Positions 1 to 64,000 of a DNA stretch of 64,000 bases are shown piece by piece. A program made the translations under genes and the position numbers. How positions within the stretch are numbered: the first letter of the stretch is position 1; each line of letters starts with the position of its first letter. The notes under the pieces were generated by a model. The model was not told the DNA's origin and ran no database searches. It was given only the letters and a program-made list of their open reading frames with translations. Source of the DNA: a virus; the IMG/VR virus record IMGVR_UViG_3300025598_000001, positions 1 through 64,000 of that record. One strand, given 5' to 3'.

Positions 1-143
1 TAACAGATGAGGAAATAGAGGAAGTGTTTAGAACTGTGGAGCAAGACTTTGCTTTAACAGAATCTAAAAAATCCGATGGTGGTTGGAGAAACTTTCCTGT
101 TGAATTGGGCAGAGCAATACTAAGAAAGGCACAAGAGAAATGA
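1..143 (+). CDS. Partial hypothetical phage protein (5' end outside window)
   Basis: The open frame runs from the window edge to a TGA at 141-143. About 46 residues are visible, acidic at first and then a stretch around GWRNFPVELGRA. I do not recognise the family. The last seven residues, LRKAQEK, are encoded by the repeated junction element described at 119-143, and the same C-terminus appears on the gene ending at 605. The stop overlaps the next ATG (ATGA). Confidence 0.6.
   Translation, partial: TDEEIEEVFRTVEQDFALTESKKSDGGWRNFPVELGRAILRKAQEK
119..143 (+). repeat. Gene-junction repeat, copy 1
   Basis: A 25-nt element with core AAGAAAGGCACAAGAGAAATG that recurs exactly at 312-336 and 581-605 and imperfectly at about 726-750. 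Each copy ends in the start codon of the next gene. It contains a Shine-Dalgarno-like AAAGG. In this copy the upstream gene reads through it and stops at the terminal TGA. Confidence 0.9.
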
Positions 144-316
144 AAGCTAAAGAAATTGAATTGAAATTTACTTGTCAAATAGTTACCTATAACCAACAAG
201 AAATACTAAAGTTGCGTAAAAAATTATATGAAGCCTTTGAAAACTGCACCCATAACATAGTTGATAGGGAAGGCTTAGTAGGTAATCTACAACTTGAACT
301 GTCTGGCGAACACTAA
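140..316 (+). CDS. Small hypothetical protein (58 aa)
   Basis: ATG at 140 overlaps the preceding TGA and is supplied by the junction repeat. The product is a 58-residue protein with a Lys/Glu-rich N-terminal half and no recognisable domain. Its stop (TAA, 314-316) lies inside the next copy of the junction repeat, at the repeat's start rather than its end. Function unknown. Confidence 0.6.
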   Translation: MKAKEIELKFTCQIVTYNQQEILKLRKKLYEAFENCTHNIVDREGLVGNLQLELSGEH

Positions 317-336
317 GAAAGGCACAAGAGAAATGA
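312..336 (+). repeat. Gene-junction repeat, copy 2
   Basis: Identical over 25 nt to 119-143. Here the upstream gene stops at the TAA near the repeat's left edge and the downstream gene starts at the ATG at its right edge. Confidence 0.9.
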
Positions 337-605
337 ACGAAGCCTTTGAATACTATTGCGAAACTGATGAAGGTGTTTTGCGTTTTGACTATGAGTTGCG
401 TGAGGAATGGAAGAAAGAACAACTAATTCGTTGGAAAGAAGCATTTAAGAAAGCAAGAATAACAAACCTTACACATACAGAAAAGATGAAACTAATAGGC
501 ACTTTGAAATGGGCTGAAGATTTATTGCGTGAAACTGGGCATGACGAGGCATCTAGCGATGCACAGGATTGCATTATGTTACTAAGAAAGGCACAAGAGA
601 AATGA
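333..605 (+). CDS. Hypothetical protein (90 aa) ending LRKAQEK
   Basis: The start at 333 is preferred to an in-frame upstream ATG at 294, because 333 sits at the conserved position of the junction repeat and follows the previous stop. The product is acidic at the N-terminus (FEYYCETDEG) and otherwise helical and charged. The C-terminal seven residues come from the next repeat copy. No domain recognised. Confidence 0.65.
   Translation: MNEAFEYYCETDEGVLRFDYELREEWKKEQLIRWKEAFKKARITNLTHTEKMKLIGTLKWAEDLLRETGHDEASSDAQDCIMLLRKAQEK
581..605 (+). repeat. Gene-junction repeat, copy 3
   Basis: Identical over 25 nt to copies at 119 and 312. The upstream gene reads through it (LRKAQEK) to the TGA. Confidence 0.9.
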
Positions 606-730
606 AGCCCGTAATTAAAGAATATACGATTGAATTTGATACATCAGGCGGTTCATCTGTATTTGGTAGATTGATTCGTTTAGTTATTTTTCCGATTAAA
701 TATGTTTTGTTTGGCAAAGCCAGCATTTAA
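602..730 (+). CDS. Small hypothetical protein (42 aa), hydrophobic C-terminal half
   Basis: ATG at 602 overlaps the upstream TGA in the junction repeat. The 42-residue product has a polar N-terminus followed by a hydrophobic/basic stretch (about residues 20-38, RLIRLVIFPIKYVLF) that could be a short membrane-associated segment. Its TAA stop (728-730) opens the fourth, degenerate repeat copy. Function unknown. Confidence 0.5.
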   Translation: MKPVIKEYTIEFDTSGGSSVFGRLIRLVIFPIKYVLFGKASI

Positions 731-750
731 GAAAGGCACAAGATAAGTGA
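726..750 (+). repeat. Gene-junction repeat, copy 4 (degenerate)
   Basis: Shares TAAGAAAGGCACAAGA with the other copies, then differs (TAAGTGA instead of GAAATGA). The start codon it supplies is therefore GTG, for the DNA polymerase at 747. Confidence 0.8.
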
Positions 751-2576
751 ACTTTATAACGATTGACTTTGAAACATTCTATGAAAAGTCTGTATATAGT
801 CTGAGTAAACTTACTACCGAAGAGTATGTCCGAAGCGATAGGTTTGAGGTCATTGGAGTTGCGGTCAAATTAAACGGCAACGAAACCGAATGGGCTAGCG
901 GAACGCACAAAGAATTACTGGTGTGGCTACAAACTTTTCCTTGGAAAGACTCAATGTGCGTAGCGCACAACATGATGTTCGACGGATTTATACTGGGGGA
1001 GCGCTTCGGTATTTATCCTAAAGTCTATGCCGATACCTTGTGTATGGGTCGTGCCTTGCATGGTGTTGAAGTTGGCGGTAGCCTCGGCGCACTTGCTGAA
1101 AGATACAATCTAGGTGTTAAGGGTAATGAGGTTGAATCAGCTGCCGGCAAAAACAGGGTAGATTTTTCAGAGGAAGAACTTTCTAGGTATGGCGATTACT
1201 GCGTCAATGATGTAGAGCTTACATACAAATTGTTCAACACAATGATTAACAAAGGATTTCCTAAAAAGGAAATGAAGCTGATAGACCTGACCTTGCGTAT
1301 GTTCTGTCAACCCAAACTAGACCTAGACCTTAACTTACTTGAGATGCACTTGTCTGATATAAAAGACAAGAAAGAGAAGTTACTACAAGAAGCTAACGCT
1401 GACAAAGATGACTTGATGAGTAACCCCAAGTTTGCGGAACTATTAAAAGGTTTTGGTGTGATACCTCCAACCAAGATCAGCCCTGCCAACGGAAAAGAAA
1501 CATTCGCCTTTGCCAAAAACGATGAAGAGTTTAAGGCTTTGATGGAGCATGAAGATATCCGTGTTCAGGCTTTAGTAGCGGCTCGGTTAGGTACAAAGTC
1601 TACGCTAGAAGAAACTCGTACAGAAAGATTTATTGGGATTTCCAAACGAGGTTTGATGCCAGTTCCCCTGAAATATTATGCGGCGCATACAGGACGGTGG
1701 GGTGGTAGTGACAACCTAAACTTGCAGAACCTACCTAGCCGTGGTGCAAACGGCGGTAAGTTAAAGAAGGCTATCGTAGCACCCGAAAGTTACATGTTAA
1801 TTGATGCCGATTCTAGCCAAATTGAAGCCCGAGTATTGGCATGGCTAGCTGGACAAGACGATTTAGTGGAGGCTTTTAGAGATGGCAAGGACGTTTACAA
1901 AATCATGGCTTCAGCTATATATGGCAAGAGTCAAGAAGAAGTTACGGCGCAAGAACGATTTGTGGGGAAAACGACAATCCTCGGAGCTGGCTACGGCATG
2001 GGGGCGCAGAAATTCAAAGCCCAACTTAAGACTTTCAATGTGGAAATTGAAGAAGAGGAAGCCCGACATATCATACAAGTATACCGAGAAACATATCCAT
2101 TCATTACTGCGTTATGGCGCCAAGGGCATCTGGCCCTAGAAGGGTTAACTAAAGACATGTCAACATCTTTAGGTAAAGAAGGTGTACTTAGTGTAGACCC
2201 TAATGAAAGAGGAATTAGATTACCAAGCGGATTGTTAATGCGTTACGACAAGTTAGTACAAGTATCAGAGGATGGCAAAACGCAGTATCAGTACAAAACT
2301 CGTTATGGGTGGAATAAGATTTATGGTGGTAAAGTTATAGAGAACGTCTGTCAAGCAATCGCTCGTTGCATTATTGGTGAGCAGATGTTGGAGATTGCAA
2401 AGAGGTATGACGTGGTTCTTACTGTGCATGATGCTATTGCATGTATTGTGCCGGAAGCAGAGGTTAACGAAGCTCAAGCCTATATCGAAAGTTGTATGCG
2501 TAATACACCCGATTGGGCGGAAGGCTTGCCAGTAAATTGTGAGTCAGGTTATGGAAAAAGTTACGGAGATTGTTAA
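747..2576 (+). CDS. DNA polymerase, family A, with 3'-5' exonuclease
   Basis: Replicative phage DNA polymerase of 609 residues, lacking the 5'-3' exonuclease domain of bacterial Pol I. The DEDDy proofreading domain is intact: Exo I D7/E9 (IDFET), Exo II around H74-N75-D79, Exo III Y151-x3-D155. Polymerase motif A is LIDADSSQIE (catalytic D355), motif B is R404-x3-K408 to Y416 (RFVGKTTILGAGYG), and motif C is V-H561-D562. The start is GTG at 747, fixed by the junction repeat. It heads the replication block and is followed two bases after its stop by a small gene. Both active sites look functional. Confidence 0.96.
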   Translation: MNFITIDFETFYEKSVYSLSKLTTEEYVRSDRFEVIGVAVKLNGNETEWASGTHKELLVWLQTFPWKDSMCVAHNMMFDGFILGERFGIYPKVYADTLCMGRALHGVEVGGSLGALAERYNLGVKGNEVESAAGKNRVDFSEEELSRYGDYCVNDVELTYKLFNTMINKGFPKKEMKLIDLTLRMFCQPKLDLDLNLLEMHLSDIKDKKEKLLQEANADKDDLMSNPKFAELLKGFGVIPPTKISPANGKETFAFAKNDEEFKALMEHEDIRVQALVAARLGTKSTLEETRTERFIGISKRGLMPVPLKYYAAHTGRWGGSDNLNLQNLPSRGANGGKLKKAIVAPESYMLIDADSSQIEARVLAWLAGQDDLVEAFRDGKDVYKIMASAIYGKSQEEVTAQERFVGKTTILGAGYGMGAQKFKAQLKTFNVEIEEEEARHIIQVYRETYPFITALWRQGHLALEGLTKDMSTSLGKEGVLSVDPNERGIRLPSGLLMRYDKLVQVSEDGKTQYQYKTRYGWNKIYGGKVIENVCQAIARCIIGEQMLEIAKRYDVVLTVHDAIACIVPEAEVNEAQAYIESCMRNTPDWAEGLPVNCESGYGKSYGDC

Positions 2577-2577
2577 A

Positions 2578-2745
2578 GTGGAATATTCAACATACTATTT
2601 AGAAGCAATGAAAAACATTAAAGAAGCACACAATGCCTTGTTAAAAGGTAAGTTTCAAGAAGCATACGAGCATTGCATAGATGCACAAGTAGAAATGAGA
2701 TTGATGGGTAACGCAGTTAGAACTTGGGCAGAGACAAATGACTGA
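2578..2745 (+). CDS. Small hypothetical protein (55 aa)
   Basis: Helical, charged small protein (around AMKNIKEAHNALLKGKF, then EAYEHCIDAQVEMRL). I chose GTG at 2578 because GGAG lies nine bases upstream and the start follows the polymerase stop. In-frame starts at 2539 (GTG) and 2551 (ATG) inside polymerase are alternatives. The stop overlaps the next gene by eight bases. Function unknown. Confidence 0.55.
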   Translation: MEYSTYYLEAMKNIKEAHNALLKGKFQEAYEHCIDAQVEMRLMGNAVRTWAETND

Positions 2746-2974
2746 TAAAGTAATTCCATTTACAGGTGATACTCGGGGTGACATTGATCCCGATGAATTG
2801 TTTGATGGTAACAGAGGCATATATGAATGTGCTATTGTTATTGGATACACTAAAGAAGGGGCTGAACGCTTAGTATCTTCTACAGGTGACTCAGCATTGA
2901 TGGTATGGTTACTAGAAAGAGCCAAGCGTATTATTCTTGAAAGTGCCGATTTCAACGACGAATGGGAACACTGA
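2738..2974 (+). CDS. Hypothetical protein (78 aa)
   Basis: Overlaps its neighbours at both ends (eight bases upstream; TGATG downstream), so it is translationally coupled inside the replication operon. The first 30 residues are acidic (DTRGDIDPDELFDG), followed by a short alpha/beta-like segment. No catalytic motif. Position between polymerase and nuclease suggests a replication accessory role, but that is inference only. Confidence 0.65.
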   Translation: MTDKVIPFTGDTRGDIDPDELFDGNRGIYECAIVIGYTKEGAERLVSSTGDSALMVWLLERAKRIILESADFNDEWEH

Positions 2975-3639
2975 TGAAAATCCCAGCATGGTCATACTCA
3001 AGCATTAAGCTATTCGACCAATGCCCTAAAAAGTTTTACCATTTGCGTGTGGCTAAAGATGTTAAAGAGCCACCAACAGATGCGATTCTTTATGGCAAAC
3101 AGTTTCACGAAGCGGCTGAGTTATACATCAGAGATGGCATATCTATACCCCCACAGTTTAGTTTTATTCAGCCATCGTTAGATGCCCTCAAAGCTATAGA
3201 AGGTGAGAAGCATTGCGAACTAGAAATGGGACTAACTGAAAACTTAGAGCCATGTGGGTTTAAAGATAAGGATGTTTGGTGGAGAGGGGTAGCTGACTTA
3301 GCCATAATCAATGGCGAAGAAGCACGATGCCTAGATTATAAGACTGGAAAGTCTGCCAAGTATGCCGATACTGACCAGCTAGAACTGATGGCTCTTGCCA
3401 TGTTTAAGCATTTTCCTGATATTAAAGTAGTCAAAGGTGCGTTATTCTTCGTTATAAGTAAGAACTTTATAAAGGACTCGTATAACGCTAAAAATCAGGA
3501 TAAAATGTGGGAGAAGTGGCTGGCAGAGTACAACAAGATGAAGTTTGCATACGAGAATGATATATGGAATCCTCGCCCTAGTGGACTTTGCCGAAAGCAC
3601 TGTTTGGTGCTAGAGTGCGCCCATAATGGAAGGAACTAA
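2974..3639 (+). CDS. Cas4/RecB-like PD-(D/E)XK exonuclease
   Basis: A 221-residue nuclease of the PDDEXK_1 (RecB/Cas4) type. From the ATG at 2974: H45 in GKQFHE, D108 in GVADLA, D121-Y-K123 in LDYKTG, and Q135 form the metal-binding catalytic set. One N-terminal cysteine (C17) and a C-terminal cluster (C206, C210, C215) match the 4Fe-4S pattern of Cas4/AddB-like enzymes. The ATG at 2974 overlaps the previous stop and has GGGA upstream; an in-frame ATG at 2962 is the alternative. It probably processes DNA ends during replication or recombination. No CRISPR genes accompany it. Confidence 0.88.
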   Translation: MKIPAWSYSSIKLFDQCPKKFYHLRVAKDVKEPPTDAILYGKQFHEAAELYIRDGISIPPQFSFIQPSLDALKAIEGEKHCELEMGLTENLEPCGFKDKDVWWRGVADLAIINGEEARCLDYKTGKSAKYADTDQLELMALAMFKHFPDIKVVKGALFFVISKNFIKDSYNAKNQDKMWEKWLAEYNKMKFAYENDIWNPRPSGLCRKHCLVLECAHNGRN

Positions 3640-3640
3640 T

Positions 3641-3985
3641 ATGCCGTATGTAAACAAACCAAGACCTTATAAAAAAGAATACGAACAACAAAAAGCCCGA
3701 GGCGAAGAGAAGCGTCGGATGGAACGTCAACGTGCAAGACGTGCGATTGATAAGATGTATCCTGATAAAAATAAAAACAAAGAAGCGGATATCCGTGAAG
3801 GTAAAGATGTAGCCCACGTCAAAGCATTAGACAAGGGTGGTTCAAATAAGCAAGGTGTTTTCATTGAAAGCGCTAGCGGTAATCGTTCTTTTAAAAGAGA
3901 TAGTAAAAGCAACTTAGTTAGGGAAACCACTAAGAAAGAAAAAGGCGAGAAGAAGTTAAGCAAGGTTGTAAAGTTAAAGAAGTAG
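3641..3985 (+). CDS. Basic protein with HNH-like C-terminal motif
   Basis: A 114-residue, strongly basic protein starting at 3641 (AAGGA six to seven bases upstream). The N-terminal half is an Arg/Lys/Glu helix (RRMERQRARRAIDK). Then comes a pattern D-x-NKNKEAD-x-REGKDVAHVKALDKGGSN with later N-R-S-F, which resembles the H-x3-L-x2-GG-x-N core of HNH-type folds. No zinc cysteines are present, so nuclease activity is uncertain. Such proteins are common in phage replication blocks; function unproven. Confidence 0.6.
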   Translation: MPYVNKPRPYKKEYEQQKARGEEKRRMERQRARRAIDKMYPDKNKNKEADIREGKDVAHVKALDKGGSNKQGVFIESASGNRSFKRDSKSNLVRETTKKEKGEKKLSKVVKLKK

Positions 3986-4012
3986 TAGTAAACTAGAAGT
4001 ACAAAATTACAA

Positions 4013-4039
4013 AGGTGAAGTGGGAGACCACTTTCACCT
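4013..4039 (+). other. Hairpin upstream of helicase
   Basis: AGGTGAAGTGG and CCACTTTCACCT pair around a GAGA tetraloop with one bulged base. There is no T-tract, so this is not a standard terminator. It lies 24 bases before the helicase GTG and may modulate its translation or stabilise the mRNA. Confidence 0.6.
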
Positions 4040-4062
4040 GATAACGCTTCGCTGGAGAATGT

Positions 4063-5601
4063 GTGGAAATCATAGACAACAAGGCATTGTTGCTTAATTT
4101 GCGTAACCCTAACAAGGTTACAACGGTTATACCCAAGAGTAAACAAGTCGGTAACAATCAAGTGGTTGTTAACTGGGGCTTGGATGAAGCACGAGTTTTA
4201 AGAAACCTACAAATAAAAAACATCCCATCACCTATTATTGGTAAGTACAACTGGCCCGGAATGTACAAGCCGTTTGAACATCAAAAAGATACTGCGTCAT
4301 TCCTTACACTAAACCCAAGAGCTTTCTGCCTAAACGAACAGGGAACTGGTAAAACTGGCTCGGTCATTTGGGCGGCTGATTACTTAATGAAAGTAGGTAG
4401 AATCAAGCGTGTATTGGTTATCTGCCCTCTATCTATTATGGATTCGGCATGGAGAGCCGACCTGTTTAAGTTTGCTATGCACCGCCATGTAGATATTGCT
4501 CACGGTTCAAAAGAAAAGCGTACAAAAATTATTAACTCCGATGCTGAGTTTGTCATTATCAATTACGATGGTGTTGAAATTGTGCAAGAAGAAATAGCTA
4601 ATGGTGGGTTTGACCTAATCGTTATTGATGAAGCGAACGCTTATAAAAATTCACAGACTACACGTTGGAAAACACTAAACCGAATCCTCAAGCCTGATAC
4701 ATGGCTATGGATGTTAACAGGTACACCAGCCGCACAATCACCGGTAGACGCATATGGTTTGGCTAAGTTAGTAAACCCACAAGGTGTACCTAAGTTTTAC
4801 TCAGCGTTTAAAGATTCTGTGATGTATAAGATTTCTCAGTTTAAATGGGTAGTTAGACCTGATGCGCAGAAGGTAGTATTTGAAGCATTACAACCAGCTA
4901 TTAGGTACACTAAAGAAGAGTGTCTTGATTTGCCTGAACTAATGTATACCACAAGGGAAGTCGAACTTACGCCCCAACAGAAAAAATACTACGACCTGCT
5001 ACGCAGACAACTTGTTATGCAGACTTCAGGCGAGCAAGTTACTGCTGTTAACGCTGCAGTGGGATTAAGCAAGCTACTACAAATATCTTGTGGCGCAGTG
5101 TATTCGGATTCGGGGGAAACCTTGGAATTTGATATTAAGAACCGCTATAAGGTGTTAAGGGAAGTGATTGATGAAACAAAGCAAAAGATATTAATATTTG
5201 TACCATTTAAAAATACAATTAAAATCCTTGCGGAAAAACTACAAAGCGATGGGTTTACAACTGCTGTTATCAACGGCGACGTAGCCCATAATCAACGCAC
5301 TGAGATTTTCAAGAAATTTCAAGAAACTCCAGACCCACGCATCCTACTTATCCAACCTCTTGCGGCGGCACATGGAGTGACTTTAACGGCGGCTGATACC
5401 GTTGTTTGGTGGGGTCCTACACCAAGCCTAGAAGTATATGCACAAGCTAATGCACGTGCGCATAGAGCCGGACAAAAGCATCCAGTTACAGTAGTAAGGT
5501 TGCAAGGAAGCAACGCTGAAAAACATTTGTATAAAATGCTTGACAACCGTATCACTGATAATACAAAATTAGTTGATCTTTACAAGGATTTACTTGATTA
5601 A
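4063..5601 (+). CDS. SNF2-family superfamily 2 helicase/translocase
   Basis: A 512-residue ATPase with helicase motifs in order: Q-like FEHQKDTA (about 71-78), Walker A G94-TGKT98, DEAH-type box D189-E-A-N192, motif III LTGTP (217-221), and motif VI QANARAHRAGQ (461-471). The R-A-H-R-x-GQ form is typical of SNF2/Rad54-like translocases rather than RecG or DnaB. It starts at GTG 4063 with GGAG six bases upstream. Likely role is remodelling replication or recombination intermediates. The fourth residue of the DExx box is Asn instead of His. Confidence 0.93.
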   Translation: MEIIDNKALLLNLRNPNKVTTVIPKSKQVGNNQVVVNWGLDEARVLRNLQIKNIPSPIIGKYNWPGMYKPFEHQKDTASFLTLNPRAFCLNEQGTGKTGSVIWAADYLMKVGRIKRVLVICPLSIMDSAWRADLFKFAMHRHVDIAHGSKEKRTKIINSDAEFVIINYDGVEIVQEEIANGGFDLIVIDEANAYKNSQTTRWKTLNRILKPDTWLWMLTGTPAAQSPVDAYGLAKLVNPQGVPKFYSAFKDSVMYKISQFKWVVRPDAQKVVFEALQPAIRYTKEECLDLPELMYTTREVELTPQQKKYYDLLRRQLVMQTSGEQVTAVNAAVGLSKLLQISCGAVYSDSGETLEFDIKNRYKVLREVIDETKQKILIFVPFKNTIKILAEKLQSDGFTTAVINGDVAHNQRTEIFKKFQETPDPRILLIQPLAAAHGVTLTAADTVVWWGPTPSLEVYAQANARAHRAGQKHPVTVVRLQGSNAEKHLYKMLDNRITDNTKLVDLYKDLLD

Positions 5602-5625
5602 GATAAACTTTAACAGGAGAATATT

Positions 5626-6036
5626 ATGGATGAAAAAGTAGAATCACCGCTTGAGAAGTGGACTCGAATCTACATTAAGATGAGAGAAAAGAAGGCGGAA
5701 GTAACGCATGAATTAGAAGAAAAAATTGCCAAGATAGAAGAGGATATGAAGGTTATTAAAACTGCTATCCTTGACCATATGAAAGAGATTGGCGCTGAAA
5801 GTTTAAAGACAAATGCGGGTGTAGTGTATCGTACTGTACGTACCACATATTCAACATCTGATTGGGAATCTATGGGCAAGTTTATTCTTGAACATGGTGT
5901 GCCTGAATTATTGGAGAAGCGGTTGCACCAAACCAATATGAAGGCATTTTTAGAAGACTACCCCGAGTTGCTTCCTCCGGGGCTTAACGCAAACATGGAG
6001 TATTCCGTGACCATAAAAAGGAGTAAAAATGGTTGA
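5626..6036 (+). CDS. Gp157-like phage protein
   Basis: A 136-residue protein: N-terminal coiled coil (about 10-55), then LKTNAGVVYRTVRTTYSTSDW and a C-terminal half ending in a beta-strand TIKR. The coiled coil plus G-x-Y/F-R-x3-T-x-V/Y-strand arrangement resembles the siphovirus Gp157 family, whose function is not established. A strong AACAGGAGAAT ribosome site precedes it. Overlaps the next start by eight bases. Confidence 0.55.
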   Translation: MDEKVESPLEKWTRIYIKMREKKAEVTHELEEKIAKIEEDMKVIKTAILDHMKEIGAESLKTNAGVVYRTVRTTYSTSDWESMGKFILEHGVPELLEKRLHQTNMKAFLEDYPELLPPGLNANMEYSVTIKRSKNG

Positions 6037-6301
6037 AGAATCTTTTGTCCCGATAGAAGGGGTAGCCAAGCATTTTTCGGTGTCTATCTCGACTGTACGT
6101 GCATGGATTCGTCAGAGCCTAGTACCCTCACTGAAGATTGGCGGTGTATACCGTTTCAAGATTAGCGAAGTAGAACAAGCCCTACGAAAACTAAGCGGCG
6201 GAGAATTAGTAAGAGAAGAAGTAGATGGGAGTCTAACGGTGCAAGCACCTGCAGGATCAACCCAAATGGTATTAAATTTTAACCCTGACGAAGATATTTA
6301 A
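6029..6301 (+). CDS. MerR/excisionase-type HTH DNA-binding protein
   Basis: A 90-residue protein with an N-terminal winged-helix HTH (about residues 6-56: EGVAKHFSVSISTVRAWIR, then wing G-x-YRF and EVEQAL). This is the HTH_17/AlpA-Xis type. The acidic C-terminal tail ends NPDEDI. It is the only clear small DNA-binding regulator in the window, so it is a candidate ligand for the palindromes of the right arm; nothing in the sequence proves this. Confidence 0.85.
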   Translation: MVEESFVPIEGVAKHFSVSISTVRAWIRQSLVPSLKIGGVYRFKISEVEQALRKLSGGELVREEVDGSLTVQAPAGSTQMVLNFNPDEDI

Positions 6302-6312
6302 GGAGAATGACA

Positions 6313-7182
6313 ATGAGTGATTTAGCTCTATTTAAAGGTGGTTTACCTTCCTACTTAAAAGGTACAGATGATGCAACTAACGCACTTGCTGGTACAAAAG
6401 ATGGTGGTGGTTTAGGCGCACGTCGCATTAGTATTAAAGGCGGAGTATTCCGTGAGTTCATTGGCGGTAAAGAATATCGTGTATCTGAAGAACGTTCAAT
6501 GAATGTAGTTATTGTTAAAGCTGCACCGAAAGTATCCCGTATTTACTATAGCGGAAGCTACTCCGAAGGTGAAGCCGTATCCCCAACTTGCTGGTCATCC
6601 GACAGCCAAAAACCTGATGAAGCCGTTAAGAATAAGCAGTCAGCCACCTGCTTAAACTGTGCGCAAAACATTAAGGGTTCTGGTCAGGGTGATAGCCGTG
6701 CCTGCCGTTATCAACAGCGCCTCGCAGTCGTGATCGATGGTGAGATTGATAAGGAAGAAGTTTACCAATTAGTACTGCCACCAACTTCCGTATTCGGTGA
6801 CGGTGAGAAAGGTAAGCTCCCTCTACAGGCATATGCTCGCCATCTTAAGAACCACGGTACCCCCATTACCGGTGTTGTTACTGAGATGCGGTTTGACACA
6901 GCAAGCCCTACACCAAAGTTGGTATTTAAACCTGTGCGTCCTGTGACCGAAGAAGAGTTCTTAAAGATTCAAGAACTTAAGGATTCTAAAGAAGCAGTAC
7001 AGGCTATTACTTTGACTGTAGCGCAGACTGATGGTGTTAAGGAAAAAGCTAAACCTGCACTATCCGCACCTGTAGTTGAAGAAGTTGAAGTTGAAGAACC
7101 TAAGAAAGCAGTTTCCAAGAAAGCTCAAGTATCTAACGAACCTAAGTTAGAGAGTTTGATTGGTGAATGGGATGATGCTTAA
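6313..7182 (+). CDS. Putative zinc-containing single-stranded-DNA-binding protein
   Basis: A 289-residue protein starting at 6313 (AGGAG seven bases upstream; the ATG at 6307 is too close). The core contains four cysteines (C93, C113, C116, C131) spaced like a zinc site inside an OB-like region. A low-complexity EVEVEEPKKAV linker follows, and the tail is acidic (GEWDDA). Central core plus acidic C-terminus is the usual SSB plan, and it sits immediately before the primase-helicase. The ssDNA-binding role is inference; no direct family name is certain. Confidence 0.6.
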   Translation: MSDLALFKGGLPSYLKGTDDATNALAGTKDGGGLGARRISIKGGVFREFIGGKEYRVSEERSMNVVIVKAAPKVSRIYYSGSYSEGEAVSPTCWSSDSQKPDEAVKNKQSATCLNCAQNIKGSGQGDSRACRYQQRLAVVIDGEIDKEEVYQLVLPPTSVFGDGEKGKLPLQAYARHLKNHGTPITGVVTEMRFDTASPTPKLVFKPVRPVTEEEFLKIQELKDSKEAVQAITLTVAQTDGVKEKAKPALSAPVVEEVEVEEPKKAVSKKAQVSNEPKLESLIGEWDDA

Positions 7183-7301
7183 TTAATGTTTTACGGGGGG
7201 AAAACGCAGGTCGGCTCGGCGACCTTAAATAGCCTGTATGCAATCATTGTTGATATGATTCTCCTTCACATTGCGTGAGTACCCCCACCTTAAAGGTGGC
7301 T
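7183..7301 (+). promoter_or_regulatory. Leader region of primase-helicase with two hairpins and a possible extended -10
   Basis: A 119-bp gap between ssDNA-binding-type gene and primase. It has a hairpin AGGTCG/CGACCT at 7208-7225, an extended -10-like TGATATGAT at 7251-7259 with no good -35, and a perfect inverted repeat CCACCTT/AAGGTGG at 7286-7300 whose right arm is the Shine-Dalgarno of the next gene. The last hairpin could hide the ribosome site. Confidence 0.45.
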
Positions 7302-10175
7302 ATGAACAATTTAGAATTTTTACAGCAAGTCCTTGGCGACGAAGGATACTACTGCATAGTTGGATTAAAGAAGGATTCGGACAAACCCGTACAGAAATTC
7401 TTTAAAACACTAGAAGATGCTGTGGCAGTTGCAGAGAATTTAAAGAACGAAGGCTACAACGCTTACTATGCGCTAGCCACGTTTGAAGATGGGAAATCTA
7501 GAAAAACTGCTAATGTAAAGCAGTTGCGGTCTTTGTTTATTGATTTGGATTGTGGTCAGGGTAAACCCTATGAAACACAAGAAGAAGCGTTACTAGACTT
7601 AAAACGGTTCTGTCAAGTAACAAAAATGCCGAAACCAACGCTGGTAAACTCCGGCGGGGGTATACACGCATACTGGGCTTTAGAAGAGCCGCTAAGCCGT
7701 GAACAATGGACACCCCTAGCTGAGAAGCTAAAGAAGATGTGCGACGAGCATGACCTCTTTGCTGACCCCGTAGTAACTGCGGATTCGGTGCGTATTCTAC
7801 GAGTCCCCGGAACTTTAAACTTTAAAAATGATGTTGCTAGACCAGTTGATTTAATCGGTAGCTCATCAGGCTCATATAGTTATGACACACTAAAAGATGT
7901 TATAGGTGATCCGGTACTAGAGAGAAAACCATATATCCCACGTGGGGAGATGGACGAAGTAACTAAGGCTATCCTTGGTAACTATACCAATAGGTTTAAG
8001 ACAATCCTGATGAAGACCATGAAAGGTGAGGGCTGTCAACAACTTGAGCATATAATTAAAGCGCAAGCCACAATGCCTGAACCGCAGTGGAGAGCAGGGC
8101 TATCTATTGCCAAATTTTGCATAGATGCGGATATTGCAATTAAAAAGATATCTGAACATCACCCCGAATATAGCCCAGAGTTTGCAGACCGCAAGGTACG
8201 TGGTATCAAAGGCGGACCATATACTTGCGCTAAGTTTGAAGAATATAACCCCGGCGGTTGCGATGGTTGTGTAAATAAAGGGGCAATTAAATCCCCCATC
8301 GTGCTGGGTCGTGAAGTATTAGAAGCTAACGATGACGATAACATTGTAGAAGATGTTCCGTTCCAAGTAGAACAAGGGCACACACAGACATACGTTATAC
8401 CGAAATACCCTGAGCCATACTTCCGTGGTAAGAACGGAGGAATCTTTAAGCGTGTAATTAAACAAGAAGACGAGATCGAAGTTCAGGTTTATCACAACGA
8501 TATTTATGTATCACGCAGACTACTGGATTCGGATGTGGGTGAGGCTGTAGTCGTTCGATTACATCTACCGCAAGACGGAGTACGGGAGTTTACCGTGCCA
8601 TTAACGGCAGTAACTTCCAAGGACGAACTTAGAAAGTATATATCTTCTAAGGGTGTAGCCGTAGTTAAAACTGACGAGCTTATGTCTTACCTGACAACGT
8701 GGGTAAACCACCTGCAATATAAAGGTAAAGCCGATACCGCTAGACGGCAGTTCGGTTGGGTAGACGACAAATGCGAAGCGTTTGTGCTTGGCGATAAAGA
8801 GATCAGTGCTGATAGGGTAGACCATAATCCAGCATCCTCGGCTACAACACAAATGTTTAGTGCATTTAAAACTAAAGGCACGATGGAAGCATGGAAAGAA
8901 GCCATGAACTTTTACAACAAGCCTGACATGGAAGTCCACAAGTTTATGATTGGGTTATCGTTTGGTTCTATTTTTACCGAGTTCACTCCAATCAATGCGT
9001 CGTTATTACATGTGTACAGCCCTGAATCCGGCATTGGTAAAACTACTGCGCTGTTTGCAGGAGCCAGCATTTGGGGCGAACCTACCAAGCTGTTGCTAAA
9101 GGAAACCGATACAGTAAACTCTAAGATGAACCGTGCCGAGGTATATAACAACCTGCCGTTGATGCTGGATGAGTTAACAAACTCTACGGCTAAAGACGCT
9201 AGTGATTTTGTATATCAATACAGTTCCGGTACACAGAAAAACCGTATGTCAGGCGCTTCTAATGCGGAACGGGTAAGGGGTGAACCTTGGAAACAAAACG
9301 GCATCAGCACCGGAAATAGCTCCCTAATGGAAAAGATTAGCGCATATAAAGCTATTCCTAAAGGTGAAGCCATGCGTATTTTAGAAGTACGTGCCCGAAA
9401 AGTAGAGGGTTTGGATAAGACCGAAACCGACGTATTGAGTGCGGCTTTACAGAATAACTATGGGCATGCTTACCTACCTTACCTGCAGTATGTAATGAAT
9501 GACATTACAGGGATTAAAGAACTATATAAATCTACACAATTAAAGATAGATAAGCGTTGTGAGTTTGGACCTGAAGACCGATTCCATTCGGTGCTTGTAA
9601 CTAACGGCATCATGGGGTTGATGGTTGCTAAACGTGTAGGATTAGTTAATTATGATATTAAACCCGTCGTAGATTTTATTGTTGAAATAGCTAAGAATGC
9701 CAAGAGTCAAGTTAAATCTATGGACGTTGATGCGGAAGGTGTATTAACTAATTTTGTGGCAGAGAATTGGAATAGTATGCTACGAATTAAAAGTACGGAA
9801 GACACCCGTGTAAATAAAAAAGATGAGGTAGACCACTTAGTTATTCCCGATGCTACCCCAAAACTTACTTTTGTTATACGATACGAGTATGATTTAAAAA
9901 TGATGTATATATACCCCAATCCTTTACGGGAGTGGTGTGTTAAAAAGCAAATAAATTATGAAGGACTTATTGATTCTTTAAAGCGTGGTAGGACCAAAGC
10001 TCAAATGGAAAAGAAACGTATGGGCAAAGGCACTAGAATTAACTTACCACCACTAAAGGTACTGTGGGTTAACTGCGATGGGTTTATGGATGAAGACAGA
10101 GAAGAACAAATTGCCTCCGTTGCGCAACACAAGGAAGCCATTGAAAGTGCTGAAGGAGGGGCAAGTGTGTCCTGA
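7302..10175 (+). CDS. Primase-helicase (AEP primase plus DUF927-like ATPase)
   Basis: A 957-residue bifunctional replication protein. The N-terminal archaeo-eukaryotic-type primase shows DLD (D81, D83), SGGGIHAYW (H122), and D161...R167-x-PGT-x-NFK. A zinc-like cluster C309-x10-C320-x2-C323 precedes a linker. The C-terminal ATPase has Walker A SGIGKTT (about 576-582) and Walker B LMLDE (D623-E624), as in DUF927-type helicases. ATG at 7302 has AAGGTGG just upstream; the GTG at 7275 has no ribosome site. It should prime and unwind at the replication fork with the polymerase at 747. Confidence 0.9.
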   Translation: MNNLEFLQQVLGDEGYYCIVGLKKDSDKPVQKFFKTLEDAVAVAENLKNEGYNAYYALATFEDGKSRKTANVKQLRSLFIDLDCGQGKPYETQEEALLDLKRFCQVTKMPKPTLVNSGGGIHAYWALEEPLSREQWTPLAEKLKKMCDEHDLFADPVVTADSVRILRVPGTLNFKNDVARPVDLIGSSSGSYSYDTLKDVIGDPVLERKPYIPRGEMDEVTKAILGNYTNRFKTILMKTMKGEGCQQLEHIIKAQATMPEPQWRAGLSIAKFCIDADIAIKKISEHHPEYSPEFADRKVRGIKGGPYTCAKFEEYNPGGCDGCVNKGAIKSPIVLGREVLEANDDDNIVEDVPFQVEQGHTQTYVIPKYPEPYFRGKNGGIFKRVIKQEDEIEVQVYHNDIYVSRRLLDSDVGEAVVVRLHLPQDGVREFTVPLTAVTSKDELRKYISSKGVAVVKTDELMSYLTTWVNHLQYKGKADTARRQFGWVDDKCEAFVLGDKEISADRVDHNPASSATTQMFSAFKTKGTMEAWKEAMNFYNKPDMEVHKFMIGLSFGSIFTEFTPINASLLHVYSPESGIGKTTALFAGASIWGEPTKLLLKETDTVNSKMNRAEVYNNLPLMLDELTNSTAKDASDFVYQYSSGTQKNRMSGASNAERVRGEPWKQNGISTGNSSLMEKISAYKAIPKGEAMRILEVRARKVEGLDKTETDVLSAALQNNYGHAYLPYLQYVMNDITGIKELYKSTQLKIDKRCEFGPEDRFHSVLVTNGIMGLMVAKRVGLVNYDIKPVVDFIVEIAKNAKSQVKSMDVDAEGVLTNFVAENWNSMLRIKSTEDTRVNKKDEVDHLVIPDATPKLTFVIRYEYDLKMMYIYPNPLREWCVKKQINYEGLIDSLKRGRTKAQMEKKRMGKGTRINLPPLKVLWVNCDGFMDEDREEQIASVAQHKEAIESAEGGASVS

Positions 10176-10362
10176 CGGAGTGGTTATTGATATAAACTGG
10201 GATAATTTTCATGTGGGGATGTCTGTTTTTGTCCCTGCCGTCAACCTATCAATGTTAGACAAACAAATGCAAACTATTGCAAAAGATAAAGGAATTGTAA
10301 TAAAAGGTTTTGACCGAATTGAAAATAAAAAGCTAGGTATGCGCTTTTGGAGAATTGTGTAA
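10165..10362 (+). CDS. Small conserved phage protein (65 aa)
   Basis: GTG at 10165 has AAGGAGGGG five bases upstream and overlaps the primase stop by 11 bases; longer in-frame starts (10078) would overlap primase by nearly 100 bases. The product pattern is G-M-S-V-F-V-P-A-V-N ... A-K-D-K-G ... R-x-E ... G-M-R-F-W-R-I, compact alpha/beta, no catalytic residues seen. It is the last gene of the plus-strand replication block. Function unknown. Confidence 0.7.
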   Translation: MCPDGVVIDINWDNFHVGMSVFVPAVNLSMLDKQMQTIAKDKGIVIKGFDRIENKKLGMRFWRIV

Positions 10363-10420
10363 TATACTATACGTGCAACAACACATTCTCCTGTTGCATG
10401 TTCTCGTGAGGAACTCCTTG

Positions 10421-10451
10421 ATCCCCGGCTCAAAAGGCTGGGGATTTTTTT
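10421..10451 (+). terminator. Intrinsic terminator of the replication block
   Basis: ATCCCCGGC pairs with GCTGGGGAT (one G-U) around a TCAAAAG loop and is followed by seven Ts. It faces the plus strand and stops transcription before the convergent minus-strand block. A second hairpin (TGCAACA/TGTTGCA, 10374-10398) lies upstream. Its loop and upper stem match the terminator at 44148. Confidence 0.9.
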
Positions 10452-13400
10452 AATAGTCTTCCATATCTTGTTGGATAACTTTAAGACGCTTCTTGTTATA
10501 TCGCACACCAGCAATCATTTCTTTGGTTGCACGATCTTGAGCTTTTATAGATGTAGCCAATATGTCGTTAATGTTACCGCCATTGATACCAATCTCAGGA
10601 TGTTTTTGACCTAACTCAAGTAACTTATCACGCATATCTAACATACCATCTACATCGCCTTCACGTCTAGCAATGTAATAACGTTGTTTAAATTTACTTT
10701 GGCGATCAGATATACTCTTATCAATACCTTTTTCACGGTCATTGATTTCCATTTGTTTAATATAATTAGATGGTGCAAACCCTAGGGCTTGTGCAAGAAC
10801 ATTTCCGGTACTAACATCCCCAGTAATAGGATCACCACGAAGCGTTTCTGTGCCTTGTGTAGCATATCTATACGCTTTAAAAGTATTAGCAATAGCCGAA
10901 GGTAGCAAGTCTTCTACACCACGCTCAAAATGCCCTTGTGCAATCTTACTAAATCCACGTTCAAAGTTTTGCTCAACACCAAGGACAGGACCACCTAATG
11001 CCTGCATAACTTGTTGAGAGAATGTATTTGTAGATGATGCTGTTGTAGTATCACGAATAAGCAAATCACTTAAACCGATACGGCTGGCAATAGATAAGTT
11101 AGTCATATACTCAATAGGACCTTTGTAAAGAAGATCACCTATAGTTTTTTCGGTAGCACCTTTTAAGTCATCTTCGTCATTATCACGGAATAAATTATAA
11201 AGAACTGACAAAGCACCAAACATAGGCAAACCTTGCGCACCAGCCATCAGTGCAGTCATACCCAATACACCACCAAGTTGTCTTAATCCAGCGGCTCTTA
11301 TTTCAGGAGATTCTCCTTTAGTTGCATCCCTATATGCTTTAAATAACATGTAGTACATAGAGATTGCATATCGTTTATACATAAACCCTATTTTTCCTAA
11401 AGCACTTTGGGCAATACGTGGCGCAGATGCTGAGGATATATTTCCGTTAGTCATCTCATTTACATCAATAGCTTTATTGGTAGCGTATATTTGTGTAGCT
11501 TCTTCAGTAGAAACAGGTCTATCGTAACGTAATTCTGCTTCTTTACGTGCTTCTTCTATACCTGCAACGTCTTGTGCATTTGGCTTTTTAAGTCTTTCCA
11601 TTTCAAGCTTATATGTAGCAATCATAGTTACTTCACGGTTCATACGTTCAGTATGATGAAGCATCCAACCACTCATAGATTTAAACTTTTGCCATATGTT
11701 TCCGTTAATATCCCCTTGTAAAATCTCACCTAATTGAGAACGATTAAGCTGACCATTTTCATTAAGAGTGCGAACAAAAATTTCATACTCCTTACCTATA
11801 GCCGAATTTGGTTGGTAATTAGCAATAGACTGTCTTACTTTCATGCCTACAGTTACGGGCTTACCAGTAGTTTCGTCTATGGAACCAAGCACATTAGTTT
11901 GAGCAGTTGTACCGCTACCCATAAATATCTTAACTGCGTCGCCTATAGTTTTAGTAATATTAGCATTAGGGTAGGCAGCCTTCAACGAAGGCATAACAAT
12001 CATTGGTATGTTAGCTGTTTGAACAATAGCAGAAGATGGGTTAAAGCCCATTGTGTAAATAAACGCCGCCGATTGTAGAACGTTACCAAAATTATCACGG
12101 CTAGGGTTTTTAATGTAGCCTATGCGTTTTTCAAACTCATCTAAGTAACGAGATTGCTCAACGTTATTTCTGCCTTTGATATCTTCCTTAACTTGGTTAC
12201 CAAAAGCGTCTATTTCACCGGCGGCAATACCTTTACCAACTTGGTAAGTATGTAACCTCATTCTATCAAGAATGTTATCAAACTTAGGGGTATATACCAT
12301 GTTAGTAATTTGATGAGCCATACCACGCATCTTTTTTTCAAAGACAGCAATAGAATCTTCCATGTAACCTGCACGACCAGAGCGCCGTTGGAAAGATTGA
12401 GCAAGTGCTGTTTCCGGCAAAGTAGCTACAAACAATCGCATCATCTCTTCGATTGCGTCAGTAGGAACCTTATTAATTTCCATAATACGCAGTGCGTTAT
12501 TTATAAAAGAGCTTGGAGGCGCACGGCGATAATCTATATCGGATACTTGTCTATACATATCTGAACGTGCATTTGGATCCATTGCCAGAATTTCTTTTTG
12601 GCGCATTTCTCTTTCCCGTGGGGATTTAAATGCTCTAACTTCAAATTCTTTTTGCCCATTTTTATCAATAAAGTTTGAAGCTAACCAATGCTCCCCCTCA
12701 CGACCTAATGAGAAGTATGGCTCAATTACGCCAGACTTAGTTAAGCTTTCCATAATATCTTTATAGACAAGCTCTTTAGTTTCTTTACCAAGTTCGGTAG
12801 CCTCAATACGGGACTTAATAGCTTTTTTAATTTCTTCAAACATTTGCTTATAAGCATCACGCATTACGCTGTATGAGCGTTTCCATGCAGGTGCAAGCTG
12901 GTTGTATTGTTTATTTAGTTCATCCCATACTTCTTGCTTAGATCTATTATCTCGAGTTTCTTGGTTTTTATAATAGTCCCGTGGCTTAGTCGGATCAACT
13001 TCGGCAATAGTAGAGCTATTAACAAGTTTGTTATATGGGGTTTTTTGTTGCGGGGCAACTTCAAGTGCATGTCTAAGTATTTCTTTAGCACCTTCTACAC
13101 CTCTTGTTAGGCTATGCTCAAACCCACTTTTTTGGTCTACAAGCCTGTTAAGCATAGGGGCTAATTTACCAAAAGCATCTTTAGCCATATCAGTCAAAGC
13201 ATGTAATGGGGCAAACGATAGTGCGGCAGAACTAGCATTATCTTTAGTATTAGATACAGCAGCACTCCAAGCATTCTTTTGTTCTTCACTTATGTATGGT
13301 ACACTTTCAACAAGGTCACCTACGATATTAGCAAAGTCTTTACCTTTCTTAACCGCCATCTGGTATTGAGCTTGCCCTTCATCATCTAGGTTATAGTCCC

Positions 13401-16050
13401 TAAAAAACTTGTCAAATTCTTCTTGGGTTTTGTACCATTTACCCTTTTGAGGTTCTCGTTTACCTGTATCTATACTTTCAAAAATAGACTCAGCCGTATT
13501 AAATCCACGACCACGTAACGCATTACCCAATGCTTTAAAAAAGTTAATAACTTTATCGATAATGTTTTGTATTGGTTTTTCTTGCCCTGCATAATCTGCA
13601 AACGCTTCGGCAATAGCTTCTTCCCGCATTTGTTCTTTAGATAGGTTTTGATCTTTATATCGATTTTCAATATCGTATTTTTTAATCCACTCTTTATCTG
13701 CCATTCTTTCAAGCGTACTCCACTCACGAGGAGTAAATACGTTTAGGTTACGGAATGCATGAATAGATTCATGGTTAAGTGTATTTAAAAATTCTTTCTC
13801 ATCTCTATTGCCAAGAGACACTTGAATCGACTTTATAAAGTCATTTGTTTTACCTGTGTATTGACCTAGCCCAGTTACGCCTTCTCCAAAATCTACCAAA
13901 CGTAAAGGTATACCACTTAAGCCAATCTGGTTTAAACGTTTTCTTAATGAATTAAATAAAGCATCTTTGTTACCTACAAATTTATCTGTAAGTTTACCTT
14001 GTTGATATTGTTTATTATCAATATCAGATTGGGTAGCTTTTATTTCGTCACGAATAGCTTGTTTAGTTTCAGGGTCTTGTGCAAGTCTAAAGTCTTCTTT
14101 AAGCTGCTCAATATGATCTTGCAGCGTTTTTAAATCTTCAGGGCGATTAGCAAAAGTCTGTGCTGGAACTTCTTTGGCAGGGGCAGTTTCAACAGGAGCT
14201 TCAGTAGGTTCAGTCTTTTCTGTGGTTTCAGTTTCACTTGGGGTTTCCTCTGGTACTAGTGTATCTGGCTGTACTTCTTCTCTAGCTCCAAGCTCACTAA
14301 CAGGCTCTGCAGTTGGTGCCATTCCTCGCTGTTCAGGTTCTCCAGCTCCTTCGGTACTTTCAGTTGGTACTTGCTCGACAGGAACTTCAGGGCTTGTTCT
14401 ATCTGTTTCAACGTTAGTTCTTGGTTGTACTCTTCCATTATCGGCTCCTTTTAGTACTCCGCCACGTGGTCCAAACATTTCTTGCTGGGTAGCCAATGCG
14501 TTAAACGCATTCATAGCTATGGTTTCAACGGCTTTCTTTGTTTCTGGGGTAAGGTTAGGATTACTTCTTACACGAGCTAATACTTCTCCTATAGCTTTTT
14601 GGTCTTCTGGGTTAGCCATATCTTTGCCAACTAACTGCCTAAAGAATCCTGACTGCGTTTTGAGACCAGTTCCTTTTAAAGTATCAGCATCTAAAACAGT
14701 ATTTTGTGCCTGTGCCGGGGTAGTTTCGGCTGGACGTAAATCTAATTCGCCTTGTACTGGAGCGCCTTGCAGGTTAAGTTCACCGGTCGGTGGTGCAAGC
14801 GTAGCTGGGATTTGAGTTTCTTCTTGCCCTACAGGAAACGTATTTGTTGGACGCTGAGGTACTGGCTGACCAAATAAGTCACCATGAATTTGTTGTGCGG
14901 CAGCAAGTTGTTTTTGTTCACGAATCTGCTCTGGGGTAAGCGGAGCTTGTCCAATAGTTGTGGCTGGCGCAGTAGTTTGTTCTTGTTGTATAAGTTCTTG
15001 GTCAGCTCTTAATTGTTTTTGTCTTTCCGCATCTAACTGGGATTGAGCTTTTATGTTGCGGGCTTCCATAGCAGAAGGTAAAGCACCACCAGTAAAGCCG
15101 CCTATAGCACCTTGAACCGATGCCATGATAATGTTATCAATATTCTTAGGATCAAAGAAATCTTTCTTATCACCCGCCATTTGAGATGCGGCTACTTGTA
15201 ATGCTTGTTGAGTACCTTCGGTTAAGCTTTCAAGACCAACGTCTTTAGCTACTTGAGTTGCAAAAGCTTTTTTCCAAGTAGTAGGGACAATCGTAGATTT
15301 CTCTAATAGTTCTGTAGCTAATTGCGCTTTACCTTTGTTACCTAACTGACTGAGAAGACGCTGGGGTAATACGGTATCTAACATAGATACCAAAGATCCC
15401 ATAGTTAATGCAATACCGGGGTGTAGTTCTCCAGTATCTTCGTATACGCTTTGCAATACATCTGGCACATTTAAACCAAATGAAGCCCCAGTAATACCAA
15501 TATTTGTACCAACTTTTGCGCCATGTTCAGCTGCGTTTTTAATTACGCTTTGACCGATTGCCCTGCTTTTAAATGCGTCTGCAGCAGTTGTAGCGGCTTC
15601 GCCAGTTAGCCCTTTTTGGGCTGCATAATCAAGAGCATACTTTTCAAGGGCTTTTTCAGCACCTTTTTTAGCTAATAACTTGCCAGCAGTTGTGCCGATT
15701 CCAGCGCCACCAATAAACGATAAAGCATCAGGTGCTAATTGACCAGCAGTTTCAGCAGCAAACGGTAATATGTCACCAATACCTTTAATATCACTTAGTT
15801 CTTTATATGCTGTAGGATGTGCTTGTTCTACCGCAGCCATACGAGCTTGGTAGTCTTGCATTTGCTGCTTAGCAAATTCGTCATAGCCTAGTGAAGAAGC
15901 AGCTAGTGCCGGAATTAAATCAAATGCGGTTCCTTTAAGGCCTTCTAAACCTCTTTCAAAACCACCTTTAAGAAGTTCACCCGTAGTTAACTTACGATAA
16001 TCTATAGGCGCTACTTCAAACCCTGTTGGGGTTTGATTTTTATCAGCCAT
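10450..16050 (-). CDS. Giant multidomain internal-virion protein with zincin-like domain
   Basis: An 1866-residue protein, the last gene of the structural block. The N-terminal third has Gly/Ala-rich hydrophobic stretches, then a Pro/Glu/Thr-rich linker (about 400-640). A zincin-like peptidase motif HESIH occurs at 760-764 with EEAIAEAFADY about 50 residues later as third-ligand candidate. Long helical regions follow. The C-terminus carries hydrophobic helices and a segment resembling large-polyvalent-protein-associated domains of the LPD38 kind. Size, order and composition suit an ejected protein that crosses the host envelope with the DNA. Peptidase activity is predicted, not shown. Confidence 0.75.
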   Translation of the reverse strand: MADKNQTPTGFEVAPIDYRKLTTGELLKGGFERGLEGLKGTAFDLIPALAASSLGYDEFAKQQMQDYQARMAAVEQAHPTAYKELSDIKGIGDILPFAAETAGQLAPDALSFIGGAGIGTTAGKLLAKKGAEKALEKYALDYAAQKGLTGEAATTAADAFKSRAIGQSVIKNAAEHGAKVGTNIGITGASFGLNVPDVLQSVYEDTGELHPGIALTMGSLVSMLDTVLPQRLLSQLGNKGKAQLATELLEKSTIVPTTWKKAFATQVAKDVGLESLTEGTQQALQVAASQMAGDKKDFFDPKNIDNIIMASVQGAIGGFTGGALPSAMEARNIKAQSQLDAERQKQLRADQELIQQEQTTAPATTIGQAPLTPEQIREQKQLAAAQQIHGDLFGQPVPQRPTNTFPVGQEETQIPATLAPPTGELNLQGAPVQGELDLRPAETTPAQAQNTVLDADTLKGTGLKTQSGFFRQLVGKDMANPEDQKAIGEVLARVRSNPNLTPETKKAVETIAMNAFNALATQQEMFGPRGGVLKGADNGRVQPRTNVETDRTSPEVPVEQVPTESTEGAGEPEQRGMAPTAEPVSELGAREEVQPDTLVPEETPSETETTEKTEPTEAPVETAPAKEVPAQTFANRPEDLKTLQDHIEQLKEDFRLAQDPETKQAIRDEIKATQSDIDNKQYQQGKLTDKFVGNKDALFNSLRKRLNQIGLSGIPLRLVDFGEGVTGLGQYTGKTNDFIKSIQVSLGNRDEKEFLNTLNHESIHAFRNLNVFTPREWSTLERMADKEWIKKYDIENRYKDQNLSKEQMREEAIAEAFADYAGQEKPIQNIIDKVINFFKALGNALRGRGFNTAESIFESIDTGKREPQKGKWYKTQEEFDKFFRDYNLDDEGQAQYQMAVKKGKDFANIVGDLVESVPYISEEQKNAWSAAVSNTKDNASSAALSFAPLHALTDMAKDAFGKLAPMLNRLVDQKSGFEHSLTRGVEGAKEILRHALEVAPQQKTPYNKLVNSSTIAEVDPTKPRDYYKNQETRDNRSKQEVWDELNKQYNQLAPAWKRSYSVMRDAYKQMFEEIKKAIKSRIEATELGKETKELVYKDIMESLTKSGVIEPYFSLGREGEHWLASNFIDKNGQKEFEVRAFKSPREREMRQKEILAMDPNARSDMYRQVSDIDYRRAPPSSFINNALRIMEINKVPTDAIEEMMRLFVATLPETALAQSFQRRSGRAGYMEDSIAVFEKKMRGMAHQITNMVYTPKFDNILDRMRLHTYQVGKGIAAGEIDAFGNQVKEDIKGRNNVEQSRYLDEFEKRIGYIKNPSRDNFGNVLQSAAFIYTMGFNPSSAIVQTANIPMIVMPSLKAAYPNANITKTIGDAVKIFMGSGTTAQTNVLGSIDETTGKPVTVGMKVRQSIANYQPNSAIGKEYEIFVRTLNENGQLNRSQLGEILQGDINGNIWQKFKSMSGWMLHHTERMNREVTMIATYKLEMERLKKPNAQDVAGIEEARKEAELRYDRPVSTEEATQIYATNKAIDVNEMTNGNISSASAPRIAQSALGKIGFMYKRYAISMYYMLFKAYRDATKGESPEIRAAGLRQLGGVLGMTALMAGAQGLPMFGALSVLYNLFRDNDEDDLKGATEKTIGDLLYKGPIEYMTNLSIASRIGLSDLLIRDTTTASSTNTFSQQVMQALGGPVLGVEQNFERGFSKIAQGHFERGVEDLLPSAIANTFKAYRYATQGTETLRGDPITGDVSTGNVLAQALGFAPSNYIKQMEINDREKGIDKSISDRQSKFKQRYYIARREGDVDGMLDMRDKLLELGQKHPEIGINGGNINDILATSIKAQDRATKEMIAGVRYNKKRLKVIQQDMEDY

Positions 16051-16052
16051 AT

Positions 16053-18722
16053 TTACTCACCTGTTAATGAACTAACACTAGAAGTAGTCCCTTTAGAACT
16101 ATACATTCTAGGCTCTAGTATATAGTTTTGCATTAAAACATTTCTAAATGCACCAGAATTAAGTTCTTGTACACCTTCTTTATAAAGATCACTATTAGGT
16201 GAAGCAGATAATTTTTGTTGCAAAGCACTACCGTTAGGTAACTGACCTAACTGACGCCATAGTGTAGCATTTGTTTTTGGGCTAGGTGTTTGTAGCCACG
16301 AATCTACTTCGTTACGCATAGCTGCGGCATCTTTACCTGTTAAGTTACCTAATGCACCAATACCACCTTTACCGCTTTTAACATAGCCAGCCATAGCGTT
16401 TTTGTAGTTAGCATCCGCAATATACATTGGCATTTTAGCTTTAAGGTCAGCAGCATCGATACCCAATTTTTGAGCTTGCATTTGTAACTGCATACCACTC
16501 ATACCCATAGCAATATACTGAGTCATCAGCTTATCTTTTCTAGCTTCAGACATATCTTGAGCTTGTTCAAATCCAGTAGCACCGCCTTGAATAGCGTTAG
16601 CATAAGCTTGTCTACCAACACCAGTAGCCATACCTTTACCCATTCCAAGTAATGTACGGCTTAAAAGTTGATTAGTATCGCTTCTATTATATTGATCCAT
16701 AAGCATCTTAGAATAATTACTAATCATATTAGTAACATCATTAGTAGACTTAGTAACATCAAACTGTGGAATATTTAAGTCTTTTGCTGCATCTGATGCT
16801 TTAGGTGCTGCAGATTGATCTGAAAACTTATGACTGCGATCAACGGTTAAATCCGGCGCAGCAGGTTTATTATCCGCAGGGGTTGGAGTTGCAGCAACAG
16901 GAGTAGCTGGCTGCATATTTGCTGTTAAAGAACTTAAATTAGGAGCTATTTTTTTACTCCAGTAAGTACCGATATCACCAAATCGTGTAGGTAAACCTTG
17001 TTTATCTGGATCATAGTTAGGATCAGAACCCCAACCAGATTGGGGGGTATTATCTTTTGTTACACTTGGTTCGGTTGCATAACGGGCAACACCACCTTTA
17101 TTAAACGCAGCAATACCTTGTGGGGCTTGAGCCATTTGTTGTGGCTGAGCCTGTGGTTGAGCTTGTTGTGGCATAGCAGCTTCAATACCTTGTGGAGCAG
17201 GAGCTGACATTGGTCCTTGACCTTGTGCAGGTTGCATTTGCATTTGTTCTTGGGCACGTTGAGCCAGCATAGATACTTCTGCAATCTGGGTATCAATCTT
17301 CTTAAGCTCTTCTTTATCGCCTTTTTCTTTAGCAATATCACGTGCAACTTTTAAATCAGCCATAATTGTTGGAAGTTGAGCTAATAGTTTTTGCTGATCC
17401 ATGCCTTGCTCTTGCTGAGCCATAGCTTGTTGTTTACCGTTAACATCTTGTATTACAGTAGATGTAGGTGCTTGTGCAGGCATCTGAGCTTGTTGCTGCT
17501 CATTAGTTTTCATTGCTTGAACTAACTGTGCAGGTAAACCTTTAATAGTTCCGTCTTTAAGACTTTGGTCTGGTACAGATGCAGGATCATTAAGCGCTTT
17601 ACGATAGATAGAACCAATACCACCACTAGCCATACGCTTAATGCTTGTAATACCACCTTCAGCCGATTTTGCTACGGAACTAGGCGCTCCTGTATAGATA
17701 TTAGTTGTAGGGGCACTATTTGCCGCAGTAGTAAGCCCAGCTGCTGTTAAGCCAGCACTACCAATTAATTGTGCAGTAGAAGGTGCAGCAACTTGTTGAT
17801 TCTGTGTTGTATCTGTAACAGGAATGCCAGAAACCAAACTCTTTAAGTTTGTTAATTGCTGGAATGGATATTGTTGACCAGTCTGGTAATTCTGCATAGC
17901 TTGATTAATAATAGCTTGTTGCTGTGCAGTACCTTGCTGACCCAAAGTATTTTGTTGGTTAATAATACCCTGCTGTGCGCCAAGTTGTTGACCACCAATA
18001 TTAGCCAACTGACCAGCATTTTGCATAGCAGCTTGGTTAGCATTTAAAGCAAACTGACCAGACTGGTTGTACTGATTTTGTGCAGCATTAAAAGCATTAT
18101 TATATGCATTGCCAATTAACTGATTAGAAGCTAAATTAGCATTTTGAGCATTTAAACCTTGTGCTAAAGCCGCACGTGATCCACCAAAAGCACCTTGCCC
18201 CGTAGCTTGACCAGCTAATTGGGTACCAGCAATACCGTATTGTTGATTAGATAACTGCAGCGCTGGAGCTAAAGCATTTTGAATGTAGGGGTTCATATAA
18301 CCACCTACTTGGTTTTGAAAATCTTGTGGAGTAGCATTTGCCCCCATTTGAAGTGCATTGGCAATACCGTATTGTGTAGCGCCAGTAGCTTGACCATATT
18401 GACCGGGGGTTTGTAAGCTACCTGCGCCTTGGAAAGATTGCTGTTGTAATGGGCTGAACTGAGCAACAGAAGCATTAGCTGCTGCCAAATCACTTTGATT
18501 CATGCCGTACTGACCACCAGTATTGGGATTATATGAACCATATGCTTGGTATGGGTTCATTCCGGTTATATTGCCGCTAGCATCCGTTTGGAATACTTGT
18601 TGTTGCCCAGCGCCAAGCATGGACGTGACATAGGGCGATATCCAAGGTGATAGACTTGAATACGAATTTGATACCGATTGTGTGGTTCCGCCACCACCGC
18701 CGCTTGATCCACCGCCACCCAT
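16053..18722 (-). CDS. Gln/Ala/Gly-rich internal virion (DNA-ejection) protein
   Basis: An 889-residue protein starting with a Gly/Ser run, then long Gln/Asn/Ala-rich helices (about 80-290), a short motif EGGITSIKRMASGGIGS near 350, Gln-rich coiled regions (390-540) and a Lys/Asp-rich C-terminal half. This composition is typical of podovirus ejection proteins encoded beside the giant terminal protein. AGGAG precedes the ATG. The short AEGGI and NKGGVARYA elements recur in the protein at 19134-20357, suggesting a shared binding or processing motif. Confidence 0.6.
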   Translation of the reverse strand: MGGGGSSGGGGGTTQSVSNSYSSLSPWISPYVTSMLGAGQQQVFQTDASGNITGMNPYQAYGSYNPNTGGQYGMNQSDLAAANASVAQFSPLQQQSFQGAGSLQTPGQYGQATGATQYGIANALQMGANATPQDFQNQVGGYMNPYIQNALAPALQLSNQQYGIAGTQLAGQATGQGAFGGSRAALAQGLNAQNANLASNQLIGNAYNNAFNAAQNQYNQSGQFALNANQAAMQNAGQLANIGGQQLGAQQGIINQQNTLGQQGTAQQQAIINQAMQNYQTGQQYPFQQLTNLKSLVSGIPVTDTTQNQQVAAPSTAQLIGSAGLTAAGLTTAANSAPTTNIYTGAPSSVAKSAEGGITSIKRMASGGIGSIYRKALNDPASVPDQSLKDGTIKGLPAQLVQAMKTNEQQQAQMPAQAPTSTVIQDVNGKQQAMAQQEQGMDQQKLLAQLPTIMADLKVARDIAKEKGDKEELKKIDTQIAEVSMLAQRAQEQMQMQPAQGQGPMSAPAPQGIEAAMPQQAQPQAQPQQMAQAPQGIAAFNKGGVARYATEPSVTKDNTPQSGWGSDPNYDPDKQGLPTRFGDIGTYWSKKIAPNLSSLTANMQPATPVAATPTPADNKPAAPDLTVDRSHKFSDQSAAPKASDAAKDLNIPQFDVTKSTNDVTNMISNYSKMLMDQYNRSDTNQLLSRTLLGMGKGMATGVGRQAYANAIQGGATGFEQAQDMSEARKDKLMTQYIAMGMSGMQLQMQAQKLGIDAADLKAKMPMYIADANYKNAMAGYVKSGKGGIGALGNLTGKDAAAMRNEVDSWLQTPSPKTNATLWRQLGQLPNGSALQQKLSASPNSDLYKEGVQELNSGAFRNVLMQNYILEPRMYSSKGTTSSVSSLTGE

Positions 18723-18723
18723 A

Positions 18724-19137
18724 TTAGGCTCCTATTTTTGTTTCTACTAACATAGTACGTTCTTTAAATCCGTACCGTTTCCATAAACGAGCAATAGATG
18801 GTCTAGCCATTCCTTGAATCTTTGTAGCTCCACCAGCTTTTAAAATATCACTCATCTGCTTAAATGTTTCTTTATTTGTAATTAACTTACCACCAATACT
18901 AGTAATAAAAGCAACCCTATCATTTGGATAATTAATAAAGGTAGATGTTGCCGCACCATGTATTTTTCCTTCTTCGTCTACTGCCACCAATAAAATCCAA
19001 TTACCTGTACATACAAACAACTTAATTTGCTCTAGGGTATAGTCTTCGCTATCATGCACTAAAGCCATTTTTATATAGTTTTCAACTAAAGGCCATGCCT
19101 GCGCACAGTATTCAGTTTGAATGTGCCTAATAATCAT
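18724..19137 (-). CDS. GNAT-like N-acetyltransferase, virion-module
   Basis: A 137-residue protein with GNAT-type alternation: an N-terminal helix, W-I-L-L-V-A-V-D-E-x-G-K-I-H-G-A-A, a following strand, and C-terminal R-L-W-K-R-Y-G-F-K-E-R, the usual GNAT ending. The classic acetyl-CoA loop (Q/R-x2-G-x-G/A) is degenerate, so activity is uncertain. ATG overlaps the upstream stop. Similar small proteins are often encoded among tail genes; role unknown. Confidence 0.6.
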   Translation of the reverse strand: MIIRHIQTEYCAQAWPLVENYIKMALVHDSEDYTLEQIKLFVCTGNWILLVAVDEEGKIHGAATSTFINYPNDRVAFITSIGGKLITNKETFKQMSDILKAGGATKIQGMARPSIARLWKRYGFKERTMLVETKIGA

Positions 19138-20357
19138 TTAGGTAAATACTTATCCGCCTTAATTTGTTTAGCCTGTTTTGGTTTACCAGTACGAGCTTTA
19201 CGTACATTATCCATCATCTTATAAAGGTGTTTAGCACCAGCATCAGTACTACCGTTGCCAAGATGGGACACCACATCGGCAGGGACAACAAACTCGCCTT
19301 CTGCCAAACGAGCCGGTTGCTTATGCGCAATGGTTGCTGGAATTTCGTCTGACATTCCATCGCCGGGTCCTTTAAGTAATCGTCCGCCATCGCTATAAGA
19401 TCCTAAACTATATTCGGCTTTGCCTCCATGAGCCATGCCCATAATGCCACCCTCTGCCGCAGTTTTTGTACCACCGATACCTTGACTTTGCAATGCAGAC
19501 AATGCGCTAGTTGCTTGGGTTGGATTAATGCCGTATTGATTTAATAAAGCTTGTGTTTGCGACGATAGTTGATTAGATTGCGCTTGATTTACATCTGCTG
19601 GGTTATATACAGATTGAGTAACCGAAGGAGTCATACCAGATTCACCTGTTCCACCAGTAGCTAATTTAGCAATACCGCCTTCTTTAGCTTGGAAATAAGG
19701 TTTATAGTTTGGACTTAATTGCGCACTCATAATACCGGGTACAGGTTTAGACTGACCAACAGTTGCTTGTTGGGTTACTCCGGGGTTATTAACATTATTA
19801 CCAAACATGCCAGTGCTGTAGGCGATCATTGCCGCAGGGATACCGTAACCCAATAAATTTGAATTTGAAACACCCGGAATAAGTGAACTACTAGGTGGTG
19901 GAGGTGGTGGCGTAATCATGGCATTTTTAGCAACGTTAGTAGCCGCATTACTTGTACCAGCAGCCGTACTTGAATTACCAGCTTGGTTGGCAGCGTTAGC
20001 GGCATTAGCAGCAGTAGCAGCAGTAGCGGCACTAGAACTTCCACCAGCGGCGGCGGCGGCATCAGCAGCAGACATACCATAACTAGCTTGTAACGTAGAA
20101 GCAATTTGAGTAGAACTTAAACCAGCAGCTTGCATAGAAGCAACGTCAGCGGCAACCATATCTGCACCAGCACCGCCCCAAGAAGCGCCAGCTATACCTG
20201 CTGCACCACCACCAAGCAAAGCGCCGCCAGCGCCACCAATAAGAGCGCCACTAAGTACGTTTTTACCAGTAGCCCCTGCATAGATACCACCCGCTGCAGC
20301 GCCGATTCCGGCACCATACAGCATTGCTGTACCAACTCCAATATCAACGAATGCCAT
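19134..20357 (-). CDS. Structural protein with glycine-zipper N-terminus
   Basis: A 407-residue protein. Residues 10-60 are a Gly/Ala zipper able to insert in membranes, followed by an Ala/Ser/Asn low-complexity stretch and seven prolines. The C-terminal half holds EGGIAKLATGG, AEGGIMGMAHGG and a block GGRLLKGPGDGMSDEIPA ... LAEGEFVVPADVVSHLG that I know from phage structural genes of unknown role. Adjacent to ejection proteins, so a part in DNA delivery is plausible. GGAAGGA precedes the ATG. Confidence 0.6.
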   Translation of the reverse strand: MAFVDIGVGTAMLYGAGIGAAAGGIYAGATGKNVLSGALIGGAGGALLGGGAAGIAGASWGGAGADMVAADVASMQAAGLSSTQIASTLQASYGMSAADAAAAAGGSSSAATAATAANAANAANQAGNSSTAAGTSNAATNVAKNAMITPPPPPPSSSLIPGVSNSNLLGYGIPAAMIAYSTGMFGNNVNNPGVTQQATVGQSKPVPGIMSAQLSPNYKPYFQAKEGGIAKLATGGTGESGMTPSVTQSVYNPADVNQAQSNQLSSQTQALLNQYGINPTQATSALSALQSQGIGGTKTAAEGGIMGMAHGGKAEYSLGSYSDGGRLLKGPGDGMSDEIPATIAHKQPARLAEGEFVVPADVVSHLGNGSTDAGAKHLYKMMDNVRKARTGKPKQAKQIKADKYLPK

Positions 20358-20358
20358 A

Positions 20359-20751
20359 CTAGTTTCCTTCCAATAGCGGATTCTCGACGAACATAGCTTC
20401 TAGCTTTTCCACATCGGTTTCGTCGGTTGCAAAAATATTCTGAAATACTACAGTTTCGATTATGTGCGCTACTTTACGACCCGGTTTTCCTACAAAAGTA
20501 GTAGGCGCAACTAACTCTACAACGCTGCCGTCTTCTTTTAATAACTGCATACGTCCTTGTAACATTACACACAGATGCTCAGTTTTATGGGGCTTACCTA
20601 CAATTACAGACCCAGCTGGCATAGTAACTTCTTTAACGTACATACCCGGACCAAAGTAATGCTTTTCTGTGCATTCTACTTGTGGCAATTCCCGAAGCTG
20701 TGGCAATATAGCTTCTATCTTTTGACGGGTTTGCTCAATTACTTGGCTCAT
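20359..20751 (-). CDS. Cupin-fold phage protein
   Basis: A 130-residue single-domain cupin-like protein: MPAGSVIVGKPHKTEH (about 52-67), LCVMLQGRMQLL, then VELVAPTTFVGKPGRKVAH with a late His. The two histidine-containing motifs could bind a metal. ATG overlaps the preceding stop (ATGA). In phage tail clusters such cupins may be structural rather than enzymatic. Confidence 0.65.
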   Translation of the reverse strand: MSQVIEQTRQKIEAILPQLRELPQVECTEKHYFGPGMYVKEVTMPAGSVIVGKPHKTEHLCVMLQGRMQLLKEDGSVVELVAPTTFVGKPGRKVAHIIETVVFQNIFATDETDVEKLEAMFVENPLLEGN

Positions 20752-21221
20752 AGCGTAGCCATCATTTTAAACTGTGGGTTATCGGACTGCTGGGGCTGAA
20801 CACCAAACTCTTGGGCAGCTTGCATAAATACCGGATCAGCATCTTTATCATAAATAGTATGGATACCTGCTTTACGCATTAAATTAATAAAGTGTTTAAT
20901 ATCTTCTTTGAGCTGAGCTTCAGTATCAAGGGTAAAGAAATGAATCTGTGCTACACCATTACCTAAGTGCTTGATTGCTAAAATAGAATTTTTAAACTGT
21001 TGAAGTTGCAAACCTTCCCCAATTTCTTTTTGTACAGCAGCCATACCTTGCTGCAATGGAATACCACGGTTTTGAAAGTAATTAGTAAGGATTTTTACCG
21101 CACTTGCGGATGGTTTGTTAGGGGCTTGTGCAGGAACAACGGATGGATTAAGCGCACCGATTCCGGCATTGTTTCCACCCATAGCTGTATGCATTAGTAA
21201 CGCTTCACCGATTCCAGCCAT
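20748..21221 (-). CDS. Hypothetical tail-module protein (157 aa)
   Basis: Starts with a Gly/Ala-rich segment, then an alpha/beta domain (VAQIHFFTLDTEAQLKEDI ... MRKAGIHTIYDKD) that may be a degenerate GNAT-like fold. AAGGAGG ribosome site six bases before ATG. Last residues overlap the cupin gene. Function unknown. Confidence 0.6.
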   Translation of the reverse strand: MAGIGEALLMHTAMGGNNAGIGALNPSVVPAQAPNKPSASAVKILTNYFQNRGIPLQQGMAAVQKEIGEGLQLQQFKNSILAIKHLGNGVAQIHFFTLDTEAQLKEDIKHFINLMRKAGIHTIYDKDADPVFMQAAQEFGVQPQQSDNPQFKMMATL

Positions 21222-21261
21222 AAACGGCCTCCTTAAAGACGAATTTATAGAAGTTTACCAT

Positions 21262-21564
21262 TTAAACCCCCGTTCCGGAAGCGTTTACCCATTTTACGCC
21301 ATTCCACCATATAGGATAGTCTAAGGTCGTATCAAAGAAAAACTGCCCTATTTGTTGATTTGCAGTGGGTCTTTGGGATGTAGTACCGTGACTTGGCGTA
21401 GCCGTTGCTTGGGAATAGTTATTTAACTGGTTAAAATATAGTCGTAAAACGTTTAATATCTGGTTTTCAAAAGACCCACTATAAACATCCGGAGCCACCG
21501 GTAAGTTTGGCGGGGTTGGAACTAACGGAGTGCCGTTATAGTTTTGATAGTTTACTGTAGCCAT
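21262..21564 (-). CDS. Small virion protein with fibre-type C-terminal motif (100 aa)
   Basis: A Pro/Asn-rich N-terminus, then QIGQFFFDTTLDYPIWWNG followed by a short tail. The G-Q-x-F-D-T-x-L-x-P-I-W-W-N-G pattern is widespread in phage fibre or baseplate-associated proteins. Overlaps by one base the stop region of the large upstream tail gene. Exact role unknown. Confidence 0.6.
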   Translation of the reverse strand: MATVNYQNYNGTPLVPTPPNLPVAPDVYSGSFENQILNVLRLYFNQLNNYSQATATPSHGTTSQRPTANQQIGQFFFDTTLDYPIWWNGVKWVNASGTGV

Positions 21565-23693
21565 TATCTACGTCCATCCGGTCTAATATCTATACGTGGT
21601 GCGCCTAGTTGCCAAGCTACTCCTAAGCCGGTAGATTCAATCCTAAATGCCATTTGACGACCCCTTAATCGGGTATAAACTTGACCTGTAAACTGGTTGA
21701 CCGTATAGGCTGGTGCAATAGCAAAATTTTGACTACTTTGAACCGTGGGGTTATCTGCAACTCCGTAAGCCGAACCAGAATACTGGCGGGGTAAAACCTG
21801 CATGGTTACAGATGGCTGATTAGTAGTAGAGCTATTAAAGTTAATATCAGGAATAATGCGCCATACAAACCCAAATTGTTGCCCATCACCAATATCAAAA
21901 TCTGAAGATTGTATGTATGCGTCTATAGGTTTAGATACAGAAGTAGATAAATCATCGTTACCATTTTCATGGTAAAGCAAGCGGCTATTATAATCTGCGG
22001 CCACTGGATACTGAACAATACCGGTTTGATACCAAGCGCTACGAGCCATACTTCCGTAGTACCAAACATTATCTAAATAGTTATATACAACGTATTTGTC
22101 AATTTGTGTTCCGTTACTAGAATTGCTAACGTAGAACCACCATACTTCGTTGAATCCTTCATTAGCACCGGCAAATACTTGGTAAGATTGGCTAGCGTTT
22201 AAATCTTCAAAAACATACTGTTTTAGTGAACAAGGTAGGGTTTTTACTGTACCGTCATACATATAGAAACGGTCTCGTCCCATCCAGTAGGTAATATTAT
22301 TTACCGTAATCATGGCATTTGGACCCATAACAGATATGTTATCCATCAAAATCTGGAATCCCCAGACATATGGAGCGCCAATATACTGCATGGAATAGAG
22401 GGCAGAATCAGTCCAAACGAGAATCTCCTGACGGGTTGAACGTGCGCCAATAATCTGTGATCCGTTTGTTAAAGTATATTCACCTGACTGGTTAGTTAAC
22501 TCTGGGATCCATTGATAAGCATTTGCTTGGTCAGACCAACGTACTAACATAGAGTTAAACGTAGTATTAGGATTACCCGGAGAGTATGAATTTGCACCAA
22601 AACAAATAATAAATTCTTGAACTGCGGAAGTAATGACTTGATAAGTTTCTTTGGGAACAAAAGCTCCTGCATAGGAAACGTTATAAGAGCCAGAATTAGA
22701 AGACGTAGTGCTTTGTGATATTGTAGCTACCCCAGTAACGTTGTTAATAGCTACAATATATGTGTTTGCCGGTATGCCGGAACCCGTAATATACATATAA
22801 GGGTAAACATAAGGGGCATTTGCTGATGTTATTGTGATACTCGTTGTGCTAGCACTAAATGTAGTTGCATCAGTTAAAAGAGTAGTAGTATTAGCTAAAG
22901 AGCTTAAATACTGCGCACGAGTACCCAGACCATTAGAGTCTTGCCAATAAAATACTGGACCGCCACGGGGAGCAATAACAAGGTCAGCGCCAAAGTTATC
23001 GTTAGACCAAAGCCTTAATTGTTCACCAATTCCCGTAGATGCGGCAACGCCCCAGCCAGTATTACTAGAACTACCCGTACCATAAAACCCGCTCCAAGGA
23101 CCTGCACCCCAACCAGTACCCGTCTGATAAACCGCTAGACCTGTTGGGTATTCATATTGAGCTGTAACCGTGCCACCACCTGTAACAGTAGATGTAGCTG
23201 TGCTAGAAGCCGTAATAGAGTATGCAGTTGAGCCATATACTGCAGTAACTGCATAGTCACCAGATATTAAAATACCGCCAGCAGAACTAGCACCAGAAAA
23301 GACAACGTAATCACCACGGCTAGGGCTATAAGTGCTGTCCGATACAATAACAGTTGAAGAACCCGAAGATGTAGTAAATGGGTTGGTAAGCGTACTAGTC
23401 TGGACAATAGGCGTAATGTCGCTATAAGTACCACCAAAATAAATGTAGTACTTGGTGTTTGTACCTAAACCAATATAAGTATTACCTGTGCCTACGCCAG
23501 TATCAGACCAAGCCCAAAGAGACCTGCAGATACCGTTATATTGATTATTGGTAACCTGAGTCCAACCGCCAATTTTTTCTGGTAAGCCAGAACGAAACCT
23601 AATTTTGTCCCCGTCGTACCAGCCACCCTCATTAGAGTAAATAGTACCTTCACGGTTTAAGCCGGGTCTAAATTGTAGTTTCTGTAATGGCAT
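21564..23693 (-). CDS. Large beta-rich tail protein (nozzle/stabilisation type)
   Basis: A 709-residue, beta-strand-rich protein beginning PLQKLQFRPGLNREGTIYSN and then WYDGDKIRFR-x-G-x-PEKIGGW, a signature I associate with podovirus tail proteins filling the place of T7 gp12 / P22 gp10. An inserted Ser/Thr/Gly-rich Ig-like section (about 95-330) interrupts repeated propeller-like blades. The C-terminus ends VAWQLGAPRIDIRPDGRR. It likely forms the distal tail tube. Weak ribosome site; start taken from the conserved N-terminus. Confidence 0.75.
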   Translation of the reverse strand: MPLQKLQFRPGLNREGTIYSNEGGWYDGDKIRFRSGLPEKIGGWTQVTNNQYNGICRSLWAWSDTGVGTGNTYIGLGTNTKYYIYFGGTYSDITPIVQTSTLTNPFTTSSGSSTVIVSDSTYSPSRGDYVVFSGASSAGGILISGDYAVTAVYGSTAYSITASSTATSTVTGGGTVTAQYEYPTGLAVYQTGTGWGAGPWSGFYGTGSSSNTGWGVAASTGIGEQLRLWSNDNFGADLVIAPRGGPVFYWQDSNGLGTRAQYLSSLANTTTLLTDATTFSASTTSITITSANAPYVYPYMYITGSGIPANTYIVAINNVTGVATISQSTTSSNSGSYNVSYAGAFVPKETYQVITSAVQEFIICFGANSYSPGNPNTTFNSMLVRWSDQANAYQWIPELTNQSGEYTLTNGSQIIGARSTRQEILVWTDSALYSMQYIGAPYVWGFQILMDNISVMGPNAMITVNNITYWMGRDRFYMYDGTVKTLPCSLKQYVFEDLNASQSYQVFAGANEGFNEVWWFYVSNSSNGTQIDKYVVYNYLDNVWYYGSMARSAWYQTGIVQYPVAADYNSRLLYHENGNDDLSTSVSKPIDAYIQSSDFDIGDGQQFGFVWRIIPDINFNSSTTNQPSVTMQVLPRQYSGSAYGVADNPTVQSSQNFAIAPAYTVNQFTGQVYTRLRGRQMAFRIESTGLGVAWQLGAPRIDIRPDGRR

Positions 23694-23699
23694 ACGGGT

Positions 23700-24287
23700 T
23701 TACCCTAGGATTTGTTTTGCTTTAGTTATTTTAGCAATTCTGTCATCTAAGCCTAGTGTACCGCCGTTAATGCGTTTAGTCATCTGTCCATAATCTTGGG
23801 CATCAGCCAATTCATTTAAACCGTGTTTATTCCAAAACCAGCCAGCAGATAGTGTTGCACCTTTAGGCATAGCTAAAAGTTCTGGATTAGTAATTAATGA
23901 AAGACCTAGGGCATCACCACAGTTTTTATAGTTATCACGTCCAGTTAGCTGAATAAGACCTCTGCCATGGTAAGCCCATCCATCGCCATCTTCTGTGTTG
24001 CCCATGCGTCCTGCATAAACTTTGTTAGCGATTTTTTCTGGATTGTTTGCAAATTGTTCAGCCACATCTCGACTAGGAAATCTTGAGGGCCATGTACGCA
24101 TAAGTCCATCGGCAGAGTAATGAAGGTTCTCTTCCAAAGTTCTGAAATTGTTTGATTCATGTTGGCATTGTCCTATAAAAGAAGCCTGACGCTGGGTCGT
24201 GCTAATGTTGTATTTAATAAAAGTATCAAGCAAAGGCTGAAGCCATTTCTCATCAATACCTAGTGCTTTTAAATTATCTACGTTCAT
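23700..24287 (-). CDS. Endolysin, glycoside hydrolase family 19
   Basis: A 195-residue lysozyme/chitinase-type muramidase that cleaves host peptidoglycan. Catalytic glutamates E44 (QHES) and E53 (LEENLHYS) are in the GH19 positions. Downstream GRGLIQLTGRDNY and KRINGG complete the family signature. No signal peptide is seen, so release depends on a holin. The ATG overlaps the end of the spanin gene by 14 bases. Single-domain length is usual for phage GH19 enzymes. Confidence 0.95.
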   Translation of the reverse strand: MNVDNLKALGIDEKWLQPLLDTFIKYNISTTQRQASFIGQCQHESNNFRTLEENLHYSADGLMRTWPSRFPSRDVAEQFANNPEKIANKVYAGRMGNTEDGDGWAYHGRGLIQLTGRDNYKNCGDALGLSLITNPELLAMPKGATLSAGWFWNKHGLNELADAQDYGQMTKRINGGTLGLDDRIAKITKAKQILG

Positions 24288-24702
24288 ATAATCCGATCTG
24301 TTGATTTACCCAGTCTTGCAGGGATATTAGTTGTTGGGTTGTTGCGGCGCATTCTTCGGCAACAGATAAAACGTTATGGGTTTCTCCATTAACTGTGATG
24401 GTGGCGTTGGGGGTTGAGGACACTGCACCGCTACGGGTGTTGAGCATCCTGCCATACATAGTATGGATATTAGCAATCCTAGCTTCATACGCATCTTGAA
24501 CTCCTTTAGTAATTAATTGCGCTTCTTTCTCTTTGGCTGCGGTATCATCTGCTTGCTTTTGCGCCACAATAGTTTGCTCATCCACATAATGAACAAAACG
24601 CAAATGCTCAACGTAGTAACCGCTAAATACAAGAGCAAGATATAGTGCAATTTTGTAGTAACCACTAAACCCACCTGTAAATAGAGAAATTAAAAAGCTC
24701 AT
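24274..24702 (-). CDS. Rz: Inner-membrane spanin (Rz-like)
   Basis: A 142-residue protein with one N-terminal membrane segment (about 14-32, YYKIALYLALVFSGYYVEH), then a charged periplasmic coiled coil. This is the i-spanin plan. It lies between the holin candidate and the endolysin, and a lipoprotein of o-spanin type is encoded inside it in another frame (24327-24494). Together they would fuse inner and outer membranes at the end of lysis. Overlaps neighbours at both ends. Confidence 0.85.
   Translation of the reverse strand: MSFLISLFTGGFSGYYKIALYLALVFSGYYVEHLRFVHYVDEQTIVAQKQADDTAAKEKEAQLITKGVQDAYEARIANIHTMYGRMLNTRSGAVSSTPNATITVNGETHNVLSVAEECAATTQQLISLQDWVNQQIGLYERR
24327..24494 (-). CDS. 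Rz1: Outer-membrane spanin lipoprotein (Rz1-like), embedded in Rz
   Basis: A 55-residue gene read in a different minus-strand frame wholly inside the i-spanin gene. ATG at 24494 has AAGGAG six bases upstream. The protein starts MRMK, has a hydrophobic signal, and a lipobox CMAGC with the modified cysteine at residue 17. The mature part is proline-rich (QCPQPPTPPSQ), exactly the Rz1 plan. It stops at 24327. Short length explains why it is easily missed. The nested Rz/Rz1 architecture is as in phage lambda. Confidence 0.9.
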   Translation of the reverse strand: MRMKLGLLISILCMAGCSTPVAVQCPQPPTPPSQLMEKPITFYLLPKNAPQQPNN

Positions 24703-24929
24703 TGTGGATCCGGCTCAGTATCTTTTTTCATCATAACGGCAGCGCCATGCGCACCAGAAATAATACCGATAGCTTGAGCAAATCCCATTAAGTCCATAGC
24801 GCCATTATGAAACGCATTCCATGCAGCACCGGCAATCGTAGCTACTGTTGTAGTTACCCAAGACCAACGACCTATATCGTGTGTTTCGTTATCTTTACCA
24901 GTAACCAAGTGTTTTAAAAAGTCTACCAT
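24699..24929 (-). CDS. Putative holin (two membrane segments)
   Basis: A 76-residue protein from ATG 24929 (an earlier in-frame ATG at 24980 is inside the neighbour). The sequence reads MVDFLKHLVTGKDNETHDIGRWSW-like at the start, then hydrophobic segments around WVTTTVATIAGAAWNAF and LMGFAQAIGIISGAHGAAVMM, with a charged KKDTEPDP tail. Size, two-helix topology and position directly before spanin and endolysin fit a holin that makes the inner-membrane lesion. Identification rests on topology and context. Confidence 0.65.
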   Translation of the reverse strand: MVDFLKHLVTGKDNETHDIGRWSWVTTTVATIAGAAWNAFHNGAMDLMGFAQAIGIISGAHGAAVMMKKDTEPDPQ

Positions 24930-25372
24930 TTGTAACCCCAAGTTAAATACCATGCAATAACTGCAGCTATTAAAAAACAATAAAACTGCACCCTACGTAC
25001 TTCATTTAAATCATGTTGAAAATCTTCGTTATCTTTTCTTTGAAGGTTCTCAATATCTAATTTAATCTTCAATACTGCTTCCCATTCTTTTGCGCCATAC
25101 TTCTTTACAAAATCAATCTTTAGCTTTGCTTCTTCTTCACTAATTTGTTTCTTTTGTTTCCAGTCTTCCAATGCTCTTATTAACGCATTTTGTTTTCTAA
25201 ACTCTGCTTCTCTTCTTTCCCTAATCCGCTCTTGTGCTTTCTGGTGAGCTACGGCTGTTCCGTCTTTTTGGATACCTTCTATACTTTTGGTTAAACCTTT
25301 ACCCGCTTCACGACTTGCGTCCAAGCTTTTACTTAGAGTCTTTGCTCCTTCGGTTAAACCAAACGGATCCAT
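24923..25372 (-). CDS. Coiled-coil protein with C-terminal membrane anchor (149 aa)
   Basis: MDPFGLTEGAK start, then a long Lys/Glu/Arg coiled coil (about 15-125) and a single C-terminal hydrophobic segment (FYCFLIAAVIAWYLTW) ending GYKW. It abuts the lysis genes and could be a second membrane component of lysis or a tail-associated protein. The stop overlaps the holin start by seven bases. Function unknown. Confidence 0.6.
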   Translation of the reverse strand: MDPFGLTEGAKTLSKSLDASREAGKGLTKSIEGIQKDGTAVAHQKAQERIRERREAEFRKQNALIRALEDWKQKKQISEEEAKLKIDFVKKYGAKEWEAVLKIKLDIENLQRKDNEDFQHDLNEVRRVQFYCFLIAAVIAWYLTWGYKW

Positions 25373-25398
25373 ATGCGCTCACTTTTTTGCACCGTTCC

Positions 25399-26511
25399 TT
25401 ACGTCTTAATAATGAAGTTGATACCAAGGAATGGGGAAATGGTAGTTGCTGCAGTGCCAGAACCTGTATTAGAAGTTGATATTCCAGTAAAAGCTGTATT
25501 AGTACCGCTGCTTGGGGCACCATAGTTGCTACTAGACCATTGATTTCCCCCTTCGCTAGGTAGCGCTGGTATAGCATAAGTTTGTGTAGTATGTGCGTGG
25601 CCCGGGTCGTTAATCCCGTGATTGTGGGCTGGTAAGTTTGATACACTTAAAGTTGTTGTTTGAGAACCACCAGTTTGACCAATACTAGTAGCGATAGTGC
25701 CAATACCTAAAGCCATGCGGTCTGTATAGTTTGGTAGGTTAAATGTAGTTGATCCATTACCAGAACCAAATGTTGTACCTATAACACTAAATAAAGCAGA
25801 GTAAGTAGTGCGAGATACGGCACTACCATTACATAATAAGAACCCAGTAGGCGCAGTGGTAGTAGGCCACATTGCAATCGTTCCGCTTGGGAAAATAACT
25901 AGTGAATTAATAGTATTTTGTACGAATGCCGTAGTAGCTAAATTGGTAGAAGCATCTCCAGTAGATACTGTTATTCCAGTTGCGGTACTATTTGCAGAAA
26001 AGGTTCCATTAACAGTTAAATTACCTGTATCAGTTAATCCTGTAGCAGTTAAAGTTCCATTAACTTTAAAATTACCTGCAGAACCTGTTGCTCCCGCATA
26101 AAACCCTGTAGATCCATCACAATAAACTTCCGTAGTTACTCCGTTAGGAATAAGCAGGGGGCTACCAGTAGGTGTTCCACTAACGATTCCTTGAATATAA
26201 ATTGACTGTCCGCCAGTAGATTGGTTAGAAATAATGTAAGTTTTATTTACATATGGTGCGTAAACATAACGGGTTGCAGATAAAGTGACAGAGCTAGGAA
26301 CAACGATAACTTGATTGCGGGCTTCGTCCGATGTGCCGTTAAGGTTTGATAGGGTGTAATTAGAATCACCCATAGCAGTTAAGTAGTCTACCCCAGTAAC
26401 GGCTTGTTCAATTAAATTCCAGTTGGTATTAGTTGTGTCGCCCCAAGTACCGGCAAGGTCACCATCCCCAATTAGGGTTATTTTTAACGAGGTTGAGTAC
26501 GATTCTGCCAT
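25399..26511 (-). CDS. Tail fibre protein with phage collar domain
   Basis: A 370-residue fibre. The N-terminal half (about 1-200) is a Thr/Ser/Gly-rich shaft beginning AESYSTSLKITLIGDGDLAGTWG. The C-terminal part is a tail-collar domain: PSGTIAMWPTTTAPTGFLLC, TTFGSGNGSTTFNLPNYTDR, and SNLPAHNHG with metal-binding-type histidines, ending SPFLGINFIIKT. It probably forms a receptor-binding tip. Good AAGGAT ribosome site. Confidence 0.9.
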   Translation of the reverse strand: MAESYSTSLKITLIGDGDLAGTWGDTTNTNWNLIEQAVTGVDYLTAMGDSNYTLSNLNGTSDEARNQVIVVPSSVTLSATRYVYAPYVNKTYIISNQSTGGQSIYIQGIVSGTPTGSPLLIPNGVTTEVYCDGSTGFYAGATGSAGNFKVNGTLTATGLTDTGNLTVNGTFSANSTATGITVSTGDASTNLATTAFVQNTINSLVIFPSGTIAMWPTTTAPTGFLLCNGSAVSRTTYSALFSVIGTTFGSGNGSTTFNLPNYTDRMALGIGTIATSIGQTGGSQTTTLSVSNLPAHNHGINDPGHAHTTQTYAIPALPSEGGNQWSSSNYGAPSSGTNTAFTGISTSNTGSGTAATTISPFLGINFIIKT

Positions 26512-26520
26512 GATATATCC

Positions 26521-27420
26521 TTATTGCGTATTATTAATTACCACCCAGTTGGGCGTCTGTGTATTTCCAATATTAGCCCAAGTTGTTGATTCTGTGTTGT
26601 TTATTGGGTTAAACGTAATAGTATTGCTATCGTTAATTTGGAACCAACCAGTAACGCCATTAATTTCACCAAAAATAACGTTTTCCAAAACATTTACATT
26701 ATAGTTGGCTTGGGATGTATTAGCATCAGCAAAATTGACGTTTTCCACTTGAGAATAGAATATGTTAAGAATAGCCGTCTGGGTAGAGGCAAATGTTATT
26801 GGTTCTGTAACTTTGTCGTAATAAACCGCTTGGGTTACGTTAGAATCGGCAAAATTAACGTTTTCTGTTATTGAGTTAGTAAATGTTGATTGCTCTGAAT
26901 TAGAGTCGGCAAAGCTGGCTGTTTCCGTAATGGTTTCTTGAAAAATTACCCCTAGGGAGAATAAATCAGTAAACGTAAAGTTTTCAGTCATGGACTCTAA
27001 CAATGCAGCTGATATGGTATTGGAATCGGCAAAACTAAAATTCTCTGATTGGGATGCAGCAAAGGAGGCGGCTATAGACTCGCTATCAGCAAAGCTTAGG
27101 TTTTGGCTTATTGACTCTGCAAACTGGGCTGTTATTGCTGGGGTGTCGTTAAAACTAAATGGTTCGGAAATGCTTAATGAAAATTGACCCGCAATAGTTG
27201 GGGTATCTACAAGGTTAAAGTTTTCGCTTATTGAGCTAGCAAACGCCGCCGATATAGATGGGGTATCAGCAAAGTTAACGTTTTCAGTTACAGACCCAGC
27301 AAACCCGCCAGAAATAGCTAATACATCAGCAAAACTAACATTTTCAGATACAGAAAGATTAAAGGCGTTACCGCCTAACGCAGCAAAAGGAGATTGAGCA
27401 AAAGCTGCGTATCCAAACAT
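26521..27420 (-). CDS. Tandem-repeat fibre protein, thirteen 20-residue repeats
   Basis: A 299-residue protein. Residues 23-282 can be divided without gaps into thirteen units of exactly 20 residues with consensus S-x-S/T-E-N-x-x-F-A-D-S/T-x-x-I-x-x-x-F. Units decay towards the C-terminus, which ends with a duplicated W-x2-I-x-NTQ motif. A repetitive beta-solenoid or trimeric shaft is likely, placing it among fibre genes as a stalk or adhesin. Function is inferred only from architecture and neighbours. Confidence 0.8.
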   Translation of the reverse strand: MFGYAAFAQSPFAALGGNAFNLSVSENVSFADVLAISGGFAGSVTENVNFADTPSISAAFASSISENFNLVDTPTIAGQFSLSISEPFSFNDTPAITAQFAESISQNLSFADSESIAASFAASQSENFSFADSNTISAALLESMTENFTFTDLFSLGVIFQETITETASFADSNSEQSTFTNSITENVNFADSNVTQAVYYDKVTEPITFASTQTAILNIFYSQVENVNFADANTSQANYNVNVLENVIFGEINGVTGWFQINDSNTITFNPINNTESTTWANIGNTQTPNWVVINNTQ

Positions 27421-27668
27421 TATCCGACTAAAGCCTTAATTTCATCTGCAGTTAAACCAAGCGCAGTTAATTTAGCTAGTGCAGATGCCTTTGCAGCGAT
27501 AGTATCTTGTTCGGCTTTTTCTTCAGCAGCTTGTAATTCGGCTAATTTAGCTTGTGCCTGCGCCATGTCATAAGCGACTTCTTGTTCGTCTTTATCGTAA
27601 GCTATATCGCCACGAATGGTAACTACAGAAGGATTAAGTGCAAAAATTGCATCGTGTAAATTCATCAT
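27420..27668 (-). CDS. Small fibre-module protein (82 aa)
   Basis: ATGATG start with GGAGA eight bases upstream. The N-terminal part resembles a short tail-fibre accessory sequence (LHDAIFALNPSVVTIRGD), then an Ala/Glu-rich helix (KLAELQAAEEKAEQD) and LTALGLTADEIKALVG. Small chaperones of this style often follow fibre genes. Overlaps its upstream neighbour by four bases. Confidence 0.65.
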   Translation of the reverse strand: MMNLHDAIFALNPSVVTIRGDIAYDKDEQEVAYDMAQAQAKLAELQAAEEKAEQDTIAAKASALAKLTALGLTADEIKALVG

Positions 27669-28114
27669 TGTGCAATCTCCATAAGAGTAATAGTTGATGG
27701 ATTTTGATTAATACAAAAATATGCAGTTCCAGCATTAAAACTAGCAAAATATACTGTATATGTTGTTAATGATGTAGAAGCTGGAGAATCTAAATATGTT
27801 TGTGCAATTTGTTCATTTAATTGATTTACAGTTGGGCCATTTAAATATGTGCTTGTTGGATTTATAGAAAAAATTGAAGAACCACCTCTCCATAATTGAA
27901 GAACAACACCATTTCCGTTTGCAATAATTCCAGTTGAACAACTAACCATTACAAGAATTTTACTTGTAGAAAATAAAGGTGTAATTGAAGCAGTTAAACT
28001 TGTTGCTACTGGGCTTGTAGATGTTGTAGTTGTTTGAGTGTTATAAGTAGCATTAACTACTTGCAACACTGCTCCAGCGCCCATCATTCCTGTTTGAACT
28101 TTAGTTAGTGCCAT
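27665..28114 (-). CDS. Putative tail-fibre/tip protein (149 aa)
   Basis: Start at 28114 chosen for GGAGG six bases upstream; it begins MALTKVQTGMMGAGAVLQVVN. The rest is a beta-rich Thr/Ser domain with a jelly-roll-like pattern (SKILVMVSCSTG ... VVLQLWRGGSSIF). It is a compact fibre tip or decoration domain in the host-recognition cluster. Confidence 0.7.
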   Translation of the reverse strand: MALTKVQTGMMGAGAVLQVVNATYNTQTTTTSTSPVATSLTASITPLFSTSKILVMVSCSTGIIANGNGVVLQLWRGGSSIFSINPTSTYLNGPTVNQLNEQIAQTYLDSPASTSLTTYTVYFASFNAGTAYFCINQNPSTITLMEIAQ

Positions 28115-28280
28115 CTGCAGCCTCCGGTGTGTTACCTTCTGCAAGCCAAGCTAGGTATTGCTGGTAATCGGTATTGTCTGGGTCGAATGGGATGCCTACT
28201 GGATTGGGGTCTAATCTTGTAACAAAATTAGGGGTAACCAAAGTATTACCTAATAGAATTTGATTTGGTAATTTATACAT
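28101..28280 (-). CDS. Tail-fibre assembly-like small protein (59 aa)
   Basis: Start at 28280 has GGAG seven bases upstream. C-terminal DYQQYLAWLAEGNTPEAAD is the hallmark of short tail-fibre assembly or XkdW-like proteins. It overlaps the next fibre gene by 14 bases, so it is translationally coupled. Confidence 0.75.
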   Translation of the reverse strand: MYKLPNQILLGNTLVTPNFVTRLDPNPVGIPFDPDNTDYQQYLAWLAEGNTPEAADGTN

Positions 28281-28281
28281 T

Positions 28282-29331
28282 TTATAACTCCGCAGATGCA
28301 GTAAAGTTTCCTGCATTAAAAATTACATAACAACGAGTGCCAAGCCCAACATTAAAAGAACCATTTATTAATAATACAGATGCGTTTGGAATTACAGTAA
28401 CCGTTGGAGAACCAATACTTGCACCAGATGAAGAGTTTACACTTGGTCCGGTGACAGAAGGTATTACTCGCATTGGAGGAATACTAGCAATAGGTTGAGT
28501 TAAAGGTGCTCCTGAAGTTGTAGAAACAGCTTCTATTACTTGTGATGCAGTAACCGCAGATGACCAAAAATAACGCTGACATAAAGCCAACTCTGTACCA
28601 ATACTACGCACTTCAAAGTTTGTTGCTGTAGTGCCGACTTCAAGTTGAACGCCAGTAATGTAGAAGGTTGCAGAACTTGTGTTAGATAGTTTTGTTCCGC
28701 CTGTTAATCCTAAATAATTACCTGTTTGCCAACCGAGGCCTGCATTACTGGACTGAGTTGTTCCAACGCCTAAGTCCCAATAAACAGATATGCCAATTCC
28801 ATTAGTTGTTAACCATGTTCCGCTAGTATCTCCAGCAATAGTTATGGTTTTATATTCCCATGTGTTTGCAGAATTGATTGTGTAAGATGTAATGTAACTT
28901 CTGCTATTTGCAGAATTTTGCAAAGCAATTCCGTATGTTCCAGTAACAGAACAGTTAACCCAAAACGATAACGTCAATGTTTTTGCTGTAGATAAACCAA
29001 AATCTAAATCAGCGCAATTTAATCCTTCAATAGACTGATAGAAAGTAGAGTAGTTTGTTGTTCCTGGCGCACCACTTGTTCCAACTGAAATTAAAACACT
29101 ATTTTTAAAATTTGCTGGAACAACTGATGATTGCGTAACATTAAACACAGGATTTGAACTAAAATTTCCACGCAACAAATACCATCTATCTACTGTATAT
29201 CCGTTTGCATTACTTACAGTTGCACCAGCATTTCTTTGGTCAATAACCATAGCACCATTGATGATGCGGTTCTTAAACCCTGTGCTAACTCCGGGTGAGC
29301 CTAGCTGAGAAAGGATATTTGATGTTGTCAT
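28282..29331 (-). CDS. Tail fibre/spike with carbohydrate-binding-like domain
   Basis: A 349-residue protein. N-terminal FKNRIINGAMVIDQRNAGA and YTVDRWYL, then a beta-sandwich ending GVQLEVGTTATNFEVRS, followed by ELALCQRYFW. This pattern is common in phage receptor-binding proteins with carbohydrate-binding modules. The C-terminal third (about 255-349) is variable, Ser/Pro-rich and beta-structured. Likely a host-range determinant. Confidence 0.8.
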   Translation of the reverse strand: MTTSNILSQLGSPGVSTGFKNRIINGAMVIDQRNAGATVSNANGYTVDRWYLLRGNFSSNPVFNVTQSSVVPANFKNSVLISVGTSGAPGTTNYSTFYQSIEGLNCADLDFGLSTAKTLTLSFWVNCSVTGTYGIALQNSANSRSYITSYTINSANTWEYKTITIAGDTSGTWLTTNGIGISVYWDLGVGTTQSSNAGLGWQTGNYLGLTGGTKLSNTSSATFYITGVQLEVGTTATNFEVRSIGTELALCQRYFWSSAVTASQVIEAVSTTSGAPLTQPIASIPPMRVIPSVTGPSVNSSSGASIGSPTVTVIPNASVLLINGSFNVGLGTRCYVIFNAGNFTASAEL

Positions 29332-29486
29332 TTAAGTTGGTCTTCCGTAGGTCTAGCAAGAGTTGGGTGATTCCATGACTTAATATAGTCGCCAGCACCA
29401 TTAGAATCATTCTGTAATGTAATTACAGTCAAAAAGTCCTGTTGTGTAAGACTTGGATATAAAGCTATGATTTTTTCGTATAACAT
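29328..29486 (-). CDS. XkdW-like small fibre accessory (52 aa), copy A
   Basis: MLYEKIIALYPSLTQQDFL, then TVITLQNDSNGAGDYIKSWNH and PTLARPTEDQL. ATG touches the stop of the preceding fibre (TAATG) and its TGA overlaps the next ATG (ATGA). It is a clear paralogue of the protein at 30523-30684 (shared Y-P-x-L-T-x-x-D-F-L-T, L-Q-N-D-S-x-G-x-G-D-Y-I, H-P-T-L-A-x-P-T). Probably a fibre chaperone. Confidence 0.8.
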   Translation of the reverse strand: MLYEKIIALYPSLTQQDFLTVITLQNDSNGAGDYIKSWNHPTLARPTEDQLK

Positions 29487-30523
29487 TATGCTGTCCTCAC
29501 CATTGCTGCTTGAAAATATGTTTGAGTTTGACTGCCATAAAAAGATGGTAAAGATACAGCAGTTAAATATCCATATAATTCAAGATAATCCGTTGTGCCA
29601 TTCATATAAATTAAAGCACTAGCGTTAGTAATTGTTGTTGCTGGTGCTGCTGCTGGATAACTGTAGTTTCCGTATTTAAAACCTGTACCATTTTTGTAAA
29701 TTCCAACAACTACAGTCACATTTCCAGAAGATGAATAAAAATAAATATTACCTGTTACTTGATAATAACCAGCCACATTAGGAGTAAACCGATAATTAGT
29801 GGTGTTGTCATAGCAATTTGCTGTATCAAACTCTTTAGTATTGCATTGCACTTTAGTAAAAACGCTATTAGATATACTTTGTGTTGAACTTAAATAAGCA
29901 CTAAACGCTGGCATATTACCGCTAACCATTACTGTGCCAGTAGCGCTGGGGAATGTGGCTGTATTGCTACCCGGTGTATTTAAAGTAGTAATTGTGCTAA
30001 GATATGAATTGGCTACAGAATTTGCCGTTGCAGGGATAGCGTTTAATACTGAAGATACATAAAAGCTCTGCGTAGTAATAAGGTCGCCAGCAGTTGCGCC
30101 AGTAGTCAAAACCACAGTAGTACCGTTAGTCGCAGTATAGTCGGCAGAGCCTAGCAAAACACCATTGCGGTAGACACTAATAAATCCTACTGTATAGCTT
30201 GGTGGGGTAAATGTAGTCTGTCCTGCGGTTGCAGTAAATTCGGTCTGGGTGCGGTATGCTGTGGTCGTTACGCCAGATGCAGGGATACCAAGATAGCGGG
30301 CTGAGATATTTCCTGTACCAGTTGGGGGCGCAGCCGAGAATGTTAGGGTTGTACCGGATACTGAGTAGGTAGATGGGTCTTGAACTACACCAGATATTGC
30401 TACGAGAACAGATGCCGTATTAGCTGGCGCTACACTCATTGTAAAAGATGTAGCTGTTCCCGTTCCACTGAACGTATCTGTTAAAAATGCTACCTGATAA
30501 GGTGAAGAACCGATATATGGCAT
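29486..30523 (-). CDS. Tail fibre with C1q-like tip (345 aa)
   Basis: N-terminal shaft starting MPYIGSSPYQVAFLTDTFSG with beta-repeat modules (FTATAGQTTFTPPSYTVGF, YRNGVLLGSADYT). The C-terminal 150 residues form a C1q/TNF-like jelly-roll: SGNMPAFSAYLSSTQSISN, KEFDT, YRFTPNVAGYYQVTGNIYF, YFQAAMVRTA. This tip is paralogous to the whole of the 160-aa protein next door. Coupled to both neighbours by TAATG overlaps. Confidence 0.85.
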   Translation of the reverse strand: MPYIGSSPYQVAFLTDTFSGTGTATSFTMSVAPANTASVLVAISGVVQDPSTYSVSGTTLTFSAAPPTGTGNISARYLGIPASGVTTTAYRTQTEFTATAGQTTFTPPSYTVGFISVYRNGVLLGSADYTATNGTTVVLTTGATAGDLITTQSFYVSSVLNAIPATANSVANSYLSTITTLNTPGSNTATFPSATGTVMVSGNMPAFSAYLSSTQSISNSVFTKVQCNTKEFDTANCYDNTTNYRFTPNVAGYYQVTGNIYFYSSSGNVTVVVGIYKNGTGFKYGNYSYPAAAPATTITNASALIYMNGTTDYLELYGYLTAVSLPSFYGSQTQTYFQAAMVRTA

Positions 30524-30684
30524 TACGCTAATTGCTCCGCAGTTGGTTTAGCTAGTGTAGGGTGTTCCCACTTGGCTATATAGTCGCCTTTGCCGTCGCT
30601 ATCGTTTTGCAAATGGATAGTGGTTAAAAAATCGTTATCCGTTAATTGGGGATAAATTGTTTTAATTTTGTCGTATAAACTCAT
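30523..30684 (-). CDS. XkdW-like small fibre accessory (53 aa), copy B
   Basis: MSLYDKIKTIYPQLTDNDFL, then LQNDSDGKGDYIAKWEHP and LAKPTAEQLA. Paralogue of 29328-29486, with the same placement directly after a C1q-tipped protein and the same TAATG overlap to the downstream gene. Confidence 0.8.
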   Translation of the reverse strand: MSLYDKIKTIYPQLTDNDFLTTIHLQNDSDGKGDYIAKWEHPTLAKPTAEQLA

Positions 30685-31166
30685 TATGCTGCCCTCACTA
30701 AAGTAGCTTGAAAATAAGTTTCATTTACAGGGCCGTAATCAATATTTTGAGAAGAACCTGAATTTTGAAAAGCATAAACTTCTACATAGTCTGTAGAACC
30801 ATTTAGATATACTAAACAAGAACCAGTTAAAAATGTATATTGACCACTTGTTTGCATCCTGTTGCCAACTTTGTATGCAGAACCATTTTTATAAAATTGA
30901 AAATAAGCAGCATTAGCACTAAATCCAGTAAAAGAAATATTGGCATTTAATTGGTAATAACCAGCAACAGTAGGGGTATAAGTAGTATTACTTGTAAAAG
31001 ATGAAGTGGTATCCCATTCTTTTGTTTGAAATAAAACTTTAGTATTGGTGCTATTAGATACAGATTGTGACGATGTATTGTATGCACTAAAAGTAGGCAT
31101 ATTACCGCTAACCATTAAAGTACCCGTAGACCCTGTAGAAGTTGCATCTATTACGCTAACTGACAT
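30684..31166 (-). CDS. Stand-alone C1q-like fibre tip (160 aa)
   Basis: Contains almost only a C1q-type domain: GTLMVSGNMPTFSAYNTSS, TKEWDT, YTPTVAGYYQLNANISF, YFQATLVRAA. It aligns with the C-terminal part of the 345-aa fibre and lacks the shaft. Either an alternative tip subunit or the product of duplication with loss of the shaft. Start overlaps the upstream stop. Confidence 0.85.
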   Translation of the reverse strand: MSVSVIDATSTGSTGTLMVSGNMPTFSAYNTSSQSVSNSTNTKVLFQTKEWDTTSSFTSNTTYTPTVAGYYQLNANISFTGFSANAAYFQFYKNGSAYKVGNRMQTSGQYTFLTGSCLVYLNGSTDYVEVYAFQNSGSSQNIDYGPVNETYFQATLVRAA

Positions 31167-32305
31167 TACACACCTACCTTTGCTTGTAATGCAGTAATAG
31201 TAGCTGCTTGTGCATCTACTTTAGCGTTTAGTTCTTTGATTGAAGCTACCAACAATGGAATAATGTCGGTATATTGAAGTCCCAATACACCATCTTTTTC
31301 ATTAACTGCTTCAGGTAATACTTTTTGCACATCTTGGGCAATTAAAAATGGATGATTTATTTTTTCAGGGTCATCAATATAGTTGCCAATTACTGAACGC
31401 AAAGAAACAACTTTAGTTAACGCATCGAAAATTGGAATTAAATTTTCTTTTTTTGTTTCATCTGATGTTGCTGACCAAGAAGTTGCTCCATCAGCCACAT
31501 AAACACCAACGTTTGATTGATTGTAAACGTTCCAACTATTTCCAGCATCAACTCCACTTCTCCAAAACTTTCCAGCAGAAGTAGCAGTATTTCTTTGATA
31601 CATAGTTGCATAATTAGAACCACCACCTACCACATTTAATACTGGTGCTGGATTAGATGCAACTAACACACTTGTAGTTCCAACCAACAAATTACCACTA
31701 GTATCAATGCGCATTTTTTCTGATGTGCCTTGAGAAAAACTTAATGCCCCAGCTCCGCTACCGCCTGATGTAAATAAAGAAAACCCATCACCCTGATGCC
31801 CTAACAGTAATTCTGATGAAGAACCACTATTGTTTGTTCCTATTTGAAGGTTATAAACCCTTCCATTTGGTGCAGAAATAGTTGTAGTACCAATACCCAC
31901 ATTCTGTGATGTATCAACATATACAGCAGTAGTAGGAGTAGAGCCTGTCTGCAAAGACAAAGCTGAGTTACCGCTTTGTATATTTGTAATTGTTCCAAGC
32001 TGCGCTGTATTTACCGTCCCCGCTGCTGGCTGGATTAAATTAGTCTGTAAACTCGTATACTCAACCCAAATGTTATTAGGGGTTGTTGAGTTAGCTGGAG
32101 GAGCTGATGTAAAAGTTAATGTTGTACCGGATACGGTATAAGCGTACTGTGGATTTTGAACTACGTTATTGACGCTAACAATAATCTGTGCCGCAGATAC
32201 TACAGCGCTAGGTAAGGTAAATGACGTAGCTGTGCCGTTGCCTGAAAAATAAGCAACTTGTGGGGCGTATTGCTGGACGGAGAGCGAATTGCCGAGATAT
32301 GCCAT
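31166..32305 (-). CDS. Tail spike/fibre with C-terminal S74 intramolecular chaperone
   Basis: A 379-residue protein starting at 32305 (MAYLGNSLSVQQYAP; TAATG with the upstream gene). N-terminal beta modules FSGNGTATSFTLP are followed by a shaft (NVGIGTTT, SEKMRIDTSGNLLVGTTS). The C-terminal ~110 residues are a peptidase-S74 domain: ATSDETKKENLIPIFDAL, then PFLIAQDVQKVLPEAV and a final coiled coil. The Ser in TSDET is the likely self-cleavage residue. Such domains trimerise the fibre and are then released. Confidence 0.9.
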   Translation of the reverse strand: MAYLGNSLSVQQYAPQVAYFSGNGTATSFTLPSAVVSAAQIIVSVNNVVQNPQYAYTVSGTTLTFTSAPPANSTTPNNIWVEYTSLQTNLIQPAAGTVNTAQLGTITNIQSGNSALSLQTGSTPTTAVYVDTSQNVGIGTTTISAPNGRVYNLQIGTNNSGSSSELLLGHQGDGFSLFTSGGSGAGALSFSQGTSEKMRIDTSGNLLVGTTSVLVASNPAPVLNVVGGGSNYATMYQRNTATSAGKFWRSGVDAGNSWNVYNQSNVGVYVADGATSWSATSDETKKENLIPIFDALTKVVSLRSVIGNYIDDPEKINHPFLIAQDVQKVLPEAVNEKDGVLGLQYTDIIPLLVASIKELNAKVDAQAATITALQAKVGV

Positions 32306-32631
32306 TATTGTGCCGTTAAGACTGATACCCAACAATCCCCAGAACTAGCGGCGCTATTTTGCACACTAAGCGAGTCTGAGGTATTCATAACTACTCTGTT
32401 ACCTTGAATACATTCTATAGTACCGCCGACTGGAACTGTGGCTTGATATACCAGATAGTAGTTTACTGCACTACGAGTAATGTATACAGAGGTTGTAATC
32501 GGTGAAGAAGTCGTATTAGATACTAAAGCACTAGCAATCGCAATCGTTCCTGCTGTTACGCTAGAAATTACGGTAGATGCCGCAGTACCTACGTTCTTTG
32601 CTGCATACGAGGTATTTGAATAAGTAGTCAT
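32305..32631 (-). CDS. Small beta-rich virion protein (108 aa)
   Basis: Compact Thr/Ser/Val-rich single domain (SVTAGTIAIASALVSNTTSS ... SVYITRSAVNYYLVYQATVPVGG ... NRVVMNTSDSLSV). The pattern suggests an immunoglobulin-like or jelly-roll fold. It lies between fibre genes and is coupled to the S74 fibre. Role probably structural. Confidence 0.65.
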   Translation of the reverse strand: MTTYSNTSYAAKNVGTAASTVISSVTAGTIAIASALVSNTTSSPITTSVYITRSAVNYYLVYQATVPVGGTIECIQGNRVVMNTSDSLSVQNSAASSGDCWVSVLTAQ

Positions 32632-32632
32632 G

Positions 32633-33514
32633 TTAGCCCATCATAAATGATAAAAAGTACGCAACGTCATTAGAAGCGCCGGCAGCCCAAACTGGGGGTG
32701 TGCTTGAACCTTGCGAAGTTAAAACCTGTCCAGTCGAACCATATTGTCCGTTAAACGCCACTGCACTAGCAGCGTTGATTGTCATTGCATCAGTAGTTAA
32801 ATTGTTAATTACAAAGTGAATAGCATTAGAAGTATTAGTACCAATTGCTAAGTCTGTGCTTTGTGAATATAAATATACTACTCCGGGTGAATTGAATACG
32901 CTTCCTGATGCCGAAAACGTTGAGCTATTAATACCAAAGTCGCCGTAGTTGGTAGTAGCTGTACCACCGTTTGAGCTAACAATAATATCAGTTGATGCGC
33001 TTGTGCCGTTGTTAGTGTTTTGGTAAATAACTTGAGCATAACTATTGACGTTAGCTGAATAAGAAGCCCAAATACCCGTATCAGAATAATTGATAGTTCC
33101 GTAAGAATAAACGCCAGAAGAAGCGGTAGCCGTAGGAAACGCCGTAGATGTTGCAGTTACCGTATTTAATGACGCATTAGATCCTGTATAAATAGCTTGT
33201 TCTGCAGGGTAGGTAACAAAAACCGTTAAAGTATTTGAGGTGCTAAAACTAACTTTAGAAGGTTGTGTGCCAGCGCTATTAGATAAAACCGTAGTTCTTT
33301 GTAGAGCATTTGGAGTTCCAGCAATAACTGTACCAATGCCTACTTCCCATGTAAATGCAGTAGGGTCATAAATTGTGTAATACGTTGTATTGTTATTACC
33401 AATGCCAGAAACAAAAGACTGATAGCCGTTTACCGCACCAGCCAGACTAACTGAGCCAGTACCGGTACTAACGGTTCCAGTTTCTTGGACACGATCTGCA
33501 ACGATGAAGGTCAT
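32633..33514 (-). CDS. Tail fibre N-terminal-type protein (293 aa)
   Basis: Starts ADRVQETGTVSTGTGSVSLAGAV, NGYQSFVSGIGNNNTTYYTI, WEVGIGTVI, a signature shared by many phage fibre proteins' virion-attachment region. The remainder is a Thr/Ser-rich shaft with DFGINSSTFSASGSV elements. AAGGGG ribosome site. Probably the anchor to which other fibres attach. Confidence 0.8.
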   Translation of the reverse strand: MTFIVADRVQETGTVSTGTGSVSLAGAVNGYQSFVSGIGNNNTTYYTIYDPTAFTWEVGIGTVIAGTPNALQRTTVLSNSAGTQPSKVSFSTSNTLTVFVTYPAEQAIYTGSNASLNTVTATSTAFPTATASSGVYSYGTINYSDTGIWASYSANVNSYAQVIYQNTNNGTSASTDIIVSSNGGTATTNYGDFGINSSTFSASGSVFNSPGVVYLYSQSTDLAIGTNTSNAIHFVINNLTTDAMTINAASAVAFNGQYGSTGQVLTSQGSSTPPVWAAGASNDVAYFLSFMMG

Positions 33515-33523
33515 TTAAGCCCC

Positions 33524-34132
33524 TTAGCTTGTTGCAGTAGTCGTGTACGTTACAGTGACGGTATCTCCAGCGGTAGTAGTCTTAGCTACAGAGAACGCAC
33601 CAGCGCTCCATAAAGTTCCACTTGAAGTATTAGTAAACGCTGCAGTAGCACCTGTACCAGTCAACAAGAAACAACCAGCTACCGTACCACCAGCGCCCGC
33701 AATCGTATACGTTACAGCAGTAGCAGCGCTAGAAACAATATTAGTACCAGCAGCAGTTGCGTTGTTTCCAGTTGCAGTTGTAAATACGGCTGTACCACGT
33801 TGGGCTGTACCGGATACGGTATAAGCAGTAAACTCAGTCCAGTCAGAGTGTGATGCCCAAGTGTCTGTAGGGCTAAATCCGGTATAAGTACCGATCAATC
33901 CTAAGTATGGACCAACGATAGCAGTAGCGCTAAAGAAGGTATTGTTCATTGCAAGGATTTTGCCTTGTTGAACAACTTGGTTTTCAATACTGTCTTCCCA
34001 CTTAACGTTACCGTCTTTATCGTGGCAAATTACATGGTAGTAACCATCAGCCGCTACGTTTTCTAAATTGGCAGCATTAGCTTGTAGTGTCGCTACAGCG
34101 TAATCGCCAGATCCTGTAAATTCTTTATGCAT
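33524..34132 (-). CDS. Structural protein (202 aa), tail/fibre attachment
   Basis: MHKEFTGSGDYAVATLQANAAN start, then DGYYHVICHDKDGNVKWED and a Thr/Ala-rich beta C-terminus. AGGAG upstream of ATG. The charged first half and repetitive second half suit a small connector in the fibre assembly; function not recognised. Confidence 0.6.
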   Translation of the reverse strand: MHKEFTGSGDYAVATLQANAANLENVAADGYYHVICHDKDGNVKWEDSIENQVVQQGKILAMNNTFFSATAIVGPYLGLIGTYTGFSPTDTWASHSDWTEFTAYTVSGTAQRGTAVFTTATGNNATAAGTNIVSSAATAVTYTIAGAGGTVAGCFLLTGTGATAAFTNTSSGTLWSAGAFSVAKTTTAGDTVTVTYTTTATS

Positions 34133-34140
34133 AATTACTC

Positions 34141-34596
34141 CTAGTCTGGACTACTATAGTTGATACTACTACTAGTAGTACCGAGGGTTAAAATTGCGGA
34201 CGAATAATTCGCTGCCGGAAATTGTATGGTAAAGCTAGTTGTACAAGTCTTGTCTGACCCAAAATTTAATACAAAACACGCTGCACCTGTAGTTGCATTG
34301 TATACTAATGCCCCCCTAGCGGTAAAGGATGCTGGGTTCCAAACCGCATTTTGGAAAGATACGTAGGTGATGTTATATTGGTTGTTTTGAGTGGGTGGTA
34401 CAGAAATAGTCAAAGGTAACCCACCAGCCGTATATCCTGTGCCAACAACTTCATTTACAGTTGTATAAGCTGTAGTTTGCTGACCTAAGTTTGCTAGCCC
34501 AGTATATAAAGCAATTTTATAGTTGCCAGTAGTGAAATTTTCATTCCCATTTAGCAAATTTTGCTGAAAAATCGTGCAGGATGTTTGGGTAATCAT
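34141..34596 (-). CDS. Structural protein (151 aa)
   Basis: Beta-rich protein with NYKIALYTGLANLGQQTTAY and GYTAGGLPLTISVPPTQ, ending in a Ser/Asn tail. A phage minor structural component, seen beside adaptor genes. ATG overlaps the preceding stop (ATGA). Confidence 0.65.
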   Translation of the reverse strand: MITQTSCTIFQQNLLNGNENFTTGNYKIALYTGLANLGQQTTAYTTVNEVVGTGYTAGGLPLTISVPPTQNNQYNITYVSFQNAVWNPASFTARGALVYNATTGAACFVLNFGSDKTCTTSFTIQFPAANYSSAILTLGTTSSSINYSSPD

Positions 34597-35567
34597 GAGA
34601 CCACATTACCTTTAAGATTAATATTAAGCTTGGTTTGACCATCTCTGTAGGCATCACCACGATCAAGACCGTCACAGAAGCGTCTAAACTCTAATAGGGC
34701 TTCTTGATATTTAGCCTCGTAATTTCCAACAATATCAGCTTCACCCTTCATAAATAACTGGGCTTCACGCATAGCACCATAGAACAGCACAGGGTCATAA
34801 TTATCGCCAAGCCAGCTAGTTCCAGTTGTATTAGATACGCTGGAAACGTTTACAGTAAATCCTGAACCAGTACCTGAACCAATAGAAGAAGAGCTAAAAC
34901 TAAGCGTATCCCCCATAACATAAAAGACACCGCCATCATTAAGAGTAATATTGGTTACTGCGCCAGAAGACCCTACTGTAATTGTAGCTGTAGCATTTGA
35001 GCCATTTCCACCGGTTAAGGGTACTTCTGGATATACGCCGGGAGTGTAGAGCGATCCAGCATTAGTAATTGAACTAAACCCATTAATAATACCCTGCACA
35101 ATAGTAGGTGGGTAGTAGTAATAATGCATCTCAATAGGGTAAGCTTGGTCGGGTGCGGGTGCAACCATAATAGTCATTTCATTGACATTACCATATTGGG
35201 AACCAAAAAGAGCGTAGTATTTAGGAGTTCCAGTTGGCGTTCCTTGGTATGCAACACCGTTATTGGCGGCGTATGGATACGCTTGGCGCATGAAGTTAAC
35301 ATCTTTATTAATCAGATAGTTATACATCCCCGTAGTTGGATCTATAACTGCAAAAGAGTAATTTGCCAGCCAGTCAATAGGGAGAGCCACATATTGGTTA
35401 CCTGATGTCATAGTACCAACTACGTTCTTACGCAGTGATGGTACGTTTACTGAATTGTATATACGAGTTTCAGCCTGTTGGACAAACTGAGGAATGTCCT
35501 TAACAAATAACGCCTCAGTGTTCTCGGCGTAGTCTTGTATCAGTTGCTGAAGCTGTACGTAATTCAT
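34593..35567 (-). CDS. Tail adaptor-type protein with Ig-like insertion (324 aa)
   Basis: N-terminal LIQDYAENTEALFVKDIPQF and YVALPIDWLANYSF, with YYYYPP and a C-terminal GAMREAQLFMKGEADIV ... EALLEFRRF. This is the plan of phage head-to-tail adaptor proteins of the T7 gp11-like kind. Between about residues 175 and 245 lies a Gly/Ser/Thr-rich insertion (GGNGSNATATITVGSSG) with an Ig-like repeat look. Likely part of the tail hub or adaptor ring. Confidence 0.7.
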   Translation of the reverse strand: MNYVQLQQLIQDYAENTEALFVKDIPQFVQQAETRIYNSVNVPSLRKNVVGTMTSGNQYVALPIDWLANYSFAVIDPTTGMYNYLINKDVNFMRQAYPYAANNGVAYQGTPTGTPKYYALFGSQYGNVNEMTIMVAPAPDQAYPIEMHYYYYPPTIVQGIINGFSSITNAGSLYTPGVYPEVPLTGGNGSNATATITVGSSGAVTNITLNDGGVFYVMGDTLSFSSSSIGSGTGSGFTVNVSSVSNTTGTSWLGDNYDPVLFYGAMREAQLFMKGEADIVGNYEAKYQEALLEFRRFCDGLDRGDAYRDGQTKLNINLKGNVVS

Positions 35568-35833
35568 TATGCCATTGGACCTCTAGACATACGACCTTTA
35601 GTTGCAGCGCCAGCGCCACGCATTTCAATACCATCAGTCTTAGGACCACGAGTATTATTACCAATAGAAACACGCATAGCAGGCATGCCACCCGGCGTTA
35701 CTTCGTCTGCTTTTAAAGTATTAGGATCAGTTGCATAGCAAACACCTAACTCTACATCAGAAGTACCAATTTCTTTTCCTGACATTTTATGTGGCTTAGC
35801 GTACTCGCTAGCCGGTTTAACGTTTTTAGCCAT
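35567..35833 (-). CDS. Small conserved virion-module protein (88 aa)
   Basis: Begins MAKNVKPASEYAKPHKMSGKE and ends RGAGAATKGRMSRGPMA. No domain recognised; Lys- and Gly-rich with a C-terminal Arg/Gly tail, one of several tiny basic proteins in this module. Confidence 0.6.
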   Translation of the reverse strand: MAKNVKPASEYAKPHKMSGKEIGTSDVELGVCYATDPNTLKADEVTPGGMPAMRVSIGNNTRGPKTDGIEMRGAGAATKGRMSRGPMA

Positions 35834-35834
35834 A

Positions 35835-36089
35835 TTAACGACCTCTTGAGCTTGACTTCTGGTTCATAGCACGAGCCATATTACGACCCATAGCTTTTTC
35901 TTGGGCGCTAGTTACACCGCCTTTAGCCATTTTATTAACCATTTTTTTAGCCATGCCGCCTTTTTTGAGCTTGTCTAAGTTAGTACCTTTGCCGCCCTTA
36001 TGCTCTTGAGCATCATGCATTTTAAATGCTTTCTTAACGATAGCTTTATCTTGCTTGATATCTTCTTTCATGCTTTCCATCTTTGCCAT
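35835..36089 (-). CDS. Small Lys/Met-rich basic protein (84 aa)
   Basis: Very basic and Met-rich: DKLKKGGMAKKMVNKMAKGG, tail NQKSSSRGR. Possibly DNA- or capsid-interior-associated; no known family. AGGAG upstream. Confidence 0.6.
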   Translation of the reverse strand: MAKMESMKEDIKQDKAIVKKAFKMHDAQEHKGGKGTNLDKLKKGGMAKKMVNKMAKGGVTSAQEKAMGRNMARAMNQKSSSRGR

Positions 36090-36100
36090 GTTACTACTCC

Positions 36101-36532
36101 TTAAGTTGTTACTACGGTTACTGTGCCTATTGTAATGGCTAAATTCAAATCATTGGGGCTAAATGCATCTGCAAAACCCTGTGCCCCGCCTACAGGATTC
36201 CAACCCCACTGGGTCTGTCTACTACCATCGCTAGGATACCCAGCATTAGTTACACTGTTACTAGCGTTAGGGTTTACATATAACCCTGTATTTCCTGACG
36301 AATAATAGCTTACATCCGGTCTTGGGTCACGCACTCCTTGTGGGTCATTTACAGGGTATAGACCAAGTTGTAACTGTGGTTGATCTGGATCCCAGCAAGT
36401 AGGGCAAACCTTAATGTTAAATGGGTGTGTCTTAATAATCTCAGTTTTTAACTGATGCAACTTATACCTTTGCCCACACCGGTCACATTCGGCTATCGAG
36501 TGCTTGCCAGAAGCAAACTTAGATGCGGTCAT
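36101..36532 (-). CDS. Zinc-ribbon structural protein (143 aa)
   Basis: An N-terminal zinc ribbon (C16-x2-C19 in AECDRCGQRY and C43-x2-C46 in KVCPTCWDP) is followed by a Gly/Asn/Pro-rich virion-type tail. Flanked by tail adaptor genes. Probably a minor structural protein rather than a regulator. Confidence 0.7.
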   Translation of the reverse strand: MTASKFASGKHSIAECDRCGQRYKLHQLKTEIIKTHPFNIKVCPTCWDPDQPQLQLGLYPVNDPQGVRDPRPDVSYYSSGNTGLYVNPNASNSVTNAGYPSDGSRQTQWGWNPVGGAQGFADAFSPNDLNLAITIGTVTVVTT

Positions 36533-36534
36533 AA

Positions 36535-37488
36535 TTACCTAGAGTAAAACAAATTACGTGGAACCATACGCCAAGACGCTTTTTCCCTGTCCTCGTCGGC
36601 GGCTAATTGGAACTGCTGCTCATAGTCTGCTTTTAATAAAGGGATACGGTTCATATCAATATTAGGTAATTTCATAGCTAAATAATAAGCTAATCCTGCA
36701 GCCATACAAGGAATAAACCGGAATGGGATATCCTCGGTATTAACTCCCGTGCCAGAGTCCTGTATGCGACGCATACGCCAGTAAATAAACTGATACTGAG
36801 TTCCCGGAACCCCTGTAGGCCAAATATTGATATTGGGTAGGTAGTTGTTATATACCAAAGCCCCAGCTGAATGAGACGCAGCGGTAGTGCCGTTCATCCC
36901 ACGGTAGCAATTTAAAAGCTGATTAGCCTGCCCATTTACAGCAGTGCCTAAGTTTTGGTACAGAATAGTTTCGCCGTCAATATTAATATAGCCTTGGCTA
37001 CGCATATTGGCAGTTGACGTTACGTTAATAGTTGTATCCGTAGACGCTATAGGGTATCCGCTTGCTACGGTGGTCACTGGTGTCGAGTCAACGTTTCCTG
37101 ATTGGCGGTCAATCCAAACTTGAATAGGACGTCCATAAGCATTTTTAGTTGGTAAATCAAGGTAATCATCTGCAGAAATACGGGTGATGTTAATATCAAT
37201 TTGATTTTGTCCTGAACCTTGACGAATAACGTGGTCGTATAAATCGATTGTATCTACAGGAATTGGATAGCTAATCTGACCTGCATTGATATTGATAGGA
37301 ATTTGCCCCTGCTCAATAGTCCAAAGATTTATGCCACGATTCGCCCACTCAATAGTGAGCATATTAAAACTACGCTGTGCCGTTCTAAAATCGTAACCAG
37401 AACGGGACTGTGAACCACAACGCTCAAAAGCTTCCTCAATGAGGTCGCCCATGTCTAAATTGAACGATGTAGTTCCTGAAGTAGCCAT
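36535..37488 (-). CDS. P22 gp4-like head-to-tail adaptor (317 aa)
   Basis: LIEEAFERCGSQSRSGYDFRTAQRSF, then WANRGINLWTIEQ, IDLYDHVIRQG, a mid-protein Ig-like or beta insertion (about 150-205: INVTSTANMRSQGYINIDGE), and C-terminal IPCMAAGLAYYLAMKLPN. The first part matches tail-accessory adaptors of podoviruses. Likely forms the ring beneath the portal. Confidence 0.8.
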   Translation of the reverse strand: MATSGTTSFNLDMGDLIEEAFERCGSQSRSGYDFRTAQRSFNMLTIEWANRGINLWTIEQGQIPININAGQISYPIPVDTIDLYDHVIRQGSGQNQIDINITRISADDYLDLPTKNAYGRPIQVWIDRQSGNVDSTPVTTVASGYPIASTDTTINVTSTANMRSQGYINIDGETILYQNLGTAVNGQANQLLNCYRGMNGTTAASHSAGALVYNNYLPNINIWPTGVPGTQYQFIYWRMRRIQDSGTGVNTEDIPFRFIPCMAAGLAYYLAMKLPNIDMNRIPLLKADYEQQFQLAADEDREKASWRMVPRNLFYSR

Positions 37489-37685
37489 TACTTAGCTTTC
37501 TTTTTAGCAACAGTTTTTTTAGCAACCGTCCGTGTGGTGGCTTTCTTTAACGAAGGGGCTTTCTTCTTTGGGCGTGGCTCAAAGTCCTCGCTTGGAACAG
37601 GAAAAGGCCAAGCCGCTATTTCAGCTGGATCTGGTTCAAACTTACTTAGTGCCCACTGTAAAGCTTTTTTAATATGTTTTTTCAT
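37488..37685 (-). CDS. Small Lys-rich protein (65 aa)
   Basis: N-terminal amphipathic helix (HIKKALQWALSKFEPDPAEI) and a C-terminal histone-like run of Lys/Ala/Thr (KKATTRTVAKKTVAKKKAK). ATG overlaps the stop of the gene upstream (ATGA). Possibly nucleic-acid binding. Confidence 0.65.
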   Translation of the reverse strand: MKKHIKKALQWALSKFEPDPAEIAAWPFPVPSEDFEPRPKKKAPSLKKATTRTVAKKTVAKKKAK

Positions 37686-37861
37686 TTCTTTAGCCCTTTC
37701 AGGGTTTCCGCCAGCCTAGCCCGCTTACCCACCTTGCCGGGTTTCTTTGCAGCTGCAGCTAATTTGGCTGCCGGAATAGGTTTACCGGGTTTAGCGCCTA
37801 ATTGAGAACGCAACGCACCGGGTTTTTTAATAGCATCTTTAATCCAATTTTTAGTAGCCAT
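37682..37861 (-). CDS. Small Lys/Ala-rich protein (59 aa)
   Basis: A 59-residue frame between two longer genes. It starts MATKNWIKDAIKKPGAL, then GAKPGKPIPAAKLAAAAKK and RLAETLKGLKK. ATG touches the upstream stop and the TGA overlaps the downstream ATG, so it is in coupled translation. Typical small basic phage protein. Confidence 0.75.
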   Translation of the reverse strand: MATKNWIKDAIKKPGALRSQLGAKPGKPIPAAKLAAAAKKPGKVGKRARLAETLKGLKK

Positions 37862-38226
37862 TATTTTTTCCTTGCTGTTTTAGCAGACTTGATAAAGTCT
37901 TCTTTTGTAGGTGCGCCTTTAGATCCAACTTTACGCATTTTTTCACCAGAGCCAGCTTTAATACGTGCCTGCTTTGCATGAATATTGGCATAAAGCCCAA
38001 CCTTACCACCTTTTTTAGAGCCTTTTGTTTCTTGTTGCATTAGCGCTGTTTGGTCTTGGTAATTAAGTACTGGGTCACCTATAGTTGCTCCACCAGCGTC
38101 ATAGCCTTTAACTTTGCCACCTTTTTTATACATAGTGACATCGTTCGGATTGTCTTTCCGAACAATAGTTTTAGCCTTTGGCATCTTAGATGGGTTAATA
38201 TCGCCCATCCCACGAGAAGCTCGCAT
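37861..38226 (-). CDS. Small virion-module protein (121 aa)
   Basis: Starts MRASRGMGDINPSKMP, then IVRKDNPNDVTMYKKGGKVKG and a basic C-terminus. I know this opening from phage structural modules but no function. Stop overlaps the next start. Confidence 0.65.
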   Translation of the reverse strand: MRASRGMGDINPSKMPKAKTIVRKDNPNDVTMYKKGGKVKGYDAGGATIGDPVLNYQDQTALMQQETKGSKKGGKVGLYANIHAKQARIKAGSGEKMRKVGSKGAPTKEDFIKSAKTARKK

Positions 38227-38567
38227 TACTTAGCCTTAGACATTCCGCCACCACACATGGCTTTTACATGATCGTGGTGCATTTTGTGAGGAGTTTCACC
38301 GTACATCTTAGAAACTTTCTCTTGCTCATGCATGTGATCATGGCCTTTGCCATAGTGATGCTTAACGTGTTCTACATTGTGCTTGTGTTCCATAGTTTTA
38401 CCACCTTTCTTATAGGCATTGCCCATTGCGTCCATACGACCTTCTTCCATGCCCTTACGAGCAGCATCACCACGAGATCCAAAAACCTCGTAGTCCTGTT
38501 TAGCTTCAGCAGCTTTACCCTTTGCTGCGTTATCAGCGTAATACTTCTTTTGCTGTTCTGGGGTCAT
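38226..38567 (-). CDS. His/Met-rich small protein (113 aa)
   Basis: The N-terminal half is helical and charged. The C-terminal half is extremely His-rich: KHNVEHVKHHYGKGHDHMHEQ, then PHKMHHDHVKAMCGGGM. The spacing of His and Met suggests metal binding. It sits in a row of tiny basic genes between adaptor and head genes. Function unknown. Confidence 0.65.
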   Translation of the reverse strand: MTPEQQKKYYADNAAKGKAAEAKQDYEVFGSRGDAARKGMEEGRMDAMGNAYKKGGKTMEHKHNVEHVKHHYGKGHDHMHEQEKVSKMYGETPHKMHHDHVKAMCGGGMSKAK

Positions 38568-38569
38568 GA

Positions 38570-38743
38570 TTATTTGCAGTTAACTAGTGGACCGTTACCG
38601 ATGGTGTTACCACTCATCTTTGGGTACTTGGTCTTAGTTTTACCACGCTCAGCGATACCATCAATACTAGGAGCGCCAGTTTTAACTTTGCCCATAGTTT
38701 CGCTACCCATAGTCTCTTTTTGAGAAAATTTCTTAGTTGCCAT
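38570..38743 (-). CDS. Small conserved protein (57 aa)
   Basis: MATKKFSQKETMGSETMG, then KTGAPSIDGIAERGKTKTK and SGNTIGNGPLVNCK. Found in the 176-bp interval between two recognised genes and in-phase with coupled starts (ATG at 38743 shares its base with the upstream stop). Similar small proteins with NTIGNGP endings occur in related phage modules as far as I recall. Confidence 0.7.
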   Translation of the reverse strand: MATKKFSQKETMGSETMGKVKTGAPSIDGIAERGKTKTKYPKMSGNTIGNGPLVNCK

Positions 38744-39036
38744 CATTTTTTCTTCACCTTTCCGCCAGTTTTTTTACCGACGTATTTGTTTAAATTAACA
38801 TCTGGTGCATTCTTTTGCTGCCCTAGAATACTACCAAACCTTGTTTCTTGGCGGTTAATTTGGTTCTTGCCGCCTCGAGTAACACCAACACCACCACCTA
38901 GACCAAATTTCTTACCTTTATCAGCCTTGGCAAACTCTTTACCGACTGATTGTTTAATTCCTACCTTCTTAGCAAAAGCCTTATTGTGTGCTACGGCTTC
39001 CATTAAGTTATGTTGTTTTTTGCTTACGCTTGGCAT
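38743..39036 (-). CDS. Small conserved virion-module protein (97 aa)
   Basis: MPSVSKKQHNLMEAVAHN, then FAKKVGIKQSVGKEF and KADKGKKFGLGGG, with a Lys-rich tail. This is a widely distributed small phage protein of unknown role. Coupled to both neighbours. Confidence 0.75.
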   Translation of the reverse strand: MPSVSKKQHNLMEAVAHNKAFAKKVGIKQSVGKEFAKADKGKKFGLGGGVGVTRGGKNQINRQETRFGSILGQQKNAPDVNLNKYVGKKTGGKVKKK

Positions 39037-39284
39037 TATTTTAAATAATCCTTAAATCCAGACCAAAGCAAAGTAGCTACGCCAACTACTGCCATCCAAA
39101 CTAAACCAGTTAAAGTTTTTTCAATTATAGCTTTACGTAGTGCAGCACGTTCAGCTTCTGCTTTAATTGCCATTCTAACCCATTGAATTTCTTCATCGGA
39201 TAAAGGGTGGTGTTCTACTGCTTCTGCAACTGCTGTTTTTAGCAGCTCCATTAACTCTGACTTAGTTTGATCATCTAGTTGCAT
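39036..39284 (-). CDS. Small single-pass membrane protein (82 aa)
   Basis: An acidic helical N-terminal region (LDDQTKSELMELLKTAVAEA, then PLSDEEIQWVRMAIKAEAER) followed by one hydrophobic C-terminal segment (LTGLVWMAVVGVATLLW). Orientation suggests a tail-anchored protein. Found in other phages and prophages near head genes; role unknown. Confidence 0.7.
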   Translation of the reverse strand: MQLDDQTKSELMELLKTAVAEAVEHHPLSDEEIQWVRMAIKAEAERAALRKAIIEKTLTGLVWMAVVGVATLLWSGFKDYLK

Positions 39285-39285
39285 C

Positions 39286-39546
39286 TTAACATTTCCATCG
39301 TTTTAAGCTAGCTGCCTTACGAGTCGGACGACCTTTTTCGTCTTTCATAGGACCCGGCATTCCAGACATTCTTGCACAAAAAGACTTCTTACGTGCGCCA
39401 CCTTCAGGTTGCGGAGCCTTTAAATGCGACCCCGTTTCCCGATTATATTTTGCACGACCTTTGGCAGTAAGACCAGCACCTTTAGATACTGGAAGCTTCT
39501 CACCTCTACCAACTGCAAGTGATGGGCCTTTTTTCTTAGTTGCCAT
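39286..39546 (-). CDS. DUF6321-like small basic protein (86 aa)
   Basis: Contains KGAGLTAKGRAKYNRETGS, PQPEGGARKKSFCARM and DEKGRPTRKAASLKRWKC, the diagnostic core of the DUF6321 family of phage proteins. Strongly basic. Two cysteines (in SFCARM and the last residue). Function unknown. Confidence 0.8.
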   Translation of the reverse strand: MATKKKGPSLAVGRGEKLPVSKGAGLTAKGRAKYNRETGSHLKAPQPEGGARKKSFCARMSGMPGPMKDEKGRPTRKAASLKRWKC

Positions 39547-39547
39547 G

Positions 39548-40336
39548 TTAGCTTCCGTTAGAAATTAATTTACCAGTCACAATAATACCTACTGGAACAG
39601 TTCCAGTGCTTGTGTATAACTGCCATTGAATGTCTGTTTTTTCGGTATACGCAAACGGATCTGCTACACGACTTGCTGTGTAAATAGATACAAATGGTTG
39701 TTGCAACACGTTCAAAGTTACGCCATTAATATTATTTTTAGCTTGTACTTTATAAGTTACGATAGTAGAACCAGTATAGCTATTACCAGTATTAGCCTCT
39801 ACCCAATCTAAATAAAAAGTGTAGCCGGCTGGGACTGTATAAACTGTGCTTTGTGATTTACCAATACCAGCGTTAATTTGCGCCAGAGTATTAGTACTTT
39901 GTTTAGCAGTAATAATACCAGCATTAGATGTTTGACCGGAAGCAACACCAACCATACTTAGCGAATTTACACGTAAGTAACTACCAATAGTTGTAGAAGT
40001 TGCAGTGCCGTTTAAAACAACAGTTTCTGAAATAGGGTTAAAGTTTGCATCTAAACCGCTAATAAAAACAGCAGCTGGGGCAACGTCGGCAGTGTTATTA
40101 CTTGAAATAAGCAAGGTTGAAGCCGTTGTTGGGTATACATAAACAGCTGCATTTTCCCAAATAGCAATATTGGTAGCTGTACCAACAGATGCTTGATAAG
40201 CAAAAAGACTTACAGTTTGATGACCAGTAATTTGACCACGGGCTACTTGTAAATCAAAAGGCTCGGTTCTACCCGAACGGGTAATTGACATTACCGAATT
40301 ATTAGTGCTCGGTATTCCACTTGGGCTTTGTGCCAT
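39548..40336 (-). CDS. Virion structural protein, beta-rich (262 aa)
   Basis: Starts MAQSPSGIPSTNNSVMSITR, with SGRTEPFDLQVARGQITGHQ. Mostly beta strands with Thr/Ser/Asn, and YTVPAGYTFYLDWVEAN. Looks like a head or fibre decoration protein. Strong AGGAG. It is transcribed downstream of a terminator-like structure at 40356-40414, so its mRNA level may be lower than that of upstream head genes. Confidence 0.7.
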   Translation of the reverse strand: MAQSPSGIPSTNNSVMSITRSGRTEPFDLQVARGQITGHQTVSLFAYQASVGTATNIAIWENAAVYVYPTTASTLLISSNNTADVAPAAVFISGLDANFNPISETVVLNGTATSTTIGSYLRVNSLSMVGVASGQTSNAGIITAKQSTNTLAQINAGIGKSQSTVYTVPAGYTFYLDWVEANTGNSYTGSTIVTYKVQAKNNINGVTLNVLQQPFVSIYTASRVADPFAYTEKTDIQWQLYTSTGTVPVGIIVTGKLISNGS

Positions 40337-40355
40337 ATTAATCTCCTAAAGTTGT

Positions 40356-40414
40356 AAAAAGGGGCGGTGTTAAGGACACTCGTTTAAGCGCAACGACCTT
40401 CAGCTGTGCGCCCC
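40356..40414 (-). terminator. Branched intrinsic terminator/attenuator between head genes
   Basis: On the minus strand GGGGCG pairs with CGCCCC about 42 bases later, enclosing AAGG/CCTT and TCGTT/AACGA stems with loop GCGCTTA, and then a TTTTT run (40360-40356). This is a compound hairpin plus T-tract directly after the decoration-type gene at 40429. Confidence 0.75.
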
Positions 40415-40428
40415 ATTTATTCGATTAA

Positions 40429-41130
40429 TTAGTCAAAGTTACCGTATGGGTAGGTTGTCGCATTACCAATGTTCATGTCTTGTTGAGCATACTTTAATGT
40501 AACTGCAATTTGACCTGATGTTGGCGCTGTAATTGAACCTGCAGTAATTTTCAAAGTAACAACAACTTGGCTAAACCATGAAGGTTGTTGACCGGGTTGA
40601 ATATTCTGAACATCTTGCAAAGTACCAAATGCATAATCCAACTGTGTGCCTACAAAAGTTGCAGTTCCACGAGTTGCTGAAGTGATAGCAGACATAGTTG
40701 CATATACACCAGTAGAGGTTGCAAATGCATTAGAAACATATGGCTGAATAGAAGTTGCTGTCACGCCACCGCCAACTGGCAATGTACCAACATCAACAAT
40801 AACGTCAGTAATGTTTGAGCCTTGTGGGATCAAGAATGATACACCACGATAAATTGTGCCTGAAGTATCAGCAGTTGGGGCTGAAGCAACAGTAGGGCCG
40901 TTAGTGCTGTAAGAACCATTCTGTGCAGTCCAAATAGTAGCTGCATTATTGGGGATGTTTCCAGAAGTAACAAATACGCCAGAACCACCACCATAGTTAG
41001 CAGTGTTTGGTGTTGTTACAGAAAAATCTAAAAATGCTTGTTGAGCTAACAAGACTGGGCCAACGTCACGTTGTGGGCCAAAACGATTATCGCCAGATAG
41101 AACTGGACCTTCAAATGTACTACGTCCCAT
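40429..41130 (-). CDS. Head decoration-type structural protein (233 aa)
   Basis: Start at 41130 chosen for AAGGAG six bases upstream; an in-frame ATG at 41148 would add MHKESI. Sequence opens MGRSTFEGPVLSGDNRFGP, then VGPVLLAQQAFLDFS and a beta-rich body. Position next to major capsid and downstream adaptor genes suggests a decoration or minor head protein. Separated from capsid by the inverted glycosylation cassette. Confidence 0.7.
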   Translation of the reverse strand: MGRSTFEGPVLSGDNRFGPQRDVGPVLLAQQAFLDFSVTTPNTANYGGGSGVFVTSGNIPNNAATIWTAQNGSYSTNGPTVASAPTADTSGTIYRGVSFLIPQGSNITDVIVDVGTLPVGGGVTATSIQPYVSNAFATSTGVYATMSAITSATRGTATFVGTQLDYAFGTLQDVQNIQPGQQPSWFSQVVVTLKITAGSITAPTSGQIAVTLKYAQQDMNIGNATTYPYGNFD

Positions 41131-41233
41131 AATGGACTCCTTATGCAAAAGTTACTATCCCGATCATTGCATTGTCTGCTGGGGCAGTGGTGGAATAGTT
41201 AATCACCCAGATGTTGTTATTTTACACACAAAA

Positions 41234-41262
41234 TTGTTTTTGGGAAGTCTTTTATATACAAT
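41234..41262 (+). promoter_or_regulatory. Candidate sigma70-type promoter of glycosylation cassette
   Basis: TTGTTT (41234-41239), 17-base spacer, TACAAT (41257-41262). The predicted start lies at or within a base of the ATG at 41270, which also lacks a clear Shine-Dalgarno, so the transcript could be leaderless. Confidence 0.45.
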
Positions 41263-41269
41263 CGGACAA

Positions 41270-42817
41270 ATGAACAAAAACCTCACGAATCAGGTTCAAG
41301 TCCTTTACAACCGAGCTTTAGCGCTAAAAAACCAAGGACACATACAAGCAGCGTTAGTTGAGTGTGACAAAATACTAACTACTGTTCCAAAACAATTTGA
41401 TGCCTTGATATTAAAGGGTATCATTCTTAGCGAAAACGGGCGCCAAATAGATGCATTAGGCCTATTTAATGAAGCTTTAAGTGTTAAAAAAGACCCTGCA
41501 ATTTACAATAATCGGGCTAATATTTACCAGCAAATGAAGCAATTTGAGCTGGCTATGGACGATTATGATGCCGCAATTAAGCTAAACCCACGGTTTTTAG
41601 AGGCTCATTACAACAAAGCCAACTGTTACAAAGAAACAAACCAATACCATGAAGCCATTAAATGGTATAAAAAGTCTTTGAAAATTAACCCTAAATACTT
41701 CCATGCTTGGAATAACATGGGGCTTTGTTATCAGTCTGTGCAGGATTTTGAAGGCGCTTTAGAAGCTTGTAAAGAGGGGGCTAAAATTGAGCCTAATAAC
41801 TACGTTATATATAACAACATGGGGTTTGCCCTACATGTTTTAATGCGCTTAGACGAGTCCATAGCGGCTTTTAATAAATCTATAGAGCTTAACCCAGACC
41901 AGACTGATTCTAAATTTAACATTGGGTTTGTACATCTTTTAAAGGGCGACTTAGAAAAAGGCTGGGTCGGGCACGAAGAACGGTTTAAAAATAAATACCG
42001 CCCTACAAACTTACCTAACATGTGGCAAGGTGAGGACTTAAAAGGTAAGACTATATACATAATCCACGAACAAGGGCTTGGAGATACTATTCAATTCATT
42101 CGTTATGCCAAGCAACTAAAGGCTATGGGGGCTAGAGTAATTGTGGGGGTTAAGCCAGAAATAGTAAAGTTAGTCAGTTCTATGCCAGAAATAGACATGA
42201 TTAACACCGATCCTAAGTTTATTCCAGAGTATGACTATCAATGCCCCATGATGAGCTTACCCTACATATTTAAAACTAGGGTAGACAATATTCCGTATCA
42301 CAGATACTTCTTTGCAGATCCTAAAAAAGTTCAAGAATTTTCAAGAAAAATGGGGCCAAAGACCCGACTAAGAGTAGGGTTAGTATGGTCAGGAGGCTTT
42401 CGTGCAGACCAGCCTGAGATATGGGCAGTTAACGAAAGGCGCAATATTAAACCGGAAAAGATTGCAGAAATATATAACCCTAACGTAGAGTTTTTTAACT
42501 TACAGTTTGGCGCTAAAGAGTTGCCTTTTCCTATGGTTGATCTGATGAGTGAGGTTAAAGACTTCTCAGACACAGCGGCTATTATTGAAAATCTGGACCT
42601 AGTCATTAGTGTGGATACTTCTACTGCGCACGTAGCGGGCGCTATGGGTAAGCCTGTATGGATGTTAAATCGGTTTGACACTTGCTGGCGTTGGTTAGAA
42701 GACCGTAAAGATACGCCTTGGTATCCAAGCTTTACCATTTACCGCCAAGAAAAATTTAACAACTGGGACAACGTAGTTGCTGACATTAAAAAGGACTTAG
42801 ATGCAAAATCCAAATAA
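41270..42817 (+). CDS. TPR-repeat glycosyltransferase (GT9/GT41-like)
   Basis: A 515-residue two-part enzyme. Residues about 8-240 are six or seven tetratricopeptide repeats (such as HYNKANCYKETNQYHEAIKWY). The C-terminal domain begins MWQGEDLKGKTIYIIHEQGLGDTIQF and ends DLVISVDTSTAHVAGAMGKPV, the layout of TPR-linked heptosyl/O-linked glycosyltransferases. Start at 41270 (MNKNLTNQVQ). It opens a three-gene plus-strand cassette facing the minus-strand head genes. Likely substrate is a virion protein or host surface glycan; which one is not shown. Confidence 0.88.
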   Translation: MNKNLTNQVQVLYNRALALKNQGHIQAALVECDKILTTVPKQFDALILKGIILSENGRQIDALGLFNEALSVKKDPAIYNNRANIYQQMKQFELAMDDYDAAIKLNPRFLEAHYNKANCYKETNQYHEAIKWYKKSLKINPKYFHAWNNMGLCYQSVQDFEGALEACKEGAKIEPNNYVIYNNMGFALHVLMRLDESIAAFNKSIELNPDQTDSKFNIGFVHLLKGDLEKGWVGHEERFKNKYRPTNLPNMWQGEDLKGKTIYIIHEQGLGDTIQFIRYAKQLKAMGARVIVGVKPEIVKLVSSMPEIDMINTDPKFIPEYDYQCPMMSLPYIFKTRVDNIPYHRYFFADPKKVQEFSRKMGPKTRLRVGLVWSGGFRADQPEIWAVNERRNIKPEKIAEIYNPNVEFFNLQFGAKELPFPMVDLMSEVKDFSDTAAIIENLDLVISVDTSTAHVAGAMGKPVWMLNRFDTCWRWLEDRKDTPWYPSFTIYRQEKFNNWDNVVADIKKDLDAKSK

Positions 42818-43568
42818 CTTGCCATATATTCTTGAAGGTGGTTTAGGAGACTTTTTACAGTTCTTGCCTTTTGTTCAAGTATATCCAGAAAACAAGTACA
42901 TACTTTTGTGCCACTTTAAAGGTGCTAAAGAGTTATGTAAAGCATTAAAAATAAAACCTATTCAAATTGAATATTACGCAACGGAAGAAGAAAAACCCTT
43001 AGCTGTTGGACGGTTAAAACAAAAAGGATTACCTTGCCCACGGATTAGGTACTTTGATAAAAATCCTTTTCCGCCCGCTAAACCTTTATTTACTGACGAA
43101 AGGCCAGTAGTTGGTATACACCTTCACGCCAGTAAAATTGCGCAGTTTTGGCTTAAGAAACTAAACCTACAGCCTAAAAATTTACCGATACCAATCGTAG
43201 AAGAACTAGCAAAAGACTACAACATTATTTTATTTGGATTACCTGATGACTTAATGGCAACCAAAATTAAACAGTCTGACCGAATTAAGTTTGTTTGTTT
43301 TTTAGATATTGCTAAAAGTTTTTCATATGTGTCGCAGTGTAATGCTTTAGTAGGAAGCGATAGTTGTTTTAAAACTCTAAGTGTTATGCAGGGTATCCCA
43401 ACTTTTGTTTGGATCGGTGACCATGAAGACGGATTTAGAGACCAATATTTTGTCGATCCTTATATAAAAGATGGCACTATGGGTCAGTATCGGTTTCATA
43501 TTTTAGCAAATGAGTATGAACCAGCTTTGGCTGCAACTAAAGAATATCTAAAAGGAGTATTGAAATGA
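42801..43568 (+). CDS. GT9-like glycosyltransferase-fold protein (255 aa)
   Basis: Opens PYILEGGLGDFLQFLPFVQ, a Gly-rich loop as in ADP-heptose glycosyltransferases, with GIHLHASKIAQFW mid-way and NALVGSDSCFKTLSVMQGIPT near the C-terminus, the usual sugar-nucleotide-binding end. Shorter than full GT9 enzymes and lacks some conserved acidic residues, so it may be a partner or sugar-binding version. Overlaps the TPR gene by 17 bases. Confidence 0.75.
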   Translation: MQNPNNLPYILEGGLGDFLQFLPFVQVYPENKYILLCHFKGAKELCKALKIKPIQIEYYATEEEKPLAVGRLKQKGLPCPRIRYFDKNPFPPAKPLFTDERPVVGIHLHASKIAQFWLKKLNLQPKNLPIPIVEELAKDYNIILFGLPDDLMATKIKQSDRIKFVCFLDIAKSFSYVSQCNALVGSDSCFKTLSVMQGIPTFVWIGDHEDGFRDQYFVDPYIKDGTMGQYRFHILANEYEPALAATKEYLKGVLK

Positions 43569-44149
43569 AATTTTATGGAGATGTGCGTGACCAACTAGGC
43601 AAACGAGCAACTGGGTTTGACTTTATTTTTAATTACCTTAAAGATATCCGTAACCCATTTATTGCAGAGACAGGCTGCGCTAGGCAAGAGAATAACTATG
43701 AAGGTGATGGCTTAAGTACTTTGTTATTTGACAAATACATAAATGAGTATGGCGGATACTTAGCAGCTGTAGACATCTCGCCCGTAAGCGTACAGTTTGC
43801 CCTTAGTCACATGGTTTGTCCTAGAACCAAGATTGTTCAATCGGATAGCGTTGATTTTTTAAAAATGCTTAATACTGATTTGCAACATGATAAAGTAAAG
43901 ATTGATTTTTTATACCTAGATAGTTTTGACTGGACTGAACAACTACAAGTAGAAAGTGCTACACATCATCTTAAAGAGTTAGAAGCAATTATGCCTAGCC
44001 TAAAACCCGGTGCTTTAATTGGCGTAGATGATAACTGGAAAATAGGTAATACTAGAGTAGGTAAAGGTTGGATGGTGCTAGATTATTTAGCTAGTTTAGG
44101 TATGCAACCTGTATTTGACGAATACCAAATATTCTGGATTTATAAATAA
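43565..44149 (+). CDS. Class I SAM-dependent methyltransferase (194 aa)
   Basis: AETGCARQ (E35-G37) as motif I, a second acidic at LAAVD70, KIVQSDSVDFL (D94), and IDFLYLDSFDW (D119) are the standard SAM-binding and catalytic line-up. Belongs to the Methyltransf_24-like sugar/lipid group. Overlaps the preceding gene by four bases, so probably the third enzyme of one glycan-modification pathway. Ends just before a minus-strand terminator. Confidence 0.85.
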   Translation: MKFYGDVRDQLGKRATGFDFIFNYLKDIRNPFIAETGCARQENNYEGDGLSTLLFDKYINEYGGYLAAVDISPVSVQFALSHMVCPRTKIVQSDSVDFLKMLNTDLQHDKVKIDFLYLDSFDWTEQLQVESATHHLKELEAIMPSLKPGALIGVDDNWKIGNTRVGKGWMVLDYLASLGMQPVFDEYQIFWIYK

Positions 44150-44179
44150 AAAACCCCCGAGCCTTTTGAGCCGGGGGTT
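44148..44179 (-). terminator. Intrinsic terminator of the head operon at the capsid gene
   Basis: On the minus strand AACCCCCG pairs with CGGGGGTT, with GCTCAAAAGGCT in the loop region, and is followed by six Ts. It would stop transcription after the major capsid gene before it runs head-on into the glycosylation cassette. Near-identical core to the plus-strand terminator at 10421. Confidence 0.85.
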
Positions 44180-44214
44180 ACATCAACAGTCAAAAACCGT
44201 TGAGGGGGTAGTTC

Positions 44215-45117
44215 TTAGTAAGAACCGTAGATTCCCAATGGGTCAGAAACACCGAAGGAATAACGCTCACGAGACTTGTAACGTACGTTACCAGTATCAA
44301 AGTCGCCGTCCATGCTGTTCTGCAATGGGATACGAACAAAGTGCTTCAAACCGTTTGGAACATCAGTGGTCAAGAACCATGCGTTGGTTGCGGTCAAGAA
44401 GTGGTTAATTGTGTAACCTTCTGGAACAGAACCGTTGTTCTTAATTGCATTGATGTCGTTGTTGTTTGTACCAACACGGAGTTCAGTATCGAGCAAACGA
44501 GTTGCAACGAACTGAAGTGCAGGAGGAACAACCAACTTCTTAGGTTTAGCAGCGATCAAGAGACCACGCTCATCAGTCCAAGCAGCAATTTGAATAACAG
44601 CATTTTCTAATGCAGTTTCGTTCAAGTCAGCAGGAGTAGATGGAGTGTTGGCGTTAACACCACCAGAAATCAAAGGATGTGCTGTTGAGAACAATGCTTG
44701 TCCGTCACCGTATGTTACTTGGGTGTTGAAACCGTTGTTCAAAACTGCAGCAGCTTTAACCTGTTTGGTGTAAGCCATAGCACGAGCTAAGCCTTTGGTG
44801 TAGCGAGCTGATAAAGAATCGTAGAGGTTATCTTCGATTGCTTCTTCGGTCAAGCTAAAGCCAAGAGCGATAGTTTCGTGGTTGTAACGAGCTGTCCATG
44901 CTTCTTGCGCATTGTCGTAAGCGATGGCTTGGCCTTCGTTCTTGACTGGTGCAGCGCTAAAGCCTGACAGTTTTGTTTCTTCTTCAAAAGAACGCTCAGA
45001 GGTCTCTGTTTCGTAGATCTCTTTGTGTTCTTCACCATAGCGAGCGTACTCCAAACCGAACAAAGCGTTCAATCCGGGGAGCAACTCTTTTAGTAGTTGG
45101 GCACGAGAAATAGCCAT
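44215..45117 (-). CDS. Major capsid protein (HK97-fold, Mu gpT-like)
   Basis: A 300-residue protein with ETSERSFEEETKLSGFS, a long helix LSARYTKGLARAMAYTKQ, and ALFSTAHPLISGG, NLNETAL-like, WTDERGLLIAAKPKKLVVPP segments characteristic of the Mu gpT-type major head subunit. AGGAG six bases before ATG. Upstream are scaffold and decoration genes; a terminator follows. Length is normal for the family; no N-terminal delta domain seen, in keeping with a separate scaffold gene. Confidence 0.9.
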   Translation of the reverse strand: MAISRAQLLKELLPGLNALFGLEYARYGEEHKEIYETETSERSFEEETKLSGFSAAPVKNEGQAIAYDNAQEAWTARYNHETIALGFSLTEEAIEDNLYDSLSARYTKGLARAMAYTKQVKAAAVLNNGFNTQVTYGDGQALFSTAHPLISGGVNANTPSTPADLNETALENAVIQIAAWTDERGLLIAAKPKKLVVPPALQFVATRLLDTELRVGTNNNDINAIKNNGSVPEGYTINHFLTATNAWFLTTDVPNGLKHFVRIPLQNSMDGDFDTGNVRYKSRERYSFGVSDPLGIYGSY

Positions 45118-45132
45118 TTAAATGCTCCTTAA

Positions 45133-46008
45133 TTAAATACCAGTAGCATTCATGTAACTCTGATAACCAAAGTTCCATGTTACTAATGCTTCTGGATAGC
45201 CGGTGAATGAAAACTGTGCAGCGGTTGATTGTGCAGTAGTAACTGCGGCGCTCAACGTAACAGCAGTGCCGTTTACTTGGGTAACCCAAGTGTTAGAACC
45301 AGCATTAATGCCGGGGCCTGAAACTGCCATGCCGGGCTGAATAGCTGAGTTAGCAGCAGACAAAGTCAAGGTTGTGCTTGAAGTTGTAGCGTTACCGGTA
45401 ACAGTAACAGCAGATGCTGTAACGAGCTGAACAATACGGAATGGAGCAGCAGCAACGTTTGGACTTAAAACGCCAGTACCAATAGCGGTAGTAGCAATAG
45501 CAATACCAGCAGCAGAATCGCCAGTAGTTGTAGAGCCAGTGTTGCTATTGAGTGCGCCTAAATAGTAAGCATTAGAACCAACAAAAGCTGGGTTAATGTA
45601 CTGAATAGTGCTGGAGTTAGAAGTACCGTTTGCCAATACTACAGTTTGGAAAACTGCTTGAGGATCATCAACAACATAGCCGATAGCATCAGGAGCGCTT
45701 GTAGAAGCATTCCAGTACTGATAGCGGTTTTTGCCGTAGATTGGGCCACCGGTTGTGGAATATTCACAACCAACAAAAATACCAATAGAACCACCAGTTG
45801 CAGTACCCGTTGTTGGGTTGAGGGTAGAAGCAATCAGTGTACCTTGTGTTGCACCAGAAGCACCTAATTGAACAACGTCACCGTTGTAAAGGCTGGTTGA
45901 ATAGCCGTTAGTGATAGGGAACATGCGGGTAGAACCAGCAAATACACGACCACCAATTAGGTTAACTGGCTTTAGCCCGTAAGGGGCTGATACTGTAGGA
46001 TAAGCCAT
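45133..46008 (-). CDS. Head decoration/minor capsid protein (291 aa)
   Basis: MAYPTVSAPYGLKPVNLIGGRVFAG start, a motif common to phage proteins encoded beside the capsid. The region about 205-275 (VTVTGNATTSSTTLTLS, QPGMAVSGPGINAGS) is Ig-like and probably surface-exposed. AGGAG upstream. Proposed to decorate the capsid. Confidence 0.75.
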   Translation of the reverse strand: MAYPTVSAPYGLKPVNLIGGRVFAGSTRMFPITNGYSTSLYNGDVVQLGASGATQGTLIASTLNPTTGTATGGSIGIFVGCEYSTTGGPIYGKNRYQYWNASTSAPDAIGYVVDDPQAVFQTVVLANGTSNSSTIQYINPAFVGSNAYYLGALNSNTGSTTTGDSAAGIAIATTAIGTGVLSPNVAAAPFRIVQLVTASAVTVTGNATTSSTTLTLSAANSAIQPGMAVSGPGINAGSNTWVTQVNGTAVTLSAAVTTAQSTAAQFSFTGYPEALVTWNFGYQSYMNATGI

Positions 46009-46024
46009 TTAAATCTCCTAAAAT

Positions 46025-46474
46025 TTAATTACCAGATCCAAAGCTTACTGTTGATTTCCGTTCCATAAAGATCGGCATTCTAGAGTCACTTTGGCGCATT
46101 AAGTTATTGTCTACAGCATCTGCTTGAGCTTGTGTTTGATCTTCAAAATACTTGCGTTGTTGTTGATCCATCTCAATAGGACGTTTGCAAAGTAATAACC
46201 CGCCAATTTCAATATTGTCTTTAAAACGACTACCGTCATCGACTAACAGTTTAAATTTGGGTTGTTCTTCAAGTAGAACAGGCTCATAACCTTCCCGGAA
46301 ACGCACACTAATATTGCGTGGATCTGGGCTGTTCAACATTGAAACACGAATCCATTTGTAACCGTACCCCGGTTGCTTGTCTGGCTCTGGGAGTAGCTCT
46401 GGTGGCATCCACTGCTTAGGACGTTCACTAAATTCACGGTTATCTGCCTCACGGCTTAATTTGTTCTGGGCCAT
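46025..46474 (-). CDS. Hypothetical head-module protein (149 aa)
   Basis: Start at 46474 preferred (GGAGG seven bases upstream; ATG 46480 is only one base from it). Charged protein with WMPPELLPEPD, a beta segment YKWIRVSML and DDGSRFKDNIEIGGLLLCKRP. Seen between scaffold and head decoration genes in related modules. Function unknown. Confidence 0.65.
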   Translation of the reverse strand: MAQNKLSREADNREFSERPKQWMPPELLPEPDKQPGYGYKWIRVSMLNSPDPRNISVRFREGYEPVLLEEQPKFKLLVDDGSRFKDNIEIGGLLLCKRPIEMDQQQRKYFEDQTQAQADAVDNNLMRQSDSRMPIFMERKSTVSFGSGN

Positions 46475-46476
46475 TG

Positions 46477-47448
46477 TCATGCCTCCACTTTAATAAGTTC
46501 TTTAACGTACTGCTCTGGGGTAAGTCCAAGTTTTTTAGCAAGCGCTACTTGCGATTGCGTTAACCGAACTCTCTTAGGTGCCGTCGACCTAGTTGCCGGA
46601 GCAACTACCGTTGCTGGTTTAGCTTTTGGCGTGTCTGCCTTTGGCTTTACTTCTACTTCTACTTCTGGTTCTGAGTCTTCCTCAAAATTCTCTGGGAACC
46701 GTTTACGCATCGTCTTGTCCAACGTTGCATAGTATTCTTCAGATCCAACCTGCACCCCTTGACGTTTTAGCTTCTCATGAAGTCCTAGAGCCGCTGCAGT
46801 CATCTCTTCGTCCTGTCCGAACCAAGGATTATCCGCTTGCCATTCCACGACCCGATCGTCAGGTCTTGGTGCATTTTGATACTGTTGTGGTGATTGTACA
46901 ACATATTCTTCTTTTGGCAAGTCTGGCAGCTTAAATTTCTTGACTTTGTCAAGTTCCATCTGCGCCCTAGTCATTTCTTCTTGGGCTTCCATGATCTTGT
47001 CAGCATCACCAGCTTCATAAGCTTCTTTATAAGCCTGTTTAGCAGCTTTAAGTTGCGCTTTTGCCGTATCTTTCTTAGCTTCCTTATACTCTTTTTCACC
47101 TTCTTCAAGCATTAATTTCATGCGTTGATTCTCGGTAAGCAAGCGTTGGGCAGCATCTACTGCAGCTTGGCGCTCTCTTTCAGCAGCTTCAGCACGGCGA
47201 CGCTCGTCATTCCAGACACGCTTCATCTTAATGAGCTTGTCTTTAGCTTCCTTGCTGTACTTGTCTAGATCGTCAACTTCTACTTCTAATTGTTTGACTT
47301 TCTCAGGATCTGCTGGTTTGCGACCACGATCTTCTTCGGGGGTATCGTCCTCGATCTCAATCTCAATCTGATCTTCTACGGGTTTACCCTTAGTTTCAGC
47401 TTCGATCTCATCAGGGAACTTATATTCTTGATTCTCTAAATCTGCCAT
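46477..47448 (-). CDS. Scaffolding protein (323 aa)
   Basis: Extremely charged and helical: acidic N-terminus (about 1-60), coiled coil (60-195) rich in Glu/Lys/Ala, Pro-rich linker, and a basic C-terminus (TAPKRVRLTQSQ, LAKKLGLTPEQYV). This is the scaffold pattern of podovirus heads, and it sits between GroES-like/portal and capsid genes. AAGGAG before ATG. It should guide procapsid assembly and leave before maturation. Confidence 0.8.
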   Translation of the reverse strand: MADLENQEYKFPDEIEAETKGKPVEDQIEIEIEDDTPEEDRGRKPADPEKVKQLEVEVDDLDKYSKEAKDKLIKMKRVWNDERRRAEAAERERQAAVDAAQRLLTENQRMKLMLEEGEKEYKEAKKDTAKAQLKAAKQAYKEAYEAGDADKIMEAQEEMTRAQMELDKVKKFKLPDLPKEEYVVQSPQQYQNAPRPDDRVVEWQADNPWFGQDEEMTAAALGLHEKLKRQGVQVGSEEYYATLDKTMRKRFPENFEEDSEPEVEVEVKPKADTPKAKPATVVAPATRSTAPKRVRLTQSQVALAKKLGLTPEQYVKELIKVEA

Positions 47449-47459
47449 AGTCCGGCTCC

Positions 47460-47867
47460 TTAAATGAATTTACGCTTGATGCCACGTGGATCTTGCACTA
47501 CGGCTTCCACAGAGTCATCGTTAATAATCCGGAACTCACGGTCGTGAATTACCAGTCTAGTGCCTGCATTTGGGCGTACAAGGACAAAGTCACCCTTCTT
47601 ACACCAAGGTCCGTTAGGAAAACGATCCTTATCGGCATAGCAATCTGGGCCTAAATCGACCACAAAAAGTACCGTTGTGAGCAGCTCATCGTGCCGACGG
47701 GTCTCGTCAGACTTGATAATCCCACTTTCAAATGCTTCTTCTGCTTCTGGAATCGCACATAGGATGCGATATCCTTGCGGTTGTGGAAGCTGTTTAGCTC
47801 TTTCTTCCGCTGTTCTAGCCATAACTGCAGCTAAGTCTACTGCTTGGCTAAGGTTTAGTTCACTCAT
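47460..47867 (-). CDS. GroES-like phage co-chaperonin (Cpn10 family)
   Basis: A 135-residue protein from ATG 47867 (GGAGA upstream; the longer frame from 47963 lies inside the neighbour). QGYRILCAIPEAEE, GIIKSDETRRHDE, VVDLGPDCY and CKKGDFVLVRPNAGTR reproduce the GroES beta-barrel with a mobile-loop-like insertion. In phage it would act with host GroEL to fold the capsid or other head proteins; its place between portal and scaffold supports this. Shorter roof features than bacterial GroES. Confidence 0.88.
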   Translation of the reverse strand: MSELNLSQAVDLAAVMARTAEERAKQLPQPQGYRILCAIPEAEEAFESGIIKSDETRRHDELLTTVLFVVDLGPDCYADKDRFPNGPWCKKGDFVLVRPNAGTRLVIHDREFRIINDDSVEAVVQDPRGIKRKFI

Positions 47868-48054
47868 TGTCCGAGTTCTCCAATCGTTGTTTGAGGTCTT
47901 TAATAATGGCACATGCAGCTTCAAGACCTCGAACTTGTCCACATGTGTATTTGTACTCATCAAAATCCTTAGCTTGTCCGTATGTCAGGGCATCACCAAG
48001 CATCTGTATTCTCTCCTGATACTGTCCGATCAGGTAATCGAGATGGTCGCTCAT
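47860..48054 (-). CDS. Small coiled-coil head-module protein (64 aa)
   Basis: MSDHLDYLIGQYQERIQML, then GQVRGLEAACAIIKDLKQRL. Two helices, no catalytic residue. ATG overlaps the portal stop and the end overlaps the GroES-like start. A common small gene after phage portals; role unknown. Confidence 0.7.
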   Translation of the reverse strand: MSDHLDYLIGQYQERIQMLGDALTYGQAKDFDEYKYTCGQVRGLEAACAIIKDLKQRLENSDNE

Positions 48055-50573
48055 TCTTTAGTTTTCTCCTTAGGTTGCTGTTTAGCTTGTGCTTCTAACT
48101 GCTGGTCAGCTAGGTGCCTAGCATGTCCATGGTCAGCTAATGTCTTAGCTGCTTCAAACTGATGTTCCATCTGACGTCCACGTTGTTGATTGTGGATATC
48201 AGCTGCCTTAGACATTGCGTTCAAATCGGCTGTCTTCATAGCAGTTTGTGCTTGCAACTGCATTTTTTCACGCTCTAACTGCAACTGTTGTTGCTTGAGC
48301 TGCATCTCTGCTTGGTCTTTCTGTTGCTGAGCTTGCTGAGCTTGTTGCTTTAATTGCAACTCTTGTTGCTGCATTTGAATCAGAGGATCTTGTGCTTGCT
48401 GTTGTGCCTGTTGTTGCTGGACTTGCGCTTGGTTATTCTGCAATAACTTAACTGCGGCTTGTGCCAACAACGGAGCGAGCTGAGCTTCTACTTGTGGATC
48501 TAAATGTATATCATCGCCACTTTCGTCTGTCTGAGCAGGCAATGTAGAACCAAGTTGTTTTTCAATCTCGACACGATACTGGAAGCCTAAGTGCTCGTTA
48601 ATATGCGCCATCATAGCTGCTTGAATCTGCTGCGCCATTGGATTGTTTTGCAACAACTGAGCAATCTTAGGATCCTGCATTGCACTCATGTGCACAGTAA
48701 TATGTGCTTGGTGGTCTTGGTATGCAAAAGCTTTTGACGGTTTAAGCATCAATATGTTTTGATTTTCCGTAACTGGATCTGTCGGTTTCTGGTCTTCGTC
48801 CATCGGAACGAGTTTGTGTGCATTCTTAATCCCCAATACATCGAGCATCTGGCGATAGAGGAGAGGCATGTTGAAAAGCTGGGGCGAGCCTTGAGCCAAC
48901 TGAAATACCGCTTGGTACTGTACGATCTTTTGCGCCATCGTACTTGCATTAGGATCGCTGACTGGAATGACATCGACGTTATCGTAGTCGCTTTTCTTCG
49001 CCTTACGATCGCCTTCGACTGGGTCATAGTTATAGTCCTCTGGTGCGTACTCAGCAATAATATGCTTGAGCAGTTTGAGTTCTTGTTTTAATGAGAAGTG
49101 AATACGTGCCTGAACAGCAGACATCACTTTTAATGTGCGCTCTAAGATTGCCAGCGTTGTACCAACTGGGGCGTTGGCTGACATATCTGATAGGTTCAAA
49201 TCGGCAGTATTCGCAAAGCGACGTCCTTCCTCAATGATCTTATCCATCAATCCTGCTAGGACTTGGCTTGGCTCCTTGTATGGGAGGGGCATGATGTTGT
49301 CACGCATTGCGCCAGACGGAACATCAACATCTCTCCATTCTCCGGGGGCAATTGGAGTATCGTCCCCTTTGACACGCAACCCACGGGTCTTAAAGCCGCC
49401 CGGCAAATTGGATAGTGTCCCTGCATCGACCAACTGACGAATAATGGAAGTGCCACTTTTAGCATAAGCGCCAATAAGGTGGATGAGACCAAAACAATAA
49501 AAACCAAAACCGGGAATATACCCGTAGTGTACGAAGTGTTGTCTTTTCTTTTTAAGTTCATCATCTGGTTCCCAGTTTCTGCGGATAGATAGAACGGTCA
49601 TTGTGCCCTTCTCGATTGTCACTACATATGGCAGTGCAATACCGGTGGGTTCACCGTTGTCATCCTTATCTTCAAAGCCCGGCAAGTCGAGGTCGACGTG
49701 CATCTCAAGAACTTTATATCTACTATCTGTTGTGGCTCTAAAGCCCAACTTCTCAGCAATCTTCTTCTCAACTTCATCTAGTGAGCTATGTGGGTCGCCC
49801 AAGTCAACGTCACGATATAAGCCATTAACCTGTAGGATCCTAAGCTCATTCTCTGTTTTGCGCATCACGTGCGTTACACGTGGCGAGCTAGCTAAGTCAG
49901 ACGCACCATAAGGTACTACCATGTCTTCAGCTGGAACATACATTGCAACCTGACGACCTAATGCTGCATCGTAGTAAATCTTTTTGAACGCATTACCAGC
50001 AAGACCTAAACCCCATAACATACGCTCCATCTCTGGGCGATATTCAGGCATCTCTTCGGTCAACTGATAGTTCATGTCATCTTGGACACGCTCAGCTGCT
50101 TCTTTCTTGTCTTGGGTTTCTTTACCAACGATAAGTGTCTTAACTGGACCCATTGCTGGGAAAATAGACATCATAGTTTCTGCTTGGAACTTAACCAATG
50201 CTTCTGCAAGGAGTGGATGGTAGACTCCACAAGCGCCTTCCCACGGCTCAGCTCGTTCTTCAATTTTAAGGCCCAAGAGTTCTAAGCCATCCACGTAGGT
50301 TTGAATCCAATCTTTACGTGAGCCGACGTCTTCGTCAAAGTCACCAATCAGATCACCAGCAAGTTGTGTAAGATCACCCTCGCTAATATATTCGGCTAGG
50401 TTATCGTTAAACCCTTCTTCGCCATCATGTTCTTTTTCTAAAACAACTTCTAATCCATCCATGCCAATTCTGACTGACTCTGGATCCTCAATCTCAATCT
50501 CTAATGGTGATTCTTGTTGCGCTAATTCCTCGATACCTTGAGGTGCTGCATACATTGCCTTATCTATTGCCAT
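48051..50573 (-). CDS. Portal protein (840 aa)
   Basis: Core residues about 60-620 include RKDWIQTYVDGLELL, PWEGACGVYHPLLAEALVKFQAE and SGTSIIRQLVDAGTLSNLPGGF, the hallmark of large podovirus-type portals. The C-terminal quarter is a Gln/Ala/Lys coiled coil (about 690-830), comparable to the long helical barrel of P22-like portals. Immediately downstream of terminase. Forms the dodecameric DNA gate. Confidence 0.92.
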   Translation of the reverse strand: MAIDKAMYAAPQGIEELAQQESPLEIEIEDPESVRIGMDGLEVVLEKEHDGEEGFNDNLAEYISEGDLTQLAGDLIGDFDEDVGSRKDWIQTYVDGLELLGLKIEERAEPWEGACGVYHPLLAEALVKFQAETMMSIFPAMGPVKTLIVGKETQDKKEAAERVQDDMNYQLTEEMPEYRPEMERMLWGLGLAGNAFKKIYYDAALGRQVAMYVPAEDMVVPYGASDLASSPRVTHVMRKTENELRILQVNGLYRDVDLGDPHSSLDEVEKKIAEKLGFRATTDSRYKVLEMHVDLDLPGFEDKDDNGEPTGIALPYVVTIEKGTMTVLSIRRNWEPDDELKKKRQHFVHYGYIPGFGFYCFGLIHLIGAYAKSGTSIIRQLVDAGTLSNLPGGFKTRGLRVKGDDTPIAPGEWRDVDVPSGAMRDNIMPLPYKEPSQVLAGLMDKIIEEGRRFANTADLNLSDMSANAPVGTTLAILERTLKVMSAVQARIHFSLKQELKLLKHIIAEYAPEDYNYDPVEGDRKAKKSDYDNVDVIPVSDPNASTMAQKIVQYQAVFQLAQGSPQLFNMPLLYRQMLDVLGIKNAHKLVPMDEDQKPTDPVTENQNILMLKPSKAFAYQDHQAHITVHMSAMQDPKIAQLLQNNPMAQQIQAAMMAHINEHLGFQYRVEIEKQLGSTLPAQTDESGDDIHLDPQVEAQLAPLLAQAAVKLLQNNQAQVQQQQAQQQAQDPLIQMQQQELQLKQQAQQAQQQKDQAEMQLKQQQLQLEREKMQLQAQTAMKTADLNAMSKAADIHNQQRGRQMEHQFEAAKTLADHGHARHLADQQLEAQAKQQPKEKTKE

Positions 50574-50582
50574 AATTTATCC

Positions 50583-52133
50583 TTAGTAGTACGCTTTTCT
50601 AGCGCTCTTAAAATACCTAATCTCATCCGGCTCATCGCTTGGCAAGCGGATAAAGCCACCATTTCTAAACCGCATTAGTGCCATGACCGTGGAGTCCACT
50701 AAGTCATCATGACTCATAAATGGGAATCCTGCAATCTCCTCCACCAACTCTTCAGCCCAACGAGTTTCCGGAACCCAAACTAAACTGGAACGGATAATAT
50801 CTGCTACGCTGTTAAGTCTTGCTAGTTTATCACCGGAACCCCTATGTGGGGTATATTCCTGCACGGCTAACCCAGTTCTACGCAATTCTTGATATAACGC
50901 AGTGCCCGCTGACTTTTTCTCCACTATAAATACATCTGGTGCCCACTCTCTGTATTCATTTAGTGCCAAGTCTTTTAACTCTGGAAACTCTAAACGCTTC
51001 TTAATACTGTTTAATAAGATGATGTTGTAGGCGCCGTTCTCGTCATTCATGAACACGCCCCACGTTGTTAGCGCAGTAAAGTCGGCCCGGTTGTGGGTTT
51101 CTGCTGCAGCGTCAAGGGACATGATGATGTATTCACACTGAGGTGGTCTTTCGCTTTTCCACCATTGCCACCATTCCCTTTTGACGACGGAGGCTTCTTC
51201 GGCGGTTGGATTCTGTTGGTATTGAGCGTTCCATTGGAACACAGGCATAGAGGCCTTAGTTTGACGCAAAGCGGGTAAAGGCATCCACTCAGGCCATAAA
51301 GCACGTTCTTCTGGGGTGTTCTCGTTAAAGATTGCAGGGAACTCAACAACTTCATACTGGTCAGCTTCCTCGTTTTGAACCATGTCACGCTTAACTCTAC
51401 CACTCAAATCATCTTGGTGCCAACGAGTTTGAACAATCGCAACACGGCCTCCCGGCATAAGACGAGTACGAGCACCGTAAGTGAACCACTCATAAGCCTT
51501 CTCGAAAACATCGAAGTTTCCGTTAATAATATCTTGTTCGTTATGTGGATCGTCAACCAAGAGTAAATCGGCACCACGACCTGCCAAAGCAGAACCCACA
51601 CCACAAGCGTAATACTCGCCGCCAGCATTAGTATTCCAGCGCCCAGCAGACTTGTTATCCTGTGCCAAATTGACTGTTGGAAATACCGTTTTATAAAGGG
51701 GGTTGTCAATTATGTTCCTCACTTTTCGTCCAAAGTCCACCGCTAAATCGGTGGTGTGTGACACCATTAGTACCTTTTTATCTGGGTATTTACCCAAAAA
51801 CCATGCCGGAAAATAGATAGAAACAAGCTGGGATTTACCATGACGAGGTGGAATATTGACGCAAACACGGTGCTTATTACCTTCTGCAATGTCCATTAGC
51901 AGGTCTGCAAGGCGTCTATGATGCTTGCCAACCTTGTAATCTGGTTGCATTTTCTTACAAAATTCTATCAAATCTAGCCTACAAGCCCTAGAACTTTTGC
52001 GTTTTGCTAGTTCATCGACTACTAATTCTAGCTCTTCTGCTTCATTTTCATCAAATTTGTCAAGATTTTTAGCTAAAAACTCTAGCTCGGCATCAGTTAA
52101 CGAAGAAAGTGCGTCAGTTTCCAGTATTTCCAT
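50583..52133 (-). CDS. Terminase large subunit (ATPase and nuclease)
   Basis: DNA-packaging motor. Walker A PPRHGKSQ at about 95-102, Walker B LLLVDDPH (acidic pair about 194-195), coupling TRWHQDDL, and the RNase-H-like nuclease with SLDAAAET, FIVEKKSAG and HDDLVDSTVMA. Start at 52133 chosen for GAGGA eight bases upstream; ATG 52148 is an in-frame alternative adding five residues. Overlaps the small-subunit gene by about 20 bases. Confidence 0.95.
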   Translation of the reverse strand: MEILETDALSSLTDAELEFLAKNLDKFDENEAEELELVVDELAKRKSSRACRLDLIEFCKKMQPDYKVGKHHRRLADLLMDIAEGNKHRVCVNIPPRHGKSQLVSIYFPAWFLGKYPDKKVLMVSHTTDLAVDFGRKVRNIIDNPLYKTVFPTVNLAQDNKSAGRWNTNAGGEYYACGVGSALAGRGADLLLVDDPHNEQDIINGNFDVFEKAYEWFTYGARTRLMPGGRVAIVQTRWHQDDLSGRVKRDMVQNEEADQYEVVEFPAIFNENTPEERALWPEWMPLPALRQTKASMPVFQWNAQYQQNPTAEEASVVKREWWQWWKSERPPQCEYIIMSLDAAAETHNRADFTALTTWGVFMNDENGAYNIILLNSIKKRLEFPELKDLALNEYREWAPDVFIVEKKSAGTALYQELRRTGLAVQEYTPHRGSGDKLARLNSVADIIRSSLVWVPETRWAEELVEEIAGFPFMSHDDLVDSTVMALMRFRNGGFIRLPSDEPDEIRYFKSARKAYY

Positions 52134-52719
52134 CTGACTTTTCCTCATCTGGGCCTAGTTCTGCGTCTAAATCTATGGTTTCGCCGTTGACTTTGACCTC
52201 TTTTACGTCTTCTACATCAACAGGGTGCATCAAACGTTGTATTTTCGCACGTACAGACTCTAAAAGATCTTGTGTTGAGCGGTTATTAATAGTGACTTCG
52301 CTCTTCTCAGTAAACAAACCAACGTCTGTGATCTTACCAAGTAGTTCTAAAGCACGTAAACGGGTGCGATCGTCTGGTGAATCGCTATCTAGAATGAGTT
52401 TATTAGTAACAAGGAGCCGAATCTGCATGGCATTTTCAACAACACGGGTGCTGTACTCGTCCAAAACCTTTTTAACCTCACCATAAGCTGCAGGTTTAAG
52501 GTCTTTCTTGACTAATTTTTTGTTTGCTTTTTCTTCGTTAGAAGCAATAGCGTATGTAGTTTGCTCAGCTACTTCTTTATCTTTTTCAGTCGGCGTCATA
52601 TCCAGCCCCAGTAGTTCCGCAGAATTACAGGCTGCTTGTGCCTTCTCAATAAAGTTTGCTAACACCGGATTGTCTTCCGGGAATGCTATTGCCAAGTCCG
52701 GCTCTACGTGTAATTGCAT
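52114..52719 (-). CDS. Terminase small subunit (201 aa)
   Basis: Helical protein beginning QLHVEPDLAIAFPEDNPVL (ATG 52719; TTG 52728 also in frame). A central helical region (RLLVTNKLILDSDSPDDRTR) and ALELLGKITDVGLFTEKSEVT, QDLLESVRAKIQRL give the oligomerisation pattern of small terminases. Acidic C-terminal tail. Directly before the large subunit, as usual; selects DNA for packaging. Confidence 0.85.
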   Translation of the reverse strand: MQLHVEPDLAIAFPEDNPVLANFIEKAQAACNSAELLGLDMTPTEKDKEVAEQTTYAIASNEEKANKKLVKKDLKPAAYGEVKKVLDEYSTRVVENAMQIRLLVTNKLILDSDSPDDRTRLRALELLGKITDVGLFTEKSEVTINNRSTQDLLESVRAKIQRLMHPVDVEDVKEVKVNGETIDLDAELGPDEEKSDGNTGN

Positions 52720-52758
52720 CAAAGTCAAGTCCGACGTGATTGCGATGTTGCAAGTGTA

Positions 52759-53130
52759 CTACACTTTTTTCTTTCTGCGTCTCTTTTTTGCAACAGTTCG
52801 TTCTTCGTGGTGGTGGATCCTGTGACAATTTGCACATAAGGGGATACATTTTTTGATTTCTTCCTTGGCCGCCTTATAGTTACCAAGCTGGGCTAGACGG
52901 TTTACAGAACGGTGGTCTGTTCTATCTACGTGGTGAAAGTCGATTGCAGCGGGATGGTCGAATCCGCAATTCGTACACTTAAATGTACTTTTAAATGCAT
53001 ACCACTCTTCACGCTTCTGGCGTTTTAGAGCGGCTGCTTTCTTCTTTACTTCTTCTGTATTTGCTTCGTAATGCTTACGGGAGTACTCTTTGTGTTTGCT
53101 TTTTCTTACGCTCGGATCTTTGTACGGCAT
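52759..53130 (-). CDS. HNH endonuclease (123 aa)
   Basis: Start at 53130 (MPYKDPSVRK) rather than the longer frame that overlaps the GNAT gene. Zinc pair C52-x2-C55, catalytic HH at 66-67 (DFHHVD), and C99-x2-C102-H103...H106 complete a zinc HNH. The N- and C-termini are strongly basic. HNH genes beside terminase are known to assist cos-type DNA cleavage in some phages, which is a possible role here; free-standing homing activity is the alternative. Confidence 0.9.
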   Translation of the reverse strand: MPYKDPSVRKSKHKEYSRKHYEANTEEVKKKAAALKRQKREEWYAFKSTFKCTNCGFDHPAAIDFHHVDRTDHRSVNRLAQLGNYKAAKEEIKKCIPLCANCHRIHHHEERTVAKKRRRKKKV

Positions 53131-53563
53131 CAGGATGCACCTTATATTTCCAATATATTGCGTTTCTAAAAGACCACGGATTACCGGGTTTATAAATCTT
53201 GAAACCACATGATATAAGAGAATTGGCACTTGCGGGATTATTTGTTGTATCTGTGATAACCCAACTCCAACCTAACTTCTTAGCTTGAGCTAACCGAGCT
53301 TTAATAAGACGCTTTTGTAACCCTTTACCTGTGTATTCATACAACACACCTGCTCTACATAAGTAGCCTGTATCGCTCCATTGAATCGATCTCACTAGAC
53401 CTGCAAAGCCCACGGGCTTGCCATCCTCTGTGTATGCAATCCACCAATGCCCACGTGTCGGTTGATAAACCGAATCCGACGGAAGAATTTTTTTCTGCAG
53501 GAAAACTAGGAGGCTTTGAACTGACGAGTTCCTTATGTCTACTTTTCTTACTATGAAATTCAT
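53075..53563 (-). CDS. GNAT N-acetyltransferase (162 aa)
   Basis: Classic GNAT order: VGFAGLVRSIQW, a beta-bulge strand, LYEYTGKGLQKRLIKARLAQ with the acetyl-CoA loop (T-G-K-G), then SWVITDTTNNPASANSLISCGF. The basic tail (ERKKKQTQR) overlaps the HNH gene by 56 bases. It is the first gene of the minus-strand structural operon. Target unknown; phage GNATs may modify host or virion proteins or inactivate toxins. Confidence 0.88.
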   Translation of the reverse strand: MNFIVRKVDIRNSSVQSLLVFLQKKILPSDSVYQPTRGHWWIAYTEDGKPVGFAGLVRSIQWSDTGYLCRAGVLYEYTGKGLQKRLIKARLAQAKKLGWSWVITDTTNNPASANSLISCGFKIYKPGNPWSFRNAIYWKYKVHPDAVQRSERKKKQTQRVLP

Positions 53564-53607
53564 GCAGCTTCTCCTTGGGGGTCATTCTCAAATTTTACAT
53601 ATAAAAA

Positions 53608-53636
53608 ATTTTGGGGGTATGGCATTTTTATGACAA
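53608..53636 (-). promoter_or_regulatory. Candidate promoter of the minus-strand structural operon
   Basis: On the minus strand TTGTCA (53636-53631), 17 bases, CAAAAT (53613-53608). The -35 is good (five of six) and the -10 weak. It lies just before the AAGGAGAAG ribosome site of the GNAT gene. Confidence 0.35.
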
Positions 53637-53816
53637 GGGGGGCCTTCGCTATATTAGGGTAAACCCTGTAGCCCAATACTGCGGGCCGAAACCGAAAAGT
53701 TGGGTTTGTCTCGTGCGAATTAGTAGTCCTACAGAGTGTAACAATCCTTTTTTTAAAAAGTGGGGGGTGGGGGTGCTATATAGGGCTAGAATCGGCGTGG
53801 TTTAAAAGAGCCATTC

Positions 53817-53834
53817 AGATGTAAAGTTACATCT
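53817..53834 (+). promoter_or_regulatory. Operator-like palindrome 1 (AGATGTAA-AG-TTACATCT)
   Basis: Perfect 8-bp inverted repeat with a two-base centre. Same family as sites at 54564, 54702 and 55086. It ends four bases before the -35 of the promoter candidate for the gene at 53919. Confidence 0.75.
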
Positions 53835-53838
53835 AAAC

Positions 53839-53867
53839 TTGCAAACGATATCAAACTCTGTTAAAGT
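53839..53867 (+). promoter_or_regulatory. Candidate promoter for gene at 53919
   Basis: TTGCAA (53839-53844), 17-base spacer, TAAAGT (53862-53867). Directly downstream of the palindrome at 53817. Moderate match to sigma70. Confidence 0.45.
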
Positions 53868-53918
53868 ATTACTTATGGATCGGGGCATATTGCTTACGAC
53901 ATACTGAAGGAGAATCAA

Positions 53919-54503
53919 ATGAAACAAGTAAACGCAATCGAAGCTCAAGTAAAAGCATTAGCTAATACTAAGCCCGTAGAGAAAGCAGTAAGCATTAACG
54001 ATAGTGAGAAAGCTCTGATTATTGAGTTCGTGCAAGTAGCGAATCAGGCTACAAACAAGAACCAACAACTGGCTGAATTGCTATATGCCAATGGCAAGCG
54101 TAGCTATCACTTTGTAGGTGCTAACGACGAAGATAAATCGTTAGTGGCTTTCCGTAATCAAGTGATCGGTTACATTGTGCAGGGTTTTGATAAAGATGCT
54201 CAAAAGCTCTATAGTGCAGAACCAAAGTCTTTAAATATGACTAAGCAAGTGGAAAGGACTGTATTAACTACTAAAACCATTCCTACCTTGTTTGGCAATA
54301 TTAAAAAGGCAATGGTCAAACTTGAAGGCAATATCGCATCAGGTAAAACCGAAAAGGCAAAACCTAAAACTCAAGAACAAATGGCTCGCTATTATGTTAA
54401 GAAAGCCCTTGAGTCAATAGGCAAGTGCAAGAATGGTTGGGAAGGTATGCTCAAGGATAAGCAAGCCCTTGAAGCCCTTGCAGTATTGAAACAAGTTAAG
54501 TAA
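53919..54503 (+). CDS. Hypothetical right-arm protein (194 aa)
   Basis: Lys-rich alpha-helical protein preceded by AAGGAGAAT. N-terminal AIEAQVKALANTKPVEKAVS, central VGANDEDKSLVAFRNQVIGY, and a basic linker KTEKAKPKTQEQMARYYVKK. No recognised family. It stands alone between two non-coding control stretches with its own promoter candidate and a strong terminator, so it is transcribed as a single gene and is a candidate early protein or regulator. Confidence 0.8.
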   Translation: MKQVNAIEAQVKALANTKPVEKAVSINDSEKALIIEFVQVANQATNKNQQLAELLYANGKRSYHFVGANDEDKSLVAFRNQVIGYIVQGFDKDAQKLYSAEPKSLNMTKQVERTVLTTKTIPTLFGNIKKAMVKLEGNIASGKTEKAKPKTQEQMARYYVKKALESIGKCKNGWEGMLKDKQALEALAVLKQVK

Positions 54504-54524
54504 TACATCTAGTAGTAACTTAAC

Positions 54525-54549
54525 AGCCACCCTTCGGGGTGGCTTTTTT
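54525..54549 (+). terminator. Strong intrinsic terminator
   Basis: AGCCACCC-TTCG-GGGTGGCT with an ultra-stable UUCG loop, followed by TTTTTT. It ends the monocistronic transcript of the 194-aa gene. Confidence 0.95.
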
Positions 54550-54563
54550 GCGTCCTAATTTTT

Positions 54564-54581
54564 GGCTGTAACCTTACAGCC
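54564..54581 (+). promoter_or_regulatory. Operator-like palindrome 2 (GGCTGTAA-CC-TTACAGCC)
   Basis: Perfect inverted repeat with the same TGTAA-NN-TTACA core as the others but different flanks (GGC/GCC instead of AGA/TCT), which suggests the core is what is recognised. Confidence 0.7.
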
Positions 54582-54586
54582 ATATT

Positions 54587-54622
54587 GATACCAGTGACTT
54601 GAAGCAGCGTTAAGCATAGGGT
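54587..54622 (+). repeat. 36-bp direct repeat, copy 1
   Basis: Begins GATACCAGTGACTT and ends AAGCATAGGGT. It matches 54722-54757 at 33 of 36 positions; both copies follow a TGTAA-NN-TTACA palindrome within a few bases. Confidence 0.9.
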
Positions 54623-54651
54623 CATCAGGGTCGTTTGGTCATGTGTTTAGG

Positions 54652-54675
54652 TGTTAACCTGTGCACAGGTTAACA
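54652..54675. promoter_or_regulatory. Perfect 24-bp palindrome
   Basis: TGTTAACCTGTG followed at once by its exact reverse complement, with no spacer. Central GTGCAC, flanks GTTAAC. A dimeric-protein binding site or cruciform-forming site is likely. Confidence 0.85.
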
Positions 54676-54701
54676 GTATTTTTTGGCTTTGTCAATAGGG
54701 T

Positions 54702-54719
54702 AGATGTAAGGTTACATCT
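54702..54719 (+). promoter_or_regulatory. Operator-like palindrome 3 (AGATGTAA-GG-TTACATCT)
   Basis: Perfect 8-bp arms (nine counting the flanking T/A). Two bases upstream of the second 36-bp direct repeat. Confidence 0.75.
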
Positions 54720-54721
54720 AA

Positions 54722-54757
54722 GATACCAGTGACTTTAAGCAGCATAAAGCATAGGGT
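54722..54757 (+). repeat. 36-bp direct repeat, copy 2
   Basis: 33 of 36 identical to 54587-54622. Its last bases form part of the palindrome AGGGTTAACCCT. Confidence 0.9.
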
Positions 54758-54770
54758 TAACCCTTATATT

Positions 54771-54954
54771 GTTCCAGTTGTTCCTGATAAAGTTCCTGAA
54801 AAAACCCTTATAAATCAATAAAGTGCCTAAAGTTCCAAAAGTTCCAGCACTTTTTGGGTTTGGGCAAAATCAAACCTGAAAGAAGCACTCTTTTTACTCA
54901 GACCTTTTTGGAACCAAAGCCTATTTACCTTGGAACTTTTGGAACATATGGAAC
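54771..54954. repeat. GTTCC/GGAAC pentamer array (five forward, four inverted)
   Basis: GTTCC begins at 54771, 54780, 54792, 54832 and 54841; GGAAC begins at 54910, 54932, 54941 and 54950. Several neighbours are nine bases apart. The 15-mer GTTCCAAAAGTTCCA (54832-54846) has its exact reverse complement at 54931-54945. Iteron-like arrangement. Confidence 0.8.
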
Positions 54955-55019
54955 AATATTAGAAATCATATACTTAGCTGGCTACAACCAAAGCACTAAT
55001 AGGGACAAATACTGTTTAA

Positions 55020-55048
55020 TTGACCTTGATAGACTTTGACAGTATAAT
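55020..55048 (+). promoter_or_regulatory. Strong sigma70-type promoter of right-arm operon
   Basis: TTGACC (55020-55025), 17-base spacer, TATAAT (55043-55048). Start expected near 55055, giving a leader of almost 90 bases that contains palindrome 4 (55086-55103). Confidence 0.85.
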
Positions 55049-55085
55049 ATTTATATGGATTGGGAATTGTCAGCTCGACCATTGC

Positions 55086-55103
55086 AGATGTAACTTTACA
55101 TCT
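55086..55103 (+). promoter_or_regulatory. Operator-like palindrome 4 (AGATGTAA-CT-TTACATCT) in leader
   Basis: Perfect 8-bp arms in the untranslated leader, about 30 bases downstream of the predicted transcription start. Could act as DNA operator or RNA hairpin. Confidence 0.75.
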
Positions 55104-55142
55104 AAGTTATTAACTGACAAACAACTTAACAGGAGAATCACT

Positions 55143-55352
55143 ATGTCAAAAGTAAATCATCTATGTAGACAATGTGGCGACAGTATCGACACTCGCCGTT
55201 GGGCATTAGGTTATAAACATTGTCTTTTTTGTGGTGAGGAGTTAGCCAAGCAAAAGAAGTTCACCATTGCACCGATGAACAAGAGCAACTACTTCTGTAT
55301 CACAGACCCCGAATTGCTAAAGCAGTTAAATCCTAAACGCACAGGAGAATAA
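55143..55352 (+). CDS. Zinc-ribbon protein (69 aa)
   Basis: Starts at 55143 with AACAGGAGAATCACT upstream. C8-x2-C11 and C27-x2-C30 form a zinc ribbon, followed by a Lys-rich segment and NYFCITDPELLKQL. Small phage zinc-ribbon proteins often act as accessory transcription or host-takeover factors; no specific function is known. First gene after the strong promoter. Confidence 0.8.
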   Translation: MSKVNHLCRQCGDSIDTRRWALGYKHCLFCGEELAKQKKFTIAPMNKSNYFCITDPELLKQLNPKRTGE

Positions 55353-55353
55353 C

Positions 55354-55572
55354 ATGAGCCTACACGCAACCAAAGCATCACGCAAACGCTTATCTTTAAT
55401 CGAGGAAGCCAACGCTAACGCATTGAGTAACAGAATCAAAGAGTTAGAAACCGAGGAAGCCAAGCGCAGACTCATTGCCGAATCTAACCCATTGCTTTAT
55501 CTGTTTGGCTATGCACTTAACCCAAAGACCTATTTAGAAACCTACACAGGAGAAGAAGATGAGAGTAACTAA
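55354..55572 (+). CDS. Hypothetical helical protein (72 aa)
   Basis: ACAGGAGAATAAC before ATG. One long Glu/Ala/Lys/Arg helix (RLSLIEEANANALSNRI, KELETEEAKRRLIAESN) followed by a short aromatic segment PLLYLFGYALNPKTYLE. Acidic end overlaps the next gene by 14 bases. Unknown function. Confidence 0.7.
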   Translation: MSLHATKASRKRLSLIEEANANALSNRIKELETEEAKRRLIAESNPLLYLFGYALNPKTYLETYTGEEDESN

Positions 55573-55843
55573 AGTAAAACCTGTATCACTAAGTAAGCCA
55601 GTAACAAGGCGCACTAAGTTCGTGTATCAGTCGGACATTGATCCCGCAGTCATAATCCATTCGAACAAAACGCACCGAACTGTTGACGAAGCATTTAGAA
55701 CGGCTGACTATGCCACACCAATATGGCGGTGTGAAACCGATTGGGATAAGTTATTACCTATTTTGAAATGGGTAGCGATTTGGTTCGGCACTTTGTGGCT
55801 ATTGTATGAATTGGCAGTATGGTTTGAAAGGGTAATCAAATGA
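55559..55843 (+). CDS. Small membrane-anchored protein (94 aa)
   Basis: Soluble N-terminal ~65 residues, then one hydrophobic C-terminal segment (LLPILKWVAIWFGTLWLLY) ending VIK. Tail-anchored topology. Overlaps both neighbours, so it belongs to the same operon. Unknown role; an early host-membrane factor is possible. Confidence 0.7.
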   Translation: MRVTKVKPVSLSKPVTRRTKFVYQSDIDPAVIIHSNKTHRTVDEAFRTADYATPIWRCETDWDKLLPILKWVAIWFGTLWLLYELAVWFERVIK

Positions 55844-55992
55844 GGACAGGAGATATCAAGCGTATCAATGGTCGGATTTATTGCATCATTGGTTGGAGTG
55901 ATGGATTAGTGCATCTTCAATCAATGGATGAGGAGAAGTATTTCCTGACGATACCCCGCACCCATTTCGGTGGGCTGAAAACTGGACAGTAG
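55840..55992 (+). CDS. Small beta-type protein (50 aa)
   Basis: ATG at 55840 overlaps the preceding TGA, with AGGG seven bases upstream inside the previous gene. Sequence MRTGDIKRINGRIYCIIGW, then LVHLQSMDEEKYFLTIPRTHF. A KOW/SH3-like small barrel is possible. The next promoter overlaps its stop. Confidence 0.6.
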   Translation: MRTGDIKRINGRIYCIIGWSDGLVHLQSMDEEKYFLTIPRTHFGGLKTGQ

Positions 55993-56011
55993 TGTCAAAG
56001 TCTTCTATAAT
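55983..56011 (+). promoter_or_regulatory. Strong promoter of the DUF3150-MoxR-VWA operon
   Basis: TGGACA (55983-55988), 17-base spacer, TATAAT (56006-56011). The -10 lies inside a perfect 18-bp palindrome (56004-56021, TCTATAATA and its reverse complement), so a bound regulator would cover the -10. Confidence 0.85.
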
Positions 56012-56064
56012 ATATTATAGAGTGGTAAAGCGTAGTAAATATTATTAACAACAGGAGAATCATC

Positions 56065-57018
56065 ATGAGTATAAGTCATTACAATGCGGCTGGAGTAAAC
56101 ACACGCAACAGTTTCAATACACCGCCAAGCAATAACGGAAGTAACCTTACATCTGAAGTAGAGGTTGGGTCGATACCATCAATCAGTAGTAGCGCAATGC
56201 TGGTCGAGCTAAACCTTAGCGTATGGACAGGGCGCAAGTTTGATAAACAAGTTAGTGCCGAGATCGATACACAGAAGCACACATCAACTCGGGCTGGTAA
56301 CTATAACAAGAAGCTATTTGCTGATGAGCCAGTCTTTGATGCAATCGGTAAACACGCTGGCAATACACGAACCTATCACTATCATGCGACTATGCCATGG
56401 TCAGATAGCGGACTGCGCCTACTAACTACTAGTATGTTCTTTGATTATCAGAAGCAGATCACCCAGTATGAAGCCGATTTCAACGGCAAGGTGGCAGACT
56501 TCTTGAACCAATATGACAAGCTGGTATTGCAAGCGCAGATGAAGCTAGGCAGTCTATTCAATCCCGAGGACTATCCCGACGCTGAATCAATCCGAGATAA
56601 GTTTAAGTTCTCGGTGAAGTATTGCCCTGTGCCTGAGGTCGGCGATTGGCGCATTGATGTTGGCAATGAAGCACAAGCACTGCTAAAGACAAGCTATGCC
56701 AACTACTATCAAGCCAACCTAGAACAAGCATACAAAGATGTATGGGATAGAACACATGAAGCACTTACTAATATGAGTAGCAAGCTGGCTGGTAATAAGA
56801 AGCAGATATTCAGAGATACATTAGTGTCGAATGTAACCGAGATGATCGGGCTATTGGATAAGTTCAATGTAACTGGCGACACAAAAATGAAGCTAGCTAA
56901 AGCCAAGCTCGAATCTGTAATGCTCGGCATTACACCTGATGCACTGAGAGAAGATGACTACTTGCGCCTAGATACAAAGACGAAAGTAGATTCATTATTA
57001 AAAGAGTTTTCGTGGTAA
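56065..57018 (+). CDS. DUF3150-like protein (317 aa), MoxR/VWA partner
   Basis: Recognisable blocks: LVELNLSVWTGRKFDKQVSA, AGNYNKKLF, YHYHATMPWSDSGLRLLTTS, LGSLFNPEDYPD, and a long C-terminal helical half. These match the DUF3150 family as I recall it, a protein commonly encoded next to a MoxR-type ATPase and a VWA protein. No catalytic residues. CAGGAGAAT ribosome site. An imperfect TGTAA-family site (56137-56154) lies inside the coding sequence. Proposed to be substrate, adaptor or effector of the neighbouring ATPase. Confidence 0.7.
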   Translation: MSISHYNAAGVNTRNSFNTPPSNNGSNLTSEVEVGSIPSISSSAMLVELNLSVWTGRKFDKQVSAEIDTQKHTSTRAGNYNKKLFADEPVFDAIGKHAGNTRTYHYHATMPWSDSGLRLLTTSMFFDYQKQITQYEADFNGKVADFLNQYDKLVLQAQMKLGSLFNPEDYPDAESIRDKFKFSVKYCPVPEVGDWRIDVGNEAQALLKTSYANYYQANLEQAYKDVWDRTHEALTNMSSKLAGNKKQIFRDTLVSNVTEMIGLLDKFNVTGDTKMKLAKAKLESVMLGITPDALREDDYLRLDTKTKVDSLLKEFSW

Positions 57019-57069
57019 CCGCAGTTCCTCACAATCGTAGCACCTATTAACAACATAAGGAGAATCATC

Positions 57070-58194
57070 ATGGCTAAAGCCATCGCAACAGCAGACCGCA
57101 TTTATGCACAATCCCTCGACGAGTGTGTCGATTCAATCCTAGCAACTGGAAGTAAACTTACTACCTTAGTTCAAGGTCATATGGGGACAGGCAAATCATC
57201 TATCCTAAAGATGTTAGCCAGCAAGCTACCCGATCATGTGCCTTGTTACTTTGACTGCACCACGAAAGACTTGGGTGATCTGATGTTACCGAAGATACTG
57301 CGTGACGATAGTGCAGATGACTTTGTTCGGTTCGTGCCTAACGAGGAGATGGGACTACATCATGGTAAGCCAATCATTCTAATGATTGACGAGTTCGGTA
57401 AGGCTAACCCAATGGTTAAGAACGGCATGATGCGTGTGATGTTAGAACGCACAATGGGTAGTAAGAAGTTACCTGATGGATCGATTATCTTTGCAACTAC
57501 TAACCTCGGCACAGAAGGTGTCGGTGACTTACTCATGCCACATCATAGAAATCGTATCACCACAATACGCATGAAGAAGCCGACTGCAACGGAATGGATC
57601 GAAGGGTTTGCTTTCAATGCTGGTATTCACCCATCAATGATCTTATGGGTTAAAGAACATGGTGAGCAACTGTTCCAATCGTTTGAAGATGTAGAGAAAC
57701 CTGATGATGAAGTCGGTGGTAATCCATACATCTATCACCCACAAGCGCAACGACCATCTTTCGTTACTCCAAGATCGCTGGAACTGGCATCACATTGGCT
57801 ATGGGCTAAGGATAGAATCAGCGAGAACGCATTGAAGTCGAATCTAATCGGCACTATCGGTGATCGTGCTGGCTCTGACCTCGGTGCATACATCAAGCTG
57901 GTAGATGAGTTGCCTCGCCAAGAAGATATCAAGAACGATCCGATGAACGCTAAAGTTCCTAGCAATAGTTCAGCAGTCGTGATGGTTGTCTATCGTGCAT
58001 TGGCTACCATGAACAAGGAATGGATCGATCCATTCATGGACTATCTTGGTCGGTTAGATATGGAAGCGCAATCATTGTTTGCTATGCAAGTTCGTAACCC
58101 TAAATACCAGAAGCAAGGACTTGTCATGACCAATAAGAAGTTTACTGCATGGTGCATGGCTAACAACTTTATGTTTACCGCAGATAAGAAGTAA
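57070..58194 (+). CDS. MoxR-type AAA+ ATPase (374 aa)
   Basis: AAA+ core: Walker A GHMGTGKSS (36-44), Walker B IILMIDEFGKA (D107-E108), sensor 1 FATTNLG (N145), arginine region HHRNRITTIRM (R160/R162). The C-terminal lid region (about 190-374) is long. Assignment to the MoxR/CbbQ-like clade rests on the VWA partner and motif context. MoxR ATPases act as chaperones that activate or assemble client proteins. AAGGAGAAT precedes ATG; the 3' end carries the next leader element (58187). Confidence 0.88.
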   Translation: MAKAIATADRIYAQSLDECVDSILATGSKLTTLVQGHMGTGKSSILKMLASKLPDHVPCYFDCTTKDLGDLMLPKILRDDSADDFVRFVPNEEMGLHHGKPIILMIDEFGKANPMVKNGMMRVMLERTMGSKKLPDGSIIFATTNLGTEGVGDLLMPHHRNRITTIRMKKPTATEWIEGFAFNAGIHPSMILWVKEHGEQLFQSFEDVEKPDDEVGGNPYIYHPQAQRPSFVTPRSLELASHWLWAKDRISENALKSNLIGTIGDRAGSDLGAYIKLVDELPRQEDIKNDPMNAKVPSNSSAVVMVVYRALATMNKEWIDPFMDYLGRLDMEAQSLFAMQVRNPKYQKQGLVMTNKKFTAWCMANNFMFTADKK

Positions 58195-58204
58195 CTTTAC
58201 ATCT
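58187..58204 (+). promoter_or_regulatory. TGTAA-family leader element (one mismatch)
   Basis: AGAAGTAA-CT-TTACATCT spans the stop of the AAA+ gene and is followed by AACAGGAGAATGATATGG. One arm base differs from the perfect palindromes. Confidence 0.65.
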
Positions 58205-58218
58205 AACAGGAGAATGAT

Positions 58219-58374
58219 ATGGATAAATTGCTGATTGGTTCTAAGTTAAGGTCATTGATTGAACACTACGCAGAAGTTACGACGGAAGAACACATGACTG
58301 GAAAACTAAACAAAGAAGCAGATAAAACATGGAATGAAATAACGCAGTTAATCAATAAATTAACAGGAGAATAA
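58219..58374 (+). CDS. Small hypothetical protein (51 aa)
   Basis: Begins MDKLLIGSKLRSLIEHYAEV, with a helical, charged remainder ending LINKLTGE. CAGGAGAAT seven bases upstream of ATG. Lies between the ATPase and VWA genes, so possibly a small adaptor of that complex. No known family. Confidence 0.6.
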   Translation: MDKLLIGSKLRSLIEHYAEVTTEEHMTGKLNKEADKTWNEITQLINKLTGE

Positions 58375-58376
58375 CA

Positions 58377-59546
58377 ATGCTAGCCATTGGTAAAGAACTA
58401 ACCGCCGAGCAACGGCTATGGAAAGCAACGACTGATATATTGGGTCGTGATGAGTTCGTAGCGCTTGCTGGTGTGTTGATGATTGGTAGTAAGAAGATAT
58501 CAGATGATTGCCCAACTGCCGCAACGAACGGGCGAGATGAGATATATGGTCGTAGGTTCGTCGATAGTTTGAATGATGCCGAATTTAGATTCCTAATACT
58601 ACATGAGTGCTATCACAAAATGTATCGGCATCTAACAACTTGGAAGAACTTGCATGACATAGATCATATGCGGGCGAACATGGCTTGTGACTATGTTATC
58701 AATCAGAAGTTATTGGATATGAACTTGGGTAAGTGGATTAGTATGCCGAAGGGCGGTTGTGCTGATGAGAAGTATCGCAACATGAACGCTAAACAAGTCT
58801 TTGACCAACTACCCCCGCAAGATAATGATGGTGAAGGTGGTGGCGGTGGTGGTGGGTTCGATGACCATGACTGGGACGGCGCACAAGATATGTCAGCCGA
58901 GGAAGCCGAAGCATTGGCTAAGGAGATTGACGAAGCCGTAAGGCAAGGTGCAGTTCTAGCTGGTAAAGCTGGCTCGGGTGGCAATCGTGATATCACAGAG
59001 TTATTGCAGACCAAGAAGGATTGGAAAGAGTTACTGCGTGACTTTGTGACAACAACTTGTGCTGGTAAAGATTACTCGACATGGAAGAAACCTAATCGTA
59101 GATACATAGGCATGGACATACTGATGCCCTCGTCTATCAGCGAAACAATGGGTGAGATCGTGATCGGTGTCGATACCTCGGGTTCGATTGGTCAGCATGA
59201 ACTTAACAAGTTCTTAACCGAGATCAAGGGCATATGCGATCAGGTTAAACCTAGCAAGATTCGTTTGATGTATTGGGACACCTTAGTATGTAAAGAGGAA
59301 GTGTATGACGAACAATCCCGGGAGAACTTAGTTAGATCAACGAAGCCAGCTGGCGGTGGTGGAACTGATCCCGAGTGTGTGCCGAGATACATGGCAGAAC
59401 ATAATATCAAGCCCGAAGCCGTAGTGATGTTGACCGATGGCTATGTGGGTTCGTGGGGTCAATGGTCTGTGCCTGTGGTTTGGTGTATTCAGGGTAACAG
59501 TTCAGCGAAAGCAGATGTGGGTGTAACTTTACATATAGAGGACTGA
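58377..59546 (+). CDS. DUF2201-type metallopeptidase-VWA protein (389 aa)
   Basis: Two domains. The N-terminal zincin-like part has HECYH (76-80) and a conserved MACD105YVIN. After an acidic Gly-rich linker (about 145-200) comes a von Willebrand A domain with an intact MIDAS: D266-T-S268-G-S270, T330 in GGGGTDP, D354 in LTDGYVG. This is the architecture of DUF2201 proteins encoded with MoxR ATPases. ACAGGAGAATAAC ribosome site is inside the previous gene's end. It probably binds the AAA+ partner through the VWA domain; peptidase activity is uncertain. Confidence 0.9.
   Translation: MLAIGKELTAEQRLWKATTDILGRDEFVALAGVLMIGSKKISDDCPTAATNGRDEIYGRRFVDSLNDAEFRFLILHECYHKMYRHLTTWKNLHDIDHMRANMACDYVINQKLLDMNLGKWISMPKGGCADEKYRNMNAKQVFDQLPPQDNDGEGGGGGGGFDDHDWDGAQDMSAEEAEALAKEIDEAVRQGAVLAGKAGSGGNRDITELLQTKKDWKELLRDFVTTTCAGKDYSTWKKPNRRYIGMDILMPSSISETMGEIVIGVDTSGSIGQHELNKFLTEIKGICDQVKPSKIRLMYWDTLVCKEEVYDEQSRENLVRSTKPAGGGGTDPECVPRYMAEHNIKPEAVVMLTDGYVGSWGQWSVPVVWCIQGNSSAKADVGVTLHIED
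59523..59536 (+). promoter_or_regulatory. TGTAA-family half element at VWA gene end
   Basis: GTAACTTTACATAT inside the last codons of the VWA gene, followed within a few bases by GAGGACTGATATGC at the next start. The left palindrome arm is lost. Confidence 0.55.
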
Positions 59547-59547
59547 T

Positions 59548-59676
59548 ATGCAGATCGTACTTGAAATCAATAATTGGATGGTAGGTTTGGCTTTATGTGC
59601 ATTAGCAATGTTGTTGGTATTTGGTGTAGGTTTTGTAATTGGTAGATTCATTAACTTAATCGAAGGAGATAAATGA
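59548..59676 (+). CDS. Tiny membrane protein (42 aa)
   Basis: MQIVLEINNWMVGLALCALA, then a second half of the same hydrophobic segment (MLLVFGVGFVIGRF) and INLIEGDK. One clear transmembrane helix. GAGGA six bases upstream; the TGA overlaps the next ATG. Might tether the MoxR-VWA machinery to membrane, or be an independent early factor. Confidence 0.65.
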   Translation: MQIVLEINNWMVGLALCALAMLLVFGVGFVIGRFINLIEGDK

Positions 59677-60557
59677 TGGGAATGTTGAATAGCTTTGATG
59701 CCGTAGCTAAGTGCTATGCAGAAACGAAACCGATTCAAGGTGCAAGGAAAGCGCAAGACTTGCGACCACTAGCCGAACGCAGATATTGGTGGAATCGTGT
59801 CATGAAAGTAAGTGATACAAAATACTTATTATTAGATGGTCATTGGTCATTCAATATGTATGTGAATGATCCAGTAATGGTTGAGCAGACTGCACCGATT
59901 ATGTGGGAACGCAAGGGAGATGGTGATTACCTGACAATCCATAACCATTCAGATGGTGGTATGTCCGTATCTCGCTATACATTTTTAGATAGATACTTGC
60001 CTAGTGGTATGCGGTTTGACTGGACTGGTAATGGTAAACACTTTGTCAGGTACGAAGGCAAGGAGTATTACCTACCTAAGTTTAAGTCTAAGATAGATTG
60101 GAACAACAAGACCTTTACCATGATTGAAGATCACAAACTTGTATTCAAGGTTGATGGAACTGGCTTCAAGCGTGTCGGCGATCTGTTGCCCATGCCTACA
60201 AGACGAGTGGATAAAGAGGTAGATGCACACTTCAAAGAACCTATCAAGATCATGTGGGAATGGATGCAGATTGTGTTACCTGTAATGGGCGATACATTGG
60301 GTGATAGTAAGCAAGCCTATGCCGAATCGTTAGGTGCGACTAGCTATTGGTACTGGGTAAAACAAATAGATAAGAACTTAGCAAGAGAAATCCTTGAAAA
60401 CCCTGAGCATGACAAGCGTATGGCACTTGCTGGACTATCGGTTTATGACATTGGTGCTATCGATAATGGTAGGTTTGAACCGACTAAAGAATCATGGGCA
60501 AAGTTTAGATCGCTGATGCGCAGAATTGGCGGTATGTATGCAACAGAAATGCAGTAG
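59673..60557 (+). CDS. Unrecognised operon protein (294 aa)
   Basis: Aromatic-rich protein: RRYWWNRVMKVSDTKYLLLD, WSFNMYVND, LDRYLPSGMRFDWTGNGKHF and SYWYWVKQIDKNLAREIL. No motif recognised. ATGs at 59673 and 59676 are both possible (AGGAG four or seven bases upstream). Part of the same operon as the AAA+/VWA genes; could be their client. Ends at the next leader element. Confidence 0.75.
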   Translation: MMGMLNSFDAVAKCYAETKPIQGARKAQDLRPLAERRYWWNRVMKVSDTKYLLLDGHWSFNMYVNDPVMVEQTAPIMWERKGDGDYLTIHNHSDGGMSVSRYTFLDRYLPSGMRFDWTGNGKHFVRYEGKEYYLPKFKSKIDWNNKTFTMIEDHKLVFKVDGTGFKRVGDLLPMPTRRVDKEVDAHFKEPIKIMWEWMQIVLPVMGDTLGDSKQAYAESLGATSYWYWVKQIDKNLAREILENPEHDKRMALAGLSVYDIGAIDNGRFEPTKESWAKFRSLMRRIGGMYATEMQ

Positions 60558-60570
60558 TAACTTTACATAT
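60557..60570 (+). promoter_or_regulatory. TGTAA-family half element before gene at 60582
   Basis: GTAACTTTACATAT starting at the last base of the upstream stop, followed by AGGAGAATGATATGG. Nearly the same leader as at 58191-58222. Confidence 0.6.
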
Positions 60571-60581
60571 AGGAGAATGAT

Positions 60582-61541
60582 ATGGCTACAAAACTAATTA
60601 ACATCAAGAAGTTGATGGCTGATGAGCATATGCAAACTAAAATTAAGATGGCTATGGGATCAAAAGATAAATCTTTTGCATCTTTCCATGACTATCCTGT
60701 AAGGGAAGAACTTAAGAACTTTGCCCAAGCGGTTGAAAGTGCAATGCCGAATCTAAAGTTTTACCCAAAAGATATTACGAGGATAGTTGCACCTGACCAT
60801 CAGTATTATCAGGTCGAGGAGTTTGCCGTATACATGGACGAATATCCGTTTGCATTAGGGCAGATTAACTTTTGCAGTAACGGAGTTAAAGATAGTGGTA
60901 AAGATACCTATGGTGTATATAGTCGCAAGATACAGAACGCTAAGTATGCAACGCATCGGGATCAACATCGTATGCAGATGACTGTGGATATAAAGAAGGC
61001 AGTCAAGCTGGCTCTTACTTATCTTGTGCCGTTTACGCACAGGGAGTTGGCTACGGCTTACTACGAGGATATGCACTGCAATGTGGTAAGGGTTAACGAA
61101 ACAGCCGAAAGAAACTTGGCATTGGTAGCTAGGTCAATACACAATAACAACATGGCTTTGGTTGCTGAGATTCAAGCGTTGATGAAACAAGGTATAGAGT
61201 TCAAGACCCCTGAGTTCAGAGAGGTTGCTAGCAAGATTGATGAAGTAGTGGATAACTATAACAAGGAGAAGATGCGTAAAGTATCAGCACAGTTTATCCG
61301 ATTCCGTCAAGTAGGGGAAGATACCTATGCCGATGTGCAAGAAGTCCAAGGTGTACGAGATAACAGATGGGCAGAGAGGGCGCACTTTACCAGCGATGTG
61401 CCGACTACCTATCATATGAACGAGTTGCCGGCCGACATAGCGGGTCAAGTATCTGTCCTTAACATCTTAGCAGATGAGCAGTATGTGCCGTATGTGGGTC
61501 AGAAGGTAGACGATAGAACATTTTGGATTGAGAGAGGTTAA
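60582..61541 (+). CDS. Unrecognised operon protein (319 aa)
   Basis: LINIKKLMADEHMQTKIKMA start, an acidic/aromatic middle (YYQVEEFAVYMDEYPFALGQ), basic helical segment RDQHRMQMTVDIKKAVKLAL, and coiled helices. The opening resembles other small phage virulence-region proteins, but I cannot name a family. Coupled to the operon by the shared leader. No catalytic signature seen. Confidence 0.75.
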   Translation: MATKLINIKKLMADEHMQTKIKMAMGSKDKSFASFHDYPVREELKNFAQAVESAMPNLKFYPKDITRIVAPDHQYYQVEEFAVYMDEYPFALGQINFCSNGVKDSGKDTYGVYSRKIQNAKYATHRDQHRMQMTVDIKKAVKLALTYLVPFTHRELATAYYEDMHCNVVRVNETAERNLALVARSIHNNNMALVAEIQALMKQGIEFKTPEFREVASKIDEVVDNYNKEKMRKVSAQFIRFRQVGEDTYADVQEVQGVRDNRWAERAHFTSDVPTTYHMNELPADIAGQVSVLNILADEQYVPYVGQKVDDRTFWIERG

Positions 61542-61543
61542 AC

Positions 61544-61987
61544 ATGGGGGTAATAACAATGTTGTCATCAGACATGATGAGAAAAGAGAAAGGGATATAC
61601 ATAGATATATTCTACGATCTAGGCTTTTGCGCAAACTGGAAAGATGTGAATGGGCAGAAGATGATTTCAGCCCCCGAGGAAGTATTGCTTGCGTACCTAG
61701 AAATGATGAAAACCATACCGATTTATAGGGTACAGATTCATGAAGATAACACTGTCGGAACAACATGTTACGAGATGATTGATGCTTTTAAACCACAGCT
61801 AAAAAATTCTTACGAAAGTGTTGACGAATTGCCAAAATGGGTGCAAGATAAACTCTCTGTGCTTATGCTACTCGACCCTAGCAAACAGAACGAAGAAGTC
61901 GAGGGTGTGGGCAGACGAATTAGAGAAGATATATTTTGGGTTTTTCACGGAGAATTTGATGGCGACGACCCCCGAGGGGAAAGTTAA
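61544..61987 (+). CDS. Hypothetical protein (147 aa)
   Basis: AGAGG six bases before ATG 61544 (ATG 61559 is a second possibility). Mixed alpha/beta (IYIDIFYDLGFCANWKDVNG, APEEVLLAYLEMMKTIPIYR). C-terminal region EGVGRRIREDIFWVFHGEFDG. Overlaps the VRR-NUC gene by 29 bases. Unknown role. Confidence 0.65.
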   Translation: MGVITMLSSDMMRKEKGIYIDIFYDLGFCANWKDVNGQKMISAPEEVLLAYLEMMKTIPIYRVQIHEDNTVGTTCYEMIDAFKPQLKNSYESVDELPKWVQDKLSVLMLLDPSKQNEEVEGVGRRIREDIFWVFHGEFDGDDPRGES

Positions 61988-62285
61988 GAAGGCGGTTCGC
62001 CAAGTCCTAGATGGGCTTGGCGCTTACTATGTGATGCCAGTTACAGGCGGTTATGGTAGGCAAGGCGCACCTGACTTTTTAGTTTGTCATCAAGGTAAAT
62101 TCTACGGCATTGAAACCAAAGCGGGAAAAGGGAAACTCACAGCACTGCAAGAATTGAATCTCAAAAAGATCATAGACTGCGGTGGAGTTGCCCTTGTAAT
62201 ACGAGAAGCAGATGTAAAGTTTTTACCAAGTTTATTAACCACAGGAGAAGAAGATGTTAAAGAAAAAGAAACCAAGCGTAACTAA
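61959..62285 (+). CDS. VRR-NUC domain nuclease (108 aa)
   Basis: From ATG 61959 (GGAG six bases upstream): E7, GAPDF (D39), IETK (E52, K54) and Q64 give the PD-(D/E)XK core of the VRR-NUC family (standalone phage type). These cleave branched or nicked DNA in other systems. Overlaps the next gene by 32 bases. Probably a recombination or host-DNA-processing enzyme. Confidence 0.9.
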   Translation: MATTPEGKVKKAVRQVLDGLGAYYVMPVTGGYGRQGAPDFLVCHQGKFYGIETKAGKGKLTALQELNLKKIIDCGGVALVIREADVKFLPSLLTTGEEDVKEKETKRN

Positions 62286-62439
62286 ATCCGTGCTTGAATT
62301 ATTAAAAGAAGCCGAGCCGGAACCAACCCCTGAAGTAAATGTTCAACACTTGCAAGACGAAGTGATTAGACTGCGCCATTTATACATGGATGCTAAAGCC
62401 GTAATCCGTTACCTAGAAACCAAGATAGATGTGTTGTGA
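62254..62439 (+). CDS. Small coiled-coil protein (61 aa)
   Basis: ACAGGAGAAG before ATG. Basic N-terminus (LKKKKPSVTKSVLELLKEA), Pro/Glu linker and a C-terminal coiled coil HLQDEVIRLRHLYMDAKAV. Overlaps neighbours at both ends. Unknown. Confidence 0.65.
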   Translation: MLKKKKPSVTKSVLELLKEAEPEPTPEVNVQHLQDEVIRLRHLYMDAKAVIRYLETKIDVL

Positions 62440-62903
62440 GCAAGAAAAAGCACGAGTCTAAAAAGGTACAGAAATGGCATGCCAAAACACTAACCGACAT
62501 ATTTGCCGACATAAAGCGTGGGCAAGGATATGTCACAGTCGTAATGCAACGATCCACTTGGGAAGAGTTACAATGGGCAATCAGCGTAGCTCTCAGAGAG
62601 GAAGATAAACATATGGCAACAAAGGAAAAAATCGTAGCCCCTGCGGTCAAGGATAAGAAAACAGGGGTAATCATCGAAGCACCTAGCAAGAAGTGGGCGC
62701 ACGATCAGATCGAAGCTAAAGAGCATATCAAAGACAAGAACGCAAAGCGTGGATTCGTCACAAGCGAAGACAAGTTTGTTAAGCGTAAGAAAGCGGCTAA
62801 GATTGCTAAAGAAGCTGGTCAGATCAAAGATAAAGATGTTAAGAAGTTACACTCATCTGATCTGCGTAAAGCTGGCGGACTAGCAAAGAAGAAGATCAAA
62901 TGA
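62436..62903 (+). CDS. Lys-rich hypothetical protein (155 aa)
   Basis: GTG start overlaps the preceding TGA (GTGA). N-terminal helix KVQKWHAKTLTDIFADIKRG, central WEELQWAISVALREED, and a very Lys-rich C-terminal half (KKAAKIAKEAGQIKDKDVKK). Probably nucleic-acid-associated; unknown family. Confidence 0.65.
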   Translation: MSKKKHESKKVQKWHAKTLTDIFADIKRGQGYVTVVMQRSTWEELQWAISVALREEDKHMATKEKIVAPAVKDKKTGVIIEAPSKKWAHDQIEAKEHIKDKNAKRGFVTSEDKFVKRKKAAKIAKEAGQIKDKDVKKLHSSDLRKAGGLAKKKIK

Positions 62904-63103
62904 ACGAGAACGATTTACGAGATTGCTTTGCGATGTTTGCTTTGAACGGACTTTTAGTTGCGGAAAGAAACACACTTAAAAAAGAAATTATTAGTAAGTG
63001 GTCTTACGAAATAGCAGATGCAATGCTAGAAGCCCGAAACGAAATCGAATCCGATGATGGAATAGTCGCAATCAAAAAGAGAAAGTATGTCCGTAAAAAT
63101 TGA
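62900..63103 (+). CDS. Small conserved phage protein (67 aa)
   Basis: DLRDCFAMFALNGLLVAER, then YEIADAMLEARNE and a Lys/Arg tail. I know the FALNGLL...IADAMLEAR pattern from phage accessory regions, without a function. Overlaps the previous stop (ATGA). Confidence 0.75.
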   Translation: MNENDLRDCFAMFALNGLLVAERNTLKKEIISKWSYEIADAMLEARNEIESDDGIVAIKKRKYVRKN

Positions 63104-63293
63104 TATTAGAAAAGCGGCTCGTGAAGCCGAAATAGGTTTAACAGGTAAGAGGTTCTGTTCAAGTTGTCAGTCAATGCAACCAGCTATGACAGGTATGATA
63201 GTCGAAGGCAAGCGCAATCGGTGGCAATGCTATAACTGCACAGAAAGACGAAGTGCAAGGAAGTATTCAACCAAGGAGAATGGTAATGATTAG
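63087..63293 (+). CDS. Zinc-ribbon protein (68 aa)
   Basis: RFCSSCQSM (C24-x2-C27) and WQCYNCTER (C48-x2-C51) form a zinc ribbon; basic flanks suggest nucleic-acid binding. Frame overlaps the preceding gene by 17 bases. A small phage zinc-ribbon of unknown target. Confidence 0.75.
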   Translation: MSVKIDIRKAAREAEIGLTGKRFCSSCQSMQPAMTGMIVEGKRNRWQCYNCTERRSARKYSTKENGND

Positions 63294-63402
63294 TTTGTTA
63301 ACAGCTTTCTTTATGTATCATGGCAGTGCAGATTGGTGGTGGTGGGTATTGTGGTGTGTGTTTTCTATTGGTGAACTCGTTAAGTTTGTGAGGAACTCAT
63401 GA
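63286..63402 (+). CDS. Tiny Trp-rich membrane peptide (38 aa)
   Basis: MISLLTAFFMYHGSADWWWW, then VLWCVFSIGELVKFVRNS. AGGAG seven bases upstream; both ends overlap neighbouring genes. Four consecutive tryptophans inside a membrane-type helix are striking. Function unknown. Confidence 0.6.
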   Translation: MISLLTAFFMYHGSADWWWWVLWCVFSIGELVKFVRNS

Positions 63403-63596
63403 CGACATTTACTACTGAAGATCGCCTTAAAGCACAGACTGATGATGACGATTATTACGGCATACCTTTTGCTGGTTGGGTGAAGATCAACGACAACGAA
63501 GATACTATAAGAATGTTGCGTGAACAGTTGCATATTGTTCAAGCAGAGTGCCAACGACTACGCAAGATACTCATGGAGCATGGACTAAATGACTAA
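63399..63596 (+). CDS. Small hypothetical protein (65 aa)
   Basis: Acidic start (TTFTTEDRLKAQTDDDDYY), GIPFAGWVKIND and a C-terminal coiled coil EQLHIVQAECQRLRKIL. Overlaps both neighbours. Unknown function. Confidence 0.65.
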   Translation: MTTFTTEDRLKAQTDDDDYYGIPFAGWVKINDNEDTIRMLREQLHIVQAECQRLRKILMEHGLND

Positions 63597-63918
63597 CATA
63601 TTAAAAGAAGCGCACGGCATTATTTATGGTGATCGTGAAAAAACTTACGGACATCCAAGCAAGAACTTAAAAACGATTGCTAATATGTGGAACGCATATT
63701 TAATGGCGGCTGGTGGGGCTATTCATGATGAAAATGGCGGTGATGTAGTAGCAGAATTAAATGCTAAAGATGTTGCTGCAATGATGATGTTAGTTAAAGT
63801 GGCCCGGTTCGCTAATAACCCCAATCACAGAGATAACTTAGTAGATATATGCGGATATGCTGCTCTGGTAGAACGCTGTGACGAAACCGAATCTAAAGAG
63901 AATATAGATGAGAGTTGA
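63589..63918 (+). CDS. DUF6378-like protein (109 aa)
   Basis: Contains GDREKTYGHPSKNL, IANMWNAYLMA, LNAKDVAAMMMLVKVARFAN and DNLVDICGYAALVER, the conserved core of the DUF6378 phage family. Helical, without obvious active site. Function of the family not established. Confidence 0.85.
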   Translation: MTNILKEAHGIIYGDREKTYGHPSKNLKTIANMWNAYLMAAGGAIHDENGGDVVAELNAKDVAAMMMLVKVARFANNPNHRDNLVDICGYAALVERCDETESKENIDES

Positions 63919-64000
63919 TCTGAACGCTGGTGAGATGCATGTTTGTCGGCTGATTGGTTTTCTCAGGCGCAGTATCAACCTAAATAAAACTAAAGATCAA
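63908..64000 (+). CDS. Partial hypothetical protein (3' end outside window)
   Basis: ATG at 63908 overlaps the DUF6378 stop. Thirty-one codons are visible (MRVDLNAGEMHVCRLIGFL, RRSINLNKTKDQ), continuing past the window edge. Too short to assign. Confidence 0.5.
   Translation, partial: MRVDLNAGEMHVCRLIGFLRRSINLNKTKDQ

Follow-up and report, generated by a model that had tools for sequence, protein, structure and literature searches.

A candidate master control region for the early genes in a family of uncultured phages

What is the role of a gene-free interval of 470 bp, densely filled with repeats and palindromes, at the head of a phage's early genes? The window analysed here comprises 64 kb out of a 66,194-bp IMG/VR virus record, in which the early genes begin at 53.9 kb and read rightward across the record end as far as 10.4 kb, and the late genes are directed leftward for the most part. 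The early set includes genes for a family-A DNA polymerase, an SNF2-type helicase and a DUF927 primase/helicase as well as an AAA gene and a VWA gene; the interval lies at its head, between the genes for proteins of 194 and 69 aa (Table 1). As a whole, the interval is best explained, and with fair probability, as a master control region for the phage early genes.

Layout of the interval and its phage family

Relatives were gathered in two ways, via the AAA gene and via a 36-bp element of the interval. About 20 contigs of related phages share the gene-free interval, with its elements in the same order: a terminator, an 18-bp palindrome, the 36-bp element, a second palindrome, a second 36-bp element, pentamers in both orientations, an AT-rich stretch, a sigma-70 promoter, a third palindrome and a gene start. 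All repeats and palindromes listed in the original prediction are present, including the two 36-bp direct repeats (33 of 36 positions identical), each 3' of a TGTAA-NN-TTACA palindrome, the perfect 24-bp palindrome (the next-longest perfect palindrome in the window has 18 bp), the AGGGTTAACCCT palindrome, and the five GTTCC and four GGAAC pentamers with their exact 15-bp inverted pair. Loss of the repeats in close relatives had been named as evidence against that prediction; upon examination, the architecture was retained. The palindromes P0, C and that at 59519, the main early promoter and the terminator score of the 24-bp palindrome are additions of the present analysis.

The 36-bp element occupies the same place in more than 20 contigs, where it is mostly paired, and each copy usually lies 3' of the host phage's own palindrome. 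An RNA structure was rejected for it, as 6 weak pairs with 1 double change in 29 sequences amount to essentially no covariation, and an Rfam search of the control region gave nothing reaching the gathering score. Four relatives (L010, L014, L015 and L017) also have the 24-bp palindrome, its stem retained, its centre altered and a T-run behind it. This fits a terminator hairpin, which is a better reading than a site for an initiator. For the 194-aa gene, the possible promoter aligns with TTGCTA/TTGTAA-17-TAAACT in L011 and L020, and is not among the calls of the consensus promoter scan.

Searches of nine related records for tyrosine and serine integrases (PF00589, PF00239) and for the HTH_3 repressor (PF01381) found none, and the control genomes were positive; the combination of integrase and HTH_3 repressor that marks a temperate-phage immunity region was thus not found in these nine, possibly incomplete, records. 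For the phage RNA polymerase (PF00940) the control genomes themselves gave no signal. A lytic lifestyle is likely, with some room left for plasmid-like prophages or other repressors. The control region had no match in the phage collection, and the examined portions of the cultured terminase relatives HTVC023P and DSL-LC04 contain no palindrome that is repeated. Bacterial genomes gave no relative of the AAA gene, and therefore no clue to the host.

Several further observations concern the genomes of this group. At 57070–59546 the AAA ATPase (MoxR-like) adjoins a DUF2201 metallopeptidase/VWA protein, and this pair is strongly conserved across the phage group. The DUF927 primase/helicase homologue at G013:C1:22578-25409 has one in-frame TGA. 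A perfect 18-bp palindrome, TCTATAATATATTATAGA, distinct from the operator set, precedes the 56065 gene at 56004–56021. Both ends (1–53 and 64912–64936) of the 64,936-bp contig L006 / G002:C1 are formed by control-region palindromes, which suggests that this genome may be circular or circularly permuted and was opened by the assembler at the control region.

Table 1. Features of the control region and the early genes, with the site types found in the window and its relatives
Feature	Position	Strand	Remarks
Palindrome P0, AGATGTAAAGTTACATCT	53817–53834	.	5' of the possible −35 box of the 194-aa gene
Possible promoter of the 194-aa gene	53839–53867	+	TTGCAA-17-TAAAGT; read from sequence
194-aa all-helical protein, candidate operator-binding regulator	53919–54503	+	covariation with site type; AlphaFold2 model
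Intrinsic terminator of the 194-aa gene	54525–54544	+	terminator prediction; stem with paired changes retained in L011/L020
Palindrome A, GGCTGTAACCTTACAGCC	54564–54581	.	TGTAA-NN-TTACA
36-bp element R1	54587–54622	+	
24-bp perfect palindrome	54652–54675	.	terminator-like hairpin, then T-run; scores as intrinsic terminator
Palindrome B, AGATGTAAGGTTACATCT	54702–54719	.	TGTAA-NN-TTACA; 2 bp from R2
36-bp element R2	54722–54757	+	
AGGGTTAACCCT palindrome	54753–54764	.	GGGTTWACCC form conserved in several relatives
Forward iteron-like GTTCC pentamers	54771–54845	+	at 54771, 54780, 54792, 54832, 54841; degenerate GTGCC near 54823
CCTTATAAAT box	54806–54815	+	between forward pentamers 3 and 4
Left arm, pentamer inverted repeat	54817–54846	+	80% over 30 nt
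Exact 15-bp inverted pair	54832–54846 / 54931–54945		
Inverted GGAAC pentamers	54910–54960	-	at 54910, 54932, 54941, 54950; right arm 54931–54960
IHF-consensus position of relatives, AATCATATACTTA	54964–54976	+	not a full match in the window
Sigma-70 type promoter	55020–55048	+	TTGACC-17-TATAAT; 11/12 score; conserved in relatives
Palindrome C, AGATGTAACTTTACATCT	55086–55103	.	between promoter and ribosome-binding site, just outside the 470-bp interval
First gene of the following early operon	55143–55352	+	69 aa, CxxC pairs
Apparently decayed old-type (AGTAA) site	56032–56049	.	5' of the 56065 gene; compared with L005/L008 sites; interpretation
Apparently decayed old-type (AGTAA) site	57037–57054	.	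5' of the AAA gene; interpretation
Hybrid site AGTAACTTTACATCTAAC	58190–58207	.	left half old, right half new; interpretation
TGTAA palindrome GGGTGTAACTTTACATAT	59519–59536	.	
Hybrid site AGTAACTTTACATAT	60556–60570	.	left half old, right half new; 5' of the 60582 gene; interpretation
Site type TGTAAnnTTACA			window, L011, L016, L020
Site type TACGTAACGTTACGTA			L005
Site type AGTAAnnTTACT			L008, L009
Site type TAGTCnnnnGACTA			L010, L013, L017, L019
Site type GTCTAACGTTAGAC			L014
Site type GTTAGTGnnnCACTAAC			L022
Site type GTTACCCCnnGGGGTAAC			L026
Site type TATACATATGTATA			L028
Site type TTAGGTAATTACCTAA			L033

Repeated palindromes and the 194-aa protein

The commonest palindrome of the window's 12-kb early region has five copies, compared with at most three (mean 1.6) in Markov-simulated sequence, and the commonest palindromes of relatives reach 9–10 copies, compared with at most two. 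Nearly every relative has one palindrome of its own that is repeated several times (up to 10–11), mostly inside a stretch of some 10 kb that holds early genes and, in the longest records, largely confined there. The sites follow each other about every 0.1–1.8 kb and recur upstream of or near early-gene starts, many of them 14–45 nt 5' of start codons and some inside genes; many copies of one site are spread through the early genes, as in stoperator systems. The position and design of the sites are conserved among the phages (16–20 bp palindromes across lineages, with no centre or a 2-nt centre in several of these) and the sequence varies (AGTAA, TAGTC, CTAAC and other types, those in Table 1 being a non-exhaustive selection). 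At the P0 position, the lineage's own palindrome occurs in most relatives where this could be checked. Judging by their recurrence through the relatives' early region and by their tracking of the 194-aa gene, the TGTAA palindromes appear operator-like, that is, candidate operators. They lie 5' of one promoter, 3' of another and inside genes, and so no single simple repression mode is indicated.

The gene located just 5' of the control region encodes a product of about 175–250 aa in every relative where it is readable, and its divergence greatly exceeds that of the adjacent genes: in G003, identity is 91% for the AAA protein vs. 28% for the 194-aa protein. Across phages of shared ancestry, and with half-site similarity as a crude measure, 194-aa similarity is correlated with palindrome type when AAA similarity is taken into account (partial r = 0.52, permutation p = 2e-4, 17 phages; partial r = 0.46, p = 3e-4, 15 phages). 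The 55143, 56065, VWA and 52114 genes show no such tracking against the AAA baseline in 15 phages (p 0.24–0.98), and the 194-aa gene is the only one of the five genes tested that follows the site type. In the pair L022 and L024, the AAA proteins are nearly identical (0.99), the 194-aa proteins are unrelated (0.06) and the palindromes are different. Divergent groups of the 194-aa protein are homologous (hhalign 98.7%, E 2.9e-16, 179 columns). Site sequence thus covaries with one phage protein, which is again a stoperator-like trait.

In the AlphaFold2 model, the 194-aa protein is all-helical (mean pLDDT 82), and a DNA-binding fold cannot be recognised in it. No significant match came from searches of Pfam, PHROG and PDB sequences or from fold comparison, the latter reaching VIA-align Z ≤6.2, which is within the common range for helical models. 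From the covariation we infer that the gene probably encodes an operator-binding regulator. In this view the protein would form a symmetric complex on the 18-bp palindromes and may control its own promoter through P0 (autoregulation), the main early promoter through palindrome C, just 3' of its start, and further early genes through the other palindromes; as to the sign of regulation, it would probably act as a repressor or an elongation roadblock.

Two other readings of the palindromes should be considered. The location of many sites 14–45 nt 5' of start codons, together with the comparable ESAS repeats known from cluster K mycobacteriophages (PMC3203893), would fit RNA hairpins or processing sites 5' of ribosome-binding sites, i.e., a translation-linked repeat and not DNA operators. 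However, centres that are absent or of 2 nt in several lineages would make poor hairpins, sites also occur 5' of a −35 box, beside the 36-bp elements and inside genes, and site sequence tracks a protein gene, which makes this explanation very unlikely. The occurrence of sites about every 0.1–1.8 kb, some within genes, and an all-helical protein without a known regulator domain would fit parS-like sites, with the 194-aa protein as a DNA-organising, partition or protection factor and not a transcription regulator. We regard this as rather improbable too, since the sites directly adjoin promoters or starts of genes, and one of them lies at the possible promoter of the 194-aa gene itself, as in autoregulation.

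The pentamer array as a possible replication origin

Iteron-type origins, such as lambda ori, pSC101, R6K and the phage P4 ori, are composed of short repeats at fixed spacing and AT-rich DNA, with an IHF site in many of them. The nine GTTCC/GGAAC pentamers within 200 bp form the window's densest cluster for this pentamer (0.38 are expected from its overall frequency), and it is tied as the densest of any pentamer in the window. The spacing (12/32/9/9 bp forward, 9/9 inverted) is kept in most relatives, and the letters vary among them (GTTCC, GTTCG, GTACC/GATCC/GAACC), so the array represents tandem short repeats with conserved spacing, as in iterons. It differs from known iteron origins in that its 9-bp units form two triplets, inverted with respect to each other, with candidate operators and 36-bp elements on the flanks and, in the window, from many of them by the absence of an IHF match. 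The likeness of the arms is greater within a phage than between phages (p = 1e-4), yet the arms are mosaic between phages; strict stem pairing was dropped because arms often match those of other phages better than their own.

In most phages, raw 50-bp AT maxima of 0.76–0.86, which overlap the promoter region, are found beside the array. IHF-consensus matches occur in 13 of the 18 control regions (19 found vs. 0.7 expected), although these regions are homologous and therefore not independent; the control region of the window has no full IHF match and no DnaA boxes. In the genomes checked, the minimum of the cumulative GC skew is near the control region, which is also where gene orientation changes between early and late genes; at the plus-strand island (41.1–44.1 kb) the skew changes sign. 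GC skew is therefore no independent evidence for an origin, and it was set aside as confounded by gene orientation. The island consists of three plus-strand genes (41132–44149) within the leftward late genes, TPR/glycosyltransferase-like and methyltransferase-like as judged by eye.

The spacing, the inverted arms and the AT-rich neighbour agree with a replication origin, and we put the chance that the array is one at about even; the polymerase and primase/helicase genes of the genome are counted in favour of this reading. Within the proposed mechanism, origin would be the most likely function of this iteron-like array, with its 9-bp-spaced pentamers, two inverted arms and AT-rich DNA, and since it lies between operators, a link between replication and early transcription through palindromes A and B is conceivable. 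The original choice between initiator-binding sites and complex operators is probably to be answered with both: the TGTAA palindromes are operator-like and the pentamer array is iteron- or origin-like, and the original prediction is borne out in part.

A purely transcriptional region, in which the pentamers would be operators of a second regulator beside those of the 194-aa protein and no origin would exist, agrees with the strong promoter adjoining the array, the terminators within the control region, the sufficiency of gene orientation to account for the GC skew and the fact that no initiator was identified. Nevertheless, inverted arrays that are long, conserved, strict in their spacing and next to AT-rich DNA exceed the needs of one promoter, and the pentamers cluster nowhere else in the window; we consider this explanation possible, if on the unlikely side.

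Possible operator turnover and known systems

Some sites look as if they were caught between two specificities. L005 is a mosaic which has a GTAA-type regulator with matching upstream sites, and yet intact AGTAA-type sites downstream. The apparent relic and half-converted sites in the window, few as they are, may be interpreted as traces of operators being rewritten once the regulator had been exchanged. A broader scenario, which we put forward only tentatively, is that phages without a detectable integrase or HTH_3 repressor carry a hypervariable regulator with a new DNA-binding fold, that operators are rewritten across the early region at each swap, that immunity-like specificity groups exist among apparently lytic phages, that the origin is embedded in the operator cluster, and that the window phage is half-way through a rewrite.

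The nearest systems in behaviour are the cluster A repressor with its stoperators, SPBRE/MrpR and ESAS. In the cluster A mycobacteriophages (L5, Bxb1), one repressor serves many genome-wide sites, some at promoters and most not, and the consensus varies in correlation with repressor distance (PMC6550527); each stoperator is an asymmetric site of 13 bp to which the repressor binds as a monomer (PMC9283540), and these phages have immunity systems. The phages studied here share with them the many sites and a phage-specific consensus that follows protein divergence, but their sites are symmetric 16–20 bp palindromes and not 13-bp asymmetric ones, the 194-aa protein matches no known repressor family, and the nine records searched gave no integrase. 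The SPbeta repeated element (SPBRE) is an intergenic phage repeat recognised by one master regulator, MrpR, a protein of tyrosine-recombinase fold that keeps the phage in lysogeny (PMC10516654); the likeness lies in a repeated intergenic phage element with one candidate phage regulator, and the difference in that the 194-aa protein has no match to this fold. In cluster K mycobacteriophages, the extended start-associated sequences (ESAS) are inverted repeats of 17 bp, imperfect and with spacers mostly of 4–13 bp, located 5' of a subset of non-structural genes and tied to a 13-bp start sequence, and their consensus varies by subcluster (PMC3203893). Inverted repeats ahead of genes with a lineage-specific consensus are thus common to both, whereas a covarying protein occurs here and none is reported for ESAS in the sections consulted (PMC3203893). 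Among the known systems compared, none was found with the same protein family or with a symmetric site and an embedded iteron-like array.

If the proposed reading is true, this uncultured phage family would represent a built-in lock-and-key series, with about ten operator specificities and their matching regulators in otherwise similar genomes. The evolution of DNA recognition would become directly testable, including the number of sites rewritten after a swap, and an unannotated protein family would obtain its first function. One would then have to ask what leads phages that show no lysogeny module to diversify their operators in the manner of immunity systems.
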